Of a DNA stretch of 64,000 nucleotides, positions 1 to 64,000 are shown in pieces (positions within the stretch are counted from its first letter, which is position 1; each line of letters opens with the position of its first letter). This stretch comes from Adineta ricciae. Lineage: Eukaryota > Rotifera > Eurotatoria > Adinetida > Adinetidae. Where the stretch lies: assembly GCA_905250025.1 (NCBI GenBank), contig CAJNOJ010000137.1:124001-188000 (forward strand), read 5' to 3'. A program made the position numbers and the translations under genes. A model generated the notes under the pieces. That model made no database searches and was not told where the DNA came from. It saw only the letters and a program-made list of their open reading frames with translations.

Positions 1-693
1 AAAACGACAATAGGAGTTTGAAAAGTACATCTATTGAAACGTTGATTAGCTTGATTTGGCATAATCGATTAACAACGTATATCCATCTCTTCAATTAGAT
101 GCAATCGAACATTACAGAATCGATCAGAACTTAGACAATTTATGGAAACATCAATATATCAACCTGATGAATTCATCGTCCTCCGTTGCTAAATCTTTGT
201 CAGAGTGAAGAAAATAGTCGAAACCATGGAGATAATTGTGCGATATGATTCGAAGAAAAGCAGTGCTCAATCCTCATACAACTTTCTGGCATGCATGTCG
301 ACCACATTCGAAAAGATAAGGATACTTCCTATTCCGCGATACTCAATACCGTGAACTAGATGACTGACGAAAAGGACATTTTTGGGAGTTTGTGTGGCTC
401 TACTGCTAAATAGACAATGAATAGATAAAATTCCTTGATGTTATCAAGATATAATTCGGTTGATCATCGTTGTATAAAATGAAGGTTTAAAGCGAACTGC
501 CGATAATCGACATGGATTCCAGAAAAGATTAGACACACTAACAAATTATGAATAGTCAAATGAGGGTTAACTGGGTCTGGGCTCTAAATCTATTGCCATT
601 TTATGAAATTGATTTGTTTTCGTTTGTCTGATATCTTTCGTAGTACTGATTAGGCACTCAAACAAAATGGTTATGGGCTTTTAAAAATGTAAT
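1..693. other. non-coding stretch downstream of the coiled-coil gene
   Basis: No convincing reading frame or RNA was found on either strand. The neighbouring minus-strand gene meets a good splice donor pattern (AG followed by GTAAAT) at its last codons, so this stretch could be an intron or 3' untranslated region of that gene. I could not find a following coding exon in it. Confidence 0.4.
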
Positions 694-1569
694 TTACCTC
701 AAAATGGTTAATTCTCCATTATTTCGATTGATGTTTTCTTGATACTTTTGCATTTTCGTGTGTAAACGAATTACATCAATTTCTTTTTCTTGTATGACAT
801 CAGTTAACTGTACGATAACAAATTCCAACTCGACTTTTTTTGCTACAAGATCTTTTTGTTCTAATATGAACTTCCGCTGTTGATCTTTTAATTGTTCAAT
901 ATCTCGAATAAACCGTTTAATTTCATTTTCATTTTCTTTGATTTTCTTGTTTAAATCTTCAATTTGATTCTGTGCTTCAGCTAATTCACCTTGTTCTCGA
1001 CTAAGTTTTTCTTGATTTGTTCGTAACTCTTCTTGAGTTTGTCGAATCAGTTCTTGTAAACTATTCAACGATAATTCGCATTTATTTCGTTCATTGATAA
1101 TCTCGTTTTCTTTAAATTTCATTTCATGAATTTTCTGTTCCAATCTTTCTTTTTCTTCTGTTAATTGTCGTTCTTTTTCCTTATTTTGTTGAACGTCATT
1201 TTCTAAAGTTTTCATTTCAGAATCTTGCTTATATAATTCGTTTTGAGCGCGTTCAAATTCCATGACTAAATTGGTATGCTGATCACGTAATTCTTTTCGT
1301 TTAGTTTCGAGCGTGTCCAAATAGTTCACCTCATTTTGCATTTGTTTCATTAATTGTTTAAGTTTTTCATCATTGTCCTCGGTTTGTTTCATTTGAGCAT
1401 CTCGGGTTCCACGTTCATTTTCCCTTTCCTTTTGAACGAGCGTTGTATTATCTGAGAAATAAGCATTTGCCTTAGTCTCTTCTTGACGAAGATTATTGAG
1501 GCCTGATTTTGTTTCAGACTGCAATTCGTGTTGTAATTCATACAAAACATAACCTGTATTCGTTGTCAT
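694..1569 (-). CDS. coiled-coil protein, possibly missing its 3' part
   Basis: Encodes 291 residues that are almost entirely charged heptad sequence rich in E, K, Q and N, with no signal peptide, membrane segment or catalytic motif. This suggests a long parallel coiled coil used for scaffolding or oligomerisation, but the partner is unknown. The chosen start is the ATG at 1569. A pyrimidine-rich AG acceptor about 28 nt upstream of it suggests a non-coding first exon. The stop codon overlaps a consensus donor, so the protein may continue in an exon I cannot identify. It resembles the coiled-coil gene at 44231-47334 in composition only. Homology assignment to any named family would be unsafe for such low-complexity sequence. 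Confidence 0.6.
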   Translation of the reverse strand: MTTNTGYVLYELQHELQSETKSGLNNLRQEETKANAYFSDNTTLVQKERENERGTRDAQMKQTEDNDEKLKQLMKQMQNEVNYLDTLETKRKELRDQHTNLVMEFERAQNELYKQDSEMKTLENDVQQNKEKERQLTEEKERLEQKIHEMKFKENEIINERNKCELSLNSLQELIRQTQEELRTNQEKLSREQGELAEAQNQIEDLNKKIKENENEIKRFIRDIEQLKDQQRKFILEQKDLVAKKVELEFVIVQLTDVIQEKEIDVIRLHTKMQKYQENINRNNGELTILR

Positions 1570-3362
1570 CCTCGAAGAGTTCGTCGAGAATTATAATCTA
1601 GAAAGAAAAAAGTATAATTTGCGTGTTACTTTAACACACATCCCAATAATTAGTCGTTCAGAAAGCAAACTTTTATAAGACAACAAATGCAGATCGGTGT
1701 TGTCAGCATCCACTGTTATTATTGCGTACTAAATATCTTTACTTTCCCCCGTTAGTTGTTGTCTTACTTCTCGAAAAAAGATATGATGAGTTATTTGTGG
1801 TGTTCATACCATTTATCTATATTTTTCGATCGTGAGACTGTGAAAAATATCTGCACGTTTCGGTGTTAGTTCTTTCCTCTCCTACGGAAAATGTTCTTTT
1901 GCTCATTCATGTATATGCCTTTTATTCTATGAGTGAATAAAACTACAAATGGACAGATAAAATGTTTTCTTTAACGACGTCTAAACAGAAAGTATGCTTT
2001 TTCTACCCATCATCACAATTCTTTACAAATTGAAAAGGAGAATTATGTGTCTGATCGGAAATTCTTTACTATCATTTGAAAATTTCAGATAAAAACGAAT
2101 TGTTCTCCTTCTTTGCACATCTTATATTGTCAATAGTGTAAATGGATAAAAACAATCGAAGATAAATATTAAATACAGTGTATCAGTTTGTACTCATAAG
2201 TCTAATTTATGAGTGAAAAGGTAGACTTAGCCAATACGTTTAAATCATTTTGTCTCTGTAGGATGCCGAAGCTGCGAATAAGAATAGATATTGATCGAGA
2301 TATTTGATCAATCGAAGCGGAAAATTTCAGCTGTGGTCCTCTTTAGCGAAAGAGATCACATTAAAAGAACTTTACGCTGCTTAATCCCTAGCTTTTGCAG
2401 CTCAGGTGAGCAATCAGACATTACAATCTTTGGACAATCGCATGTCTGACCATATACGATCTAGTAAAATCGAACAAGGATCGTACAAAAAAATCTTCTA
2501 AGAATCTTATGTAGAGATGTAGCAAGATCGATGCTCCCAACCTTGGTTAAAATCTCGGTGGTTCGTCGGAGAGTTTTGACTGGAAAGACAGATATCTTTA
2601 GTTATTCAAATTTTAGTAATTTTACCTCAGAGTTGTCAAAACTGATTTTGAATCCAACCAACACTATTGGAGATTAACTCCACTTAGATCGAGATCTCGT
2701 GGTCTCGGTATGTCACTATTCCCATTTCCTAAAAATACAGTGCGCACATGATGTTTTAGTCAATCTCGTAACGAATTTCGTTCATATTAAAGGTGCAAGG
2801 TCTGACATCCTGTTTTTTTATCTGAGGATAGCTTTCAGAACGAAAAATTGTATTGATGAAGAGTATACAGATCTAGCTTTATGTCTGTCTCACAATGTAA
2901 GTTTTCGACGTATGCCTTCAATGTCTCTGGTTTGTTTTTTCCTTCGCCTTTATAATATTATTCACGACATATTTGTCTGCGATAACAATGGGAGCAAAAA
3001 AAAGTACTTTATCTTTTCTAAACTGAAGAATGATATAAAGGTTGCACGTATGATACATATGGTTTTTCCCCATTATGATCAACATATCACAGCATTCTGT
3101 TTTTCGATGATAAAGCCAAATAAATGGGTTTTTCTCCAACTTATGAATCAGTAGATATGTACGGTAAGGAGAGATAAATATTTCTTGCAGGACGATAGTA
3201 AAGCAAGAGCACTTGTAAGTTATACAGAGGTGATGAAACATAGGATTAATCATTCGAATAAGTTTTAAAAGAAAGAAATTGTCAGTTAATTTTTATTTTC
3301 AGATAAATTACTTTCATTCGATCGCGAGTGTTACAGATTGGCCGGAAAATCCTAGTATTTCA
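1570..3362. other. intergenic region between a divergent gene pair
   Basis: Separates the coiled-coil gene on the minus strand from the giant gene on the plus strand. Open frames here (for example about 2699-3154 and its antisense) have no recognisable composition or motif and look accidental. Just upstream of the giant gene, a T-rich tract ending in CAG at about 3290-3301 is a plausible 3' splice site, so a short 5' exon of that gene could lie here unrecognised. Confidence 0.4.
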
Positions 3363-6300
3363 ATGGCATTTGCAAGCAATACACAGTGTTTTCACTATGA
3401 ACCTACAACAATACAAGAAGATCTAATAAATCAAATCAGAGAATTATCTGAACAAAACCCCGAATGGCCATCAGTTCCTATTCATGTATTTGATGTTGTG
3501 GATGATAATAATTCTGATCAGTTGGAACAAAAATTACGTGACGATATTCGAGAACATTTCGAAAAACGGATTATTCTCATTCCATACCATTCAGAAAACT
3601 CAAACCATGCGATAATTTTAATTGAATTTCAAGATAGTGAACACATTCTTCGTGCTGAATTTATTGGATCAAATGCTATTCTAGATCAACTACAAACGCA
3701 ACTTAATAAAGTCTATTCATCCGTCACTTTTCAGAAAAAAGATTGGATCTATCCTAACGATTCAGAAGTTGCTTTAAAACGAAACATTGAACATTTAATA
3801 TCAACCGTCGAAGGAAATCAACATTCTACAATGATCAATTCACAAATACATTTGTTATCTGGTACTGTATTCAGTGAAAATCAAACAAGCGTCTCCATTT
3901 CACAGGAAGGTAACGAAAATGAACTTGGGAGATTAAACCAGCAATTAAGTAGTCGTCTTGTCGAATTAAAAATTCGAGACGTGAATCTTTTACCTGAGAA
4001 AATCAAGCGAGCACAAGAATATATTAAAGATTGTGAAGACGACGGAAGAGCAGAAGAAGCTGATAAAGAAAAAGAACGCTTAAGGAAACTTGGACAATTG
4101 AAAATTCTTGTCGATAAAATTTCGCAGTTAGATGCTGTAGAATCGAATAGTACTGAGTGCAGTAGGCAAGTCGAATTTCTTCGGTTACAAGAAAAACTGA
4201 GTAGCAGCTTAGCACGTATGAAGATTCAAGATGAAAAATCTTTGCTGCAAAAAATTAAGAAGGCTAAGGAACGAATTAATGACTTTCAAGATGACAATAG
4301 AGTGGAAGAAGCAGAGAAAGAAAGTGAATATTTAGGAAAACTTCAAGAAATACAACAACTTATGAACGAAGTCGCTAAGTTTAATTCGGATATGCCCACC
4401 CTCCGTCGAATTGAAAGTCAAACAGAAACGACAGATCACAATATTTTGAGACACGAAGAGCACCATGGAGTTCCGCGAAACAGACTCCAACAAACTACAA
4501 CGGACCACAACGAACAGCAACCTGTTGATGTTGTTCCCTTGACTGAAACTCTACCTAATGTAGCCGGAAATGAACAAATGCAACAAAGATTACATCCCGA
4601 AAGCGATTTGACACGTATACCTTATTGTGCTGAGAGAACCATCATGGAACTCTTGAAACACTGCGTCCAAAAATCAGCCGCATTACAAGACCAAAATTTT
4701 CTAACTGACATGTTAAGTCAATTAGATACTCAGATGAAGCAACAAGAATTATTCTCCTTTGAAGTTAAAGCTTCTTTTGAAAGTTTAAGATCAGCGATAT
4801 GTAGTGGAACGAGTTCTAATTTAATGAATAGGCTGCAAGTACTTTTAAGAAAAATTCGACCTATCAATATTGACGAAACGCAAATACTTATTGATAAATC
4901 GAAAGATGCCGCTCATTTAATTCGTGACAAAGATGTTGTTCTATTAATCGGAGAAACCGGTAGTGGGAAATCGACCACCATCCATTTCCTTGCAGGTTCA
5001 CATATGCAGGAAGTTCAAGTCCCAATAGAGTCAAACAAATTCCTCCGACATATCGCTGCTGTTGAACCTATACATAATCTTGAATTAAAGAATGTCACAA
5101 GTAGTCCATTTCATAAATCAGAAACACGTTATATTGCACCAGTAACAATTGAACTTGAGAATGTTCCTGGTATTCGTGAAACCGGTGTAGTTATTTTATG
5201 CGATGCACCTGGTTTCGGTGATACTGCAGGTGCTGAAGTAGATATTGCGAATAGTGTTGGCATTCTCGAAGGTTTAGTAGGAGCTCGAAGTGTCAAGTTA
5301 CTGGTTTTATCAAATTTTCAGAACTTAGGTAAACGAGGGGAAGGCATTCAAAGATTGGCGCATATCGTGATCAACATGGTCAGTGATATAGCAGAGAGAC
5401 TTGACTCCATTATTTATGGTTTCACACAATATCCGGAAAAAGAAGATATTAATACTATATTAGTAGATATTATGGACTCGAGAGTAAATGCTGATCCCCG
5501 TTTGAAATCTGATCCTGCCTTTGTCACTGTATTGAAAGATATGATTGACAAAACCGAAGAGACTGTTTATCGGATTGATCCAATTCACGGTGATCGGAAA
5601 GTATTACTTAAGAAATTAAAACGTATGAAAGGTATTCTGTTTCCAGAAACAGCTTTTCGATTTTCAATAAGTGAAGAAACGCGAGCTACAATTGCTAGTC
5701 ATGTGGAACTCGATAGATATAATATTATTTGTGCAGTAAACCATAAAAACAACGAACTTGTCTTGTACTATCTAAACGATTTGAAGATGTTACAAGAATT
5801 AACGAAACAAAATGTTGTTCGTGATGCTTATGAAAGGTCGGTTCGTTGCATTAGTGAAACTATCGATAAGTGTTGTACAGATAAAAAGGAAAAATTCAAT
5901 CGAGCATTAAATAGTCAGGACGGATTAAAAGAAGATGATATTTCGGAATATAAGAATTCAGTTGAATATCTTCAACATACTCAAATCTTAAAAGAACATT
6001 TAGGATCGAGTTTATCACCACCAGAAATGTTAGTTCAAAATATTATTTTTCAGTTAAATCAGATAAAAAGTGTTTTGATTAAAAACGAATCATATAATCC
6101 TTTTGTTCGAGTATATTTAAATAATCTTTCATCATTGCGAATGCACTTTTTTCAACTTGAAACATACTATACAACTAGCTGTTCGGAATTTAAGGTTAGT
6201 TTTGATGAATTAGTAAAGTCATCAAAGAAGCTTATTCCAACGAACAATTTCAAAGAAATCGCAGAACGTATTCTAAGTATCTCGAAATCTTCAGAGATTT

Positions 6301-9300
6301 TAAAAGATCATTGTGATGATCGAACTGAAGCAGCATACTATGATTTGATCGAAGCCCTTTTAAAACATCTGAATAGTTATTGTGAAAAGGCCGATTGTCT
6401 TTTAAAAAAGAATCGATTAAATCCTGATGACACTGTGACTCTTCAAGAATATATGGAAATTTTAACATCTGCAAAAGAAAATTCTGCACTTAAAGATTGT
6501 ATAGCGCCCTATACTAATATGTTCACAACGCAAATAAGTACTTCCAGACAGGATCGTTTCAGACGGCAAGACTCGGAAGGATTTTTTAAAGACATAAATG
6601 CAATTCATCGAAGTTTTGTTTCAAGAATTGTCGATTATTTCAATGCGATTAAAACGAGAATCGAAGAACTTTTTCGAAGACAGAAAGATCACGCTCTAGA
6701 TGATATACACAGACTCATTACAGATATGGACGCCATTCGTTCTATTCCCGAACTAGAATCGAAAACTGTGGGAATCTATTACTGTACTGTTGAAAGTATC
6801 AATACTTATATGAAAGAATTCCAAATCGAAGCAGAAAATCTAGTTGTTACTATGAATAATCAATCAGGCACAGTCAACTATCGAAGTTTAGCTTTTTCAT
6901 TATCGCGTATAAAAAATGCTGATTGGATTGACCGTATTAGTCCAGGAACATATGATAACTTAATTCGTCGTGTTACTGTTGAGTTAGTTGAACAAGCATG
7001 TCGATTAGAAAGCAGTTTGTTGAAAATAGATTGTAGTTTAACATTTCCGGACAATGTTTGCAAAGCATATGATATTGTTGAAAAAATAGAATCGATGAGT
7101 CATTTGGAAAATACGATTCCTGAATTAGAAAAGTTTAGAAAGAATATCATTCAACGATTTTTACAATCGATTCAAGCGGTTTTCGATCGAATACAGTCGA
7201 TATTTGATTTACAGGACAAAGATGTTGATCTCATTAAACAAAAGTTAAACGGTTTAGAACAAACGAAAAAAGAATTTCTTCAGTTACATCCAGCATCAGT
7301 ACATTTACGTAAACATAATTACTCAGATATTCATGTTCTAGATAAGGAAATTGAGCAGTTAATTGAGAATCGTCAAGCCGAAGTTCGCGCAGTAGAAACT
7401 GAGCAACATCAGTTGACTGATAAAGTACGCAATGTGAACACAGTAATTAGCAGAAATCACCGTTTGTCTTTAGAAATAAATGAAAGTCCCATCGAAAACT
7501 CGCCGAACATGAATACACTGCCCACAAATAATTTAACTTCATTAGGATATTCTTGTATTGACGATGTGTATAGAGACCACCTAGGAACTAAAGACCGTCT
7601 TTTGAATATATCAAAACAAAATGAAGAAGCGACTAAAGAATTCAATAATCGTTTACGTCATCTTCGACTAATCAAAGTAGAATATCAATCACTTCTAGAA
7701 AACCATAAATTAATGTCTTCTGAAGAGATGAGTTTTTTAAAAACACAGGGATTTGAAAGTGTAGAATCACTTGATGAAGTGATTCGAGAAAAAATGAAAG
7801 TGATTAATGAGAGAGGTCAAAAGCAGACTTATTACTTCAGTAAAACAATCGATGCATCGACAGCAAATAGTGCGTTGATCTATCTTCATAAATGTGAAGA
7901 AGTCAGTGATGATCGTGTTCGAACGAATGCTATTCACACGAATGAAAATTTAAGGAAATATCTATTTGAATATGGAAAGTTTCTTGATCAAGTAATTAGA
8001 AATAAATTCGATTCAACAAAAAAGATTCCTCTCGATAATGATATTTGTCAACATTCTCAAGAATTGAGTATGCATTTACAAGAATTAACAAATTTAGAAA
8101 GATATTCAGCTGTTTTCGAATGTATCAAAGGAAAAGATAAAATCGATTATTGGCATATAACATTTTCCGATTTTCATCGCAACTTAACTCATGAAATTCA
8201 AATTCGTAAACAATCGTTTCAAGTTCAAGAACTAAAAGATCGCTTAACGATTGCACACGCATTAAGTTATGTAGATCGTTTTTGTGATAGTGGATCCTCC
8301 TCCATGAGTAGATTCGAAACTTTGTATATTCAGTATCATACAGAAGAAATAAAAGAATGTCGACAAGTGTATGGAACGATTTTAGATCATATTGAGAAAG
8401 AAGAGTATGCTAAAGCCGATATAGCGCTATCAAATATTAAAGAAGGTTCTTTAAATGCCAAAGATTTGGCTCAAATTGAACATGATCTGAAAAGTTCGCT
8501 GAATAAATTAATCAGTCAAACGAAAAGTACGGCTAGTTGGTTAAACGGAAAAATCGAAAAAGGAGATGAAAGTAATCAGTCGAAAATACGTCAAATAAAA
8601 GAAAATAGCGATAAAGTTCGAATAGCTGCGAATAAACATCGAATTTTCGATTTAGTTGATGACCGAACCCGAAATTCTTTAGCAAAATTCGATCAAGACA
8701 TGAGTCATATTTTGTCAACCGTTCTTTTAAGGGGTATTCAGTCGATTCAAGCATTTATCGACACGAATAGTTTTTCAGAAGCTGAACAAGGAATGGAAAA
8801 TCTTTGTTTAGTACAGCATGAATTAACCGATTATTATACATCAGAAGAAGTTCAGCGTAAAACAGATGAATTGAGGAATCGATTAGATAATGTAGTAAAT
8901 CAACTTTTGAAAGAAAATGATTTTGCTGATATAAGCAATTTCTCAAGCAATCCTCCGAGAGCTCTTCTTGAAAAACTAATCATGGTACCGCCACATGTTA
9001 GTTCGAGATTTAATCAAGTACACAAAACGATGTCTGATCGAATTCGAAATAGCTTTTCATCAGCGATTTCTGTTATATCTGGATTAACCTTAAAGGAGCG
9101 TACAGAGAAAGTGCGTGGATTAAAACAAGCGTTGTGTTTTTTACCGGATGACATGCAAACACAGTTTAGGGGACAGATTGAGGAATTGATTAATCAAAAT
9201 GTTAATGAAGAGAGAACAGAAAAACAACATCTAAATGACTTATTGAAGCGTGTACAAGTCGATGATAATGCCATTTCACAATTAGGACTATTAGCTGAAC

Positions 9301-12300
9301 ATTATAAGAGTGCAAATATGCATGAACTTCTGCAAATATTACGCGAACAATGTTTAAAGGAATTACATAGGTATAGAACAGAAATGCAGACTTCTGATAT
9401 TGAATCTACTGTTCAGGTTCTTAAGAAAATAGTTAAATATAAAAAATCTCTTGGTATATATGTTCCGGAAGCACTAGAGTTTTATTCAAGTGTTAGCAAG
9501 ATGATTCTGAAAAATTTTCTTGATTGCTGTGAAAATTTAGCGAACATATCTTCGATTGAGCAAAGTCAATCAGTTGAGAAAGCATTTGAAAATATGGTTA
9601 GCTACCTAAGACTCTCCGTTACATTGAATGAACAAGGAGACGGGGAATTGTTTTCAATAGATGATTTAGGAAAGGCAAACGATTCTGTTCTCGAAATGTC
9701 GAAATATTTAAAAGAAAATTCTGTAAAATTTCAGTCTGCTCTTAATGGAATGAATGTTACTGAATTGTATAAAACTGTTATCATTTCGAAGAAATACGAT
9801 AAACTTCTACAGAATATTAAGCGTTGTTCATCGATACATGAGCTCGTTGAAAGTTTACGTAAAGATATGAAATCGGTAATTTCATATTCAGATATGATAT
9901 CCAATCTTGAGACATTCGCTAATAGTCTCAAAAGTCAATTGAAAGTTGAACTTATTAATGATGTCACGACCAAATTTGAAATAGAACGCGATGCATTTTT
10001 TCAAAAGCTAATGAAGTTAATCGATACATACCGATCATTCAGTTCAAAATTTGACGGGATTTTATCAACTGCATCGGATGTAGGTAAAATGATCGAAGAC
10101 CTAAAGCAGAATATCGACAGAATTAGTCAACAATTATTAACGAAAGCATCGAGATTAGAACATTTTTCTGCAAATGATTCCGATGAATTTCGTATGTATT
10201 ATAATCATCTTCGCTCATTTCAAAAACATGTTCATATTCCCGAAATTAACATCAGTCATGTTCTAAATCAAGTTGAAGAGAAGGTTTTCGACAAAATACA
10301 CTCTTTACAACAAGAAATCTATGAATTTTATTCTGAGACCGAACGTGTTGCTAAAGTATTGTGTCGAATGAAGTTTTTTGCTGAAAATCTTTCCATGTTT
10401 GATACTTATATTAATACGAAGATCGATGAAGCGTTGAAAATGTATAAAGATAAAGAAGGAAGTATTGGTATAACAAATTTAACCGTCCTATTAGAAAGGG
10501 AAATTGAAGGTGCACGTATTATCAGTGAACATTCTTGTTTATCTGGAGAAGATCGACGTAAACGACGAGAAAGAATGCAAAAACAGGATGATATCGAGTA
10601 TGCGCTAAGTGAATTAAAGGGAGATACAATTTCAGAAGACATTTTACGTTCACGTTACAGAGAATTGAAAAAGAGATATGATACTTTAATAGCTGAAAAT
10701 CTAGCTTTTTTCTCTAAGAATGGTTCAAAAGAGCCTGATGTTCAAGTGTTAGTGACACAAATCAAATTTCTTGTTGGAACAGTTAAGCATGAGGCGAATT
10801 CTATCAGTTGGTCTGCTGCCTTTGTTGATCAGATTCCTGAACTCCTAGCACATATTTTTGCTCTTTGGACTTTACAAAATACCGAACATTACAATACTAT
10901 GCGAGGCATTCGTGCAGATCAGGCTTATTTACTCATGCCTCATGTCGGTCAAATCATTGCTATCTTTCGCTTACTCGGTATCGGATATAAGAGTTCCACA
11001 ATATTAGGAGGGACTCGATTATTGGGAACAAAAAAGATTTCCAGCGTTTTAACTAACAATTTAGTCGAGTTAGGTACTGGTGAGGGTAAATCCGTTGTCT
11101 TAGCGATCACAGCCTGTGTATTTGCTTTAACCGGAATCGATGTCAATTGTTCGTGTTATAGCGAAGTGCTGAGTACACGAGATAAGAATGATTTTACCTC
11201 TGTGTTTCGAACGCTTGGAATAGAAGAATATATCGAATATGGAACATTTAATAAGTTATGTGAGCAAGTACTAAATGAACGATGTAATGTACGAGAAAAA
11301 GTATGTGAAATGGTTCTCATGAACCAAAGTATGATTGCGAATTCAGATACGTCACGATCTAAACGTCCGAAAGTACTTTTGATTGATGAGGTTGATGTTT
11401 TTCTCAGTGATCGATTTTATGGTGGAATATATACACCATCGGTATGTTTGAATAAAGAACACGAGATACTAGCACTGTTAGATTCGATTTGGCAAAATAA
11501 GAACGAATTGCGAGTATTGAGAGATGTCACAGCTTTACTAGGTTATCAACAATGTGCACTTAAATATTTTAACTGGATGTTTCTTTTTGATGAAGCTATC
11601 AAAGATATGTTAGCCGCTTTAAAATCCTTTCAATCATCTACTTATATTGTACAGAATGATAAGATTGTCTATGTTGAAGGTGAATCAATCGTTGATAATG
11701 TTGTTCGTGGTTATGATACTATTTGGGCATATTACTATGAACATGAGAAAGGAAATATCAGTAGAGAAAGTTTACAAAATAATGTAGGAATTATTATCAG
11801 TTGTGGAACTATTTCTTATGCAGAAATGCCACATGAGTTTTCGTATATTGCTGGTGTGACTGGTACTTTAAAAACGCTTGCTACTACGGAGGTGAACATC
11901 TTAAAAGAAATCTATAAGATTGCGAAAATGACATATATACCATCAGTCTATGGAAGTAGTAATCGTACTTATGATTCAAGAAGTGATGTACGTGAGGTTC
12001 GAGAAGATGAATATTTTATGGAAATTCGTAATGAGATTGACACCCAACGTAATGCTAGTCGCGCAATTCTGATCTTTTTTGAATCAGAGGAAAAATTAAT
12101 AGCATTTTATAATTCGTCAAATCTATCTTCTCTTAGAGAACATGTACAAATTATTACGGAGAAAGTTTCTGCTAAAGATCGAGATATGTATGTTAAACGA
12201 GCAGCGACAGAAGGCCGAGTGACATTATTAACTCGAACATTTGGACGAGGAACTGATTTTATCTGTCGTACTCAAAAGCTTCTTTCGAACGGTGGTATTC

Positions 12301-13382
12301 ATGTTCTTCAAACATTTTTTTCGGAAGAACCTTCGGAAGAATACCAAATTATGGGTAGAGGAGCACGGCAAGGAGATCGAGGATCTTATCGAATGATTCT
12401 ACTCGGTAAGGACTTAGAATGGGTTCTTGGTTCAATTTGGCGAGAAAAACTTAACGATATTCAAGGCCCTTTGCTTTACGCAGAGTTAAAAAAGGCTCGT
12501 GATGCTTTGTATGAGAGTAAATGTAGTGCAAAACATCTTGGCATTCAGCAACGTAAAAAAGAACATACAGCTACAAAAGATTTTATGAACGCATTATTAT
12601 CGAAAGATATATTAGCAGTTAAGAATTTTCTAGGTAAACAAAATAAAGGAGTTGCTTTAATTGTGAATAGTTCACGTACTATCTTACTCATGGATGCGAC
12701 AGGTTCTATGTCAGGTTTATTGACAGCGGCGAAAGAAACTGTGTGTACTATGTTTGAACGTGCCACAGCCGTATTGGATAAACAGAAAACACCGAATAAT
12801 GGTTTTGAAATGCAAATGACAGCTTATCGAGATTATGATTGCATGAAAGAAGGTCTTCTTCAGAGTTCTTCTTGGGAATCAAAACCGACAAATCTAAGGT
12901 CTTTTATAAGTCAAATTACTGCCACAGGTGGTGAGGATTACCCTGAAGCTATTGAGATAGGATTATGGCATGCTGTCCAACAAAGTAATACGCCGGAAGG
13001 AATAGCTCAGGTTATTTTGATCGGAGATGCGCCAGCTAAGGATGAAACTGCAATAAAACATGACAGAATGACGTACGGTGGGGAAGCATATTGGAATGCG
13101 ACTAGTTATAGAACTCCAACGCATTATGCAAAAGAAGTGAGAAAGCTGAAGGAGAAAGATATTCCTATTCATACATTTTATCTTAATGATGGAGCACGAA
13201 TGAATTTTGAAGAGATTGCACGAGAAACATCAGGACATTGTAAACGACTAGATATTCATTCTACAGAAGGTGCTGAGTTGCTTACTCATTTTGTTACCGA
13301 AGAAATTTTAAGAAAAACAGGCGGTGAAGATGCAGCAAAACTTTATCAAAAAATGTTTGTCAAAAAATCTTTTCTATCCTAA
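3279..13382 (+). CDS. giant GTPase-like / SecA-like ATPase / vWA protein
   Basis: About 3,340-3,367 residues in one uninterrupted frame. Position 3279 is a TTG; the likely real start is the ATG at 3363 or an upstream exon spliced at about 3302. Numbered from 3279, a P-loop GETGSGKS lies at 558-565 and a DAPGFGDT (G3/Walker B-like) at 642, as in AIG1/septin-like GTPases. Residues about 800-2,550 are helical and coiled-coil-like. A SecA-like motor follows: GTGEGKS at 2599-2605 (SecA has GTGEGKT), DEVD at 2703-2706, GVTGT at 2859 (SecA GMTGT) and GRGARQGD at 3026 (SecA GRAGRQGD), with spacing close to SecA for the first three. A vWA domain follows with DATGSMS at 3139-3145 and a downstream YRDYD and GGEDYPEA, the pattern of alpha-kinase-associated vWA domains. 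There is no signal peptide or membrane segment, so it is probably cytosolic. A poly(A) signal AATAAA lies at 13636. Its function is unknown; an energy-driven protein remodelling or binding machine is inference. Confidence 0.85.
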   Translation: MSVNFYFQINYFHSIASVTDWPENPSISMAFASNTQCFHYEPTTIQEDLINQIRELSEQNPEWPSVPIHVFDVVDDNNSDQLEQKLRDDIREHFEKRIILIPYHSENSNHAIILIEFQDSEHILRAEFIGSNAILDQLQTQLNKVYSSVTFQKKDWIYPNDSEVALKRNIEHLISTVEGNQHSTMINSQIHLLSGTVFSENQTSVSISQEGNENELGRLNQQLSSRLVELKIRDVNLLPEKIKRAQEYIKDCEDDGRAEEADKEKERLRKLGQLKILVDKISQLDAVESNSTECSRQVEFLRLQEKLSSSLARMKIQDEKSLLQKIKKAKERINDFQDDNRVEEAEKESEYLGKLQEIQQLMNEVAKFNSDMPTLRRIESQTETTDHNILRHEEHHGVPRNRLQQTTTDHNEQQPVDVVPLTETLPNVAGNEQMQQRLHPESDLTRIPYCAERTIMELLKHCVQKSAALQDQNFLTDMLSQLDTQMKQQELFSFEVKASFESLRSAICSGTSSNLMNRLQVLLRKIRPINIDETQILIDKSKDAAHLIRDKDVVLLIGETGSGKSTTIHFLAGSHMQEVQVPIESNKFLRHIAAVEPIHNLELKNVTSSPFHKSETRYIAPVTIELENVPGIRETGVVILCDAPGFGDTAGAEVDIANSVGILEGLVGARSVKLLVLSNFQNLGKRGEGIQRLAHIVINMVSDIAERLDSIIYGFTQYPEKEDINTILVDIMDSRVNADPRLKSDPAFVTVLKDMIDKTEETVYRIDPIHGDRKVLLKKLKRMKGILFPETAFRFSISEETRATIASHVELDRYNIICAVNHKNNELVLYYLNDLKMLQELTKQNVVRDAYERSVRCISETIDKCCTDKKEKFNRALNSQDGLKEDDISEYKNSVEYLQHTQILKEHLGSSLSPPEMLVQNIIFQLNQIKSVLIKNESYNPFVRVYLNNLSSLRMHFFQLETYYTTSCSEFKVSFDELVKSSKKLIPTNNFKEIAERILSISKSSEILKDHCDDRTEAAYYDLIEALLKHLNSYCEKADCLLKKNRLNPDDTVTLQEYMEILTSAKENSALKDCIAPYTNMFTTQISTSRQDRFRRQDSEGFFKDINAIHRSFVSRIVDYFNAIKTRIEELFRRQKDHALDDIHRLITDMDAIRSIPELESKTVGIYYCTVESINTYMKEFQIEAENLVVTMNNQSGTVNYRSLAFSLSRIKNADWIDRISPGTYDNLIRRVTVELVEQACRLESSLLKIDCSLTFPDNVCKAYDIVEKIESMSHLENTIPELEKFRKNIIQRFLQSIQAVFDRIQSIFDLQDKDVDLIKQKLNGLEQTKKEFLQLHPASVHLRKHNYSDIHVLDKEIEQLIENRQAEVRAVETEQHQLTDKVRNVNTVISRNHRLSLEINESPIENSPNMNTLPTNNLTSLGYSCIDDVYRDHLGTKDRLLNISKQNEEATKEFNNRLRHLRLIKVEYQSLLENHKLMSSEEMSFLKTQGFESVESLDEVIREKMKVINERGQKQTYYFSKTIDASTANSALIYLHKCEEVSDDRVRTNAIHTNENLRKYLFEYGKFLDQVIRNKFDSTKKIPLDNDICQHSQELSMHLQELTNLERYSAVFECIKGKDKIDYWHITFSDFHRNLTHEIQIRKQSFQVQELKDRLTIAHALSYVDRFCDSGSSSMSRFETLYIQYHTEEIKECRQVYGTILDHIEKEEYAKADIALSNIKEGSLNAKDLAQIEHDLKSSLNKLISQTKSTASWLNGKIEKGDESNQSKIRQIKENSDKVRIAANKHRIFDLVDDRTRNSLAKFDQDMSHILSTVLLRGIQSIQAFIDTNSFSEAEQGMENLCLVQHELTDYYTSEEVQRKTDELRNRLDNVVNQLLKENDFADISNFSSNPPRALLEKLIMVPPHVSSRFNQVHKTMSDRIRNSFSSAISVISGLTLKERTEKVRGLKQALCFLPDDMQTQFRGQIEELINQNVNEERTEKQHLNDLLKRVQVDDNAISQLGLLAEHYKSANMHELLQILREQCLKELHRYRTEMQTSDIESTVQVLKKIVKYKKSLGIYVPEALEFYSSVSKMILKNFLDCCENLANISSIEQSQSVEKAFENMVSYLRLSVTLNEQGDGELFSIDDLGKANDSVLEMSKYLKENSVKFQSALNGMNVTELYKTVIISKKYDKLLQNIKRCSSIHELVESLRKDMKSVISYSDMISNLETFANSLKSQLKVELINDVTTKFEIERDAFFQKLMKLIDTYRSFSSKFDGILSTASDVGKMIEDLKQNIDRISQQLLTKASRLEHFSANDSDEFRMYYNHLRSFQKHVHIPEINISHVLNQVEEKVFDKIHSLQQEIYEFYSETERVAKVLCRMKFFAENLSMFDTYINTKIDEALKMYKDKEGSIGITNLTVLLEREIEGARIISEHSCLSGEDRRKRRERMQKQDDIEYALSELKGDTISEDILRSRYRELKKRYDTLIAENLAFFSKNGSKEPDVQVLVTQIKFLVGTVKHEANSISWSAAFVDQIPELLAHIFALWTLQNTEHYNTMRGIRADQAYLLMPHVGQIIAIFRLLGIGYKSSTILGGTRLLGTKKISSVLTNNLVELGTGEGKSVVLAITACVFALTGIDVNCSCYSEVLSTRDKNDFTSVFRTLGIEEYIEYGTFNKLCEQVLNERCNVREKVCEMVLMNQSMIANSDTSRSKRPKVLLIDEVDVFLSDRFYGGIYTPSVCLNKEHEILALLDSIWQNKNELRVLRDVTALLGYQQCALKYFNWMFLFDEAIKDMLAALKSFQSSTYIVQNDKIVYVEGESIVDNVVRGYDTIWAYYYEHEKGNISRESLQNNVGIIISCGTISYAEMPHEFSYIAGVTGTLKTLATTEVNILKEIYKIAKMTYIPSVYGSSNRTYDSRSDVREVREDEYFMEIRNEIDTQRNASRAILIFFESEEKLIAFYNSSNLSSLREHVQIITEKVSAKDRDMYVKRAATEGRVTLLTRTFGRGTDFICRTQKLLSNGGIHVLQTFFSEEPSEEYQIMGRGARQGDRGSYRMILLGKDLEWVLGSIWREKLNDIQGPLLYAELKKARDALYESKCSAKHLGIQQRKKEHTATKDFMNALLSKDILAVKNFLGKQNKGVALIVNSSRTILLMDATGSMSGLLTAAKETVCTMFERATAVLDKQKTPNNGFEMQMTAYRDYDCMKEGLLQSSSWESKPTNLRSFISQITATGGEDYPEAIEIGLWHAVQQSNTPEGIAQVILIGDAPAKDETAIKHDRMTYGGEAYWNATSYRTPTHYAKEVRKLKEKDIPIHTFYLNDGARMNFEEIARETSGHCKRLDIHSTEGAELLTHFVTEEILRKTGGEDAAKLYQKMFVKKSFLS

Positions 13383-14710
13383 ACGTGACTTGCTCGCACT
13401 TTTTTTTATTCTAATCTACATTGCAAAATTTTATCACGACAAGTGTAAATTGTTCCGTCATTTATCTTTTTTCATGTGATTATAGATGAACATTATCTGC
13501 TACTTTTTTGTCATTAAGTTCGTGGCTTTTTATTTTCTATTTGTATTCAACTAATTTTATTTTAACAGTTTTATTTAATCTTTTTAATTATTGTATTCAA
13601 GAGTTTTTTGTCATCTAATTCAGAATTTCGGTCTCAATAAATTGAACTAATCGACAAACATCTCATTTGTGAATATGATTTCACACCACTCTTTCAGTCA
13701 AAGGTAATACAAGTCAGCATCGACGAGCGGGATGAGGGTGAGGGTGTGGGTGAGAGTGTTCTATGATAAAGAAAGTCAAATCTATCGGTTTAGTTAATTT
13801 CTGTGTTAGTGATATAGATTACGATTACAGAATTATGCCTTAGATAAATCACGAAAATTTGCAAGAGGTTGACCATTTTTTTGTTGGACAGATAATACCA
13901 GAAATTCTTATGATGCTATAATATATGCAGAGTATTTCAATTAACAAATCCGCGTACATCCTTTTTTCTACGAGATAAAAAAAGATCTGAATAGTTTAAT
14001 ACAAAACTGACAGCATCTGGTCTTGAGCTTTAGTTTTAGTTTTTTTCTATTTACATTATTATGATCTCTGTACTCAAATATTCTTGTATAACAAGAGTTT
14101 CTTGAGTAAATATCTAGATGTACAAAACCGTCACAAGTTGTTAATGATCTTATATGGTTGGTCTAAATGCATTGTTACACACTCTATCGGGACTTCTCTA
14201 ATTGAATTAAATGTTCTCGTTGGCTAAATTCCGACGATAAATGTCAAGCTCGATTAATTCAAATTTTCACTAGTCTTTAAAATGCCTCACGGATAATCGT
14301 TCTTTAGGTGCATTTATATACAGAAATGCCGTATAATTCCGAATAAAGACTGAGAAAGAAAGGTTCGTCGAGGTATAAGGATCTATGCAAGGATAAACAT
14401 TGTTTCCGAAGAACTGCTCAAGTTTGTTAAAAGTTTTAAAGAACTTTTTCCATGCGCTCCAACTAATGTTTCCGACGACATTCAGATGTCGCCTAGTTTT
14501 TATTAACGTCAGAGATCAGTTAACATTTTTTTTAAATTTGAAAAACAGTCGGATAGATAACGTCGATTATGCATGCGTATACAACTGCTGATCGATTTGA
14601 CCGACAGCTGTTTGTCTTCGTCGCCATCGTTTCAAATGAATTTCAAGTAAAACATAAAATAATTGGTGACGAAATCGTTCTGATGCACCCAGATAAATAT
14701 AAAATGGGCT
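13383..14710. other. intergenic region with G-rich tract and start of a duplicated block
   Basis: Holds the 3' flank of the giant gene, a degenerate G-rich minisatellite at about 13728-13760 made of GGGTGA/GGGTGT-like units, and from about 13772 the non-coding part of a block that recurs at about 62032. No gene or RNA recognised. Confidence 0.6.
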
Positions 14711-15740
14711 CTAGAAAAGAAATGACATTCGTATGAAGGAAGATATCATATCGAAACTACTAACTACATAGTTAAAATAATAAAAGTAGATTGTGAGAAG
14801 AAGAAAGAATTGTAATTTAGCAACTGACACAGGATCAGTTGGTGCAGATGAACTATTCATTATTGCAATAACAATAACATAGGGAATGCTTGCAAAACCA
14901 TTGTGCACGACTTGAACAAGAACCATTTTTGTCATTTGTTTGTCTAATTCACGTCGAACCAATGGTAAAGTTCGATGCGCCAATGTTTGAACATTACGAT
15001 AAGCTAAATAGCCGAATATAAGTGTAACGACGATAGGTACGGTTCCCGACAGAGTGATAATGTAAACGTAAGTATGATATTGATAAAACATCTTGTTAAC
15101 ACTGGTACATACCAGTTTACCCGATGGTGATTGTTCAATGACTTTGAAGTACAACATGTAAGGAGTTGCCAAAATAGGCCAAGTAATAATCACTGCAAAA
15201 GACAGCCAACGAGCAAGTTTTATATTACTCCATCGTTGCCAACGGGGACGTGTACATGTTGCAAAGTACTGATCAATAGTCGCAAAACAAATCATTGTAA
15301 ATGAAGTCAGCACACCAGAATAAAGATAATACCATCGAAATGCACAATAAAATTGCGAACTTATTGTCCAGTCGATGCCAAGGCCGGTAATGACTATCCG
15401 AGTGAGCAAACCGCCAAGCAGATTTCCGATGTTGAAAATCGACATGACTAGTAAATAGAATGCACAAGAGCTATTTCGAAATGTATGTAAACTCAGAAAT
15501 ACAACAATTGTTAAAAATCCTCCGACTAAACCAGCAAGTAACATTACAGTTCCTAAGTAGATGGCTAACTGTTTCGAAAAATAATCAAGGAACGATATAA
15601 TCCACGATTCCATTTGGTTTTCTTTCTCTCGTCGAGTTCAATGTAATGATATTCTGGTCTGTCTACCCTATTTTATAGAACATCGTATGCGCATAATCTT
15701 GTTCGTGACACTTAGATCACATCTAATTGCTGATAAATAT
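13772..15740. repeat. segmental duplication, copy 1 (partner at about 62032-64000)
   Basis: About 1.97 kb that aligns by eye in the same orientation with 62032-64000, at roughly 90 percent identity in both coding and non-coding parts. It contains the 7TM gene at 14711-15613 and about 0.9 kb of its 3' flank. The partner runs to the window end, so the far boundary is not visible. The left boundary sits about a dozen bases past a G-rich tract. Confidence 0.9.
14711..15613 (-). CDS. 7TM receptor, rhodopsin-like, duplicated copy 1
   Basis: Single-exon gene of 300 residues with seven hydrophobic segments (TM1 about 20-42, TM7 about 267-290). TM3 ends in IDQY in place of the canonical D/ERY, and a Cys before TM3 (YCAF) could pair with the extracellular-loop Cys in LVCTS. 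The N-terminus is short and the cytoplasmic tail is only a few residues after TM7. This is a divergent class A-like G-protein-coupled receptor with unknown ligand. A TATAAAA box (minus strand, 15671-15677) lies about 58 nt upstream of the ATG. It differs from its partner at 62999-63883 at about 25 of 294 residues, and it keeps six C-terminal residues the partner has lost. Confidence 0.88.
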   Translation of the reverse strand: MESWIISFLDYFSKQLAIYLGTVMLLAGLVGGFLTIVVFLSLHTFRNSSCAFYLLVMSIFNIGNLLGGLLTRIVITGLGIDWTISSQFYCAFRWYYLYSGVLTSFTMICFATIDQYFATCTRPRWQRWSNIKLARWLSFAVIITWPILATPYMLYFKVIEQSPSGKLVCTSVNKMFYQYHTYVYIITLSGTVPIVVTLIFGYLAYRNVQTLAHRTLPLVRRELDKQMTKMVLVQVVHNGFASIPYVIVIAIMNSSSAPTDPVSVAKLQFFLLLTIYFYYFNYVVSSFDMISSFIRMSFLF

Positions 15741-16395
15741 ATGCACGAGTGCATTTCATCAATGCTTTCAGAGGAAGAATATGTCACGAACACGTTGAGC
15801 ACTAATGCTCTAAACTATTGTAAGCATTCATTCATTTTTCTTGTCTTAATTAAATTACCTCGACGAAACATTATGATGTAGTAGATTCAGAAACATCTGC
15901 GTGGTCTCTGAAATCAACATTGGACGATTCTTCCAGAAAATTCTCTCTTTAATCCACGCGAAATTATATTCGTGATAAAGTGAATAGATTTGAAATTGAA
16001 TTAGCTTCATATAAGGCTCAATTATAAATGGAATCTTTTTGACCGGATAGGATGAGTTAATTTTAGTTCGTATAGACATACTTTGTGGTATAATACTAAG
16101 TCTCAAGATTGTCTGATCTTTAACTTTATTACTGTGAGAAATGACTGGATTATCCTAATATGGCGAGTAGAACCGAAACGATCCTAGAGTACAACATGAT
16201 TTTCAATAGAAATAAAGTCTGAAATATTGTGCGTTATTCTTCTTCATGTTTGTCCTTCTTAACTATCATGACCTTTTCTTAGTCATTTGTGAGATAAGTA
16301 TCTGACGTCAGTGTTATCGAGATGATGTCATTTAGTTGTTATATAAAACATCATGCGTTTGATTTGTCAAATTTCACAACACGTTCGTTTTCAAA
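15614..16395. other. intergenic region with two promoters
   Basis: Carries the minus-strand TATA box of the 7TM gene (15671-15677) and a plus-strand TATATAAAA at about 16340-16347, some 50 nt before the ATG at 16396. Short open frames here show no protein-like features. Confidence 0.5.
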
Positions 16396-17155
16396 ATGGG
16401 TTCTACTCTCAGTATCGGTTCGGTATATACAAAGGAAGATGTCGAGATGGAAATAGCGAATCTCACACCTCGATTACCAATGGCCGAGTTGATGAATGGT
16501 GGTATTATTAAACTGCAAGGTGCTAACGGATTTTTCAATCCTAATTCACTGCTTGATGCAAGTTGGTTGCAAAATGCGATCACAGTCCAAGACTACCGCG
16601 AAGCTATTAATTATATCAACCAATGTACAGCTCACACTTTTATCGGTTTCAGTAAACTGTTTTCGACAGCTGATCGACCAATTCGCGAGAATTTAAGAAC
16701 ACAAGCTGGAACGGCTGCTGTGAAGAAAATCAATGAACATTTGAAGTCTGTTGAGTTTGTTTACCAACAAACAACTCAAATGGTGCCTATGAGCATGACA
16801 TACAGTACTGATCCGGTCGTTCAATCTCTTGTTCGATATAATGGTATGAAAGGAGAGTCACAAATTGTTCTACTCTATATCAGAATACTTTGATAATCAG
16901 TATTTATTATATCCTTCATTCTACAATAAATTTGCCTAAAATTCAACCAGATTTGTTTTATGTTTAATGCTTTTCTTAAATTTCTTCATTGTGAAGCGGA
17001 GTATATCGTTTGTTTGCAACTTTGGTAGAAAAAAAAAGATCTTTCTCTTATATTTTTGCCAAATAAATTATTGTTCCATCGCTCAGCACATTCTTCCCGC
17101 AGTGCTGTATCCGTCCGTTGTCCGAAATTGGATTGGTAAACGTATTAAATCGTAA
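16396..17155 (+). CDS. small protein with possible N-myristoylation signal, two exons
   Basis: Proposed exons 16396-16843 and 17103-17155, with the intron bounded by GTATGA and a pyrimidine-rich CCCGCAG; the join keeps phase and gives about 166 residues. Without splicing the first exon would end after 165 residues in low-quality sequence. The N-terminus MGSTLS fits an N-myristoylation site. The body is soluble and mixed alpha/beta in character, without a recognised motif, and the spliced tail is basic (VVRNWIGKRIKS). I do not recognise the family. A TATA-like box lies about 50 nt upstream, which supports a real gene. The intron (259 nt) is longer than most here, so the splice is tentative. 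Confidence 0.55.
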
Positions 17156-18163
17156 GGTAAGAATGTTCTTTCGTACAATAAATATGATTTTTTGCTTTCA
17201 CAAATAGTTAAAAACGTCGATTTTCATTTTTGAATACTTTTGTCCAATTCATCCATACGAATTTCTAAGCACTGCACAAAACATTGCTTTATAATCACAA
17301 ATATACAAAATCACTGTCTTTTAGCACAACTACTTTGATGATCTTGCTGCTATTGCTGGTTATTGTTCATTTAAAGGTGAACTGATACATGTACGCCCTT
17401 TGTGAAAAAAGCGTAAAACCAATGTTTTGCGCAGATCGTATCGCATCACACATTGCGTGCGTGAATGAAATGGTATCCAGGTATAAAAAAGAATTGACAT
17501 CATATTTTTTATGTTAGAAAAGAAAAGAAAAAAGCATGTCCTTTATAATTCTTTACACACCGATGTGGAATATGAACATGAAAGAATGAAGAAGAATTGT
17601 GCCGTGAGAGATACAACCTGCATTTTCTAATATTACCTCTAGTAGTACATATTGTACTTAATTGATTCGATTTGGAATTTTATTTTGTTAACATTATATT
17701 CGAGGGGTAGTGTCTGAATAAATTTTCGTATGATTAATATGCGACATATAATAGAAACATTTGTAGAGTGATTGCTTGCTTTTTTAGAACTATTTTAATT
17801 GAATGATATGTCGCTATGTTATATATTTCAACAAGGAAAGGTATGGCATTTCTCTACAGGTATTGCTTACACAGTCGATTGATCTCCATACGCAGAATCG
17901 TATTCATACGTAGGAAATATGGAACAGTGTAGATTTTTTCACTACCAAGAAGTTTCAGTCATTCATATTTTGTGATTTATATAAACTCGAAGTTCCCTGT
18001 CGGCAAGTTTCATCCAATGCGTTAAAATATTCTAATCACAAGATTAATTAGTACATTTATACTTAGCTAAAAGGCAATACACAATGGTTACTTGCAGTAG
18101 TTTGATAAAGAGACAACATCCACTAAAACTACAAAGACTTTTCAAGCGCTGTCTGTGTCTGTT
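17156..18163. other. intergenic region, nothing recognised
   Basis: AT-rich sequence with no supported gene, RNA or repeat on either strand. Confidence 0.5.
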
Positions 18164-19242
18164 TTAATTGGTAGCATTTGTTTGAGCAACGAACGTTTTT
18201 TTGTATCGTCTGATGCCAAAAGAATCCAATGCTTGTTTCCGGAAGCCTCGACTCGAGATCAAACATACGTAAAAACTTGTACTGTAGAATAAATAAGAAA
18301 AAAGACGTATCGTCTCAATAATAATATTTTCCCACGCTGCATATAATGGTGATCTCGGCCAGGAGCGAGTGATGCTTGAATAGAGATTTTGGGCTCCGAA
18401 CGGAAGGAAAGAAGGTACTGCAACAAATGATTGTAAGGTTATCATAACTGATAGTTGAGAATCAATTTGTTGAATTTGTAACGAATTTTTTGTACTCGTG
18501 GTTGGTGGAACACCGGCAACTGCTACTCGTCTACGAGCAACAATTCGAACATTTCGAAGAAGCAAACAGCCAAGTGTTATGAACAGAACCGGTGGTACAA
18601 CTCCCGACATAATTACTTCGAAGTAGGCATCAAAAGGCACATAAATACCTGCTGATAATGGTCCACAACTTCCAGTACTGTTGCTATAAAAGATTAATCG
18701 ATGGAATGTGCATAGAAACCAAAAGATTATAACTGCTGGGATCAGTTTATATGTGAGAGAAAATCGATTACTCCACATTCGATAGGCTAATTCGACAAAC
18801 AGAACGTAATCGTTTAACCTTTTACAAAAATCTACTTACAGTTAGAATGATGAGTTGATAGGAATCGGTCGACTGTTGCCAATGCAAATAACGTGAATGC
18901 AACTTGATGGGTATATTCCGAAAGAAACTGGCGTATTTTACAAATAGCATCATAACGATCGATAATAGGCAGTAGGAAACCTTTTTGAATAACACGTGTG
19001 ACTAGCACAAAATTGAAATATAACAGTGTGAAAAATGGCTCGACTATTAAATAGTTCGAACATGCTCGACAACGAAATAATCGAGAACTAAATACGAGAA
19101 AGTTCCCGATAGTACTAATATTACCTGTTATAAAAATAAAGATGCCAAGGTAAATATTTAATTGCGCAGGTGCTCGTAACAATGCTGGACTAATACTATT
19201 ATTTGAGCTGATATCACTCAAATTGATTGACACGAAATTCAT
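18164..19242 (-). CDS. 7TM receptor, two exons
   Basis: Exons 19242-18840 and 18786-18164 (minus strand), with a 53-nt intron with GTAAG donor and TTAG acceptor; the join is in phase and gives 341 residues. The splice restores the TM3-loop-TM4 region (VDRFLSTH then SYRMWSNRF), so the DRF motif sits where class A receptors have DRY. TM1 begins near residue 30 and TM7 near 290, and the cytoplasmic tail is basic (RRYKKTF). The chosen start is the ATG at 19242. The frame is open further upstream to an ATG at 19389, but that would add a basic extension with an out-of-place hydrophobic stretch. The ligand is unknown; it is a divergent bdelloid-type receptor. Confidence 0.85.
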
Positions 19243-20817
19243 TCTGAAAAGATTCGTTCGCTGAATACCACTGTGTCTAGAATATATAGAAAAGAGAGTA
19301 ACTCGTACTGCAGAGACTACAATCAGTGCATAATGATATTTCAATTTGTTCCTGCGAAGATATGATATTTTAACATTAAAAATCGTCACTTTGATTGCAG
19401 TATGCTTGGATGATCAGATAAAGACGCCATACGAGAGAATGAGATGTCTTTTGGGTCATGAAAAAGTACAAAAACTAGTTTTGACACGTTTCTTTCTAAG
19501 ATAAAAATCATTTCGAGGAAAATTTTGTTTTGATGTGCGCCCATGGAATTACAGGTGGAATCTTAACAACTGAATGCTTTAACACAGGAATATTTTGAAT
19601 GCCGAGAAAGAAAGTTGAATAATTGATCGTGTCTGTGATACAGACACCCTCCCATTGTGAAAGAAATCCCACCTGATTATTAAGATTTTGCAATGATCCT
19701 ACTCGATAAAATTTTGTCAAGACGACGGGATTGTAGTTTTTTTTTACTAACTATGATGAGCTACATACTGAAAATTTTCCTCAATACAACAATTTACATT
19801 ATCTATGTTGTGCATCATTGCTTCATTATATATATATGAAAAGCGTGACAGTTGAAGAAAAACAATAGTAGGCATTTTTTGATCCTATACATAAGAAATG
19901 AACATTGTTGCGATGAATTCCTAATGGGATTAGTCATGCTTGGTTGTATTGATCTAGTGGACTGTTAAAGATAAAATATTAGAAAAAATCTTCACAATTT
20001 TCCTTTTTTTTTAGAATAGATGGTTATCATGGAGATTAAAGCGCTCTATATAGTTGTAGTCACAACTAGGACCTGAAAGACTGCAATGATACTGTTATTC
20101 TCAGCAGAAGATAAATTGAATTTAGTAAATGATTGTTATCAAAATAAAAATCTTAATCCTTCATAATTAAAATAGTCCGAGCCCGATAGTGATGAAGCTT
20201 TGGCTAAGTGCTTTCTTAGGAATTTATATTTAGATGCTTTGCAAAAGATTTTCTCGTCGTGATTATCTTTTGATCTCTTTTTTTTCTAATGAGAAACTAA
20301 TGTGAGAATGAAATAAAGTGGGTCACTTGAGCGGAAAATAGTTTACTCGAAACTCTTCGCTGCTTCTGTTTTGTCTGAACGATTTTACACTTGTATAGCT
20401 TATACACAACTGACTTGTTACATTAAGATTAATGTTTGAATTTTGCCCAATCACTTTACCAGTCGTTACAATATCAGTCTCTTCATTGGCAGTCATTCAA
20501 TTAACTTGTAAATTTTCAGTTGTGCTAGTCGTTCATGCTGATAGACGAGAAAATTTTTCACATAACTATCAGCGGTACTCTTCTTCAAACATCTGCTCTT
20601 TTCATCTGACTGCGCATGTTCTACGCACTTCTTTACAAACCTATGCGGAATAGAGACTTGAAAGGATGAAAAAGATCTTTTTTCTCTTATTTTGCTTTTT
20701 TTTATATCGAGTAAATGAATGATCCATGTTGAAACGATAATGTTTTACATACATTTTATTCAAGAAAATCTCGAAATGGAAGACGTTTGCGATCAGAAAT
20801 GATCGAGGGAGTTATTT
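19243..20817. other. intergenic region, no supported gene
   Basis: AT-rich. A 70-residue minus-strand frame at 19508-19720 and a 73-residue plus-strand frame at about 20432 have no recognisable features. A short TA repeat lies near 19830. Confidence 0.5.
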
Positions 20818-23578
20818 TCAATTAATGAATCTGCTTAATCTTTTAATTCTTTTTTTTCGATAACGTTTCCTGGTGCTTGGTAGCTGCCGTTGTAACCGAT
20901 TTATTGTAGTTTTAAGCATTTTGCCAATTTCTTTTCCTTCCAATGATGGGTGTTTATCGCTGGGTTTACACATACTATATAGTTGCTGCTTTGTGGATGC
21001 TTGAGAACCATCTTGATCTAGGATAAAGATATGTACAAAACTTCCTTTTTCTCTAATCAAACTTACCACTCTTGATTTTGAATAACGATAGAGCCCATTC
21101 CCAACAATCGTCAAGTTCTTCATCTGAGAAAGTAAAATCGTCTGGCACATGATTTATAAGGAGACGTAAAGATTTGAGACAAGTCTCTAGAGCTTGTGAA
21201 TTCAATCGGCGGGATCGAGCATAGCTTTTTGCCAGACACATATAACATCGAGCTATATCATCAGCTACGGTCATTTCCATACGATGATCCATATCGGACA
21301 ATAGAAGATTAAAGGCATTGATAAATATTTGTACATTATGCCTGGGTCGGAGTAGTCCGATTTCACACCAGCAGATAGCTATTAGGTCACGTGTACCGAC
21401 TTCTTGATAGGGTTTGAAATTATTAACAGCTTCTCTATAGTATTTGATCGCCTTCCGACAATCCTTGTGTCCGTACAAGCTTGCTAGATCTTTACATCTG
21501 TGCGCCAGATCATAACGACTTGATCGGTCGTATTGAACGATCTTTTTGCGAATTTGTACTTCACTCTCAAGAAATTCAATGAGTTGCTGTTGTTGACCAT
21601 CGTTTTGAAATAAATATTCTGATAAGTCACGATATGCACCAGCAATGAGAGGACCGAACCTCTTCAAATCGGCTTTAGTGCTGATATATTGCAAGTACTG
21701 ATGCACATTGCGATTGTTTTGCTGTTCATCTACCTCATTTTTAAAAAGAGGTTTATTCATCGCTATACTAATGAAGATTCTTTCGAATAACTCTGTGTCC
21801 GTGCTAATTTCTGGAAGTATTTCTTGAAAATTGTCCCATGCAAGAGATGGATTTCCAACGATTTTATGTATTTGTGCGATCTTAACCTCAAATAGAAAAT
21901 AAATTATTGAGTATAACAGCTCTCCTCTATAAATGGCTTACTTTTCTCGTTATATAATGAATATCATTTTGATTCGTAGCATATTTTTCTGCTCTCAGAA
22001 AATTTTCAAGAGCAAGATCATATTTACCAAGACATTTGAATAATGTCGCTATGCAATCGTATAACATCGACAAAGTTAGATATGAAATCGAAGAATTGAT
22101 ACGTGGAAGTACTGGTTGAGCAAATAGAGCGATACCTTTCAATTCAAGTCTGGATACATTCGTATGAGCAACTCGATTAGAAGTCGAACCTAATGTTACA
22201 ACATCCTCATCACCAATTACAAGTTCACGAATGAGAGATATAATATGATCTACTAGTAATGCACAATCATCGTTTGTAGTATCATTGTCGACAATTATTG
22301 TTCTTAAACAAGCATCTAGTTTAACGAGATAACTCAAATATTCATATCTCAGATCGTAAGTTTCTGTGAGTTGTAATAATGTTACATTCCATACAGCCGT
22401 ATTTTCATCATATACAATTGGCATTGGAAAAAATGTGTATGTCGGAGCAAAAAGTACTTCATCTTCTGCACCCTCAAAATGACTCAAATGATCGATGGAT
22501 GCAGCACTTTTTCCAAATAAATTCCATGTACAACTACCAATTTTAAATATAACTGGTTGCTCCGCAGTATCACGATTGGAATCATGTGAGCCAACTCCAG
22601 CATAGATCTCAGCCAACATTAAGTTTTTCGTTGTCGATAGAAAAGTATTGAGATAGAGCATCCTCTGCTCTTTCAAGAACTCTATTTCAGTTTTAGATAT
22701 TCTCTGACCACGATACACCGGCTCTTTTCGCCAATCTGCGTCTTTACTGTTGTCAGCTTCTTTCTTCAGTTGTTGACTAAGGTCGTAAATGAAAAAATGT
22801 AAAAGAAATATTTTATGCTGATCTAGTTGTCGCAATACGCGATTGAATAGTTGATATAGAATGCCTTCTCGCGTATACCTGGCAACAGCCATGTGAGAGT
22901 CATAAGTATCATTGAATTCATTTATGAATTTTAGAGCAGGTTCGTTGTCAAGATACAATTTTCGGCATTCATTAACAAAGTTTTCCTTTCCGTTAGCAAC
23001 AGGCGGAATCTCTTGAAGAGCTTCCATGATATATGGGAACCAATGTATATCCGTTCGTGAATATAACCCAGTTGTTCGCTCTTCATTACTCGAAAGAGCG
23101 GAAAAGGGCAGCGTAGAATCGATTTCCATGTTCTGTCGAAGAAAGACTCGAATGTCTTGAGAGAGCTGAAACAGTAAGTCGTTTGGATGCTTGAACATTT
23201 TTGGTATTATCTAGGATCAAAACAGTAATTCAGAATTGTAGTGGAACATCATAGAATAATACTTACTTGTTGATAGACATGCGTAGTGTCAGAAGTATGT
23301 TCGTCGTTTGAGTTCTCTTCGTAGGTATAAATCGAACGAACTTGAGAAAGACTCTGGATTTGATTTTGTAATGGTAGATAACATCAAGATGCAACGATAA
23401 CGAAGATTTGCTTATTGTTTATACTTCGAATGTTTTCTATACAGATTTCAATTTGTGTGAAAAATTTCAAATAATCAATAATTCTCCGCAATCGTGAACG
23501 TTCTATTTTATATTCATTTAATGGATCATTTTGCTTGTCATCAAGCCAAAGAACACTGTATTCAGTAATTCGATCCAT
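20818..23578 (-). pseudogene. ADP-ribosyltransferase (ART) with TPR-like C-terminus, in-frame stop in exon 1
   Basis: Four exons on the minus strand: 23578-23267, 23210-21942, 21886-21067 and 21017-20818. Introns are 56, 55 and 49 nt and all joins keep phase (866 codons before the stop). Exon 1 encodes an N-terminal domain starting VLWLDD, typical of bdelloid ART proteins, but contains an in-frame TGA at 23384-23386; the frame after it still matches the family, so this is a point lesion. Exon 2 carries the arginine-specific ART signature R-S-E: YRGQ (R about 271), TFLSTT (S about 296) and EDEVLF (ExE about 343-345). Exons 2-4 then give TPR-like helices and a strongly basic C-terminus. Such enzymes transfer ADP-ribose from NAD+ to protein side chains. 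An internal ATG at 23198 in exon 2 would still yield the full catalytic domain, so a shortened active product is possible. It lies just behind a PARG-like gene. Confidence 0.8.
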
Positions 23579-23602
23579 ATCGCTTTATCTACATACTATT
23601 TA

Positions 23603-25300
23603 TTAAAATAATNTGTAGAGAGGTTGTTTCTTGTAAGGATAGCCATCTTGTTCAGTTCCGCGAAACACAGTGATGCCTGCTGTGTAGATGCCTCCAAACT
23701 CTTCCATCGGATAGAAGTCACCGAATCCTTTCAATGGTTTAAGTTCACCCTTTGGTGTGTAGTAGAATCTCTCTGATCGAGTTCGATCAGCTAATTCTCC
23801 ATCGAGACTGTGATAGTAGTCGGAACGGCGAAAAATGTTTTCTTCTTGTGCACCATCACCTTTTCGATAGCCACCACCTGGACTAGTTGCATTTGCCATG
23901 TTGAGCAGCAATGGTCGATGCCCTTTTGCCACCAGCTGTTCATAGAGAACAAGACAATCTTCTTCGACGACTTGAACAGTTGTTTTTGGATAGGGTGTTT
24001 GGAAATCTGTTTGTGACAGTGTTTTTCTTGTGAATAGTTTGGATTGGTGATTGTAGCCAATGGTTTGCATTCGTTCAAGTTTTAGTTTGACCAGAGTGTC
24101 ATCGACAGTATACTGTTTCTTTCTTAGGGTGCCTATAGTATTGAGCATAACAGTCACCCGTAGTAGATGTCTTGTAAGATCATAGCCTTTGGCAGGAATA
24201 GCTGCTGCTTTGTTCATTTGCTGTAGGAAGTTCTGAGCATTCCACTTGAAGCGAAATATGGGATGTTGATGATCATTGATGATTGTGGTGATATCAGGTT
24301 TGATATCCAACATATCTGTATCATACCAGTTTAAAGCATCGAGTTCACATGAATCCGGATCGCTGACTCGAGTGTGTGGCTTAATGGCCAAGGGTTTGCC
24401 ATCTATTCCGAAGCCTCCAATGTCCAAACATTCATGAAAATGATTTATGTCGTTCAATTCAATGATGAGTTTGTCATTAACACGTTTATGTGATGCAACT
24501 CGGTTGTGAAATAGTTTGTTGTGAAGTATTTTCTCAACTTCGGTATCATTGTGAACGGGTGAAATGAGTACTCGGTAGGAAAGTTTATGTTTTTTGGATA
24601 TGGAGTGTTCATCGATTTTTAGTGTGGCCTCTTTTGCCCATTTCCTGAGAGACTTGGGTGCTATCACAATCGCATTACCACTTTGTTTATTGTACTGTGT
24701 ATGGAGTGAGGTTTTGTGTAGTGAAGGTTCACCAAGTTGAACAGCAATAGCTGACATGAGTTTTTCGTTATTAGTGCTTGTTGGTAAGTCTTCGAAAAAA
24801 CAACAGTCAGCACGTGGGTAAACAGTAGCAAACGCAGCATCGATTCTGAAGTCGGGTGTAGTGGCTGCTTGAATTAGTTCAGCAAACTTTTTGTAACAGA
24901 TTCGAAAGACGTTGGGGAACTGATCGGAGACCGTTTCGCAACGACGTGTCTTTGATGTTTTATATGCGTTTGCATACCGTTGTGCAACTTCATCAGCCGC
25001 AAGAGTCTTCTTGAGTTCTGAATCAACTACGATGTAAGAGTCAAGTTCGAGTTCTTCGACAAATGATATATTAGTGCCACTATTCTTGGAAAGGACAGTT
25101 GTCTCAACCTCGGAAATCAGGTGATGTTTGTCATCTTCATTTAGCATATTGATGACAGCGACACCCAGTGTGGAATAACATTTGACACTTTGTACATCTA
25201 GGCGATGGCCTGTCTTCAAACGAGTCTTGATTTGTTCTTCGAGTTCTTCGTCATCGACGTTCACAGGAATATCAGGTATGTAAACAATTAAATTAGCCAT
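23603..25300 (-). CDS. microbial-type poly(ADP-ribose) glycohydrolase, 3' end missing
   Basis: About 565 residues from the ATG at 25300. The N-terminal half has no known enzyme motif; its start (residues 1-90) has an RRM-like alternation of strands and helices. The C-terminal half carries the PARG signature, GGG followed after seven residues by QEE (PGGGYRKGDGAQEE, residues about 473-486), preceded by LLNMANAT, the macrodomain-like fold of the PARG_cat/TIGR02452 family. This enzyme class hydrolyses ADP-ribose chains. The frame stops just after YPYKKQPLY at a codon containing the single N of the window (23613), before the conserved C-terminal strands of the family, so the gene is truncated here or the assembly is wrong here. 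The next gene on the same strand starts only 24 nt further on. Confidence 0.8.
   Translation of the reverse strand: MANLIVYIPDIPVNVDDEELEEQIKTRLKTGHRLDVQSVKCYSTLGVAVINMLNEDDKHHLISEVETTVLSKNSGTNISFVEELELDSYIVVDSELKKTLAADEVAQRYANAYKTSKTRRCETVSDQFPNVFRICYKKFAELIQAATTPDFRIDAAFATVYPRADCCFFEDLPTSTNNEKLMSAIAVQLGEPSLHKTSLHTQYNKQSGNAIVIAPKSLRKWAKEATLKIDEHSISKKHKLSYRVLISPVHNDTEVEKILHNKLFHNRVASHKRVNDKLIIELNDINHFHECLDIGGFGIDGKPLAIKPHTRVSDPDSCELDALNWYDTDMLDIKPDITTIINDHQHPIFRFKWNAQNFLQQMNKAAAIPAKGYDLTRHLLRVTVMLNTIGTLRKKQYTVDDTLVKLKLERMQTIGYNHQSKLFTRKTLSQTDFQTPYPKTTVQVVEEDCLVLYEQLVAKGHRPLLLNMANATSPGGGYRKGDGAQEENIFRRSDYYHSLDGELADRTRSERFYYTPKGELKPLKGFGDFYPMEEFGGIYTAGITVFRGTEQDGYPYKKQPLYXLF
23613..23613. other. 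ambiguous base (N), possible assembly join
   Basis: This is the only N in the window. It falls in the last codons of the PARG-like frame and 35 nt before the ATG of the ADP-ribosyltransferase. The 3' end of one gene and any promoter of the next are both missing here, which suggests a collapsed gap or mis-join. Confidence 0.7.
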
Positions 25301-27055
25301 TGTTATATGTTTTGTTCGTGTTTGATATCTTTTAAAAAAGGAGAAGTATATAATAGTGATGCGTATTCGAAACTTATTAGATTATACATGAAAGCAATAT
25401 TTTTCAAACTTATATTCCATTTTAATCGTGATAATCAGTCATGTGAGTTTATTATACGTAATCTCAATTCGAAATAGGAAAACTAAAGTCATAGCTAATA
25501 AAGAACTTGCAGCTTCCGATGATACAGCGCAGTTACCACGTATTCACATTAGTGATTATATACATGTCCTGTACATACCTTTCTCTTGAATATAACTGAC
25601 TACTCACAGAAAAATCTCTAAACAGTCGAATGCAGTTAAGTTTCGCGATGTCGGTTCTTTATAAACAGGCGAAGTTGGAAACTTCATAAAAATATTTATT
25701 CTGCAACATTAACAAAATTTCGTTGGATGGCGACAAACCTCTCAAACGAAGAGAGAAATAAAAAAAACAGACATTACTCCGTTCCATCATGCCACATTTC
25801 AAAGAATTGCAAAAGACGACAGCACGGTATAGTGCGAGGCAAATACTACCGAGAGCAAAGCGACTGCTTTGATAAATATCGATAAATGCTGTCTGAAACC
25901 TGTTGTAATTTGTGATAATTCGGGGAAAAAAAGATGAACTCGAATATATCGGCTGTTTGTCTATACTAGAAACGATTTTCGATGATTTTCGCATACAGAC
26001 GTGACTTCTATTTTCCCCGAAGCAAGCAAACAATGGTTGGCTTTTTCCGTTTGATGCTGTAAATTTTCTCTCGAGTTAAAAAGAAACGAGAGAATAAGAA
26101 ATCCATCGAATCAATTTATTTATTCAACAGTATGTTTTCAACTCACTTTTGAAATGACGCAAACACAAAGATGCAAAGAACGAAGTGCTCTAAACGCTTT
26201 TTTGTTCTTTCGTTTCTTTCTCACAAATTTTCTTTTTAACTAGAGAAATGCCAACATCAGCATGTCTGTTTTGTTCCGTGGACACGTGTAAGGGTGATCA
26301 TTAATAGTCTAACTGTAGTCCACAATGCGTCGACTAACGAAATGTTTTTTTTTCTTTCCTCCCTAAAATCAGCATCGAGAGAAATGTTACTCCAATTGAA
26401 TAACATATCAAAACCATCTGAAAAGTTTGTTAAGTGGCTGAAAAATATTGAGTTTGATGATGATCAATTAGAGTTTCGAATGTTTTATATGCAGATGACA
26501 ACAAGCAGATGTAAGAAAATTCTTATTTAACAGTTCAATGTAGAAATGAATCTGTGGCAAAACTAGAAAATGACTTTGATCGATTTCCATTGCACCTAAT
26601 AATGGAATTGATATAGGATATGGACATATTCAGATAAATAAAAGAACGTGAACGCTAGAGTTGGTCACAACTGATTAGTATGACACTCATGAAAGATCGA
26701 TTTTCAGGTATTCTTTCGATCATCGGAACGGAAATCCTTGAGACTTGATATAAAGAAAAAGGAATCACGATGTTACTCACGTGTCAGTTGTTGGAGTGTA
26801 ATGAGAAGAACAGAAACTGCACAGTGTGCTTTTCGATCAAAAAACTATTTCAGAATGAAAGAAATGCGTACAATCATCGAAGCAAAACGGTAATAGACAG
26901 TTTTGCGAGCCATCGCTAATCTTGATTGGTCCGAATGAGAGACAGTCGTGTGCAACAAACTTCGAGTTTGTATATGGGGATCATGTATGATTGTTTTTAT
27001 TTTTTGATCGATAAAGAAATAGATTACAAGAAGCAAGAGTCATTGATGAATAGTT
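25301..27055. other. intergenic region, possible exon relic near 26.4 kb
   Basis: No complete gene seen. A 78-residue plus-strand frame at 26294-26530 has a helical, charged stretch from about 26380 that follows a splice-acceptor-like CCTAAAATCAG. It may be a relic of an exon but matches nothing I can name. The rest is AT-rich and featureless. Confidence 0.4.
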
Positions 27056-28404
27056 CTATGATCGTCGTCTTTTACGAATTAGAGAAAATGATTCTTTGAA
27101 AGCTTTTCTATAAGAACTTGAAGGAACAACGAATATAGCAAAGGTAAGTATCGATGGTAGAAATGAAATAAAATAAGCGGAAAGATACAACCATGAATAG
27201 CGAGATACGTCGACACATCCGGATAATAAAGAAATGACCAAGCGTGGAACCGAAAGGAGAAGTAGAATGATAGGACTGACGACGAGTTGTTTGTGATCAT
27301 TCCATTGTTCCCGCATGTGCTGTGTGAAAGTCTGTCGATTTTGAGCTTCTGCCTGTCGTCGAGCACTCTCAATGATGAAAAATAGTGCAGAAAAAAGATT
27401 TATAAGGAACGGAGCAAGATGATGAATAAACAGAATACTTGTGTTATAATCTTGAATTGGCTGAGAGTACGAAGTTATGCACCATGAGTATCGTGCTCCT
27501 GTTTCTGATAGACTTATGAAACTGTTGAGCTGCTTCTCTTCCTGTAATTCATAAATCACTCATGAATTATAATGTTTACTTACTAAAACGGTCAAGAATA
27601 ACATTTGTTGAGCCATATACTGCGGGATTGAGAATTGTGTTTTTGTTCATATATCTTTAGTTGTTACAAGTATTATGTATCTGATATCAGTTCGAAGGTT
27701 AGCTGTGAATTTGAATTCACCGGAAACAAGACATTTATGCTCACTAAATGAAACTGAATGTTTTTTTTGGATTCAACGGATCGAATTCGTTTTCGTAGAG
27801 ATAAGCGTATAATCCAGCACCCTTCTCAGCTGAAACGACGCAGTATTCTATCGTATGTTAGACTGCTTTCTGCCAATTCTGACGAATTATCAGTGATGAC
27901 AGCTGATGAAACATCTATTTAGAAAAACAGTCACCCGTTGTTACATTATGAACTATGAGGAACAGGTATTATTCACTTGCACTTCGGAAACTGACACAAC
28001 TACTACCACCGAGTACTTTTATAGAGAATTCTCCTGTTATCTGAGCGACACAGGTCGATACTATCAATATGTATGGATTGCCATTGCAGCCGTTATCTCC
28101 GCTCAAGATTAAATTCACCGATAGCATGAATAGATAAAAATTATATACATACAGAGAGCTCGACATGCCAATATCGGAACCTACTGCTAAGGATAGTATA
28201 AAAGCCACTTTCATTCACATACACTTGTATTGCTTCGTAGTAATGCTCGAAGGTTTCTTTACAGAAAGAAGCAACATATGCCAGATGATCCTTTGTCAAT
28301 ACAGACGAGTACACTGGTTCGACAACGGATTCAGAATCTATTTAGATTTAGAATTATGTCCCACGTGTTCTTATGGAGATCAGATTGTGGATCATCAGTA
28401 TATG
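27056..28404 (-). pseudogene. decayed repeat units and C-terminal half of a 7TM domain (3' part of an NHL-receptor gene)
   Basis: Downstream of the NHL gene on the same strand. Two relics of its beta-rich repeat can be read in shifted frames: one around 28240-27969 (YYEAIQVYV, then after a frameshift PYILIVSTC and TGEFSIKVLGG) and one around 27850-27610 (YAYLYENEFDPLNP, YIILVTT), broken by stops and frameshifts. The frame at 27559-27056 then encodes the last transmembrane segments of a bdelloid-type receptor, from the loop EEKQ...YSWCI through HLAPFLINL, PRLVISLLS and YFISFLPSILTF. An acceptor (GAATTACAG) lies directly before GAAGAGAAG at about 27549. TM1 to about TM4 are absent. I infer that an ancestral secreted-NHL/repeat/7TM protein is decaying here. 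Confidence 0.6.
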
Positions 28405-29763
28405 TTACTCACTCGTGCATTGAAGCTGAACTGTGTTAGAACCGAATACAGTGATCGAGAATGGACTTGTCACATTTGAATTATACATTGTTACAACCAA
28501 GATATATTTCGTGTTGAGAAAAAGTTCAAGTGTGAATTTAAATTGATTTCTATTGCAGTATTTGCCATACCACACAATGAGGTTGTTTGTCAGATTGAAT
28601 TGATCAAAATGATCTTTGTATACGTGACCATACAGATCGACGCTACTGTTGCCGATGAGAACGTAGAAAGCCTTCTTGTTAACAATGACTTCATAGTGAT
28701 ATTTCGAGTGATTAAGTGTAACACGTGAAAACGTGGTGTAGTTTGCTGGTAAGATCGATGAGTATTGCGCTTGAACGTTTGATGAGGCATCTATATAAAA
28801 ATTAGATAGTAGTTTTTATGAAACTATTTCAAACTTACCACAAGAATCGTTTTGTAGATGGAATATCTGTATTCGAAGGGTGTCCTTAAGAGGAACAAAT
28901 GTGTTTCCATGCACATCAAAGCTAAAACTTGCGAAACAGTCGAATTGATTGGGATCAATAATTTTTTCATGACATCCAACCAAACATTGAAACCCATTTG
29001 GTCCAGATCCAAGAATACGTTTAGTTTCATAGTCCACGATAAAGAGATGTTTTTCAGCATCCAGTACGACAGCAACTGGACCATAGAGTATTGTTGTAAT
29101 ATCGGATGACCCTTGTCCTGCTACTGTTTGTCCATTTAACTTTCTCGGGTGAAATAATTGAATTCGCTGATTGTTATAATCCGCGACATATAAATCAAAA
29201 TTAATATCGACAAAAATTCCCCTAGGACCATCCAAACAATCTGGCTTCCAACCACTGTTGTATTTACCAGCAAGAACTGTTATATCCTGCTCATGTTCAT
29301 CGTTCGAAAATCTTTTCGTGACTACATGATATTGAAACATTGAACAATATAAATTATTATCCATATCTACGAACAGATCAACACATGTTTCTTCGACAGT
29401 CATCAAGTGAGCCATATGCTTCGCATTTGCCGTCCATTTGTCAACTCTGCCAATGTTAGAACTCATGTAAATATCACTGTTATTCGAAACAAATATAGAA
29501 TCAGACATCTGGAAATTTTCATAATTAATCCTTGCGGGATTCATGGTGTCGTTTATCCAAACTAGAACTTGAATCTTCTCATCAGAAGTAACATAAATTG
29601 TGTTATTTGCATCAATGAACAGAAGTTCATTTTCGCTTCCGACGTCCTGTACATCTGCAAAAGGACACCCGTCTTGATTCCATTTTGCTGTCGGACACAG
29701 TTTTGGCTGATCGATCGAGAGAGCTAAGGTAAAGAATGAATGTGCGCATGCTTTTCTCGACAT
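28405..29763 (-). CDS. NHL-repeat protein with one beta-rich C-terminal unit
   Basis: Exons 29763-28839 and 28790-28405 (minus strand), with a 48-nt intron (GTAAGT donor, TTTATATAG acceptor); the join is in phase and gives 436 residues. Residues about 60-300 form NHL-type propeller blades, for example GPRGIFVDINFDLYVADYNNQRIQLF. The second exon encodes a beta-rich unit with the pattern YHYEVIV, SSVDLYGHVY, NQFKFTLEL and YILVVT, which recurs in degraded form downstream. The N-terminus (MSRKACAHSFFTLALS) is only weakly signal-like. A TTAG acceptor-like site inside it suggests that a better signal peptide exon may lie upstream. The protein is probably extracellular or secreted. It is a paralogue of the NHL part of the next gene (shared FQCLVGC/FHCLIGC and WN.(N/D)G motifs). 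Confidence 0.7.
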
Positions 29764-30579
29764 CTCTCTCTTATTGTTGATAATCTATAAAAGTTTTAAT
29801 GACTCAAGAGTGATTGATATGTATACATATTCTCCTTGGCCACGACTCAATTTTTCTTAAATAACTTACTTTATCTTACACAATTTATATGTCCTGCCAT
29901 GAGTGTGCATTCTTTCGACCTGAAATTTGTAATCTTAAAATTAAAAACGAGATGATCAATTTTTATTGAGTGTGAGCGATGAAAGAGGATTTATATACGC
30001 ATTCAATGTTGCATTGATTGATGTAAACAATGCAGTCTTGAATGAGGAAATGCTGTCAAAAATATTGTTAATTGGATTAAACAATTTCTATTGGAAATTG
30101 ATCAATTAACTAAAACTCAAGTTTTTGTTTGCACATAATCGATATAACGCAAGTAAATAAAACTCGACTGACAGAAACGAATTTGGATTGATGTATTGTG
30201 GACTTATCTCTAGCCGATTAGTTACCTCATGATGTTAGATAATGAAGCATTTTCTTCCTCGCATTATGCCATCAAAGCGTGAACAAATAGTGAAAACATT
30301 GGAAAGAAAGAATTATAATTGTCTCCCATCCCATCGCTTCAGATAACATGTTATAATCGTTGAAGCAAATAACATAGAAAAACCTTGTCAATAAGATAAA
30401 AAATAACGAGCAGGCGGGATTACGAATAAGGACTTCCGTGTCGGAAACTTTAACATAGAATTTATATAAAACAGGATAAATTAGATCTTTCACGAACCTC
30501 TCATGAAAATCTTTCTTTTACAATTTATTGTTTTTTCTTTCAAAAACAAAAGAAAATTCAAGTTTGACATCGTTTTTCA
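29764..30579. other. intergenic region, nothing recognised
   Basis: AT-rich spacer between two tandem NHL genes on the minus strand; no gene, RNA or repeat identified. Confidence 0.5.
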
Positions 30580-32734
30580 TCAATACAATTCGGCACTGTT
30601 CAGAGCACCACCATTCTTTCCACCAGTGACTAAGACTTTTCCATTTGATAAAATCGATGCCGTATACCATTCGCGTCCAGCACTCATATTTCCCGTTCTT
30701 GTCCAATTACCTGTTGATGGATCATACAATTCAGCACTATTCAGATAAACACTACCACTGTATCCACCAGCGACTAAGACTTTTCCATTTGATAAAATCG
30801 ATGCTGTGTGTTCATGTCGTGCAACACTCATATTTTCAGTTGTTGTCCAATTACCTGTTGATGGATCATACAATTCAGTACTATCTAGATAAACACTACC
30901 ATTGTTTCCACCAGCGACTAAGACTTTTCCATTTGATAAAATCGATGCTGTGTATTCATGTCGTGCAATACTCATATTTCCAGTTGTTGTCCAATTACCT
31001 GTTGATGGATCATACAATTCAGCACTATTCAGATAAACACTACCAGTGCATCCACCAGCGACTAAGACTTTTCCATTTGATAAAATCGATGCTGTGTGTC
31101 CATATCGTGCAACACTCATACTTCCAGTTGTTGTCCAATTACCTGTTGATGGATCATACAATTCAGCACTATTCAGATTATGTCCACCAGCGACTAAGAC
31201 TTTTCCATTTGATAAAATCGATGCTGTGTGTGCATATCGTGCAGCACTCATATTTCCAGTTGTTGTCCAATTACCTGTTGATGGATCATACAATTCAGCA
31301 CTATTACCACCACCAGATTCACCAGTGACTAAGACTTTTCCATTTGGTAAAATCGATGCTGTATGATATTCTCGTGCAACACTCATATTTCCAGTTGTTG
31401 TCCAATTACCTGTTGATGGATCATACAATTCAGCACTATTCAGATTAACATTACCATTGTCTCCACCAGTGACTAAGACTTTTCCATTTGGTAAAATCGA
31501 TGCTGTATGATATTCTCGTGCAACATTCATATTTCCCGTTAATTTCCATTCTAAACATAACAAAAACAAATTCAAAACTCTATTTTTTCCTGCTGCAAAA
31601 CTTTCAAAGGAAAAAAGAGAAATCGTCTTTGAGAAAAATAGAATTTTTGTAAATAAAAATAATTAAATAATTTTCGAAGAAGTTTCCAATTGAAAACGAT
31701 TCGTTTTATTGATTTTTTCTTTGAACTTACGTCCTGAATAGGTGATTAAGTCAAATTTTTGAATTCGATGATTTTGTTGATCAACGACAAAAAGATTTCC
31801 AAATGAATCAAATTGAAGATTCGATGGAGAATTCAGTTGATTTGGATTTGATCCAACTGATTGATTACATCCAATTAAACAATGAAAACCATTCGAGTTT
31901 TGTCCAATAATTCGATGATTATTTGAATCAACAAGAAAAACAAAACCTTGATTATCCAATGTGATTCCACTTGGACAATTCAAATCAAATGTTTGATTGG
32001 AAAGAATTGTTTCACCTTGAAATGAACCTAAGAGAAACTTTTGTATTCGATTATTTCCACAATCAGCAACAAATAAAGTTGAATTTGTTTCATCAAGAAA
32101 TATTCCATGAGGATTTCGAAATGTTGTTGATGTTGATCCTGCATTTCCTGTTCCTGCAACAGTTGACAGGTAGTCCCATTGATTGAGTAATGATTTGGAA
32201 ATGATTTGATGTTGTTGAGATAATGAACAAAACAAAGTTTGATCTTCACTCACAAAAATATCAAAACATTGTTCACAAAAGTTCATTCGTGAAATGAAAT
32301 TCATTCTCATTGATGAATTCATTTCTATTTCACTGACAACACTCATATTTGATGAATAAAATGTGTCAACATAAATCTTTTCTTCTTTTATCACAAATAA
32401 ACTTGATGAGTTCTTCAAATTCATTGAAATATTTCCAATTAAACTCATATTTCCTTGAGTAAAAATCAAAATTTGGTCAGTTGAAATGTAAATTGTATTG
32501 TTGTGATCAATAAACAAATCAAATTGATTCATTCCAATGATTGTTTTATTGAGAATTGTTGTTCCATTTGGATTCCATTCAAAATCCGATGAGACATTTG
32601 GTCGATTGTATAAATAACCTCAATTCAATGCAATTCGATATTTTATCAATTCTTTTCAACGAAATCTTACCTGAAATCTCCTCTACAATCAGCAAAATTA
32701 TCAACAAACGAACTTTTCTCACTGTCAGCAACAT
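30580..32734 (-). CDS. secreted NHL-Kelch fusion protein
   Basis: Exons 32734-32671, 32618-31731 and 31550-30580 (minus strand), with introns of 52 and 180 nt; phases agree and give 640 residues. Exon 1 encodes a signal peptide (MLLTVRKVRLLIILLIVEEIS). Exon 2 encodes an NHL propeller with blades such as NPHGIFLDETNSTLFVADCG and SPSNLQFDSFGNLFVVD. Exon 3 encodes seven nearly identical Kelch/galactose-oxidase-type repeats of about 45 residues, each of the form W-TTGNMS-AR--HTASIL-NGKVLV-GG---NSAELYDPSTGN. The last repeat ends at NSAELY just before the stop. Two propellers in tandem suggest an extracellular binding protein; no catalytic residues or membrane anchor were seen. The Kelch consensus is of the type common in bacterial proteins, so exon 3 may have been acquired horizontally (inference). 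Confidence 0.88.
30600..31540 (-). repeat. tandem Kelch-coding repeat, seven units of about 135-145 bp
   Basis: The plus strand shows the same block (ACTAAGACTTTTCCATTTG followed by ATAAAATCGATG) at about 30628, 30775, 30916, 31063, 31195, 31327 and 31474. Units are nearly identical at the DNA level and vary mainly in the loop after VLV.GG, where short in-frame indels occur. This suggests recent expansion or gene conversion. Confidence 0.9.
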
Positions 32735-35096
32735 TTTCCAACAAGTACAAAATTATCATCTCACTTTTGTCACAAAAAAGGTTTTTATAGGAAAAATAGC
32801 TTTTATTCATTCAAACGCAAATCATGAAAGGTCGGATTTCTTATGACAAAAATATTTCCGAAAAGTCAATAAAACTTGACCTCCTTTTTGAAAAATAGAA
32901 AGAGAATTGTCAAAAATACTCAAACATAAATAAAGTTCATTTGAAAACCAATATGTTTATCATATGTGAAATGAATACTTTTAATCCTCAATCAGGAAAA
33001 TTATCATTACCCAAGCAGACAAGGTTTTCGAAAAACGCGTTTCCACGATCAAAAAGTGTTCTTTACGCGCTGAAAACGGCGTTTTTACCGTGTAAAGAAC
33101 ACTTTTTGATTGTGGAAACGCGTTTTTCAAAAACCTTGTCTGCTTGGGTAGCGTGTTTTTCATCTGTTCTTTATACAAATCCTTGAAATTGATATTTAGT
33201 GGGAAGAAGAGAAAGAACAAGGATGATACTCACAATGCGATGGACATAATGCAATAATTTCAATTATCTTGTGTCTTCTGTTGAAATCGAAGTTCAGAGA
33301 AAAGCGAGATTTCACATTACAGTTTCTCCTCAAGAGAAATACGAAGAACTCAATGTGTTTTACCAATTGTTTCTTCTTCATTAGACGTCTTTGATGGTGT
33401 TGATAAGGAAATCTTCATTTGATTGATAAGAGAAAGAATAAGACGATTGTAGTTCTTTTAAATATTCAGAAATTAATCACGAAAAACAATGGATTTTTAT
33501 TTATTTTTCATAAAGAATCTTTCTTAACAATTAATTTCTTATTTGATTCACATGACGGTTCATCATATAACACATTATGAAATTATAACACGAAAAATAT
33601 ATCGCATTGATCTTTTTTTTATCTAAATGAAGTTGTTTCTTTCGTGAAATCGACAAATGTTTACAAATAACAAATCTTAAACATCGCCACCGAGAATAAA
33701 TGTCAGTTCTCCTGATTTTCTCATAAAAGCTGTTCACAAATATTTGCTCGACAACTTCGTCTTTACATTATCATGATGTGCTTTTTTTGCAAATGCTGTG
33801 TTAACCTAACGCAAATCAAAGGCATCACATGAAAGGAAAGAAAAAGAGACATTCAAATACAAAGAATAAACGAGTTTTTGACGATGTTTTATTCCAATGC
33901 TTATTGTTGCGAAAATGATGAATTTAGTGTGTCAATAATTGACTGAGTTTGACAAATCGATGAATGATCATCAGGATAAATGAATTTTTGGAATTGAAGT
34001 GCTTTTAAATAAAATTTTCTCGATTTGTTCAAGAAAGAGTTTTTCAAATGATAATTGACAATGAAAATTAAACATCGAATTGTTGATGAATATGAAGATT
34101 CTTTGGCAAAATATTCAACGCTTTTTCTAAAGAAAAGATTTGTTTGATCAAGGGTGAAAAAGCGATTTGTGAGTTTTGATGAATTTCGTGAGTTAGAGAA
34201 AATGAAAAATCGTCGGGAAGAAATAAAGATAATGCAGAACTATACAGAACTACACATACACACTCAAACTGATCGAAACTCATCCTAACTCATAAAAGAT
34301 CAACTCATTTGCGATGGTTTTTGAGTGAGTTTGAAGTGATTTAATTCAGCTTTTCCCCCCTTGTGTTTGATCATATAATTGACTGATTTGTAAACAAATA
34401 TTTGCAACACGGCACGGCTAACTAACGGTCACATTCGTTGAAGAAGGTTTTAAAAGAATAGGTCAGCTGAAAAAATTTTCTGTCCACAAGAAGTAGAATC
34501 GAAAGAGTTTCGAACGCGTAGAGAATTCCTCTCGTCTTCATCTCGAAGTAATTGGAATACAGAACTATCTTTAATTGATTAGCCAAACGAAAGACATCCA
34601 AAAATCGGACGAAAAATATCAAATAATTTTCGTGAATTTTTCATTTTTTCAAAAAAGATCGACAAGAGTTACTGAAAGAACGTCGAACTATATATCGGTC
34701 ATGTTGTGATTCCGTGTGCACACTGAGGCAAGGTTTGCGATGAAAGAGAAGCTATGGTTAAATCACGAGGAACGGCCGAGGTATCGAGCACTAAAATCTG
34801 CTACTTTTGAGAACGCAATTTCGAAACGCTTGGGCGTGCCGCATTGTGACCAATCAATTGAGATTATAGAATCTTTTGATGTTTTTATACTCTCAAGTCG
34901 ATATGTTTCTTTTTATTATGAAAGCTTCATATACTTGTAAACTTTTGGAAAAATAAGAGAAACCGTCAACTGACAAGATCATCAAGCGAACATAAATAAA
35001 TATAAATGGAAGTTCTTTTAGATAGATGATGCTCGAATGAGAAGATGACAAAACGCTTTTTAAGAACAGAAATAAACCACTGTGTAAACTTTGTAG
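32735..35096. other. long intergenic region containing a hairpin element
   Basis: Contains the palindrome described separately at 33008-33150. The remaining sequence has only short frames without recognisable features. Confidence 0.5.
33008..33150. repeat. near-perfect inverted repeat, 59-nt arms with 25-nt loop
   Basis: The left arm 33008-33066 is complementary to the right arm 33092-33150 over 59 nt with two differences. Both differences would be G-U pairs in a transcript of one strand or the other. The outer end reads TACCCAAGCAGACAAGG. No open frame spans it sensibly. It could be a foldback/MITE-like element or a hairpin RNA precursor. No clear target-site duplication is visible at its edges. 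Confidence 0.85.
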
Positions 35097-36011
35097 TTAA
35101 GCAGTAGCCGAAAGTGATATCGATTGTACTGGCATTAGTCTTGTTGATCTACAAAGCTTTAATTTATTCCTACACTCGATGAGACTTTGTCGAAGATCCG
35201 GGGTCTGTAATAACAAGATAACCAACATGGGTGAATAAGGTAAATTCGACATGACGAGTAAAGTGCGCATAAATTTATGAGGTAAGAGATCCACACGAAT
35301 GATAGTTAGAATGATAAGAACCAGTACTGGGATTCCGACGACGAACAATTGAGAATTGAGTAAAACAATACGACGCACTACTGTCAAGTCGCGTTGCATT
35401 CGCACCTGTTGGTTGCTATTGAATTTTGACGAGGCATCACGTATATGTCTTACTAGTAATCGATAGATTATACTTAGACTAATGTCAGTTAATAAGAACG
35501 ATACTGCAGCCATGTACAATACGAAATCAAGTCTTGTCAACGCTACAAAGCAGATGTTATCCGTCGCAAGTTTTGGCATGTTACCTGTAACTAAAGCAGG
35601 TAAATCGAAAGTAAAATCAAATATCCACTGGCAAATAACAATGCAGATCTTCGAAATGTGACTTTTCAGCAACGTCACTTGTCGAATCTTACAATATCTG
35701 TCGACAGCCAATAGAATAAATGAATGATGAATCCAGGCAATCGTAGAATGATGAAAATATGCACGTAATGGACATAATGAATCAACGGTAGAGTACTCAT
35801 ATTGATCCCAAATAAGCATAAACACACCTATTGCTAGATGATTAGCAGAATTCAACAACACAGCTAGCGCAGTATTGCACGCTAGAAATGTTGGGAAATT
35901 GAAGCACCGATGTCGGTAAAGAGCAGCTAATGCAAGAAAACCAAATGCAACGGTAAAATTCAAAGAACTGACAAATAAGTATATGCGATTAATAATTGTA
36001 GGAAAATCCAT
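35097..36011 (-). CDS. 7TM receptor
   Basis: Single-exon gene of 304 residues with seven hydrophobic segments. TM3 ends in the canonical VDRY (residues about 102-105), and Cys in SLCPLRAYF just before TM3 can pair with the second loop Cys (NICFV). A basic intracellular loop 3 (MQRDLTVVRR) precedes TM6. The tail is about 30 residues long. Divergent class A-like receptor with unknown ligand. A degraded partial copy lies about 1.2 kb further along at 37207-37590. Confidence 0.87.
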   Translation of the reverse strand: MDFPTIINRIYLFVSSLNFTVAFGFLALAALYRHRCFNFPTFLACNTALAVLLNSANHLAIGVFMLIWDQYEYSTVDSLCPLRAYFHHSTIAWIHHSFILLAVDRYCKIRQVTLLKSHISKICIVICQWIFDFTFDLPALVTGNMPKLATDNICFVALTRLDFVLYMAAVSFLLTDISLSIIYRLLVRHIRDASSKFNSNQQVRMQRDLTVVRRIVLLNSQLFVVGIPVLVLIILTIIRVDLLPHKFMRTLLVMSNLPYSPMLVILLLQTPDLRQSLIECRNKLKLCRSTRLMPVQSISLSATA

Positions 36012-37206
36012 CTAAATACTGTTTATTGATATACACACGGCTGTTGAATTAGTTGCACGCTTGTGTCAGAGCGATATCAGAAAGTATGTTGCGGATAGTG
36101 GAATCCAACAATAATCTTTTCTATTCGGTTGGTACTTTAAAAAGCAAGAGAAAGATTTTGAATGACGTTCGTGGATGCTATACGCGAAGAAATGTCGATG
36201 AGAATTTGTTTAGCAGAATTACGCTTAGTTAAGCGAATGAAAATATATCAAGTCAGAAGTGCGAACATATAATTTTAACCATTTTAATTTCGAGAAATGC
36301 TTGTGTTTTGTTGAAAAGAGAAATATTTCAAAGAAATTCATTTAGCTTCAAGTGGCTGCATTCGAACTAACTCATGCACTATAACTCCGTTAAATGTCAT
36401 GTAATATCCGTTTACTAAGAAGGCACCAGATTGAATATGATATCTTTCGCTAAACTGCCACATCAATATACCAAAAGATATAAACGAACATTTTGAAACA
36501 ATGACACTTCGTATAACGACAAAAATGACGGGGTGTTACAATTTCAGCTATTAATATGCGGAATAGTTGAAAGTTCTACTTGTTATTGGTATAAACGTCC
36601 AATACCAGTCTTTAGCGGATTTTCAGCGAAAAATTGCGTTATATTAGATGATTTCATGCTAGATTTTTCGATCCTACATAGATAATAACTAGACTTATCG
36701 TCAAGGCATGACTTTTCTTCTTTCTCGTGTTTCTGAAGACATTACGTGAATCATTATAGATACTTACTTCGTAGTTCAATAATATTAAGGATAAAATAAG
36801 AGATATCGAATAAGATAAACATTGTTTGCTTGGTCATTTTATAGAATCAAGGGCTGAAATACAATCGAGCGACTAATTGGCTCTTAAAGCATCTATAAAA
36901 AGAAAACTCCTTTTAGTAATTCAATGACGTAGGCAGACATGCTCGTAAAATTAGTCTAATTCTTTTATAATTCTTGCAACTATCGATGTCGATCGAGTTT
37001 TCATGACATTAGAATACAAAGCAACCGAAAAGTAAGTGCCTTCCGCGAAGGAAGTCGATACATCGCTGTTATAAATCATACATTCAGGCTTACATTACGC
37101 CTAGCCAGTATTTATTTGTATATATTTTATCTCTAGATCTACTGTATTTCATACAAATAGATGTAATCTGATGTGAATACATTTTTTATACAGAGTATGA
37201 GAAAAT
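36012..37206. other. intergenic region between a receptor gene and its relic copy
   Basis: AT-rich, with no supported gene or RNA. Confidence 0.5.
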
Positions 37207-37590
37207 TTAAATGAACGTGAAACATACAATGAATCTTTGTCGCAAATCTGGTGTGAGATATATCAAGATGTCAACGTTATTGACAAAGGCAAACAATTGA
37301 GAATTGAGTAAAATAATTCGACCGAATATCTTCAAATCTCGTGGCATTCGCACTATTTGCTGATTATTAGTGAGCCTTGCTGAAACTCCACGCACATAGT
37401 GAAAATATGCACGTAGTGTCGATATCAGGATTTTCATATCGATTCCAAATGAATATGTAGACAGACATTGCTCAATGATTAGCAGCATTAAGCAGGACAG
37501 CTAATGTAAGAAAAAGTGAATACAACAGCACAGTCAAAAGAACTAAAGAATATGTATAATATATTAATAATCAAAGGAAAATCCATCGTC
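37207..37590 (-). pseudogene. 7TM receptor relic with internal deletions
   Basis: Segments match the receptor at 35097-36011: the start context (GGAAAATCCATC at about 37575-37587), LRAYFH before TM3, then directly the loop-3 motif NNQQ.VRMPRDL and ILLNSQLF, and TPDLRQ near the tail. TM3-TM5 and most of TM6-TM7 are missing, and the remaining pieces are joined in frame only by chance over 93 codons. It cannot encode a receptor. Confidence 0.75.
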
Positions 37591-38581
37591 AGAATTATTG
37601 ATGATGTGGACGGTTCAATTGGAATATTTGACGACTACTATTAAAAGAAGAAACCACTTAATCAATATATTTACATCCAGAAGTTAAAGAGAGGAGAAGA
37701 ACAATAGTTTTTATTGAGCAAAATATGTAATGAAGTGTATTTCTGCTTGTTGCAGGAAAGTTCAACGAACTAGAAGTTCGTTTGCGATAAGAATGTCAGA
37801 CGACAACGTGAAAAATCATATACAAATGGAAGCATACTCAGCGAGCAGATAGAAAAACATATACCGATGACACCATTTGAAATGCATTAAATATTTCTGC
37901 CAAATTTGATAGTAAAAAAGTTTCTCTATTTAAACTTTTGTTTTCATTGTACTCGCGAAACTTAAGTATGCAGATACCTTTTGAAAATCTATACACGAAA
38001 TAGAAAATAAAACTAACAAATTTGTAACTGAATGCTCAAACTTTCACTTCTACTATTTACTATGACAACAATCAATTTCATATCATGACTGAAATCATCA
38101 GTTGCAACGGAGTATGAAGATGATAAGGGACTAGTTGAATATGTTATTTGGTTGACCAATGACAAGTGATTTTGTGAGTGGATTATTATACGATAAGTAA
38201 CAAGTGTTGCTTATTTCTCCGGTTTAACCATTAACGTAGCTGACTAAGCCAATTTTTAGATCAGATTTCAATTCCTTACAGCAGAAGTCGAATCTAATGA
38301 AATAGTTTTTTTTCTTTGAAGCGCTTGTAAAAGTAGCTCGCTCATTCATTGAGTGTCATATAAAATAAGCTTCTCTTTTACTACTTGATGTCGTCAGATA
38401 GAGAAAAGAAATTACGACATCACGTTTTAGTATAAATATTTACATAGAGCTGCTTCAATGTTGACTCACAAGAATTACGAAATTGCTATGCAATTATTTT
38501 TTTCTTCTACAATTAAGTGTCAACATTCGAAACTATATAAGACTCAGCTCTGAATCAATTGAATCGTAAAGACGATAGAAA
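37591..38581. other. intergenic region with TATA box of the vWA gene
   Basis: AT-rich. A TATATAA element at 38534-38540 lies about 42-48 nt before the ATG at 38582. Nothing else recognised. Confidence 0.5.
38534..38540 (+). promoter_or_regulatory. TATA box
   Basis: TATATAA 42 nt before the vWA gene ATG, the right distance for a short 5' untranslated region. Confidence 0.5.
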
Positions 38582-39874
38582 ATGGCGTCAGTTAGTTTAC
38601 GTTGTATTCCAGACAACCCATATGCCATAATTGGCGTGACAAATAACAAGAGAGCTCGATTTGAAATCGAAACAAAACCAAACGAAGACAATGCTCAATC
38701 AAAAAAACGAAATCCGCTCAATTTAGTATTAGTACTTGATCGCAGTGGTTCCATGGCATCAAGCAACAAGTTAACATTTGCAAAACAAGCTGTTATTTCT
38801 GTACTCAATGCGCTCAATGACGACGACATTGTACATCTTGTTGCTTACGATACTACAGTACGAAACGTCTTTGAAAATGCATCAGCAGTAAGTCGTCAAA
38901 ATCTGTATTCAATTGTCGAAGGAATTACCACTGGTGGTGAAACATTTCTATCCGGCGGAATGGACATGGGTGCTAGTCTGCTCGAAAAATATCCACATCC
39001 TGGCTTTTCTAAACGTATGTTCGTTCTATCCGATGGATTAGCAAACGTTGGATTGCGAAGTAAAGAAGAAATCGTGAAAGTTGTTGGTAAATACAATGAA
39101 AAAGGTATTATCGTTGACTCGTTCGGCGTTGGCGAAGATTTCGATGCAGAGATTATGAAAGGCATTGCTACAGCTGGTCGTGGTCAATTCTTTTTTCTTG
39201 AGTCAGCCGAAGTCATTGTCGATCTAATGAACAAAGCGTTACAAAATGTTTTTGATGTCTGCGGATCGCAAGCACAATTAATTATTCGCGGTCGTAACAA
39301 TGCTATTGTAACCAAAATCTGGGGTCACGAAAATATTGCCGTTGGTGCAAACCTTGGCGATATTCACTTTGATAATCTTCGCGTTATTCTTTGTGATTTT
39401 ATAATTTCGGGAAATGGTCCGGAAGGCGCCGAAGTTCATGCTCTCGATTTTCAACTGAAATATAATCTGCCGGAGAATATCGAAGGTGAGCCTGTCACTA
39501 TCGCTGGTCAGTTATCGGTCATATTTGTCAATGACGAATCCCTTATTCGAGATATTGATCCTAAAGTCCGAATGGTGCATGCAACACAAGTTGCCGGAGA
39601 AATGGATGATCGAATCGTTGAATTGATGAAAAGCCATCGACGTGATGATGCCATTGCCTTACTCACCGAACAAATCGATCTTCTCAGACAAGTGGAACAT
39701 TTAGATGATGACAAGGGGATGATTGCAATGTTAATACGAATGGCAGAAAACTTACAAAAACGATTAAAAGATAGAACAATCAGTGAGAAAGCAGCTGCTC
39801 ACAAATGTGGTCACCATGGTCACATGAAAAAATACCATGATACTAAATACACAAAACACTACGAAGAAGACTGA
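38582..39874 (+). CDS. vWA-domain protein with His-rich tail
   Basis: Single-exon gene of 430 residues. The vWA domain spans about 45-235 with an intact metal-binding MIDAS: DRSGSM (residues 53-58), the Thr in GGETFLSGG (about 120-128) and the Asp in LSDGLANVG. The domain is of the YfbK/inter-alpha-trypsin-like type. A beta-rich middle region (about 235-330) is followed by a helical region, and the C-terminus is rich in His and charged residues (HKCGHHGHMKKYH), a possible metal-binding tail. There is no signal peptide, so it is probably cytosolic and acts in metal-dependent protein-protein interaction. A poly(A) signal AATAAA is at 39950. Confidence 0.9.
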   Translation: MASVSLRCIPDNPYAIIGVTNNKRARFEIETKPNEDNAQSKKRNPLNLVLVLDRSGSMASSNKLTFAKQAVISVLNALNDDDIVHLVAYDTTVRNVFENASAVSRQNLYSIVEGITTGGETFLSGGMDMGASLLEKYPHPGFSKRMFVLSDGLANVGLRSKEEIVKVVGKYNEKGIIVDSFGVGEDFDAEIMKGIATAGRGQFFFLESAEVIVDLMNKALQNVFDVCGSQAQLIIRGRNNAIVTKIWGHENIAVGANLGDIHFDNLRVILCDFIISGNGPEGAEVHALDFQLKYNLPENIEGEPVTIAGQLSVIFVNDESLIRDIDPKVRMVHATQVAGEMDDRIVELMKSHRRDDAIALLTEQIDLLRQVEHLDDDKGMIAMLIRMAENLQKRLKDRTISEKAAAHKCGHHGHMKKYHDTKYTKHYEED

Positions 39875-40340
39875 TAAGCAATCTTTTTCATTTGTAGCTA
39901 ACCCAGATTAATATTGAAATTCTTTTCCTTCCTACCTTTATATAATGGGAATAAAATCATTTTTTCTGTTTGAAGCAATGAAATTGAAGTGTATATTTGC
40001 ACTAGTGAATTTTAGGATGAGGAGGTACATGACTTTTAGAATAGTGAATTATTTCACAGATGTTCTTCAGTGTGACAACCTAATTTTCATTGTCATTGTG
40101 CTCAAGTGCGATGCACTAGAGTGTAATACAAAAGAGAACTCTTCACTCTTGTCCACAGCAAAATTATGTTTCCACATAAAAATCTACTATTTCAAGAATT
40201 ATTTACTCACATCTGATGTTGTTGCATTTACTACTATTTCTGCTACAACACATTGTTTATCTCCCTCTGGTATGAATTCTCTTGAATATTTATTTTCATT
40301 AGGTAGAAAAAAAACTACAGAAAAATTGTCATTTCTAGTT
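39875..40340. other. convergent 3' intergenic region
   Basis: Lies between the 3' ends of the vWA gene and the AAA ATPase gene. It contains AATAAA at 39950-39955; the 137-residue frame here is AT-driven and not protein-like. Confidence 0.5.
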
Positions 40341-43300
40341 CTAACCTCGACTTTCTAGTAAACGTAACCACTTATCATTGTATTCTCGATTTCGTTGACA
40401 TTCTTTTTCCCATCGCCTGATTCGAGCTTCATCAAGGCAACTGAAATCTTGTTGTCGATCACCTCCACTTGTTTGATCGCCATCACCACCGCAACTATGT
40501 TTACCTTTCTTACACCCGCCTGCACCCGTCGTCGTTGTCACTGTTGCATCGCAGCATATCCATTTGAATTTATTCTTTTGTCGTTCATACTCTTCGCGTC
40601 TATCCGGATTGTTTATGATTCCATATTCCAATTTATTCAGTGCCAAAGCCACTTCACTTGGTGTATACATAGTCAGATCAGGCACTGAAACATCATAGAC
40701 GAATCCATCATGATGAACACAATTGCCTACAAGTAAAAAACTATAATGATAACCGACAGAGGCAAACTTGTTTCTCTTTACCCATCTTATTTTCATTCTC
40801 AATGTAGTGATCTTTGCATTTGACACATTTCAATAGATCTTCTGCTTTACGTCGTTCCAATTCTTCTTCCCTTTCTTCTAATCGAGTTCGTGCGAATTGA
40901 ACATCCGATGAAAATTGCCGCAAAAGAAAAGGTTCTCGAATCACAGCAACTGCCCACTTTTCCACAGTTTGTTGTTGATCCTTATTGTCACCTTGTGATT
41001 GTTCGACAACAGCTTCACGAAACCGTGCTCGAACATATGTATAGATACTTTGGTTAACAACAGATGAGCTCATCGATCGGCCCATCGATGAATCTGATTC
41101 TGACTTATTCACCCCAACTAATGCATCAAGATCATAGATGATCATCGAGCGAGTATAGGCGACACATTCATCATACCGTTCTTTCAGGGTTTCAAACACT
41201 TTCTTCTCATCATATGCACCTTGTGATGCTAATAGATTGAGATCAACCAGTTGAAGAAGTTGCACATTGCGCTCTTTTCCGTAGACAGTCAATCGTTCAA
41301 GGAGACCTTGTGTGCTTGTTTCACTCGCATAAAGTTTGTGTTTGGTGACGCTGACATGTTGATCTGGCTCAACGATTTCAACTCGTGCACTTCCACCACT
41401 CAAATCAACAATGATTCGACCAGTGTACACATATCGAGACAGACCATTAACACGAATTTCTGATTTGTTTATCAGATTTCGTAGAAGTAGACGAGGTAAT
41501 GTCTCACTGCCAAGGAAGATTTGGTACTGCTGTGCGGTGCGATCAGCGATTTTCAAAGCTTCTTTATGATCAACATGAAAATTTGGTCGAGTGCGTTGAG
41601 CAGCCATGCACCGAACGGTGACGGCGCGTGTAAATGCTCTAATGGCAAAAGAAATATACGTCTAAAGGTCAATTCTTATATCAAATTTACTTGCAAGCTG
41701 CACCACTGAAGTTAGTCGTGGCAATCACCAGTCGATCAGTGAGATTAGGTTCAAGAGCCCATTCTGGTATTTGATTCAAGATTTCCATTCGTGCTTTTGA
41801 TGATGGTCGACCAACAAAGAACTTTCCGGACATTCGTCGAAGAAACGCTTCATCCATCATATGTAAACGATTTGTAGCACAAAAGATCATCATGTTTGGC
41901 ACATCTTTGATACCATCAATCAATGACAAAAGAACACTGATCTTATCAACCTTGCCTTCACTGGAATCTTCGTCACGTTTTGGTGCTAGAGAATCGATTT
42001 CATCAATTGACAAACAACACATCGCATATGGAATACGATGACATCGAGAGGCAAGTGCAATGATGACTCGTTCGGATTCTCCGACCAATGGTCGATTTAG
42101 TTCACCCGCTGCCAATGGAGGGCCAACCATACAAATACCTAATTTAACACACAACTTGCTCATGATTTCTGATTTGCCCGTACCAGGAGGACCATACATG
42201 ATAAATCCACGCGCAGGTTTCACCAGTCCTTTGTCTACTGGTAGTTGTGGTTTTTTTAATTCGGCTTCAACATCACGCCTTTCAGTTTTCCAGTCATCGA
42301 TTTGTTTCTCATGAGTTGTCATGGCATTAATCCACTTATCCATTTTTTGTTTATGTTCAGTAATCTGTTTTTCGATGTTATTTTGATCACATCGCCATTG
42401 TTGATCAACGTCGTGTAATTTTCTTGCACGATCACGTGATGTACTATTCGTATCTATTTGTGATCGCTCCTCTGTATAGGAAACATGCAACACTTCCATT
42501 GTTCTGTTCAAATCATTGATACGCTCATTAAAATCCAATACATGTTTCTTTGCATTTAGCCATTGTCCTTCCAAATCATGAATTTTGTTGTCAAGCTCTT
42601 CGATTTTGGCTACTTTTGCTTGATTTCCACCGTGTGATCTTGACATTCGAAGTTCTTCCTCAGTGATTGTCAAAGGCAAGAAGAATTCACCCATCGGCGA
42701 AAATAGTCCATCATCTGCATAACCTTCATTTCGCATCTCATCAAACGATGCATCGATACAAGCAGCCTCAATCTTTGGTAAAGATCTATGAGTGCAAAAT
42801 GCTCGTTCGAAACGAAGCGTATGACAAATAAACAGTTTGATCAGATGCAGACTGGCAAGCAGTTCAGAATGAGCTGCTCTCTTCGACTTATCTAAACACC
42901 AATTTATATAATATGAATTAGAAGTAGAACTATTGTTTCCTTACCTGTAGTCGAAGGAAGTTCTTGGTTCGGAGAACTTTCTTCAAACAAACGTCGACGA
43001 TCATCTGTAGCACTCTCTCGTTCTCGATCCACCGCTGCTTTCAAAATTCGCTTCGCGTTCATGCTTAGTTTTCTTATATTATCCCATTCGGATTGTTTCA
43101 AATTAGACAGATGAGCGAATGACCGAATGTCTTCCTCGCGCAGTGCTTTTAGCCATTCACTTGCTTGTCCGTTGTCTTCGTTGGTGCACACATCACGTAC
43201 AAACTGATCGAGAGAATTTGTACGCGGACAATCAACGACTGATGATATTCCATTTTCACTGCCTTGTTGAGCGCCTTCAACGACAAACTGACAGTGAATG

Positions 43301-44061
43301 TGAACATTTTTGTCTAACACCCAAGAGGATGGAAAGTTCTTTTCAGAATGACTACGAAGTTCAATTCGAAAGAGACCACGAAAATGATCGTATGACCAGG
43401 AACTGAACTCATCGGTAATGCTCACAGGTTCGACGAGACGTAGATGTGCCGATTGCTTTTGTCGAATGATACCAAGTGAATGGACTTGTTCGCGAATAAA
43501 TAGTGCAAAAGTTGAGTTCGGATCAAGTATAAACTTATTGTTATAATTGGAAAACGGTAGATTGTCAGTCGTAGATCTGCTAGTTGTGGAACTGACTCTG
43601 CCAGCAACTTGTAAGAGAAATGTCTCGATGAAAGTATCTACTTCGTTTGTTCGATTCTTGACGATTGTTATACACTCAACTTCCGTTAATTCTGTTGGTG
43701 TCTCTTCATCTTGCGATTGTTGAGGTACAGTTGCAGATATTGTTTGTGTCCCAGAAGCATCCGATGGCGATGCTTGTGGTTGTCTTTGACGTATTATACT
43801 CAAAGAATCCAAGACTTGCTCGAGATCATCTTGCCTGATACATGTACGTAGTATTTCTCGATCGACATCCGATCCGATTTGTATTCCAAGTTGTTCGGCC
43901 GTGTTGTTTAATGCTATTTCGTTGACAACATGTCCATCAAATTGATCAATTGATGTTATCTCTGCATAACAGTCACGAAAAGCTATCACCTTTTCGTCGC
44001 TCACCGATAAACCTGACTTGAAATACTCATAAACACTGACTTTTGGCAACGCAGACGCCAT
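40341..44061 (-). CDS. NSF-like AAA ATPase with C-terminal CHORD-like zinc domain
   Basis: Exons 44061-42945, 42891-41691, 41638-40782 and 40726-40341 (minus strand), with introns of 53, 52 and 55 nt; all phases agree and give 1,186 residues. Residues about 280-350 may form a SAM-like helical module (SEWLKALREEDI...LSNLKQ). A coiled coil follows (about 440-560). The AAA core has Walker A GPPGTGKS at about 604, Walker B CLSIDEID at about 668, sensor 1 CATN and RRMSGKF (arginine finger region), and then FSGAACKAFTRAV, which the exon 2/3 join restores to the NSF-type sensor 2 helix. The C-terminus (about 1,050-1,140) has CVKC, NKMGNCVHHDGF, KWICCD and GCKKGKH, the Cys/His spacing of a CHORD domain; that motif is also created by a splice. 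It is probably a cytosolic protein-remodelling ATPase with a chaperone-linked zinc module. Its start is 169 nt from the divergent coiled-coil gene. Confidence 0.88.
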
Positions 44062-44230
44062 TAGAAAAGTCGAAATATGATCTAGAGTAAATTACGTCTA
44101 CCCCGATTCCTCCTTAGCATGCATATCGTCAAACAAAATACTTATCAAAACTGCTTATATCTCGTTACTTACACCAGCCGCAATGTGCAACACATTTCTT
44201 ACTCTTTTCTCTCTACTGTGATGTTTATCT
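44062..44230. promoter_or_regulatory. short shared spacer of a divergent gene pair
   Basis: Only 169 nt separate the start codons of the AAA-CHORD gene (-) and the long coiled-coil gene (+), so both promoters must overlap or be shared. No clear TATA box was seen. Confidence 0.4.
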
Positions 44231-47200
44231 ATGACTTCTGTCAACATAAGGAAAGCAAAAAAAAAGAGTGATGCGTTTGGATTTTTCCCCAGCAGTTTTT
44301 CTCCAAAATGTTGCAATCCTTGCATATTTAAACTTGCCATTCTACTCTTCTTCATTATTTTATTCGCAAATATGAGTGCTGCAGCAGACGCGCGTATGAA
44401 TTTAGAGCAACTGCAAAACGAATTACAACGGTTAGAAAATGAAAACAGGAATGCCAAAGATGAACTACAGACTGCTGAAGATCGAATAAAAGAACTCAAG
44501 CAGAAATCAAGAGATCATGAAGCAGAAATCCGTCGTCTCGATGAACAAATCAAACAACTCAATGCTGAAATAGAACGACTCGAAAAGGAACTGGAAGATA
44601 TGCGTGATGAGCAAACACGTTTACAAGAACAGCGCCGTCAACAACAAGTAGAACATGATCGCCTTGAACATCAACTCCAACAAGAAACAGAACGTCTACA
44701 AGAACTTCAGCAACAACTCAGAGATCTCCAAGAGCAGAAACGAGATCTCGAAGAAAAACGTGAACAGCTGGAAACCCGCAAACAACAACTGGAACAAGAG
44801 ATACACCGAATCGAAGCACAGATTGCTCACCTTGAACAACAAATACAGGAGTTGCAGAATCGTCTTCAACAGTTAAACGAGGAGATACGGCGAATTGAAG
44901 AAGAGATCAACCGTCTAGAAGATGAAATCAAGGATTTACAAAATCGAATTGTAACACTCGAAAAACAAAAGGAACAACTCGAACAACAAATTCGTGAAAA
45001 TGAAATCAGACGTGACGCAAACGAAGCGGAGCAACGAAAGATCGAAGATCTCAAACGACGAATTACACATCTGATTAATTTGAAGAGAAATCACATTGAA
45101 CAACTGAAAGAACTACAAACAAAACTGGCAGCGGAAAAAAATCAAGCGCAAGCAGCACTCAACCAGTCGAAAGCTGAATTACAAGCTGCTCAAGCCAAAA
45201 TGAATCAAGCACAGAACGTTGTCAATCAACTTCGCGAACGGTTGCGTGTATTGCAAGATTTAATACGAACTATCGAGAGAGTAATGCAACAACTCAATGG
45301 ACAAAAGAGTAAATTAGAGTAAGTTGCTTCAGTTTACTTTAACTGCACAGTTGTAATTTGATATTTCGTAGGGGACAACTACAAACTCAAAAAAGTCAAC
45401 GAGCTGAACTCGAGAGAAAACGCACGGAAACAGATGCGAAACTCAATGGTAAAAAGTCTGAATTAGAAAAAGCTGAACACGAACGAAATCGACTCCAACA
45501 AAGCATCACTCGATTGGAGAATGAACTCAAAACGTTACAAGACACACTTTCTTCTCTTACCAAACAGCGGGATGAGTGTGCCAAACAACTGGAAAATGAG
45601 AAGAAGAAACAAGAACAACTCGAAAAAGAGCTCAAAGATGAACAGAACAAACAACGACAAGCAGAACAAGCTGTGCAAAAACAGGAGCAACAAGTGAGAA
45701 GTGATGAAGCTGCTTTGCGGCAAGCTGAAACCGAAGAAGTAGCTGCACGAACTGCCGAACAACAAGCACAAATAGAATTAGCAACAGCAAGGGCCGACTT
45801 AGCTACAGCTCAAGCTCAACTAACAGCTGCTCTTGCTGCTCCACCACCAGTCAATACAGGCATGATCGCAGCAGCTAAGGCAAGAGTTGCCACCTGTCAG
45901 GGTCAATTAACAATGAAGAATACTGATTATCAAATGAAGGTCAGCCAGCACGCGAAAGCTCGCACAAACACTGCAACACGTCGTAGCACCCTACAACAAG
46001 CTCGCGCAACACTGCAACAGAAGAAAACTGAACTTGAAAGCCAAAAACAACGTGTCAATGCCAAGAAAACAGCACTTGATCAACAGAAAACAACAGTGAC
46101 AGCAACCAAAAATAAACTCCAGAAATTGAAACAAGATTGCTCACAAGCGCGGAAGAATGTCGACGACAAACAAAGAGCTGTGAACGACGAAAAAAAGAAA
46201 TTAGAAACACAGAACAAAACATGTGAAAACTTGAAAGTGGAAGTCAATCAACTCGATACAGCATTGAAAGATTTGGTTCAGCGTGTGCAAAATCAAGATC
46301 AAATGATTAAACAATCAGAAACTCAGCTACAAAATACTCAAGCTCAATTAGCTAGTCAAGAAGCACAACTTGGACAGCAGAAAACGCAAGAAACAACAGT
46401 TACACAAGAATGTAACAAAAACATGGCTGAAGTACAACGGCAAGCAGAATTCATTCGAAGTAAACAAAGCGAAGTAACACGATTGGAGAATCATCTACAG
46501 AATGTTCAATCGAATATCGACATGTTGAATAAATCTATTCCTGAACTTGAAAATGACCTTGCTCAACAAGATCAAAACCTACGCGATGCTCAAACGGCAA
46601 TGCGAAAACTTGAAGCTGAACATTCTAAACTCGAAACGAACAGAGCAGAAAAAGAACGTGAAAAACAACAAGCTGAACGAGATATTACGACATTCAATCG
46701 AGATATAAAGCGACAACGTGCAACGCTAGCTGAACGAGAACGTGCTAAAGGAAGCCTGGAAGCTGAAGTCAATGGTAAAAAATCTGAACTGGTGGCGAAA
46801 CAAGCACAGAAACTTGCTCGTGAAAATCAGTTACGTGCTGTTGAAGATCAACTTCTCGCTAATAAAAACGCAATTAGAAGTGTGGAAAATAAAATGCGTG
46901 ATACAGAAAGACAAATACACGAACAAACTGCACTACAACAAGAAACAAAACGTCGTTTCGATGACGTGACAGTACAGCTGGGCAACACCCAACGTGATCT
47001 CGATCGATTGACCCGACAAATAAACGACAAGAACACCGTTTATGAAAGAAGAAAACGAGCAGGAAATGATTTACAAGCTCAATGTGAAACACGTCGCGCA
47101 GCACAGCTGGCTGTCGATAAGGAAGTATCAGAACTTGAATCAACGCTGGTGAGTCGTCGAGCGAAAATAAATCGATTAGGACGCGAAGCTCACGCCGCAA

Positions 47201-47334
47201 AGGAAATGATCGATCAGCAACAAACGAAAAATGTTACAACCATTTCACGGCAAAATGACGATTTTGAACCTCTGGATGACAAGGAATATATGCGTCGGCA
47301 AAATCAACAACAACTAAACCATGCATACGGCTAA
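44231..47334 (+). CDS. long coiled-coil protein with N-terminal membrane segment
   Basis: Exons 44231-45318 and 45372-47334, with a 53-nt intron (GTAAGT donor, TTCGTAG acceptor); the join is in phase and gives 1,016 residues. Residues about 33-47 (FKLAILLFFIILFAN) form a signal anchor or signal peptide. Nearly all the rest is SMC/myosin-like heptad sequence rich in Q, E, K and R, interrupted near residue 525 by a flexible Ala/Pro linker (LAAPPPVNTG). The tail ends NQQQLNHAYG. There is no ATPase head, so it is not an SMC protein. A structural tether of the endomembrane or cell surface is likely; the orientation of the coiled coil depends on whether the hydrophobic segment is cleaved. A poly(A) signal AATAAA is at 47358. 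Confidence 0.82.
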
Positions 47335-47678
47335 AACGCCAGCTGTGTTTGATCATAAATAAAATAATGCGACTATAAACGTCAAATGATGTACTTATAC
47401 TAATTAGAAATACATGTTTTATGTGTCAGGTCTCGTTTCGTACGCTTTGAGGTTATTCGATAAGTTTTGTCGTTATCTTCTGACAAATCAGATACGAATT
47501 GAAATCAATTCGAAGTATTGTGCTATATTGTTTTGAAATCGTTTACTGATTACATTGCAAGAAAAGAGTATCTTTCTTTAATTGCAAAGATGACAATGCT
47601 TTATCATTCTGGCCTTGTCATTCTTTCATTCATCACATATATATTGACTTATTTCTTATCATTTTCCCAATATCAATC
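47335..47678. other. intergenic region
   Basis: Contains AATAAA at 47358-47363 ending the coiled-coil gene. No other feature seen. Confidence 0.5.
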
Positions 47679-48167
47679 ATGTTCTCCTCAACGACAGTTA
47701 GTCTTTTACTTGTGGCGGTGGTTTTTGTATCGCATACGCATAGCAATCCCATATCGGACGATGAATGTCAAGCTCAGTTTTATCCCAACGATGAGTGTGG
47801 AGGATCGATATCAACACCTATACAATGCGTATCAAAAAAACTCAACTTGGCTGATACAGAGATTTCATCATGTACATCTGTCGGCTTATTCTGGTCTTAT
47901 CCAACTAACAATTTCACATTAACAATTGAAACACCATTCACAAAAGCGCAACAAGCATACAAGCTTGAAATCGACAATGAACAATTGAGAGCGTCCGTTT
48001 TACATGTTTATCGAATTGTCGATGGTCAAGAAACAGAAATCACTACTGATGATAAGAAACTTATTCAAAATTCGGATAAAAATTTTCAAGTAGTTCTCAA
48101 ATTGCAGAGCTTTCCGGCCATATTCTCTTATGGTGTCTTTATCAATTACAAGGTTACTGCTCTGTAA
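47679..48167 (+). CDS. small secreted protein of unknown family
   Basis: Encodes 162 residues. A clear signal peptide (MFSSTTVSLLLVAVVFVSHTHS) is followed by a mature part with several cysteines near its start (DECQAQF, NDECGGS, IQCVS, SSCTS) and a beta-strand-rich remainder without motifs. Two disulfides are likely. One NFT glycosylation site is present. An upstream ATG in another frame gives no signal peptide, so this start is preferred. AATAAA is at 48219. Family not recognised. Confidence 0.75.
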   Translation: MFSSTTVSLLLVAVVFVSHTHSNPISDDECQAQFYPNDECGGSISTPIQCVSKKLNLADTEISSCTSVGLFWSYPTNNFTLTIETPFTKAQQAYKLEIDNEQLRASVLHVYRIVDGQETEITTDDKKLIQNSDKNFQVVLKLQSFPAIFSYGVFINYKVTAL

Positions 48168-48442
48168 TTGAATGGGATTCACAATTCTTAATCTTTATAT
48201 CAAAAATTTGATTTTGTCAATAAAATATCGACATTGACAGTGCATCTTTATAAGAAAAATGCCTCCTTTCTCATTATATAGTCATTACATACATCACTAT
48301 GTTGAGATAATGTTTGTTTCCATAGTTGCTAGATTACAATCCTGCAGAACATATTGACAGATTGCAGAAAAAATAATCAGAAAAACATGACTTATGCTGA
48401 TTCTTTCCTCGGCATTTAAGAAACGGAGTTCCTCATAAAAAA

Positions 48443-49234
48443 ATGGTTCTTGTGACAGCTGAAAAACAAGAAAAAACAATTGATGCTCATAGTTTTCAAG
48501 AATGCATCATGATGGAAAAACAACGTACACAATGCAGAATGAAATGGATCATTGGCATACAAATCTGCATTATCATATTTGTTTTACTTCTTGCTGGGCT
48601 ATTTCACATGATTTGCTATCGCCATATGAAGATAGAGCAACATTTTACTACCAATATTGCAAACATTAGTAAATGTACCCCGGAGCAAAACGTTAGTAAA
48701 CCTACGCCGAAGCAAAACATTGTAAGTCTTTATGCATTCGATCCTCTAGCACGTAAATTTTGCTTCGTCGATGGAGAATATGGCGGTGTTATTTTAAATT
48801 GGACTGTTTATAATCGACGAAGTGATATTGATTTTAATGCTCATAATAAAGACAATTTTACCGTCGGTATAGAAGGTAGAATGGTTGGCACGATTATCGA
48901 TTTAGGTTCAAGTGAAGATCTTCAACGGCGATATCAATATCGAGAAACAGTTGGAAATGGACAAGGATTTGCATCGATACATCGACAAAATACGACATTG
49001 CTCATTCGAAAGGGTGCTCAATACACGGAAAATGCTTTTCAACCGATGATGGAATCTGATGAATTTTTTCAACACGAAAAATCAGGAGCAACAGTAACTG
49101 TTAAACTTGGTCATATTTATGTTCTTCGAATAACAGATCGTTTTACGCCGACTTTTGAGCTAATTGTCAAAATGCTAGTTATTGCCTTTGAACCGAATGT
49201 ATCAGTTACTATCCGATGGGAAGTTCTACCATAA
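48443..49234 (+). CDS. type II membrane protein of unknown family
   Basis: Encodes 263 residues: a short charged cytoplasmic N-terminus, one membrane segment at about 35-58 (WIIGIQICIIIFVLLLAGLF), then an extracellular beta-rich domain with N-glycosylation sites (NIS, NVS, NWT, NFT, NTT). Overall layout resembles a small type II surface protein with a jelly-roll-like domain, but no family motif is visible. It follows the secreted protein gene at 47679 on the same strand; no shared function can be shown. Confidence 0.7.
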   Translation: MVLVTAEKQEKTIDAHSFQECIMMEKQRTQCRMKWIIGIQICIIIFVLLLAGLFHMICYRHMKIEQHFTTNIANISKCTPEQNVSKPTPKQNIVSLYAFDPLARKFCFVDGEYGGVILNWTVYNRRSDIDFNAHNKDNFTVGIEGRMVGTIIDLGSSEDLQRRYQYRETVGNGQGFASIHRQNTTLLIRKGAQYTENAFQPMMESDEFFQHEKSGATVTVKLGHIYVLRITDRFTPTFELIVKMLVIAFEPNVSVTIRWEVLP

Positions 49235-49565
49235 CAAATTCTTGAACATGAGAGTGTGAGTCAGCACTTTGATATCAAGCGACATCTGTATTCAACAGCA
49301 TCCTCGCCTTCAGACCCACCCACTGACACTATCTACCTCATTCACACCCTCATCATCACCATCACCCTCAACGTAATGTTCGCAGTAACAATGATTTTTC
49401 TTTTCTCTCTATGAAACGAAATCTTTTGTTTGCTCTTTTCTTCGCATGTGATGATTTTCTCTGGAAAGGAAATAAAAAAAACCCAGTGCACACCGTGTAT
49501 TGTCTACAGAATAGAATATATAATAGACATTTTATTTAAAACATTAAAATACATCTCGTTGTAAT
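49235..49565. other. intergenic region with C-rich imperfect repeat
   Basis: A pyrimidine/C-rich stretch at about 49308-49372 contains CACCCTCA- and CATCACCA-like units. On the minus strand it would be G-rich, comparable to the tract at 13728-13760. Confidence 0.5.
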
Positions 49566-52500
49566 ATGAAATCAAGTCGTTTCCAAATTGACAATGATCG
49601 AAAACGTCGTTCTACGACATCAAATGATCCTCTGTAAGTTTAAATCCTTAGTATAAATCAAACGATAGCATTGTTAAATATATTAGGCCTTCTAAACGAC
49701 CATATTTACCTCCTATTTCTTATACTTCCCTTGTTAATTTAATGGATAAATCACCCGATGATGTTCTGACTGTAATGCTTGATAAAAATTTTCAATTACG
49801 TAAGTTTTTAAACGATAAACGTATGACAGAAAGATTCGATTGGATCTCTTCAATGACAACATTACTTGAAAAAACTACTCAATGTGTTGAATCACGTGAA
49901 CATCTTGGGTCTATTTTTGGGCAATTACCCGATACACCTTATCTCGAAGGTGTTTATGAAGACATTCGAAAACCAGATCCTAATACATATCAATTACGTT
50001 TCCAATTTATTGAATTATTTCTTAAAATCGCCAATCAATTTCTTGCTATGATGCCTCATTCATCTGGTTGTTTAATCAAAATTCTTGAACGTATCGAATT
50101 ATTAATGTCTAAAAGTTCATCTGACACATCAGTAACAACTAGTAATTCATTCAATTTAATTCTTTGCTTTTTTTCTGCAGGAATTCAAAAATGCAAACGA
50201 AATTCTTTCTGTAGTACTTGAACGTATAAAAGAAATTGAAAAACGGCGTGAATTACTCAACCCAAAGTCTTTGACTACAGTGACTACAAATGAAAATAAT
50301 TTCGATCAACCACCGGACGATTATCGTCAATTACCCATTGTTCCTAGTATAAATGAAATCAGATTGGAAAAACGACCGTACCTTCGAAAAAATATTATCG
50401 ATGGTATTTATGAAAGTGCCAAGCATTATATTGATGTAAGAAACTTCAATCATAAGAATTTATCTTCCTATTTTCTTTTCAAGATTCATTTTCGTCTTTT
50501 ACGTGAAGATTTTATTGGACCATTGCGTGATGGTATTCATCAATATTTATACAAAACAGAAGGCAAAAATTATAATATTCGAATCTATGAGAATGTCCAT
50601 TCACTTGGCTCACAAATAACACCACGAAGTGGACTTGTTTACAATCTACGTTTGGATCCCAAAGTGGCATGCAGAATTCATTGGGCTAATAGTCGACGTT
50701 TAATCTATGGAAATTTATTACTTTTAACACGTAATCGTTTTCAATCATGTGTATTTGCTACAGTCGAAGATCGTTCACGCATTCAGACGGAATCTGTTCT
50801 CTCAGTAAAATTTTTTAGTAATATATTCTTGTTTAATTTCGTTGAACTATAGGCTAAAATATTATGTAATTCTAATTATGATCAACAAACTATAGAACAC
50901 CTTGGTAGAAATGATTCTTTACATCCATTAACAATGATTGAAACTATGACATTTTTTGAAGCATATCGTCCAGTTCTTCGTGCATTACAAATAATGCCAA
51001 CAGATGATACATTTCCTTTTTCTGAATTTCTAATTAAATTAACACCGGAAATGAAACCACCAAATTATCTAACACAAACAACAACATATGATTTTACACC
51101 ACTTCTTGTCGATCCAAATGGTAAAGTTCAAACTCATGTGAGTATGCCATCAAAATTTGATACTCGACATATGCTTAAAATCACCTATCAACAAGCAAGC
51201 GATATCGATACGAAATATAAAAGAGTTTCGGTACTGAATAAAAATGAATGGCCAACAAATGAAGAATTACATTTGAATCCAAAACAATATGAAGCATTGA
51301 TCTTAGCTCTAACGAATAAAATTGCACTTATACAAGGCCGTATGTTAGAATGAGTTTCGAGAGATTAAATATTTTCTTTCCTTTGCTTAGCACCGGGAAC
51401 TGGAAAGACTTATCTTGGTGTACGTATAACAGAAATGCTTTTGCATAATCGATCAGTTTGGTGTCCATCGGATGAACAATCCACACCAATCTTGATGATT
51501 TGTCATACGAATCATGCTTTGGATCAGTTTTTAGAATTGATCGTAAATCGTTTGAATATAACTAAAGGTTTGACGATTGATTTTTGTTTGTTGAAAGAAA
51601 ACTTATCGATTCTTTCAGGTATTATTCGCGTCGGAAGTCGATGTCAAAATCCAATTATTCAGAAACTTACATTATCTAAAGCACGTGAATATGCTCGGAT
51701 AACTCGTTGTATACCAAGTGATATCTATTATCAAAAAAAAAAGTTAATGGAGAAGAAGTTCGCAGCAGAAAGACATTTAAAAGAACTTGAAAGGAAGATG
51801 CAAACATCACAAACAACTATACTAACTCTTTCATTATTAACGGAATATTTTATTATTGATAATAGACATAAAACAGCATTAATAGAACGACGAAATGATC
51901 GAGATGAAGAAATATTACTCAGATGGCTTCACGTTCATCCTGGATACGAACAAACATCTAAAGATTTGATTTACAGAGAAGAAGCGAAAACAAGAAATGA
52001 TGGGTATGATTTAAACGAAGAAGAAGTAGAAGAAGAACGACGACGAAGATATGATGAGGATGAATATGAACAATATTCACCATCACCAATTCAAAAATGT
52101 AAAAAATTTAAAAAGAATTCCGCAGATGACCATCCGTATCAATATGACAGAAAGAAAGCAGATGAGAACAATCGACTAATTAAGTCTATCATTCAAACTC
52201 CAACAACTCTTACGGATGAAACGGTTCTAGCAGTCCATACCGATATTTGGACTTTTACTATGGAACAACGTTATGATTTGTATCGATATTGGTTATCCAA
52301 GTATCAAAAACATGTATCTTATTCAATCGAAGAAACTAGACCAGAATATAATCAAGCGATAACAGATCTTTCTGAATATTTTCTTCTACAAGATTATTAT
52401 ATTTTGAAAGACAGTATTATCATTGCTATGACAACAACATGTGCTGCGAAACATCATACAATTCTAGAAAAACTTCGTTAGAATACGTTTCGAAACATAG

Positions 52501-55500
52501 AAGTTCAGGTTGATTGATTTTTCTTTTTTTTAGAAAGTAAAATTGTGATTGTGGAAGAAGCAGCTGCTATTTTTGAAGCACATGTTATTACTGCTTTAAG
52601 TACAAAATGTGAACATTTAATACTAATTGGTGATCATGTTCAATTAAAACCAAATCCAACTGTATATCAACTTGGAACGAAATATAATATGGATGTATCA
52701 TTATTTGAACGATTAGTTAAGAATAACTTCCCAAATGTTAGATTAAATATTCAAGTACGAATAGATTCCGAAGGAAAAGAACAAATTGATTTCCTTTTCT
52801 CTTTATAGCATCGCATGCGACCAGAAATTGGCCGTCTTATGAAACATTTCTATGATGATTTAGAAGATGATATAAGTGTTAAAACGAATCGAGAATCCAT
52901 ACGTGGTATTGATAGTGATGTATTTTTTATTAATCATCAGTATTCCGATGCATCTGTTACGGATGGAAGTTCAAAATACAATAAATTTGAAGCATTATAT
53001 GCTATTGAATTAGCAAAATATTTAATTAAACAGAACTATGGACCACAACAAATAACTATACTTGTTATGTATCTTGGTCAAAAACAATTGATTGTTAAAA
53101 AAATGAAAGAGAAGAGAGATTTACATGGAATTCGAATTATGGTATGAGTTGTTGATGTGATAGAATAAGAAAAGACTAGCTTGTTTTTAGGTAACAGATA
53201 ATTATCAAGGTGAAGAAAATGATATAATTATATTATCATTAGTTCGGAGTAATATAGAAAAACGGATTGGTTTTCTTAAAATACACAATCGAATATGTGT
53301 TGCCTTATCACGTGCACGGTGTGGACTTTTTGTTCTGGGAAACATGGATATACTAGCAGAAGTTGATGAGAAATGGAAACAGATTATGACATCTCTAGTA
53401 GAAACAAATCATATTGGAAGCGGTTAGTTCATTAATTCCTTATCGAATTGAATTTCTCTATCTGAAGTCTATCAATATAGGTTTATGTCTGTCTTGTCGA
53501 CAACATCCAGAAGATAAAACTATAGCAGATAAAATTGAATCGTTTGCACAACGACCAGAAGGTGGTTGTCGTAAAAGATGTGATGCTCGACTTAAATGTG
53601 GTCATTGTTGTGAATCATTATGTCATAATTATGATCTTGAGTAAATATAAACATGTGTTTTTTAATCCTATAGAGAAATATTCGTTTGGTTTTTCTAGAC
53701 ATGCAGAAGTAACATGCCATCAGAAATGTTATGAACGATTATCATGTGGTCATTTATGTCAAAAGCAATGTCATTATGAGAATTTCAATCGACACGATCA
53801 ATGCCGTGTTACTGTTGACAAGAAAATTCCTGAATGTGGACATGAAATTCGTGTTCATTGTTCTGAAACACCGGATGTTAAAGGTTGTCAAAAAACATCA
53901 CCGGCAAGATTACCTTGTGGTCACATTATTAATGTTCCATGTCACTTACTTGAATCACCAGATGAATTAAAACGATATCCTTGTCTGAAACCATGTAATA
54001 CAATACTTGCTTGCGAACACAAATGCGTAGGAACTTGTAGTACTTGTTTTACCGGGAGATTGCATGTTCCTTGTGGACAAAAATGTGAACGTGAATTAAT
54101 ATGTTCACATGTAAGTTTACTATATACAGATAAAAATCATCTTCTTTGTATTATAATTAGGTATGTAAAGAATCTTGTGCAGCAAACTGTCCGTTATGTA
54201 CTCGGGATTGTCAGACACGTTGTGTGCATTCGAGATGCCGAAAGAAATGCGGAGAACTTTGCATACCATGTAGAGAGGTTTGAAAGGGAGATTTAGTTTT
54301 CTTTAATAATATGTTTTGTGTTTTAGCCATGTGCTTATAAATGCAAACATTTGAAATGTACTCGTCGATGTTCTGAACTCTGTAATCGTGAACCATGTAA
54401 TAAACCGTGCTATGAAAAATTAAGATGCGGTCACCAATGTAAATATATAGGTTTTTCAAGCAAATCAATTGCATGTGAATGTTTTTCATTAGGTATTGGT
54501 TTGTGTGGTGAACCATGTCCTTGGAAATGTCGTATATGCGATAAAAGTATTGTTCAAGAAATATTCTTTGGCACTGAAGACGAACCTGATGCGCGATTTG
54601 TTTTCTTACCTGATTGCAGACATATTATTGAAGTTACTTCACTTGATAGACACATAAATGAGTTTGTAAATGAATCAAATGCAAATACAGCCATTCGGTT
54701 TCCTGAATGTCCACGTTGTCGACAAAGAATTTATCGTTGTACACGATATACATCAGTTTTAAATCGCGTATATAATTTAATAGCTCAAGTTAAAAAGAAA
54801 ATATTGGGTCATACATCTGATGAAGAAATTAGTGAACAACGAGAGCAAATATTAGCAGAACATAAGATAATGATAATCAATTTAAAAGAAATTGTTCTTG
54901 CTCAAACTCAAATAGATTTTTTTTCGAAATTATATGATAAGAAATATTTCTTTTCAAATGATAAATTAAATTTAATGGCAAACATTATTCGATTTCTCAA
55001 TCATATGGACACAATTTTAATTCATGGACGTATCAAATTGCAAGAAGATATATTTAAAGAATTCGTTCATCGTCCAATACTTTATATTGTGGAATATTTA
55101 TATAAACAAAAATGTGGAAGAAATTTTGCTCAACAACAATTAAATGATATTCAATGGGAATTAAAACGTATTCGTCGAGTAATTTATATTGAAAATTTTA
55201 TTGGCACATTACAGAAAGAATTAGACGAACATGAACAAGTTGCTATTGATTCGATGAGAAAACTAACAAGAAAGATTGGCCCATTTACAAATGAGAATAA
55301 AATACAATTTGATGATTTAGTTAAAAAATTTAAATATTTAAACAATTTACCTGGTTTAGGAATAACTGAAAAGGAACGAAAAGCTATTGTTACTGCACTG
55401 AACATGACTAAAGGCCATTGGTATACTTGTCCAAAAGGACATCCTTATATTATCACCGAAGTAGGATTTCTTTTTAAGAAGAATTTGTGTTTATTGTATT

Positions 55501-55679
55501 TGATTTAGTGCGGCGGTGCTATGCAGGAAAGTCAATGTCCAGAATGTGGTGAACGAATTGGTGGACAAAATCATCATTTAATCGAAACAAATCAACATTT
55601 TGGTTTGATGGATGGGTCACAATATGGAGCTTGGTCAAATGAAGCGAATTTACAGTTACCGCACTTGCCAGACGTTTAA
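49566..55679 (+). CDS. ZNFX1-like: ZNFX1-type helicase with NFX1 zinc fingers and RZ-type finger
   Basis: Sixteen exons: 49566-49633, 49687-50131, 50181-50435, 50484-50804, 50853-51339, 51391-51567, 51619-52476, 52534-52754, 52809-53141, 53191-53422, 53481-53640, 53699-54110, 54161-54277, 54327-54450, 54493-55460 and 55509-55679. Introns are 42-57 nt, every phase agrees, and the product is 1,782 residues (human ZNFX1 is about 1,900). The N-terminal helical region ends with FRLLREDFIGPLRDGI. The SF1/UPF1-like helicase has Walker A GPPGTGKT at 525-532, Walker B-like VEEAA at 877, QHRMRPEI, and the late motifs VTDNYQGEENDIIILSLVRS and VALSRAR. NFX1-type Cys/His fingers span about 1,140-1,410 (LKCGHCCESLCH, LSCGHLCQKQCH, RLPCGHIINVPCH). 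The C-terminal RZ finger reads GHWYTCPKGHPYIITECGG. In animals ZNFX1 binds RNA in antiviral sensing and small-RNA inheritance. AATAAA is at 55729. Confidence 0.95.
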
Positions 55680-56054
55680 CTGATTCTTTAACTAAGTTTT
55701 TATTATCATATATTTTGATTATTTTTAAAATAAACGAGAATAAACATGAGCACCTTTATATGTCATTATTTAAAGTCGAAAAAATCGTCATGACAATAGA
55801 AACGAGGGCTCGTATGAAAAAAAGCCTCTCTTATGTTTTCTTGTTGCTATAAAATAAACTATGCAAGACTGAACTTTTTTCCAATAACAAATCGCTTATA
55901 GTCGTCTGTTTGAATTGAAGAGCAAGAGAAATGTGTATTGCAACTTGCTGCGCTTTGTTTAGCAAACGTTCAAGAAACAGATTTCTTTAAAATTCTTTTA
56001 TATTAGTTATTTTAGAGCAACTGATGCTTTTTAGAACCTCATTCTCTCATTGAA
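55680..56054. other. intergenic region
   Basis: Contains the AATAAA signal of the ZNFX1-type gene at 55729-55734; nothing else seen. Confidence 0.5.
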
Positions 56055-57739
56055 ATGCTATTACGGTTTATACTTATAAGTTGTATTCGAGAGTATCAAG
56101 ATACTTTAGTTCCAATTTCAACAGAAAATGTTGATGAATTATTCCCTGTATCTTCCTGCACACAGACAGAAACAGATGAATCAATCATGATTGATATTTT
56201 TCATGTGACACAATTGAACTGCTGGATCGCAAGCAAGTGGAATGTCTTGCCACTTATCGTGAAATGACAAAAGAGAAATCATTAAATTTAATAACAGAAC
56301 CATTTGTGGTAACGTTGACAATGCCGAAACATTCGTTGTTGTTTTAGATAAAGTTCCTGAACAACTTGGTATTGATTTGAATTTTACTCATTGACAATTT
56401 ACTTTTAATGATAGTGACTATCGTGCAGCATGTGGCACTGCAGATTTTGGAAGCATTCATTCTCTGATAACGTCTGGAAGTGATATTGAAACAATCAAAT
56501 TTCGATTCGAGTCCAATTCAGGAGTAATTTATAACGAAATTACAAAAAGTCATTCTACTTTCAATGAATTCATGTTGAGATTCATCAAAGTATTTGTAAA
56601 GATAATTAAATGTACACCAGAGCCCATTCGTGTCTTTGCAATCTAAAGTGATCCGTTGAAAAATAATATGTCTCTTAGTCTTGGTATAACAACACAATCA
56701 GATGCAGAGACAAAATCTTTCGCGGATAAATTTCAAAAATTAGTGGCTTCTTCATTTAGCCAAGCGAAAGAGGATACCAGAAGATTTACTCGGTGCACTG
56801 GGTCAATGTTTAACACTAAAAACTTAGAGCACTAGTAATGCTCGTTTCATTATACTTATTACTGATCCTCCCGGTCATGGGCGCGAATTGAATGATAATC
56901 CTGCCATTGACAAATACCCTCAAGTAATGTTTTTGATCCTTTTTCTCGAATTCTTATATAGATGATATATTGTTTTCATAGGGAGTTGAAACACACACAG
57001 TGCAAAGCATCTGCGAACGACTACTGAAGAAAGATGCTGAAATCGATTTGATGTTTTGCTATATTAAACCAAATGCAACAGCTAAAATGCAAGGGGCTTT
57101 TGCAGCCTACTACAATGCAAAGAAAGAGGAGACAGGCAAAGCATTTACTGTCATAAAATTATTTGATGACAAGCAGCAAGAAACGCAATCATTTCATTTC
57201 GTCTTTGTTCTCGATGAATCAGGTTCAATGGGTAGTCAATGGCAAGCCTTACAAAAAGTGTATCAGGCATTTTTAACTCGACGCAATGATGATCAAGGCG
57301 GTGATGATCATTTTACTATCGTAAAATTCAATCATATTACGGTGCTGGTTTAAATCAAGCAAAAAGCACAATTGTGGCTGATAGAACAGCATCATCGATT
57401 GTAATGATTTTCATGTCAGACGGTGGCGATGGCAGTGGTCAGGATCCTACAGGGATCGTACAGGAATTCAAGCAACAATTTGGAGCCAATCATAATTTCG
57501 TCTGTCACACTGTCGGTTTCGGTGCGGGTATTGCTGCAGGAAGTTCAGCGGCAGAATTACTTAAAAACATGGCGTCAGTAGGTGGTGGTCAAGTTTATTC
57601 TGCACTGACAGGTACTGAACTTCAAACTGTATTCAATCAAATCGCTGCAAATAGTACAACAAGTGATGAATTAATTGAACGATTCTCAGCTATTATTGCA
57701 CGAGAAATAAATGTGAAGATTATGGTTGATTATTTGTAA
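56055..57739 (+). pseudogene. tandem vWA protein pseudogene (alpha-kinase-type vWA relative)
   Basis: Protein-like sequence persists over 1.7 kb but is broken repeatedly. Readable pieces in order: TDESIMIDI and WIASKWNVLPL (56150-56260), DYRAACGTADFGSI after a stop (about 56430), FADKFQKLVAS (about 56725), then in another frame IPEDLLGALGQ, a stop in place of a Trp codon, and NARFIILITDPPGHG with a splice donor at about 56921. Next come a second vWA domain with MIDAS VLDESGSMGS (about 57210), a deletion plus frameshift after VKFNH near 57340, and YGAGLNQAKS to MSDGGDGSG and a terminal helix ending at 57739. The first vWA lacks its MIDAS start. No functional protein can be made from this order of lesions, although the last 121 codons are still open. 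Confidence 0.75.
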
Positions 57740-57883
57740 ACGTTTCATTTTCCATTAGTTAGCCATATATATTAACCGCGTGATTTTCATTCTTTCATTT
57801 CGAATAAACTCTACTTTTTATTAATCACGAAAAGTGAACCAAAAACTATATACATAGACGAAAAGAGAGAGAAAACTGCAGAA

Positions 57884-59126
57884 CTATGAAGTTTGATTAG
57901 CGCCATATTCTTGTTGGAACCAGAGCCAAGTCCTTCGAAGTCCCTCAGATACATTTGTCCGAGGAGAAAAATTAAGCAATCTACGCGCTTTATGGTTATC
58001 ACAATGAGTAATGGTCGGTTCTGTTCGATACGATTTCTTCATCTGTATCCGAATATGTCGATGCGACACTCGCTCCATTTCATTTACGAATCTGCTCAAT
58101 TTAATCGGAGTTCCATATCCGATATTGATGATCTCGTAACCTAATGGCCGTTTCAAAGCCGCGATTAACGCATCTACGACGTCATCAACGTAAGTCCAAT
58201 CTCGTTGCATTTCACCATTGTCATGAACATCGACTGTGCGGGACGGATCCAAACATGCACTCATTAATTTGAATGGCATCATGTCAGGTCGACCACGAGG
58301 ACCGTAAACATTGAAAAGTCGTAAAATTGTGACGTTGAGAGAGTACAATTTATGATAAACGTGAGCAAACAGTTCCGCTGATCGTTTGCTTGCTGCATAA
58401 GGTGAAATAGGTTGAACACTTGGATCTGTTTCGACAAAAGGTATTTTGTTTGTCTGCCCGTAAACGCTCGACGTCGACGTAAAGACAAATAAAGGTAATC
58501 GACGTGAAGATGCAGCCATTTCGAGAAGGAGTTGAGTTCCTACAGTATTCGTTTCCGTATAATCATTCATGGCCAATGTCGACGAACGAACACCTGGTAA
58601 AGCCTGCAAGTATGACATTGATAGATATATTCACGTTCAAAGAACATAGATGAGAGAGTATTTACCGCAAGATGTGCAATATGTGTGATACCATACGTGG
58701 CGAAAATTGTTTTTAACAATTGAGCATCAGTAATACTACCTTGAATAACAATCAATGTCGAATTTGGATGACGAGCACGGAGATAAGCCACATTGTTTCG
58801 CTTTATTTTCGATGAATAATAGTTATTGAAGTTATCCAACACGATCACTGCAGCGTTGCTTTCTAACAGTCGATCGACCAGATGGCTGCCGACAAAACCA
58901 GCACCTGTACATCTACGTAGTTTCCGTATGCAAAATAAAAGCAATATGAACACTTACCACCAGTGACTAGATAGATGTTGAATGTGCTGCTTTTACTTGG
59001 TATAGGTGGTAGAGATTGTGACAGAATTGTCATTTGAGAAACAAAGATAATTATTACAATCAAAACCATTAGTTTGACTGTCGCACGTGAGCCACGCTTT
59101 GGTTGAAAAGTTATTCGATTGTACAT
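57884..59126 (-). CDS. membrane-anchored UDP-glucuronate 4-epimerase-like enzyme
   Basis: Exons 59126-58958, 58904-58666 and 58603-57884 (minus strand), with introns of 53 and 62 nt; phases agree and give 375 residues. An N-terminal membrane anchor (about 18-36, KLMVLIVIIIFVSQMTIL) suggests a type II Golgi protein. The extended SDR fold shows TGGAGFVGSHL at about 54-64 (NAD-binding, restored by splice 1), TSTSSVYG (catalytic Ser region, about 181) and YAASK (Tyr about 205, Lys about 209). RLFNVYGPRGRPDM and RDWTYVDDVVDA are typical of UDP-glucuronate 4-epimerases (GAE/CapI type), which interconvert UDP-GlcA and UDP-GalA. UDP-glucose 4-epimerase is a less likely alternative. The gene is divergent to a glycosyltransferase gene 220 nt away. 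Confidence 0.9.
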
Positions 59127-59346
59127 ATTTCTGTTTGAGAGGTACCTCGAAGGACAGTTTATTTACTAGTCAATTTATAGTGTGGCTTTTCTTTCCTTCC
59201 TTTCTCTTTCTCTCTGAATTAGTATTCAGTCTAAGAAAAACATGTTCATGTTAAATATCGACGATATGAATAGAGAGGAATGAAAGGTCAACGATTACAA
59301 CCAGCCATTCACGACTATATAAACATCATCACGCGTCCAATACGCC
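59127..59346. promoter_or_regulatory. bidirectional promoter region of sugar-gene pair
   Basis: The 220-nt spacer separates the start codons of the epimerase (-) and the GT8 transferase (+). A TATATAAA element at 59316-59323 lies about 24 nt before the plus-strand ATG. A CTTTC-rich tract at about 59185-59215 serves the minus-strand side. Confidence 0.5.
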
Positions 59347-60426
59347 ATGATACTTTCCAAAATGAAATTTTATAATACAAAATTGCGACGTCGTTCATTT
59401 GTTGCCTTTTCACTTTGTACAACGCTTTGGATACTTTTCGGATACAATGGCGTTTTTCTTAACTATAATGGAAATGAAATCAATTGTACTGCCATGATTT
59501 CTATTGTTCGTCCAATTCAGCTGCCATCAATAACAAAGTTTGATTTGGAAAGCAATGAAACAAATCGTGAAGCATTTGTTACGTTGATTACTGGTGACAC
59601 GTATGTAGCTGCAGCGCTTGTTCTTGGGTATACATTGAAGAAACATGAATCCATGAAATCTCGTCAACGTGATATGATTGCGCTTATTAAGCACGGCTTA
59701 ATTCTTGATGAACAACATCGTAGGATGCTCGAAGATGTCGGCTGGAAACTAATCGAAGCGACAACATTTTCGTTTCCCGGTACTGTAATACCACGATTGA
59801 TAGATGGTTTGCTCAAGTTGCACGTGTGGAGTATGACGCAATATGCAAGGATTGCTGTGCTAGATGCCGATGCTATTGTCACTGGTTCCATCGAAGAGCC
59901 ATTTAAGTTCATGCGATCAAATATGGACATTCCATTATTAGCTGTAAATTACCTGTTCTGTCCGAAAGTGTTAGAAAAGAAAACATACATGACTGCATAT
60001 TTCAATGCCGGTGTTCTCTTTCTGCGACCCAATATTGAACATTACGAAGCATTGATCAATCTATCGTCGAAACAAGGCTACTACCATCTGAAATTTCCAC
60101 AACAGAATCTGTTGAACACATACTTTCTTGGTAAATGGCTTGGACTGTCGGTTATTTACAACTATGTACATCGTAACGCGGTGTGGTTTACTGACATGGA
60201 CAGTATACGAATCGTACACTATGCGGGTACTCCAAAACCGTGGGAGAAGATCGATGGTACTCAAGTAAAAAGCAGTGGGGTCCTATGGCCTGAAGGTGAT
60301 CTCATCTGGCAGAAGTTTTTCGTCAATATGACTCGCGAATATGGATGGAAAAAGCATCACTATCTTGGCGAAAATCCTTCAGAAGAGTTTCAACAGGGTT
60401 TCGATTTTGAACGCTTGAATCTTTAA
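59347..60426 (+). CDS. GT8-family glycosyltransferase (glycogenin/GUX-like)
   Basis: Single-exon gene of 359 residues. A short cytoplasmic basic stretch (KLRRRS) and a membrane anchor at about 18-34 give Golgi type II topology. The GT8 fold begins at AFVTLITGDTYVAAALVLGYTL. The metal- and nucleotide-sugar-binding DxD is LDADAIV (Asp 173 and Asp 175). FNAGVLFLRPN and the C-terminal HYAGTPKPW (glycogenin HFIG.KPW type) complete the signature. The closest described classes by motif are glycogenin and plant GUX glucuronosyltransferases. With a UDP-uronate epimerase transcribed divergently next door, a role in a uronate-containing glycan is a reasonable inference. Poly(A) signal AATAAA at 60434. 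Its 3' end is 31 nt from the convergent receptor gene. Confidence 0.9.
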   Translation: MILSKMKFYNTKLRRRSFVAFSLCTTLWILFGYNGVFLNYNGNEINCTAMISIVRPIQLPSITKFDLESNETNREAFVTLITGDTYVAAALVLGYTLKKHESMKSRQRDMIALIKHGLILDEQHRRMLEDVGWKLIEATTFSFPGTVIPRLIDGLLKLHVWSMTQYARIAVLDADAIVTGSIEEPFKFMRSNMDIPLLAVNYLFCPKVLEKKTYMTAYFNAGVLFLRPNIEHYEALINLSSKQGYYHLKFPQQNLLNTYFLGKWLGLSVIYNYVHRNAVWFTDMDSIRIVHYAGTPKPWEKIDGTQVKSSGVLWPEGDLIWQKFFVNMTREYGWKKHHYLGENPSEEFQQGFDFERLNL

Positions 60427-60457
60427 TTTATGAAATAAAAGAATGCCGAGTTTCGTG

Positions 60458-61451
60458 CTAAAATCGACTTTGTCCTAACTGATTTGTGGTGCCGGGTTCC
60501 ACGGGTAGCACTTGATTGTGATTGTAATGCATTGTGTCGAGGAAGCATGATTTCAATTGAGGTGTGATGATCACCAAAGCTATACTAAATATGAACACAC
60601 CAACAGCAGGCAGCAGCCATTGTATGCGATACATGTAGTAGAAGCCGGAGATACTTGGATCAATACTTGTCATTAGAGTGAAAGTACAATTAGGTATGCC
60701 AGGTAGAGTGAGGGTATTGACAATAAATATGATGCGTCGAATGACGGTAAAATCGCGTTGCGCTCTTCTCATTTGTTGAATGTGCAGCGAGTTCGATGTT
60801 TGGTGACGAATGAAAAGCATGAGACGAGCATAAATAAGGGTTAAGAAGATAACCGGAGAAATATACATTACTGCTCCTGAATAAGTCAAGGCACCGATAT
60901 ATCGGTAGAGCATGCCACAGTAATAGTCGTTTTTGTATAATCCATATATCGGAGTTGGCCAAAGGTACGGTGGCAAGAGAAGAGTAGAACACATGATCCA
61001 TTGAAGTAATATGCATACGATATAAAATAAAAACGACTGTGGAAGAAGACAAAAGGGATGTGGGGTATGTGCATGTACGACTTACTTGAAAAATTCGTTG
61101 TTTGGGATAAACCACTCTTGTAAATCGGTAGAATGCTTGGAGAACAAAACTCATGTAGCAACAAGCAAATGCCACGTAAATTAGGAAACCTTGAAGAAGA
61201 CATGTATTTAAATGACTCGTATCAAGATCGCTGAAACCATATAAATCCGATTTAAATACATAGATATTGACGTAGAAAACGAGAAACGAAAACACAAACA
61301 TCGCGATATAAGTATTAATCATCAGAAGAAAGGCAATATCTCGATTGGATCGAAGGTAAACGAACATCATAATTAGCATCATAAATGTAATTAAAAGTGC
61401 GAGACCACTACTAATCATAGTGACAAGAGTGAAAGCAACGCTTGGTAACAT
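60458..61451 (-). CDS. 7TM receptor, two exons
   Basis: Exons 61451-61086 and 61036-60458 (minus strand), with a 49-nt intron (GTAAGT donor, CTTCCACAG acceptor); in phase, 314 residues. The splice creates TM4 (SFLFYIVCILLQWIMCSTLL). TM3 ends FYRFTRVVYPK, replacing DRY with YRF. Loop 3 carries a basic stretch (MRRAQRDFTVIRRIIF). The tail is short. A TATATATAAG-like element lies about 55 nt upstream of the ATG. Divergent class A-like receptor, ligand unknown. Confidence 0.87.
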
Positions 61452-62998
61452 GATCTTGTTTGAAAGTAGGAAAAAGAAGATTACATGAAAGCCAGTTTCT
61501 TCTCTTATATATAGACCTTATAATGTAGTTGTCACTTTGGGATGGAGATGTCATTTTTCAAGATGTCTTCAAGCGTTTTCTTTCTTGCTTTGTATAGAAA
61601 AGAAGATTGAACGTGCATAATTATAGGTGATGAGAACGAAAAATATTAAAAATTTCTCATACTTCATTTGAAAATATTCTCTTGAATTTTAAGGTCACAT
61701 TGTTCAATAATTTTGAGAAATTCCAAGCGAAAAAAAAACGATGTTTAAGATATAGAAATAAAAAGTGCTTGAAGACATTAAAAATATCAATAGACTGTCT
61801 GTTTGAACGAATATGAAGAGCATTAAGCAAGACATGGGTAAGAAAGATTTTCCTCCGGTAAAACTGTCTTGCTTCTATATAAAACCTTTGAGTTCATTGA
61901 GCAATTATTGCACTCACTGAGGACATTTTATGAATAGTATTCAATTCATAATTGATGAAATAAACATGAAAAGCAAAGAACTTTGTATTCAACAATGTTA
62001 TTTTCTGCGGTTGAAGGTGTTTTATTATTAAGGAAGTCAAATCTATCGGCTTAGTTAATTTTTGTCTTAGTGATAGATTACGATTACAGAATTATGCCTT
62101 AGATAAATCACGAACATTTGCAAGAGGCTGACCATTTTTGTGTTAGACAGATAATATCAGAAATACTTGTGATGCTCTAATACATGTAGAATATTTCTAT
62201 TAACAAGTCCGCGTACATCTTTTTATCTACGAGAGCGAAAAGATCTGAATAGTTAAGTACAGGAAATTTTGGATTGAAACTGACAGCATCCGGTGTTGAA
62301 CTTTAGCTTCAGTTTTTTCCTATTTACATTACTATGATCTCTGTACTCAAATATTCTTGCATAGCAAAAGTTTCTTGAATCAATATCTAGATGTACAAAA
62401 CCGTCACAAGCTGTTAATGATCTTATATGGTTGGTCTAAATGCATTGTTACACACTCTATCGGGGCTTCTCTAATTGAATTAAATGTTCTCGTTGGCTAA
62501 ATTCCGGCGATAAATGTCAAGCTCGATTAATTCAAATTTTCATTAGTCCTTAAAAGGCCTCATAGATAATCGTTCTTTAGGTACATTTATATACAGAAAT
62601 GCCGTATACTTCCGAACAAAGACTGAGAAAGAGAGGTTTGTTGAGGCATAAGGATCTATGCAAGGATAAATATTGTTTCCGAAGAACTGCTCAAGTTTGA
62701 TAAAAGCTTTTAAAATTTTTTTTCATGCGCTCCACCTGATATTTCCGACGGAATGGAGATGTCACATAGTTTTTATTAACGTCAAAAATCAATTAACACT
62801 TTTTTATTTGAAAAACAGTCCGATAGATAACGTCGATTATGGATGCGTATACAACTGCAGATCGATTTGATCGACAGCTGTTTGTCTTCGTCGCCATCGT
62901 TTCAAATGAATTTCAAGTAAAACATAAAATAATTGGTGACGAAATCGTTCTGATGCACCCAGATAAATATAAAACGGGCTCTAGAAAAGAAATGATAT
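61452..62998. other. intergenic region, then non-coding part of duplicated block
   Basis: From about 62032 the sequence repeats the 3' flank of the receptor copy at 14711. Before that it is AT-rich with no recognised feature. Confidence 0.5.
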
Positions 62999-64000
62999 TC
63001 ATATGATGGACGATATTATATTGAAACTACTTACTACATAGTTAAAATAATAAAAGTAGATTGTGAGAAGAAGAAAGAATTGTAATTCAGCAACTGACAC
63101 AGGATCAGTTGGTACATATGAACTATTCATTAGTGCAATAACAATAACATAGGGAATGCTTGCAAGAGCATTATGAACGACTTGAACAAGAACCATTTTT
63201 GTCATTTGTTTGTCTAACTCACGTCGAACCAATGGTAAAGTTCGATGCGCCAATGTTTGAACATTACGATAAGCTAAAAAGCCGAATAGAAGTGTAACGA
63301 CGATAGGTACGATTCCCGACAGAGTGATAATGTAAACATAAGTATGATATTGATAAAACATCTTATTAACACTGGTACATACCAGTTTACCCGATGGTGA
63401 TTGTTGAATGACTTTGAAGTAGAGCATATAAGGAGTTGCCAAAATAGGCCAAGTAATAATTACTGCAAAAGACAACCGACGAGCAAGTTTTATATTACTC
63501 CATCGTTGCCAATGGGGATGTGTACATGTTGCAAAGTACTGATCAATAGTTGCAAAACAAATCATTGTAAATGACGTCAGCACACCAGAATAAAGATAAT
63601 ACCATCGAAATGCACAATAAAATGGCGAACTTATTGTCCAGTCGATGCCAAGGCCGGTAATGACTATCCGAGTGAGCAAACCACCAAGCAGATTTCCGAT
63701 GTTGAAAATCGACATGATCAATAAATAGAATGCACAAGAGTTATTTCGAAATGTGTGTAAACTCAGAAACACAACAATTGTTAAACATGCTCCGACTAGA
63801 CCAGCAATTAACATTGCAGTTCCTAAGTAGATGGCCAACTGTTTCGAAAAATAATCAAGGAACGATATAATCCACGAATCCATTTGGTTTTCTTCCCCTC
63901 GTCGAGTTCAATATAATGATATTCTACTCTATTTTATAGAACATCGTATGCGCATAATCTTGTTCGTGACACTTAGATCATACCTAATTGCTGCTAAGTA
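62032..64000. repeat. segmental duplication, copy 2 (partner at about 13772-15740)
   Basis: Same orientation and almost the same length as copy 1, with scattered substitutions and a few small indels in both coding and flanking DNA. The similarity is still running at the end of the window, so the duplicated unit is longer than shown. Confidence 0.9.
62999..63883 (-). CDS. 7TM receptor, duplicated copy 2 with shortened tail
   Basis: 294 residues, about 92 percent identical by eye to the receptor at 14711-15613, with the same seven hydrophobic segments and the IDQY motif. The partner has a CGA arginine codon four residues after SSF/SSI. Here the matching codon is TGA, so the last six residues are lost. 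Most substitutions are conservative and there is no internal frameshift, so the gene may still be functional. The TATAAAA box is conserved (minus strand, 63932-63938). Confidence 0.87.
   Translation of the reverse strand: MDSWIISFLDYFSKQLAIYLGTAMLIAGLVGACLTIVVFLSLHTFRNNSCAFYLLIMSIFNIGNLLGGLLTRIVITGLGIDWTISSPFYCAFRWYYLYSGVLTSFTMICFATIDQYFATCTHPHWQRWSNIKLARRLSFAVIITWPILATPYMLYFKVIQQSPSGKLVCTSVNKMFYQYHTYVYIITLSGIVPIVVTLLFGFLAYRNVQTLAHRTLPLVRRELDKQMTKMVLVQVVHNALASIPYVIVIALMNSSYVPTDPVSVAELQFFLLLTIYFYYFNYVVSSFNIISSII

Follow-up and report, generated by a model that had tools for sequence, protein, structure and literature searches.

A giant gene joining a GTPase-like region, a SecA-like motor and a vWA domain in the rotifer Adineta ricciae, and its relatives in bacteria

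What might a SecA-like motor do in an animal when it is carried in one chain with a GTPase-like region and a vWA domain, and how did it come to be there? These questions are raised by a gene of the rotifer Adineta ricciae that lies in the 64,000-nucleotide stretch of contig CAJNOJ010000137.1 analysed here (positions 124,001 to 188,000; hereafter the window). The initial annotation regarded SecA as unexpected in an animal genome, a view at odds with a report of 2013 in which insects and Daphnia are described as carrying giant secA-domain genes, with relatives of these in Wolbachia and Amoebophilus (PMC3639933). Elsewhere, the SecA domain of phage WO is described as closer to invertebrates than to bacteria (PMC5062602), a eukaryotic-like secA is mentioned in PMC9203015, a SecA DEAD-like protein is tabled among eukaryotic proteins horizontally transferred to Legionella (PMC4256840), a SecA DEAD-like transcript is recorded from Daphnia similoides (PMC5037449) and secondary SecA_DEAD proteins are noted in several bacterial phyla (PMC4452313). 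The passages of the cited papers that note animal SecA-like genes give no function for them, and the main text of a study of foreign genes in bdelloid rotifers (PMC3499245) does not contain the word SecA.

The open frame and its domains

The open reading frame list of the window gives a single frame on the forward strand at 3279-13382, of 3,367 amino acids counted from a TTG at 3279; residue numbers below count along this frame from that TTG, the point at which the list happens to begin it. The ATG at 3363 is more likely to be the real start, since the start methionine aligns in both sister genes that reach this point (C281 and C373), and the protein would then have 3,339 residues. From this ATG to its TAA (3363..13382, forward strand), the coding frame contains neither an inner stop nor an intron, which bears out the intron-free 10.1-kb frame described initially. 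With bases treated as independent and at the base composition found here, a given run of 3,339 codons would be free of stops with a chance of about 1e-110; all other open frames in the window have at most 658 residues. A splice-acceptor-like ttttcag, found by eye, ends at 3302, from which a non-coding 5' exon upstream of the ATG is possible, and an AATAAA at 13636..13641 (forward strand), 254 bases past the stop, is a possible poly(A) signal. The encoded parts, all on the forward strand, follow in the order N-terminal domain, G-domain region, helix-type arm, pre-motor segment, SecA-like motor and vWA domain, and the motifs named in the initial annotation are all present (GETGSGKST, DAPGFGDT, TGEGKS, DEVD, GVTGT, QIMGRGARQGD and DATGSM).

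The N-terminal domain (residues 29-200; 3363..3878) was seen in three animal copies only and had no match in the PDB at E up to 10. It shows a faint likeness to a RickCE/Ulp1-type peptidase region, with the Cys absent (hhalign probability 23%, for a stretch chosen by the analyst). The stretch compared belongs to a protein of Candidatus Megaera and itself falls below the Pfam cut-off (24.8 versus 27); when 20 tiled segments were compared with the N-terminal domain, the segment over this stretch gave 17% and the next 3%. The link to peptidases is thus a weak one.

In the G-domain region (residues 430-760; 4566..5558), the G1 motif GETGSGKST (residue 558; 4950-4976) and the G3 motif DAPGFGDT (residue 642; 5202-5225) are intact. 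The G4 position, [NT]KxD in TRAFAC-type GTPases, reads FTQYP, which is degenerate, versus an intact TKMD in the bacterial relative G001, and the GTP specificity of the window protein is therefore uncertain. In the Pfam scan of the window protein no GTPase family profile exceeded its cut-off; nSTAND3 did so over the P-loop part only (27.8 versus 27.2), and MMR_HSR1 did so in one bacterial relative (27.1 versus 21.9). A profile of the region gave weak P-loop matches alone in the PDB (Midasin, 7e-4; GTPase Der, 0.0036). The comparison with AIG1, septin and dynamin GTPases that had been suggested yielded no family, as the AIG1/GIMAP, septin and dynamin profiles had no match to the window protein at E up to 1; Dynamin_N reached 18 bits in the bacterial protein P0010, under the cut-off of 27. 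Among animal giant or immune GTPases, the VLIG/GVIN, GBP and GIMAP proteins likewise have a long helical part and occur in several copies, and VLIG genes are single-exon. The window protein differs from them in its lack of an AIG1/GIMAP match, and to our knowledge none of them carries a SecA-like motor or a vWA domain.

Residues 761-2415 (5559..10523) form a long helix-type spacer. Gly and Pro together make up 3.6% of residues 760-2415 versus 7.0% of the motor, a composition that fits a helical arm of about 1,650 residues and agrees with the roughly 1,700 helical residues noted earlier. The three full-architecture bacterial relatives have arms of similar length, and clear sequence homology between these and the arm of the window protein was not established.

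A conserved pre-motor segment (residues 2416-2589; 10524..11045) leads into the motor. It is matched in all eight bacterial members of clade A, the name given here to the giant GTPase-SecA-like(-vWA) proteins, with E values from 1e-18 to 3e-4 for a searched set of 14 proteins. The motor itself (residues 2590-3060; 11046..12458) is identified by Pfam, PDB and profile matches as well as by its motifs: the Walker A motif TGEGKS (residue 2600; 11076-11093), DEVD (residue 2703; 11385-11396), GVTGT (residue 2859; 11853-11867), GRGTDF (residue 2989; 12243-12260) and motif VI, QIMGRGARQGD (residue 3023; 12345-12377). A SecA profile was the main check asked of this region, and Pfam SecA_DEAD matches residues 2591-2868 at 41.3 bits (cut-off 24.6). 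It also exceeds its cut-off in all six clade relatives scanned, namely three sister genes (39.4, 25.6 and 32.6 bits) and three bacterial proteins (36.5, 42.9 and 45.3 bits). P-loop_SecA, at 23.2 bits, is under its cut-off of 27; motifs V and VI are intact and the PDB alignment covers the region, with phmmer linking the window protein to SecA at E 3.7e-9 across residues 2592-3041. When a four-row profile of the last 952 residues was compared with the PDB, SecA chains were best (4e-19) and the next fold was the RNA helicase MSS116 (0.0027). That touch on MSS116, together with the DEAD-type fold, would suit a nucleic-acid helicase whose SecA-like RecA pair acts on RNA or DNA. However, the best SecA chain is about sixteen orders of magnitude better than MSS116, and no nucleic-acid-binding domain exceeded its cut-off in the window protein or its sisters; we consider a helicase improbable.

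Like canonical SecA and SecA2, to which the profile match at 4e-19 points, the motor has two parts and carries TGEGK, DEVD, G(V/M)TGT, GRGTD and GRxxRQGD. A true bacterial preprotein translocase, fused to other domains and exporting through a SecY-type channel, could accordingly be imagined, with SecA as the closest solved structure to the motor. Unlike canonical SecA, however, the window protein has no recognisable PPXD or helical scaffold and wing, and it falls in a separate clade. Neither SecA_PP_bind nor SecA_SW matched the window protein (E up to 1), its three sisters (E up to 0.1) or three bacterial relatives (E up to 0.01); the window protein has a segment of SecA_PP_bind-like length that is unlike it in sequence. 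Motif VI and the vWA motif are separated by about 100 residues, which leaves little room for scaffold and wing domains, and in a profile comparison with four canonical SecAs the second motor half alone was aligned (188 columns). A canonical-type SecA frame is also found in each of the three bacterial genomes tested. Because of the missing PPXD and scaffold-wing matches, the short gap and these separate canonical SecAs, a role as a SecYEG translocase seems unlikely for the window protein, and we regard the fused translocase as a whole as very improbable. In addition to the motor, the window protein has a G domain, an arm and a vWA domain that canonical SecA and SecA2 lack. In a crude hydropathy scan, its most hydrophobic stretch was the helix after the Walker A motif of the motor, so no membrane helix is apparent.

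The C-terminal vWA domain (residues 3125-3367; 12651..13379) that had been read from the motifs is upheld by Pfam VWA_4 (28.4 bits; cut-off 27), by a profile derived from animal copies and by the motifs DATGSM (the DxSxS-type MIDAS; residue 3139; 12693-12710), ITATGGED and IGDAP. Besides the window protein, only C281 exceeds the VWA_4 cut-off; C364, C373 and the three bacteria scanned have no VWA_4 listing. DATGSM also occurs in three bacteria. Since Pfam lists no vWA family for P0008, the one of these that was scanned, the bacterial vWA domain is recognised by the animal-derived profile and DATGSM.

A resident gene family under selection

SecA_DEAD matches occur at 16 places in the 130-Mb animal genome (G000), and three of these are sisters of the window gene on other contigs. 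C281 (3,213 residues) and C373 (3,112 residues) have the whole domain order, each in one open frame; C364 runs for 1,471 residues until its contig ends and keeps the motor motifs and DATGSM. The sisters are 39-49% identical to the window protein across long stretches; C281, C373 and C364 show 46%, 42% and 48% identity over alignment A1, and 64%, 56% and 58% over the last 950 residues. Decayed pieces also occur, with three TGA and one TAG in C508, two TGA in C389 and one TAG in C1014; these and C373:26346-27614 are decayed or partial relatives of the window gene. As open sisters coexist with decayed pieces, copies appear to have been born, kept and lost within the animal genome.

The setting of the window gene is likewise that of an animal gene. 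Neighbouring open frames on the contig encode 7tm_1, ART, PARG, NHL, Kelch, VWA and AAA domains, and codon usage in the window gene correlates with that of seven neighbouring frames at r 0.875, versus 0.34-0.76 for six bacterial clade relatives. Bacterial contamination or a recent endosymbiont insertion could draw on the architecture that is common to the gene and its bacterial relatives. Yet the neighbours, the codon usage, the spread of four diverged copies and of decayed pieces over different contigs, and a motor identity of 31-38% to three bacteria all stand against it, and we find it barely credible. The contamination that had been raised as a possible source is therefore contradicted: the window gene is resident in the animal genome, as one of four large family members. 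Among its neighbours, the frames at 21927-25300 on the minus strand carry an arginine ADP-ribosyltransferase domain and a microbial-type PARG domain, possibly a writer and an eraser of ADP-ribose side by side.

For the window gene and C281, the dN/dS values are 0.26/1.12 in the motor, 0.42/1.71 in the G domain, 0.29/2.13 in the vWA domain and 0.54/1.21 in the helical part, with dS near saturation. With dN well below dS in the domains compared, the large copies are, on this coding-sequence evidence, under purifying selection. A dying or neutral horizontally acquired gene, functionless at present, would be in keeping with the decayed relatives in C508, C389 and C1014 and with the degenerate vWA domain of C373, in which the MIDAS is lost and the frame stops a few codons early. 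However, the window gene and C281 retain every motif looked for, C364 retains its motor motifs and DATGSM, and the low dN and the 3,339 stop-free codons argue further against decay of the window gene, which we judge highly improbable.

Bacterial relatives and the direction of transfer

When the motor alignment was used for a pattern-based scan of a collection of bacterial and archaeal genomes, 162 candidate stretches emerged. Three of these encode a relative, one in a MAG of Chlamydiae (L040) and the others in MAGs of gammaproteobacteria (L041 and L042). Whole-genome searches of chosen bacterial groups, at E up to 1e-30, found relatives in 4 of 232 Chlamydiota (one already known), in 1 of 36 genomes from the order of G002 (G002 itself), in the single genome from the order of G003 (itself) and in 4 of 369 genomes sampled from the class of G003 (one known); three of the last four belong to clade A and one, G382, lies outside it. 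Clade A thus includes eight bacteria in total. In three of them (G003 with P0008, G331 and G075), which are two gammaproteobacteria and one Chlamydiota genome, the G domain, pre-motor segment, motor and vWA domain stand in order, with arms of 1,553-1,784 residues. With profiles built from animal copies only and E values for the set of 14 proteins, G003, G331 and G075 gave 2.6e-29, 1.4e-22 and 8.5e-9 for the G domain, 5.1e-104, 1e-111 and 8.1e-99 for the motor, and 2.4e-25, 2.3e-23 and 1.9e-16 for the vWA domain.

Four further bacteria (G402, G100, G002 and G001, whose contig ends at motif VI) have the G domain and motor without the vWA domain. By the same animal-derived profiles the G domain was found in seven of the eight, the contig of G050 ending before it could appear, and the vWA domain was not seen in five of the eight, the contig of G001 ending before its position. 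The clade-A order of G domain, long helix-type arm, pre-motor segment and motor is held by the window protein. Context was checked for two of the eight bacterial loci, and the neighbours are bacterial in both: NhaA, SpoVR, DUF444 and PrkA beside P0008 (L042), and PheT and RNase G beside P0010 (L041). In one relative (G402; L063:1434-9809), the motor motifs are altered to SGQGKS, DELDK and RRGMDA, and this motor is perhaps inactive.

Other carriers and roles were also considered. A viral origin of clade A was rejected, as neither of two scans of viral_contigs, run with clade-A alignments A2 and A5 and two short peptide patterns apiece, gave a relative; two phage records matched, one from a Staphylococcus phage (23% across 47% of the query) and the other a vWA protein. 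Plasmid carriage was set aside likewise: the C-terminal part of G003 had no match among plasmid records, and that of the window protein matched 17, of which the 15 listed show 23-30% identity across no more than 59% of the query and include seven annotated secA or secA2 and two clade-B Rickettsiales proteins. An anti-phage defence system was rejected because no PADLOC model matched the three proteins scanned.

In a 29-row motor tree, support is 100/100 both for a grouping of the four animal genes and for the 13-row clade A around it, whose remaining rows are the eight bacteria and one more animal protein, C451; canonical SecA and a second group, clade B, stand apart. Before this tree was built, rot2_C505 (a 148-residue fragment) and L048 and L051 (duplicates of L050 and L046) were removed; the C451:61242 frame, a broken C323 copy at 82208, C508, C389, C1014, C373:26346, C411 and C323:25136, some of them broken or fragmentary, also lie outside it. 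When the pre-motor segment was added (20 rows), the animal four grouped with G402 and the vWA-bearing bacteria (81/95). In AU tests chosen post hoc, a constraint uniting all eight clade-A bacteria was weakly rejected (p-AU 0.032), as was one uniting all five animal proteins (p 0.036); grouping the animal four with the vWA-bearing bacteria was not rejected (p 0.27). In the phylogeny of the SecA-like domain that had been called for, the animal genes thus fall among bacterial ones, by weak post hoc tests.

The initial annotation proposed acquisition from a bacterium, with domain fusion accompanying or following it. The sharing with bacteria stands, through the full-architecture relatives and the position of the animal genes among bacterial ones. 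The fusion does not: because G domain, arm, motor and vWA domain are already joined in three bacteria, the joining was not invented by this animal. Nor does the absence of introns point to a bacterial source, since PMC3639933 warns against such an inference. Since this design recurs in a few Chlamydiae and gammaproteobacteria, it has probably moved between microbes and the animal and been retained.

The reverse path, a eukaryotic origin in a protist or animal followed by several transfers into intracellular bacteria, is what PMC3639933 argues in the case of the insect and Wolbachia giant secA genes. It would account for the eukaryote-like length and for the patchy distribution in bacteria (4 of 232 Chlamydiota; three clade-A members in 369 genomes sampled from the class of G003). 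However, the vWA-bearing bacteria are far more diverged, with end branches of 0.79-1.11, than the four animal genes (0.21-0.35), and the eight bacteria together were weakly rejected in the post hoc test, some end branches being long. We consider a eukaryotic origin doubtful, though it is the foremost alternative. Transfer from bacteria to animal is favoured rather than established, because the tests are post hoc, the tree has three long end branches and it includes no further eukaryote; our reading leans weakly in that direction.

Clade B (99/98) is a second giant family. It includes eight animal frames (C31, C97 twice, C165, C275, C11, C323 and C212), plasmid proteins of Candidatus Megaera (5,225 residues; L036) and Candidatus Bandiella (2,966 residues), and another protein of G002. 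Both animal proteins compared with the Megaera protein are collinear with it (P0002, 30% over 1,303 residues; P0004, 38.5% over 810). SecA_PP_bind was scanned in these two, exceeding its cut-off of 23.5 in P0002 (C275; 29.1) and falling below it in P0004 (C97). The clade-B animal frames (L009-L026) are giant and SecA-like, of 1,004-3,753 residues, and ten viral-collection contigs (L065-L074), which may be prophages or misbinned bacterial DNA, have clade-B relatives, the match in L066 being covered by a 3,556-residue frame. The longest frame among the SecA-like places, of 5,303 residues, is at G000:C451:61242-61784. On the same contig, L039:3288-7100 encodes a clade-A motor, 33% identical to that of the window protein, behind ankyrin-like repeats recognised by eye; neither a G domain nor a vWA domain was matched in the part of the C451 protein examined.

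The giant secA genes of PMC3639933, from insects, Daphnia and protists as well as Wolbachia (wBol1_1091/1092) and Amoebophilus (Aasi_1610/1144), are likewise very long, show little evidence of true introns, place a SecA domain in animals and are linked to horizontal movement between hosts and intracellular bacteria. Unlike clade A, they are described without the terms GTPase and von Willebrand in the main text of that paper. Clade B, to which the Megaera plasmid protein is related, may be their counterpart.

A proposed protein-remodelling machine

We give an even chance to the reading that this resident, selected gene, in a clade shared with Chlamydiota and gammaproteobacteria, encodes a soluble, GTP-gated and ATP-driven protein-remodelling machine, a mechanism that we infer from its motifs. 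The intact G1 and G3 motifs suggest, despite the degenerate G4, that the N-terminal P-loop G domain would act as a nucleotide switch over assembly or recruitment, and the helical arm of about 1,650 residues would space it from the motor. As Walker A, DEVD, TGT, GRGTD and the arginine-bearing motif VI are intact, the motor is predicted to be ATP-driven and of the SecA kind, and its RecA pair would use ATP hydrolysis to pull on a polypeptide or remodel it. The DATGSM, TGG and GDAP motifs of the vWA domain suggest a metal-dependent binding site, which may hold a substrate or partner, as the vWA partners of MoxR-type motors do. The machine would be soluble and would operate without SecYEG.

The nearest functional analogy, we infer, is a motor with a vWA co-chaperone, whose assembly would here be under GTPase control. 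MoxR-vWA pairs are described as chaperone-cochaperone cores of conflict systems (PMC8195603) and likewise pair a motor with a vWA domain; the window protein differs in that its motor is SecA-like instead of AAA+ and shares one chain with the vWA domain. The effectors of Amoebophilus asiaticus, which are directed at the host, include GIMAP-type GTPase and SecA-like helicase-related domains (PMC3482391); in that description, the domains are not said to be joined in one protein, and no vWA domain is named. These effectors and the SecA of phage WO (PMC5062602) suggest a setting of conflict between host and intracellular microbes. Bacteria might use the protein as a machine for self-protection or in the manner of an effector, and a copy captured by the animal might serve protein quality control or, more conjecturally, intracellular immunity. 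More tentatively still, and with low confidence, clade A could be an undescribed family of soluble giant NTPases, common to intracellular bacteria and animals and built from a GTPase switch, a helical arm of roughly 1,600 residues, a SecA-derived motor and a vWA clamp, in which a SecA motor freed from the translocon and controlled by GTP unfolds or dismantles proteins at the host-microbe interface and was captured for intracellular animal defence.

A GTPase-SecA-vWA protein is the subject of no paper among the literature matches listed, with most subscription journals and bioRxiv outside the coverage. As far as these listings show, animal SecA-like genes were already known, and the GTPase-arm-motor-vWA architecture, the clade and the full-length bacterial relatives are new. 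The window gene appears to encode, in an animal, a machine that has its motifs intact and is under selection, and some bacterial relatives share its entire architecture. Together they would make both a role for a SecA-type motor without SecYEG and the capture by an animal of genes from intracellular bacteria directly testable.
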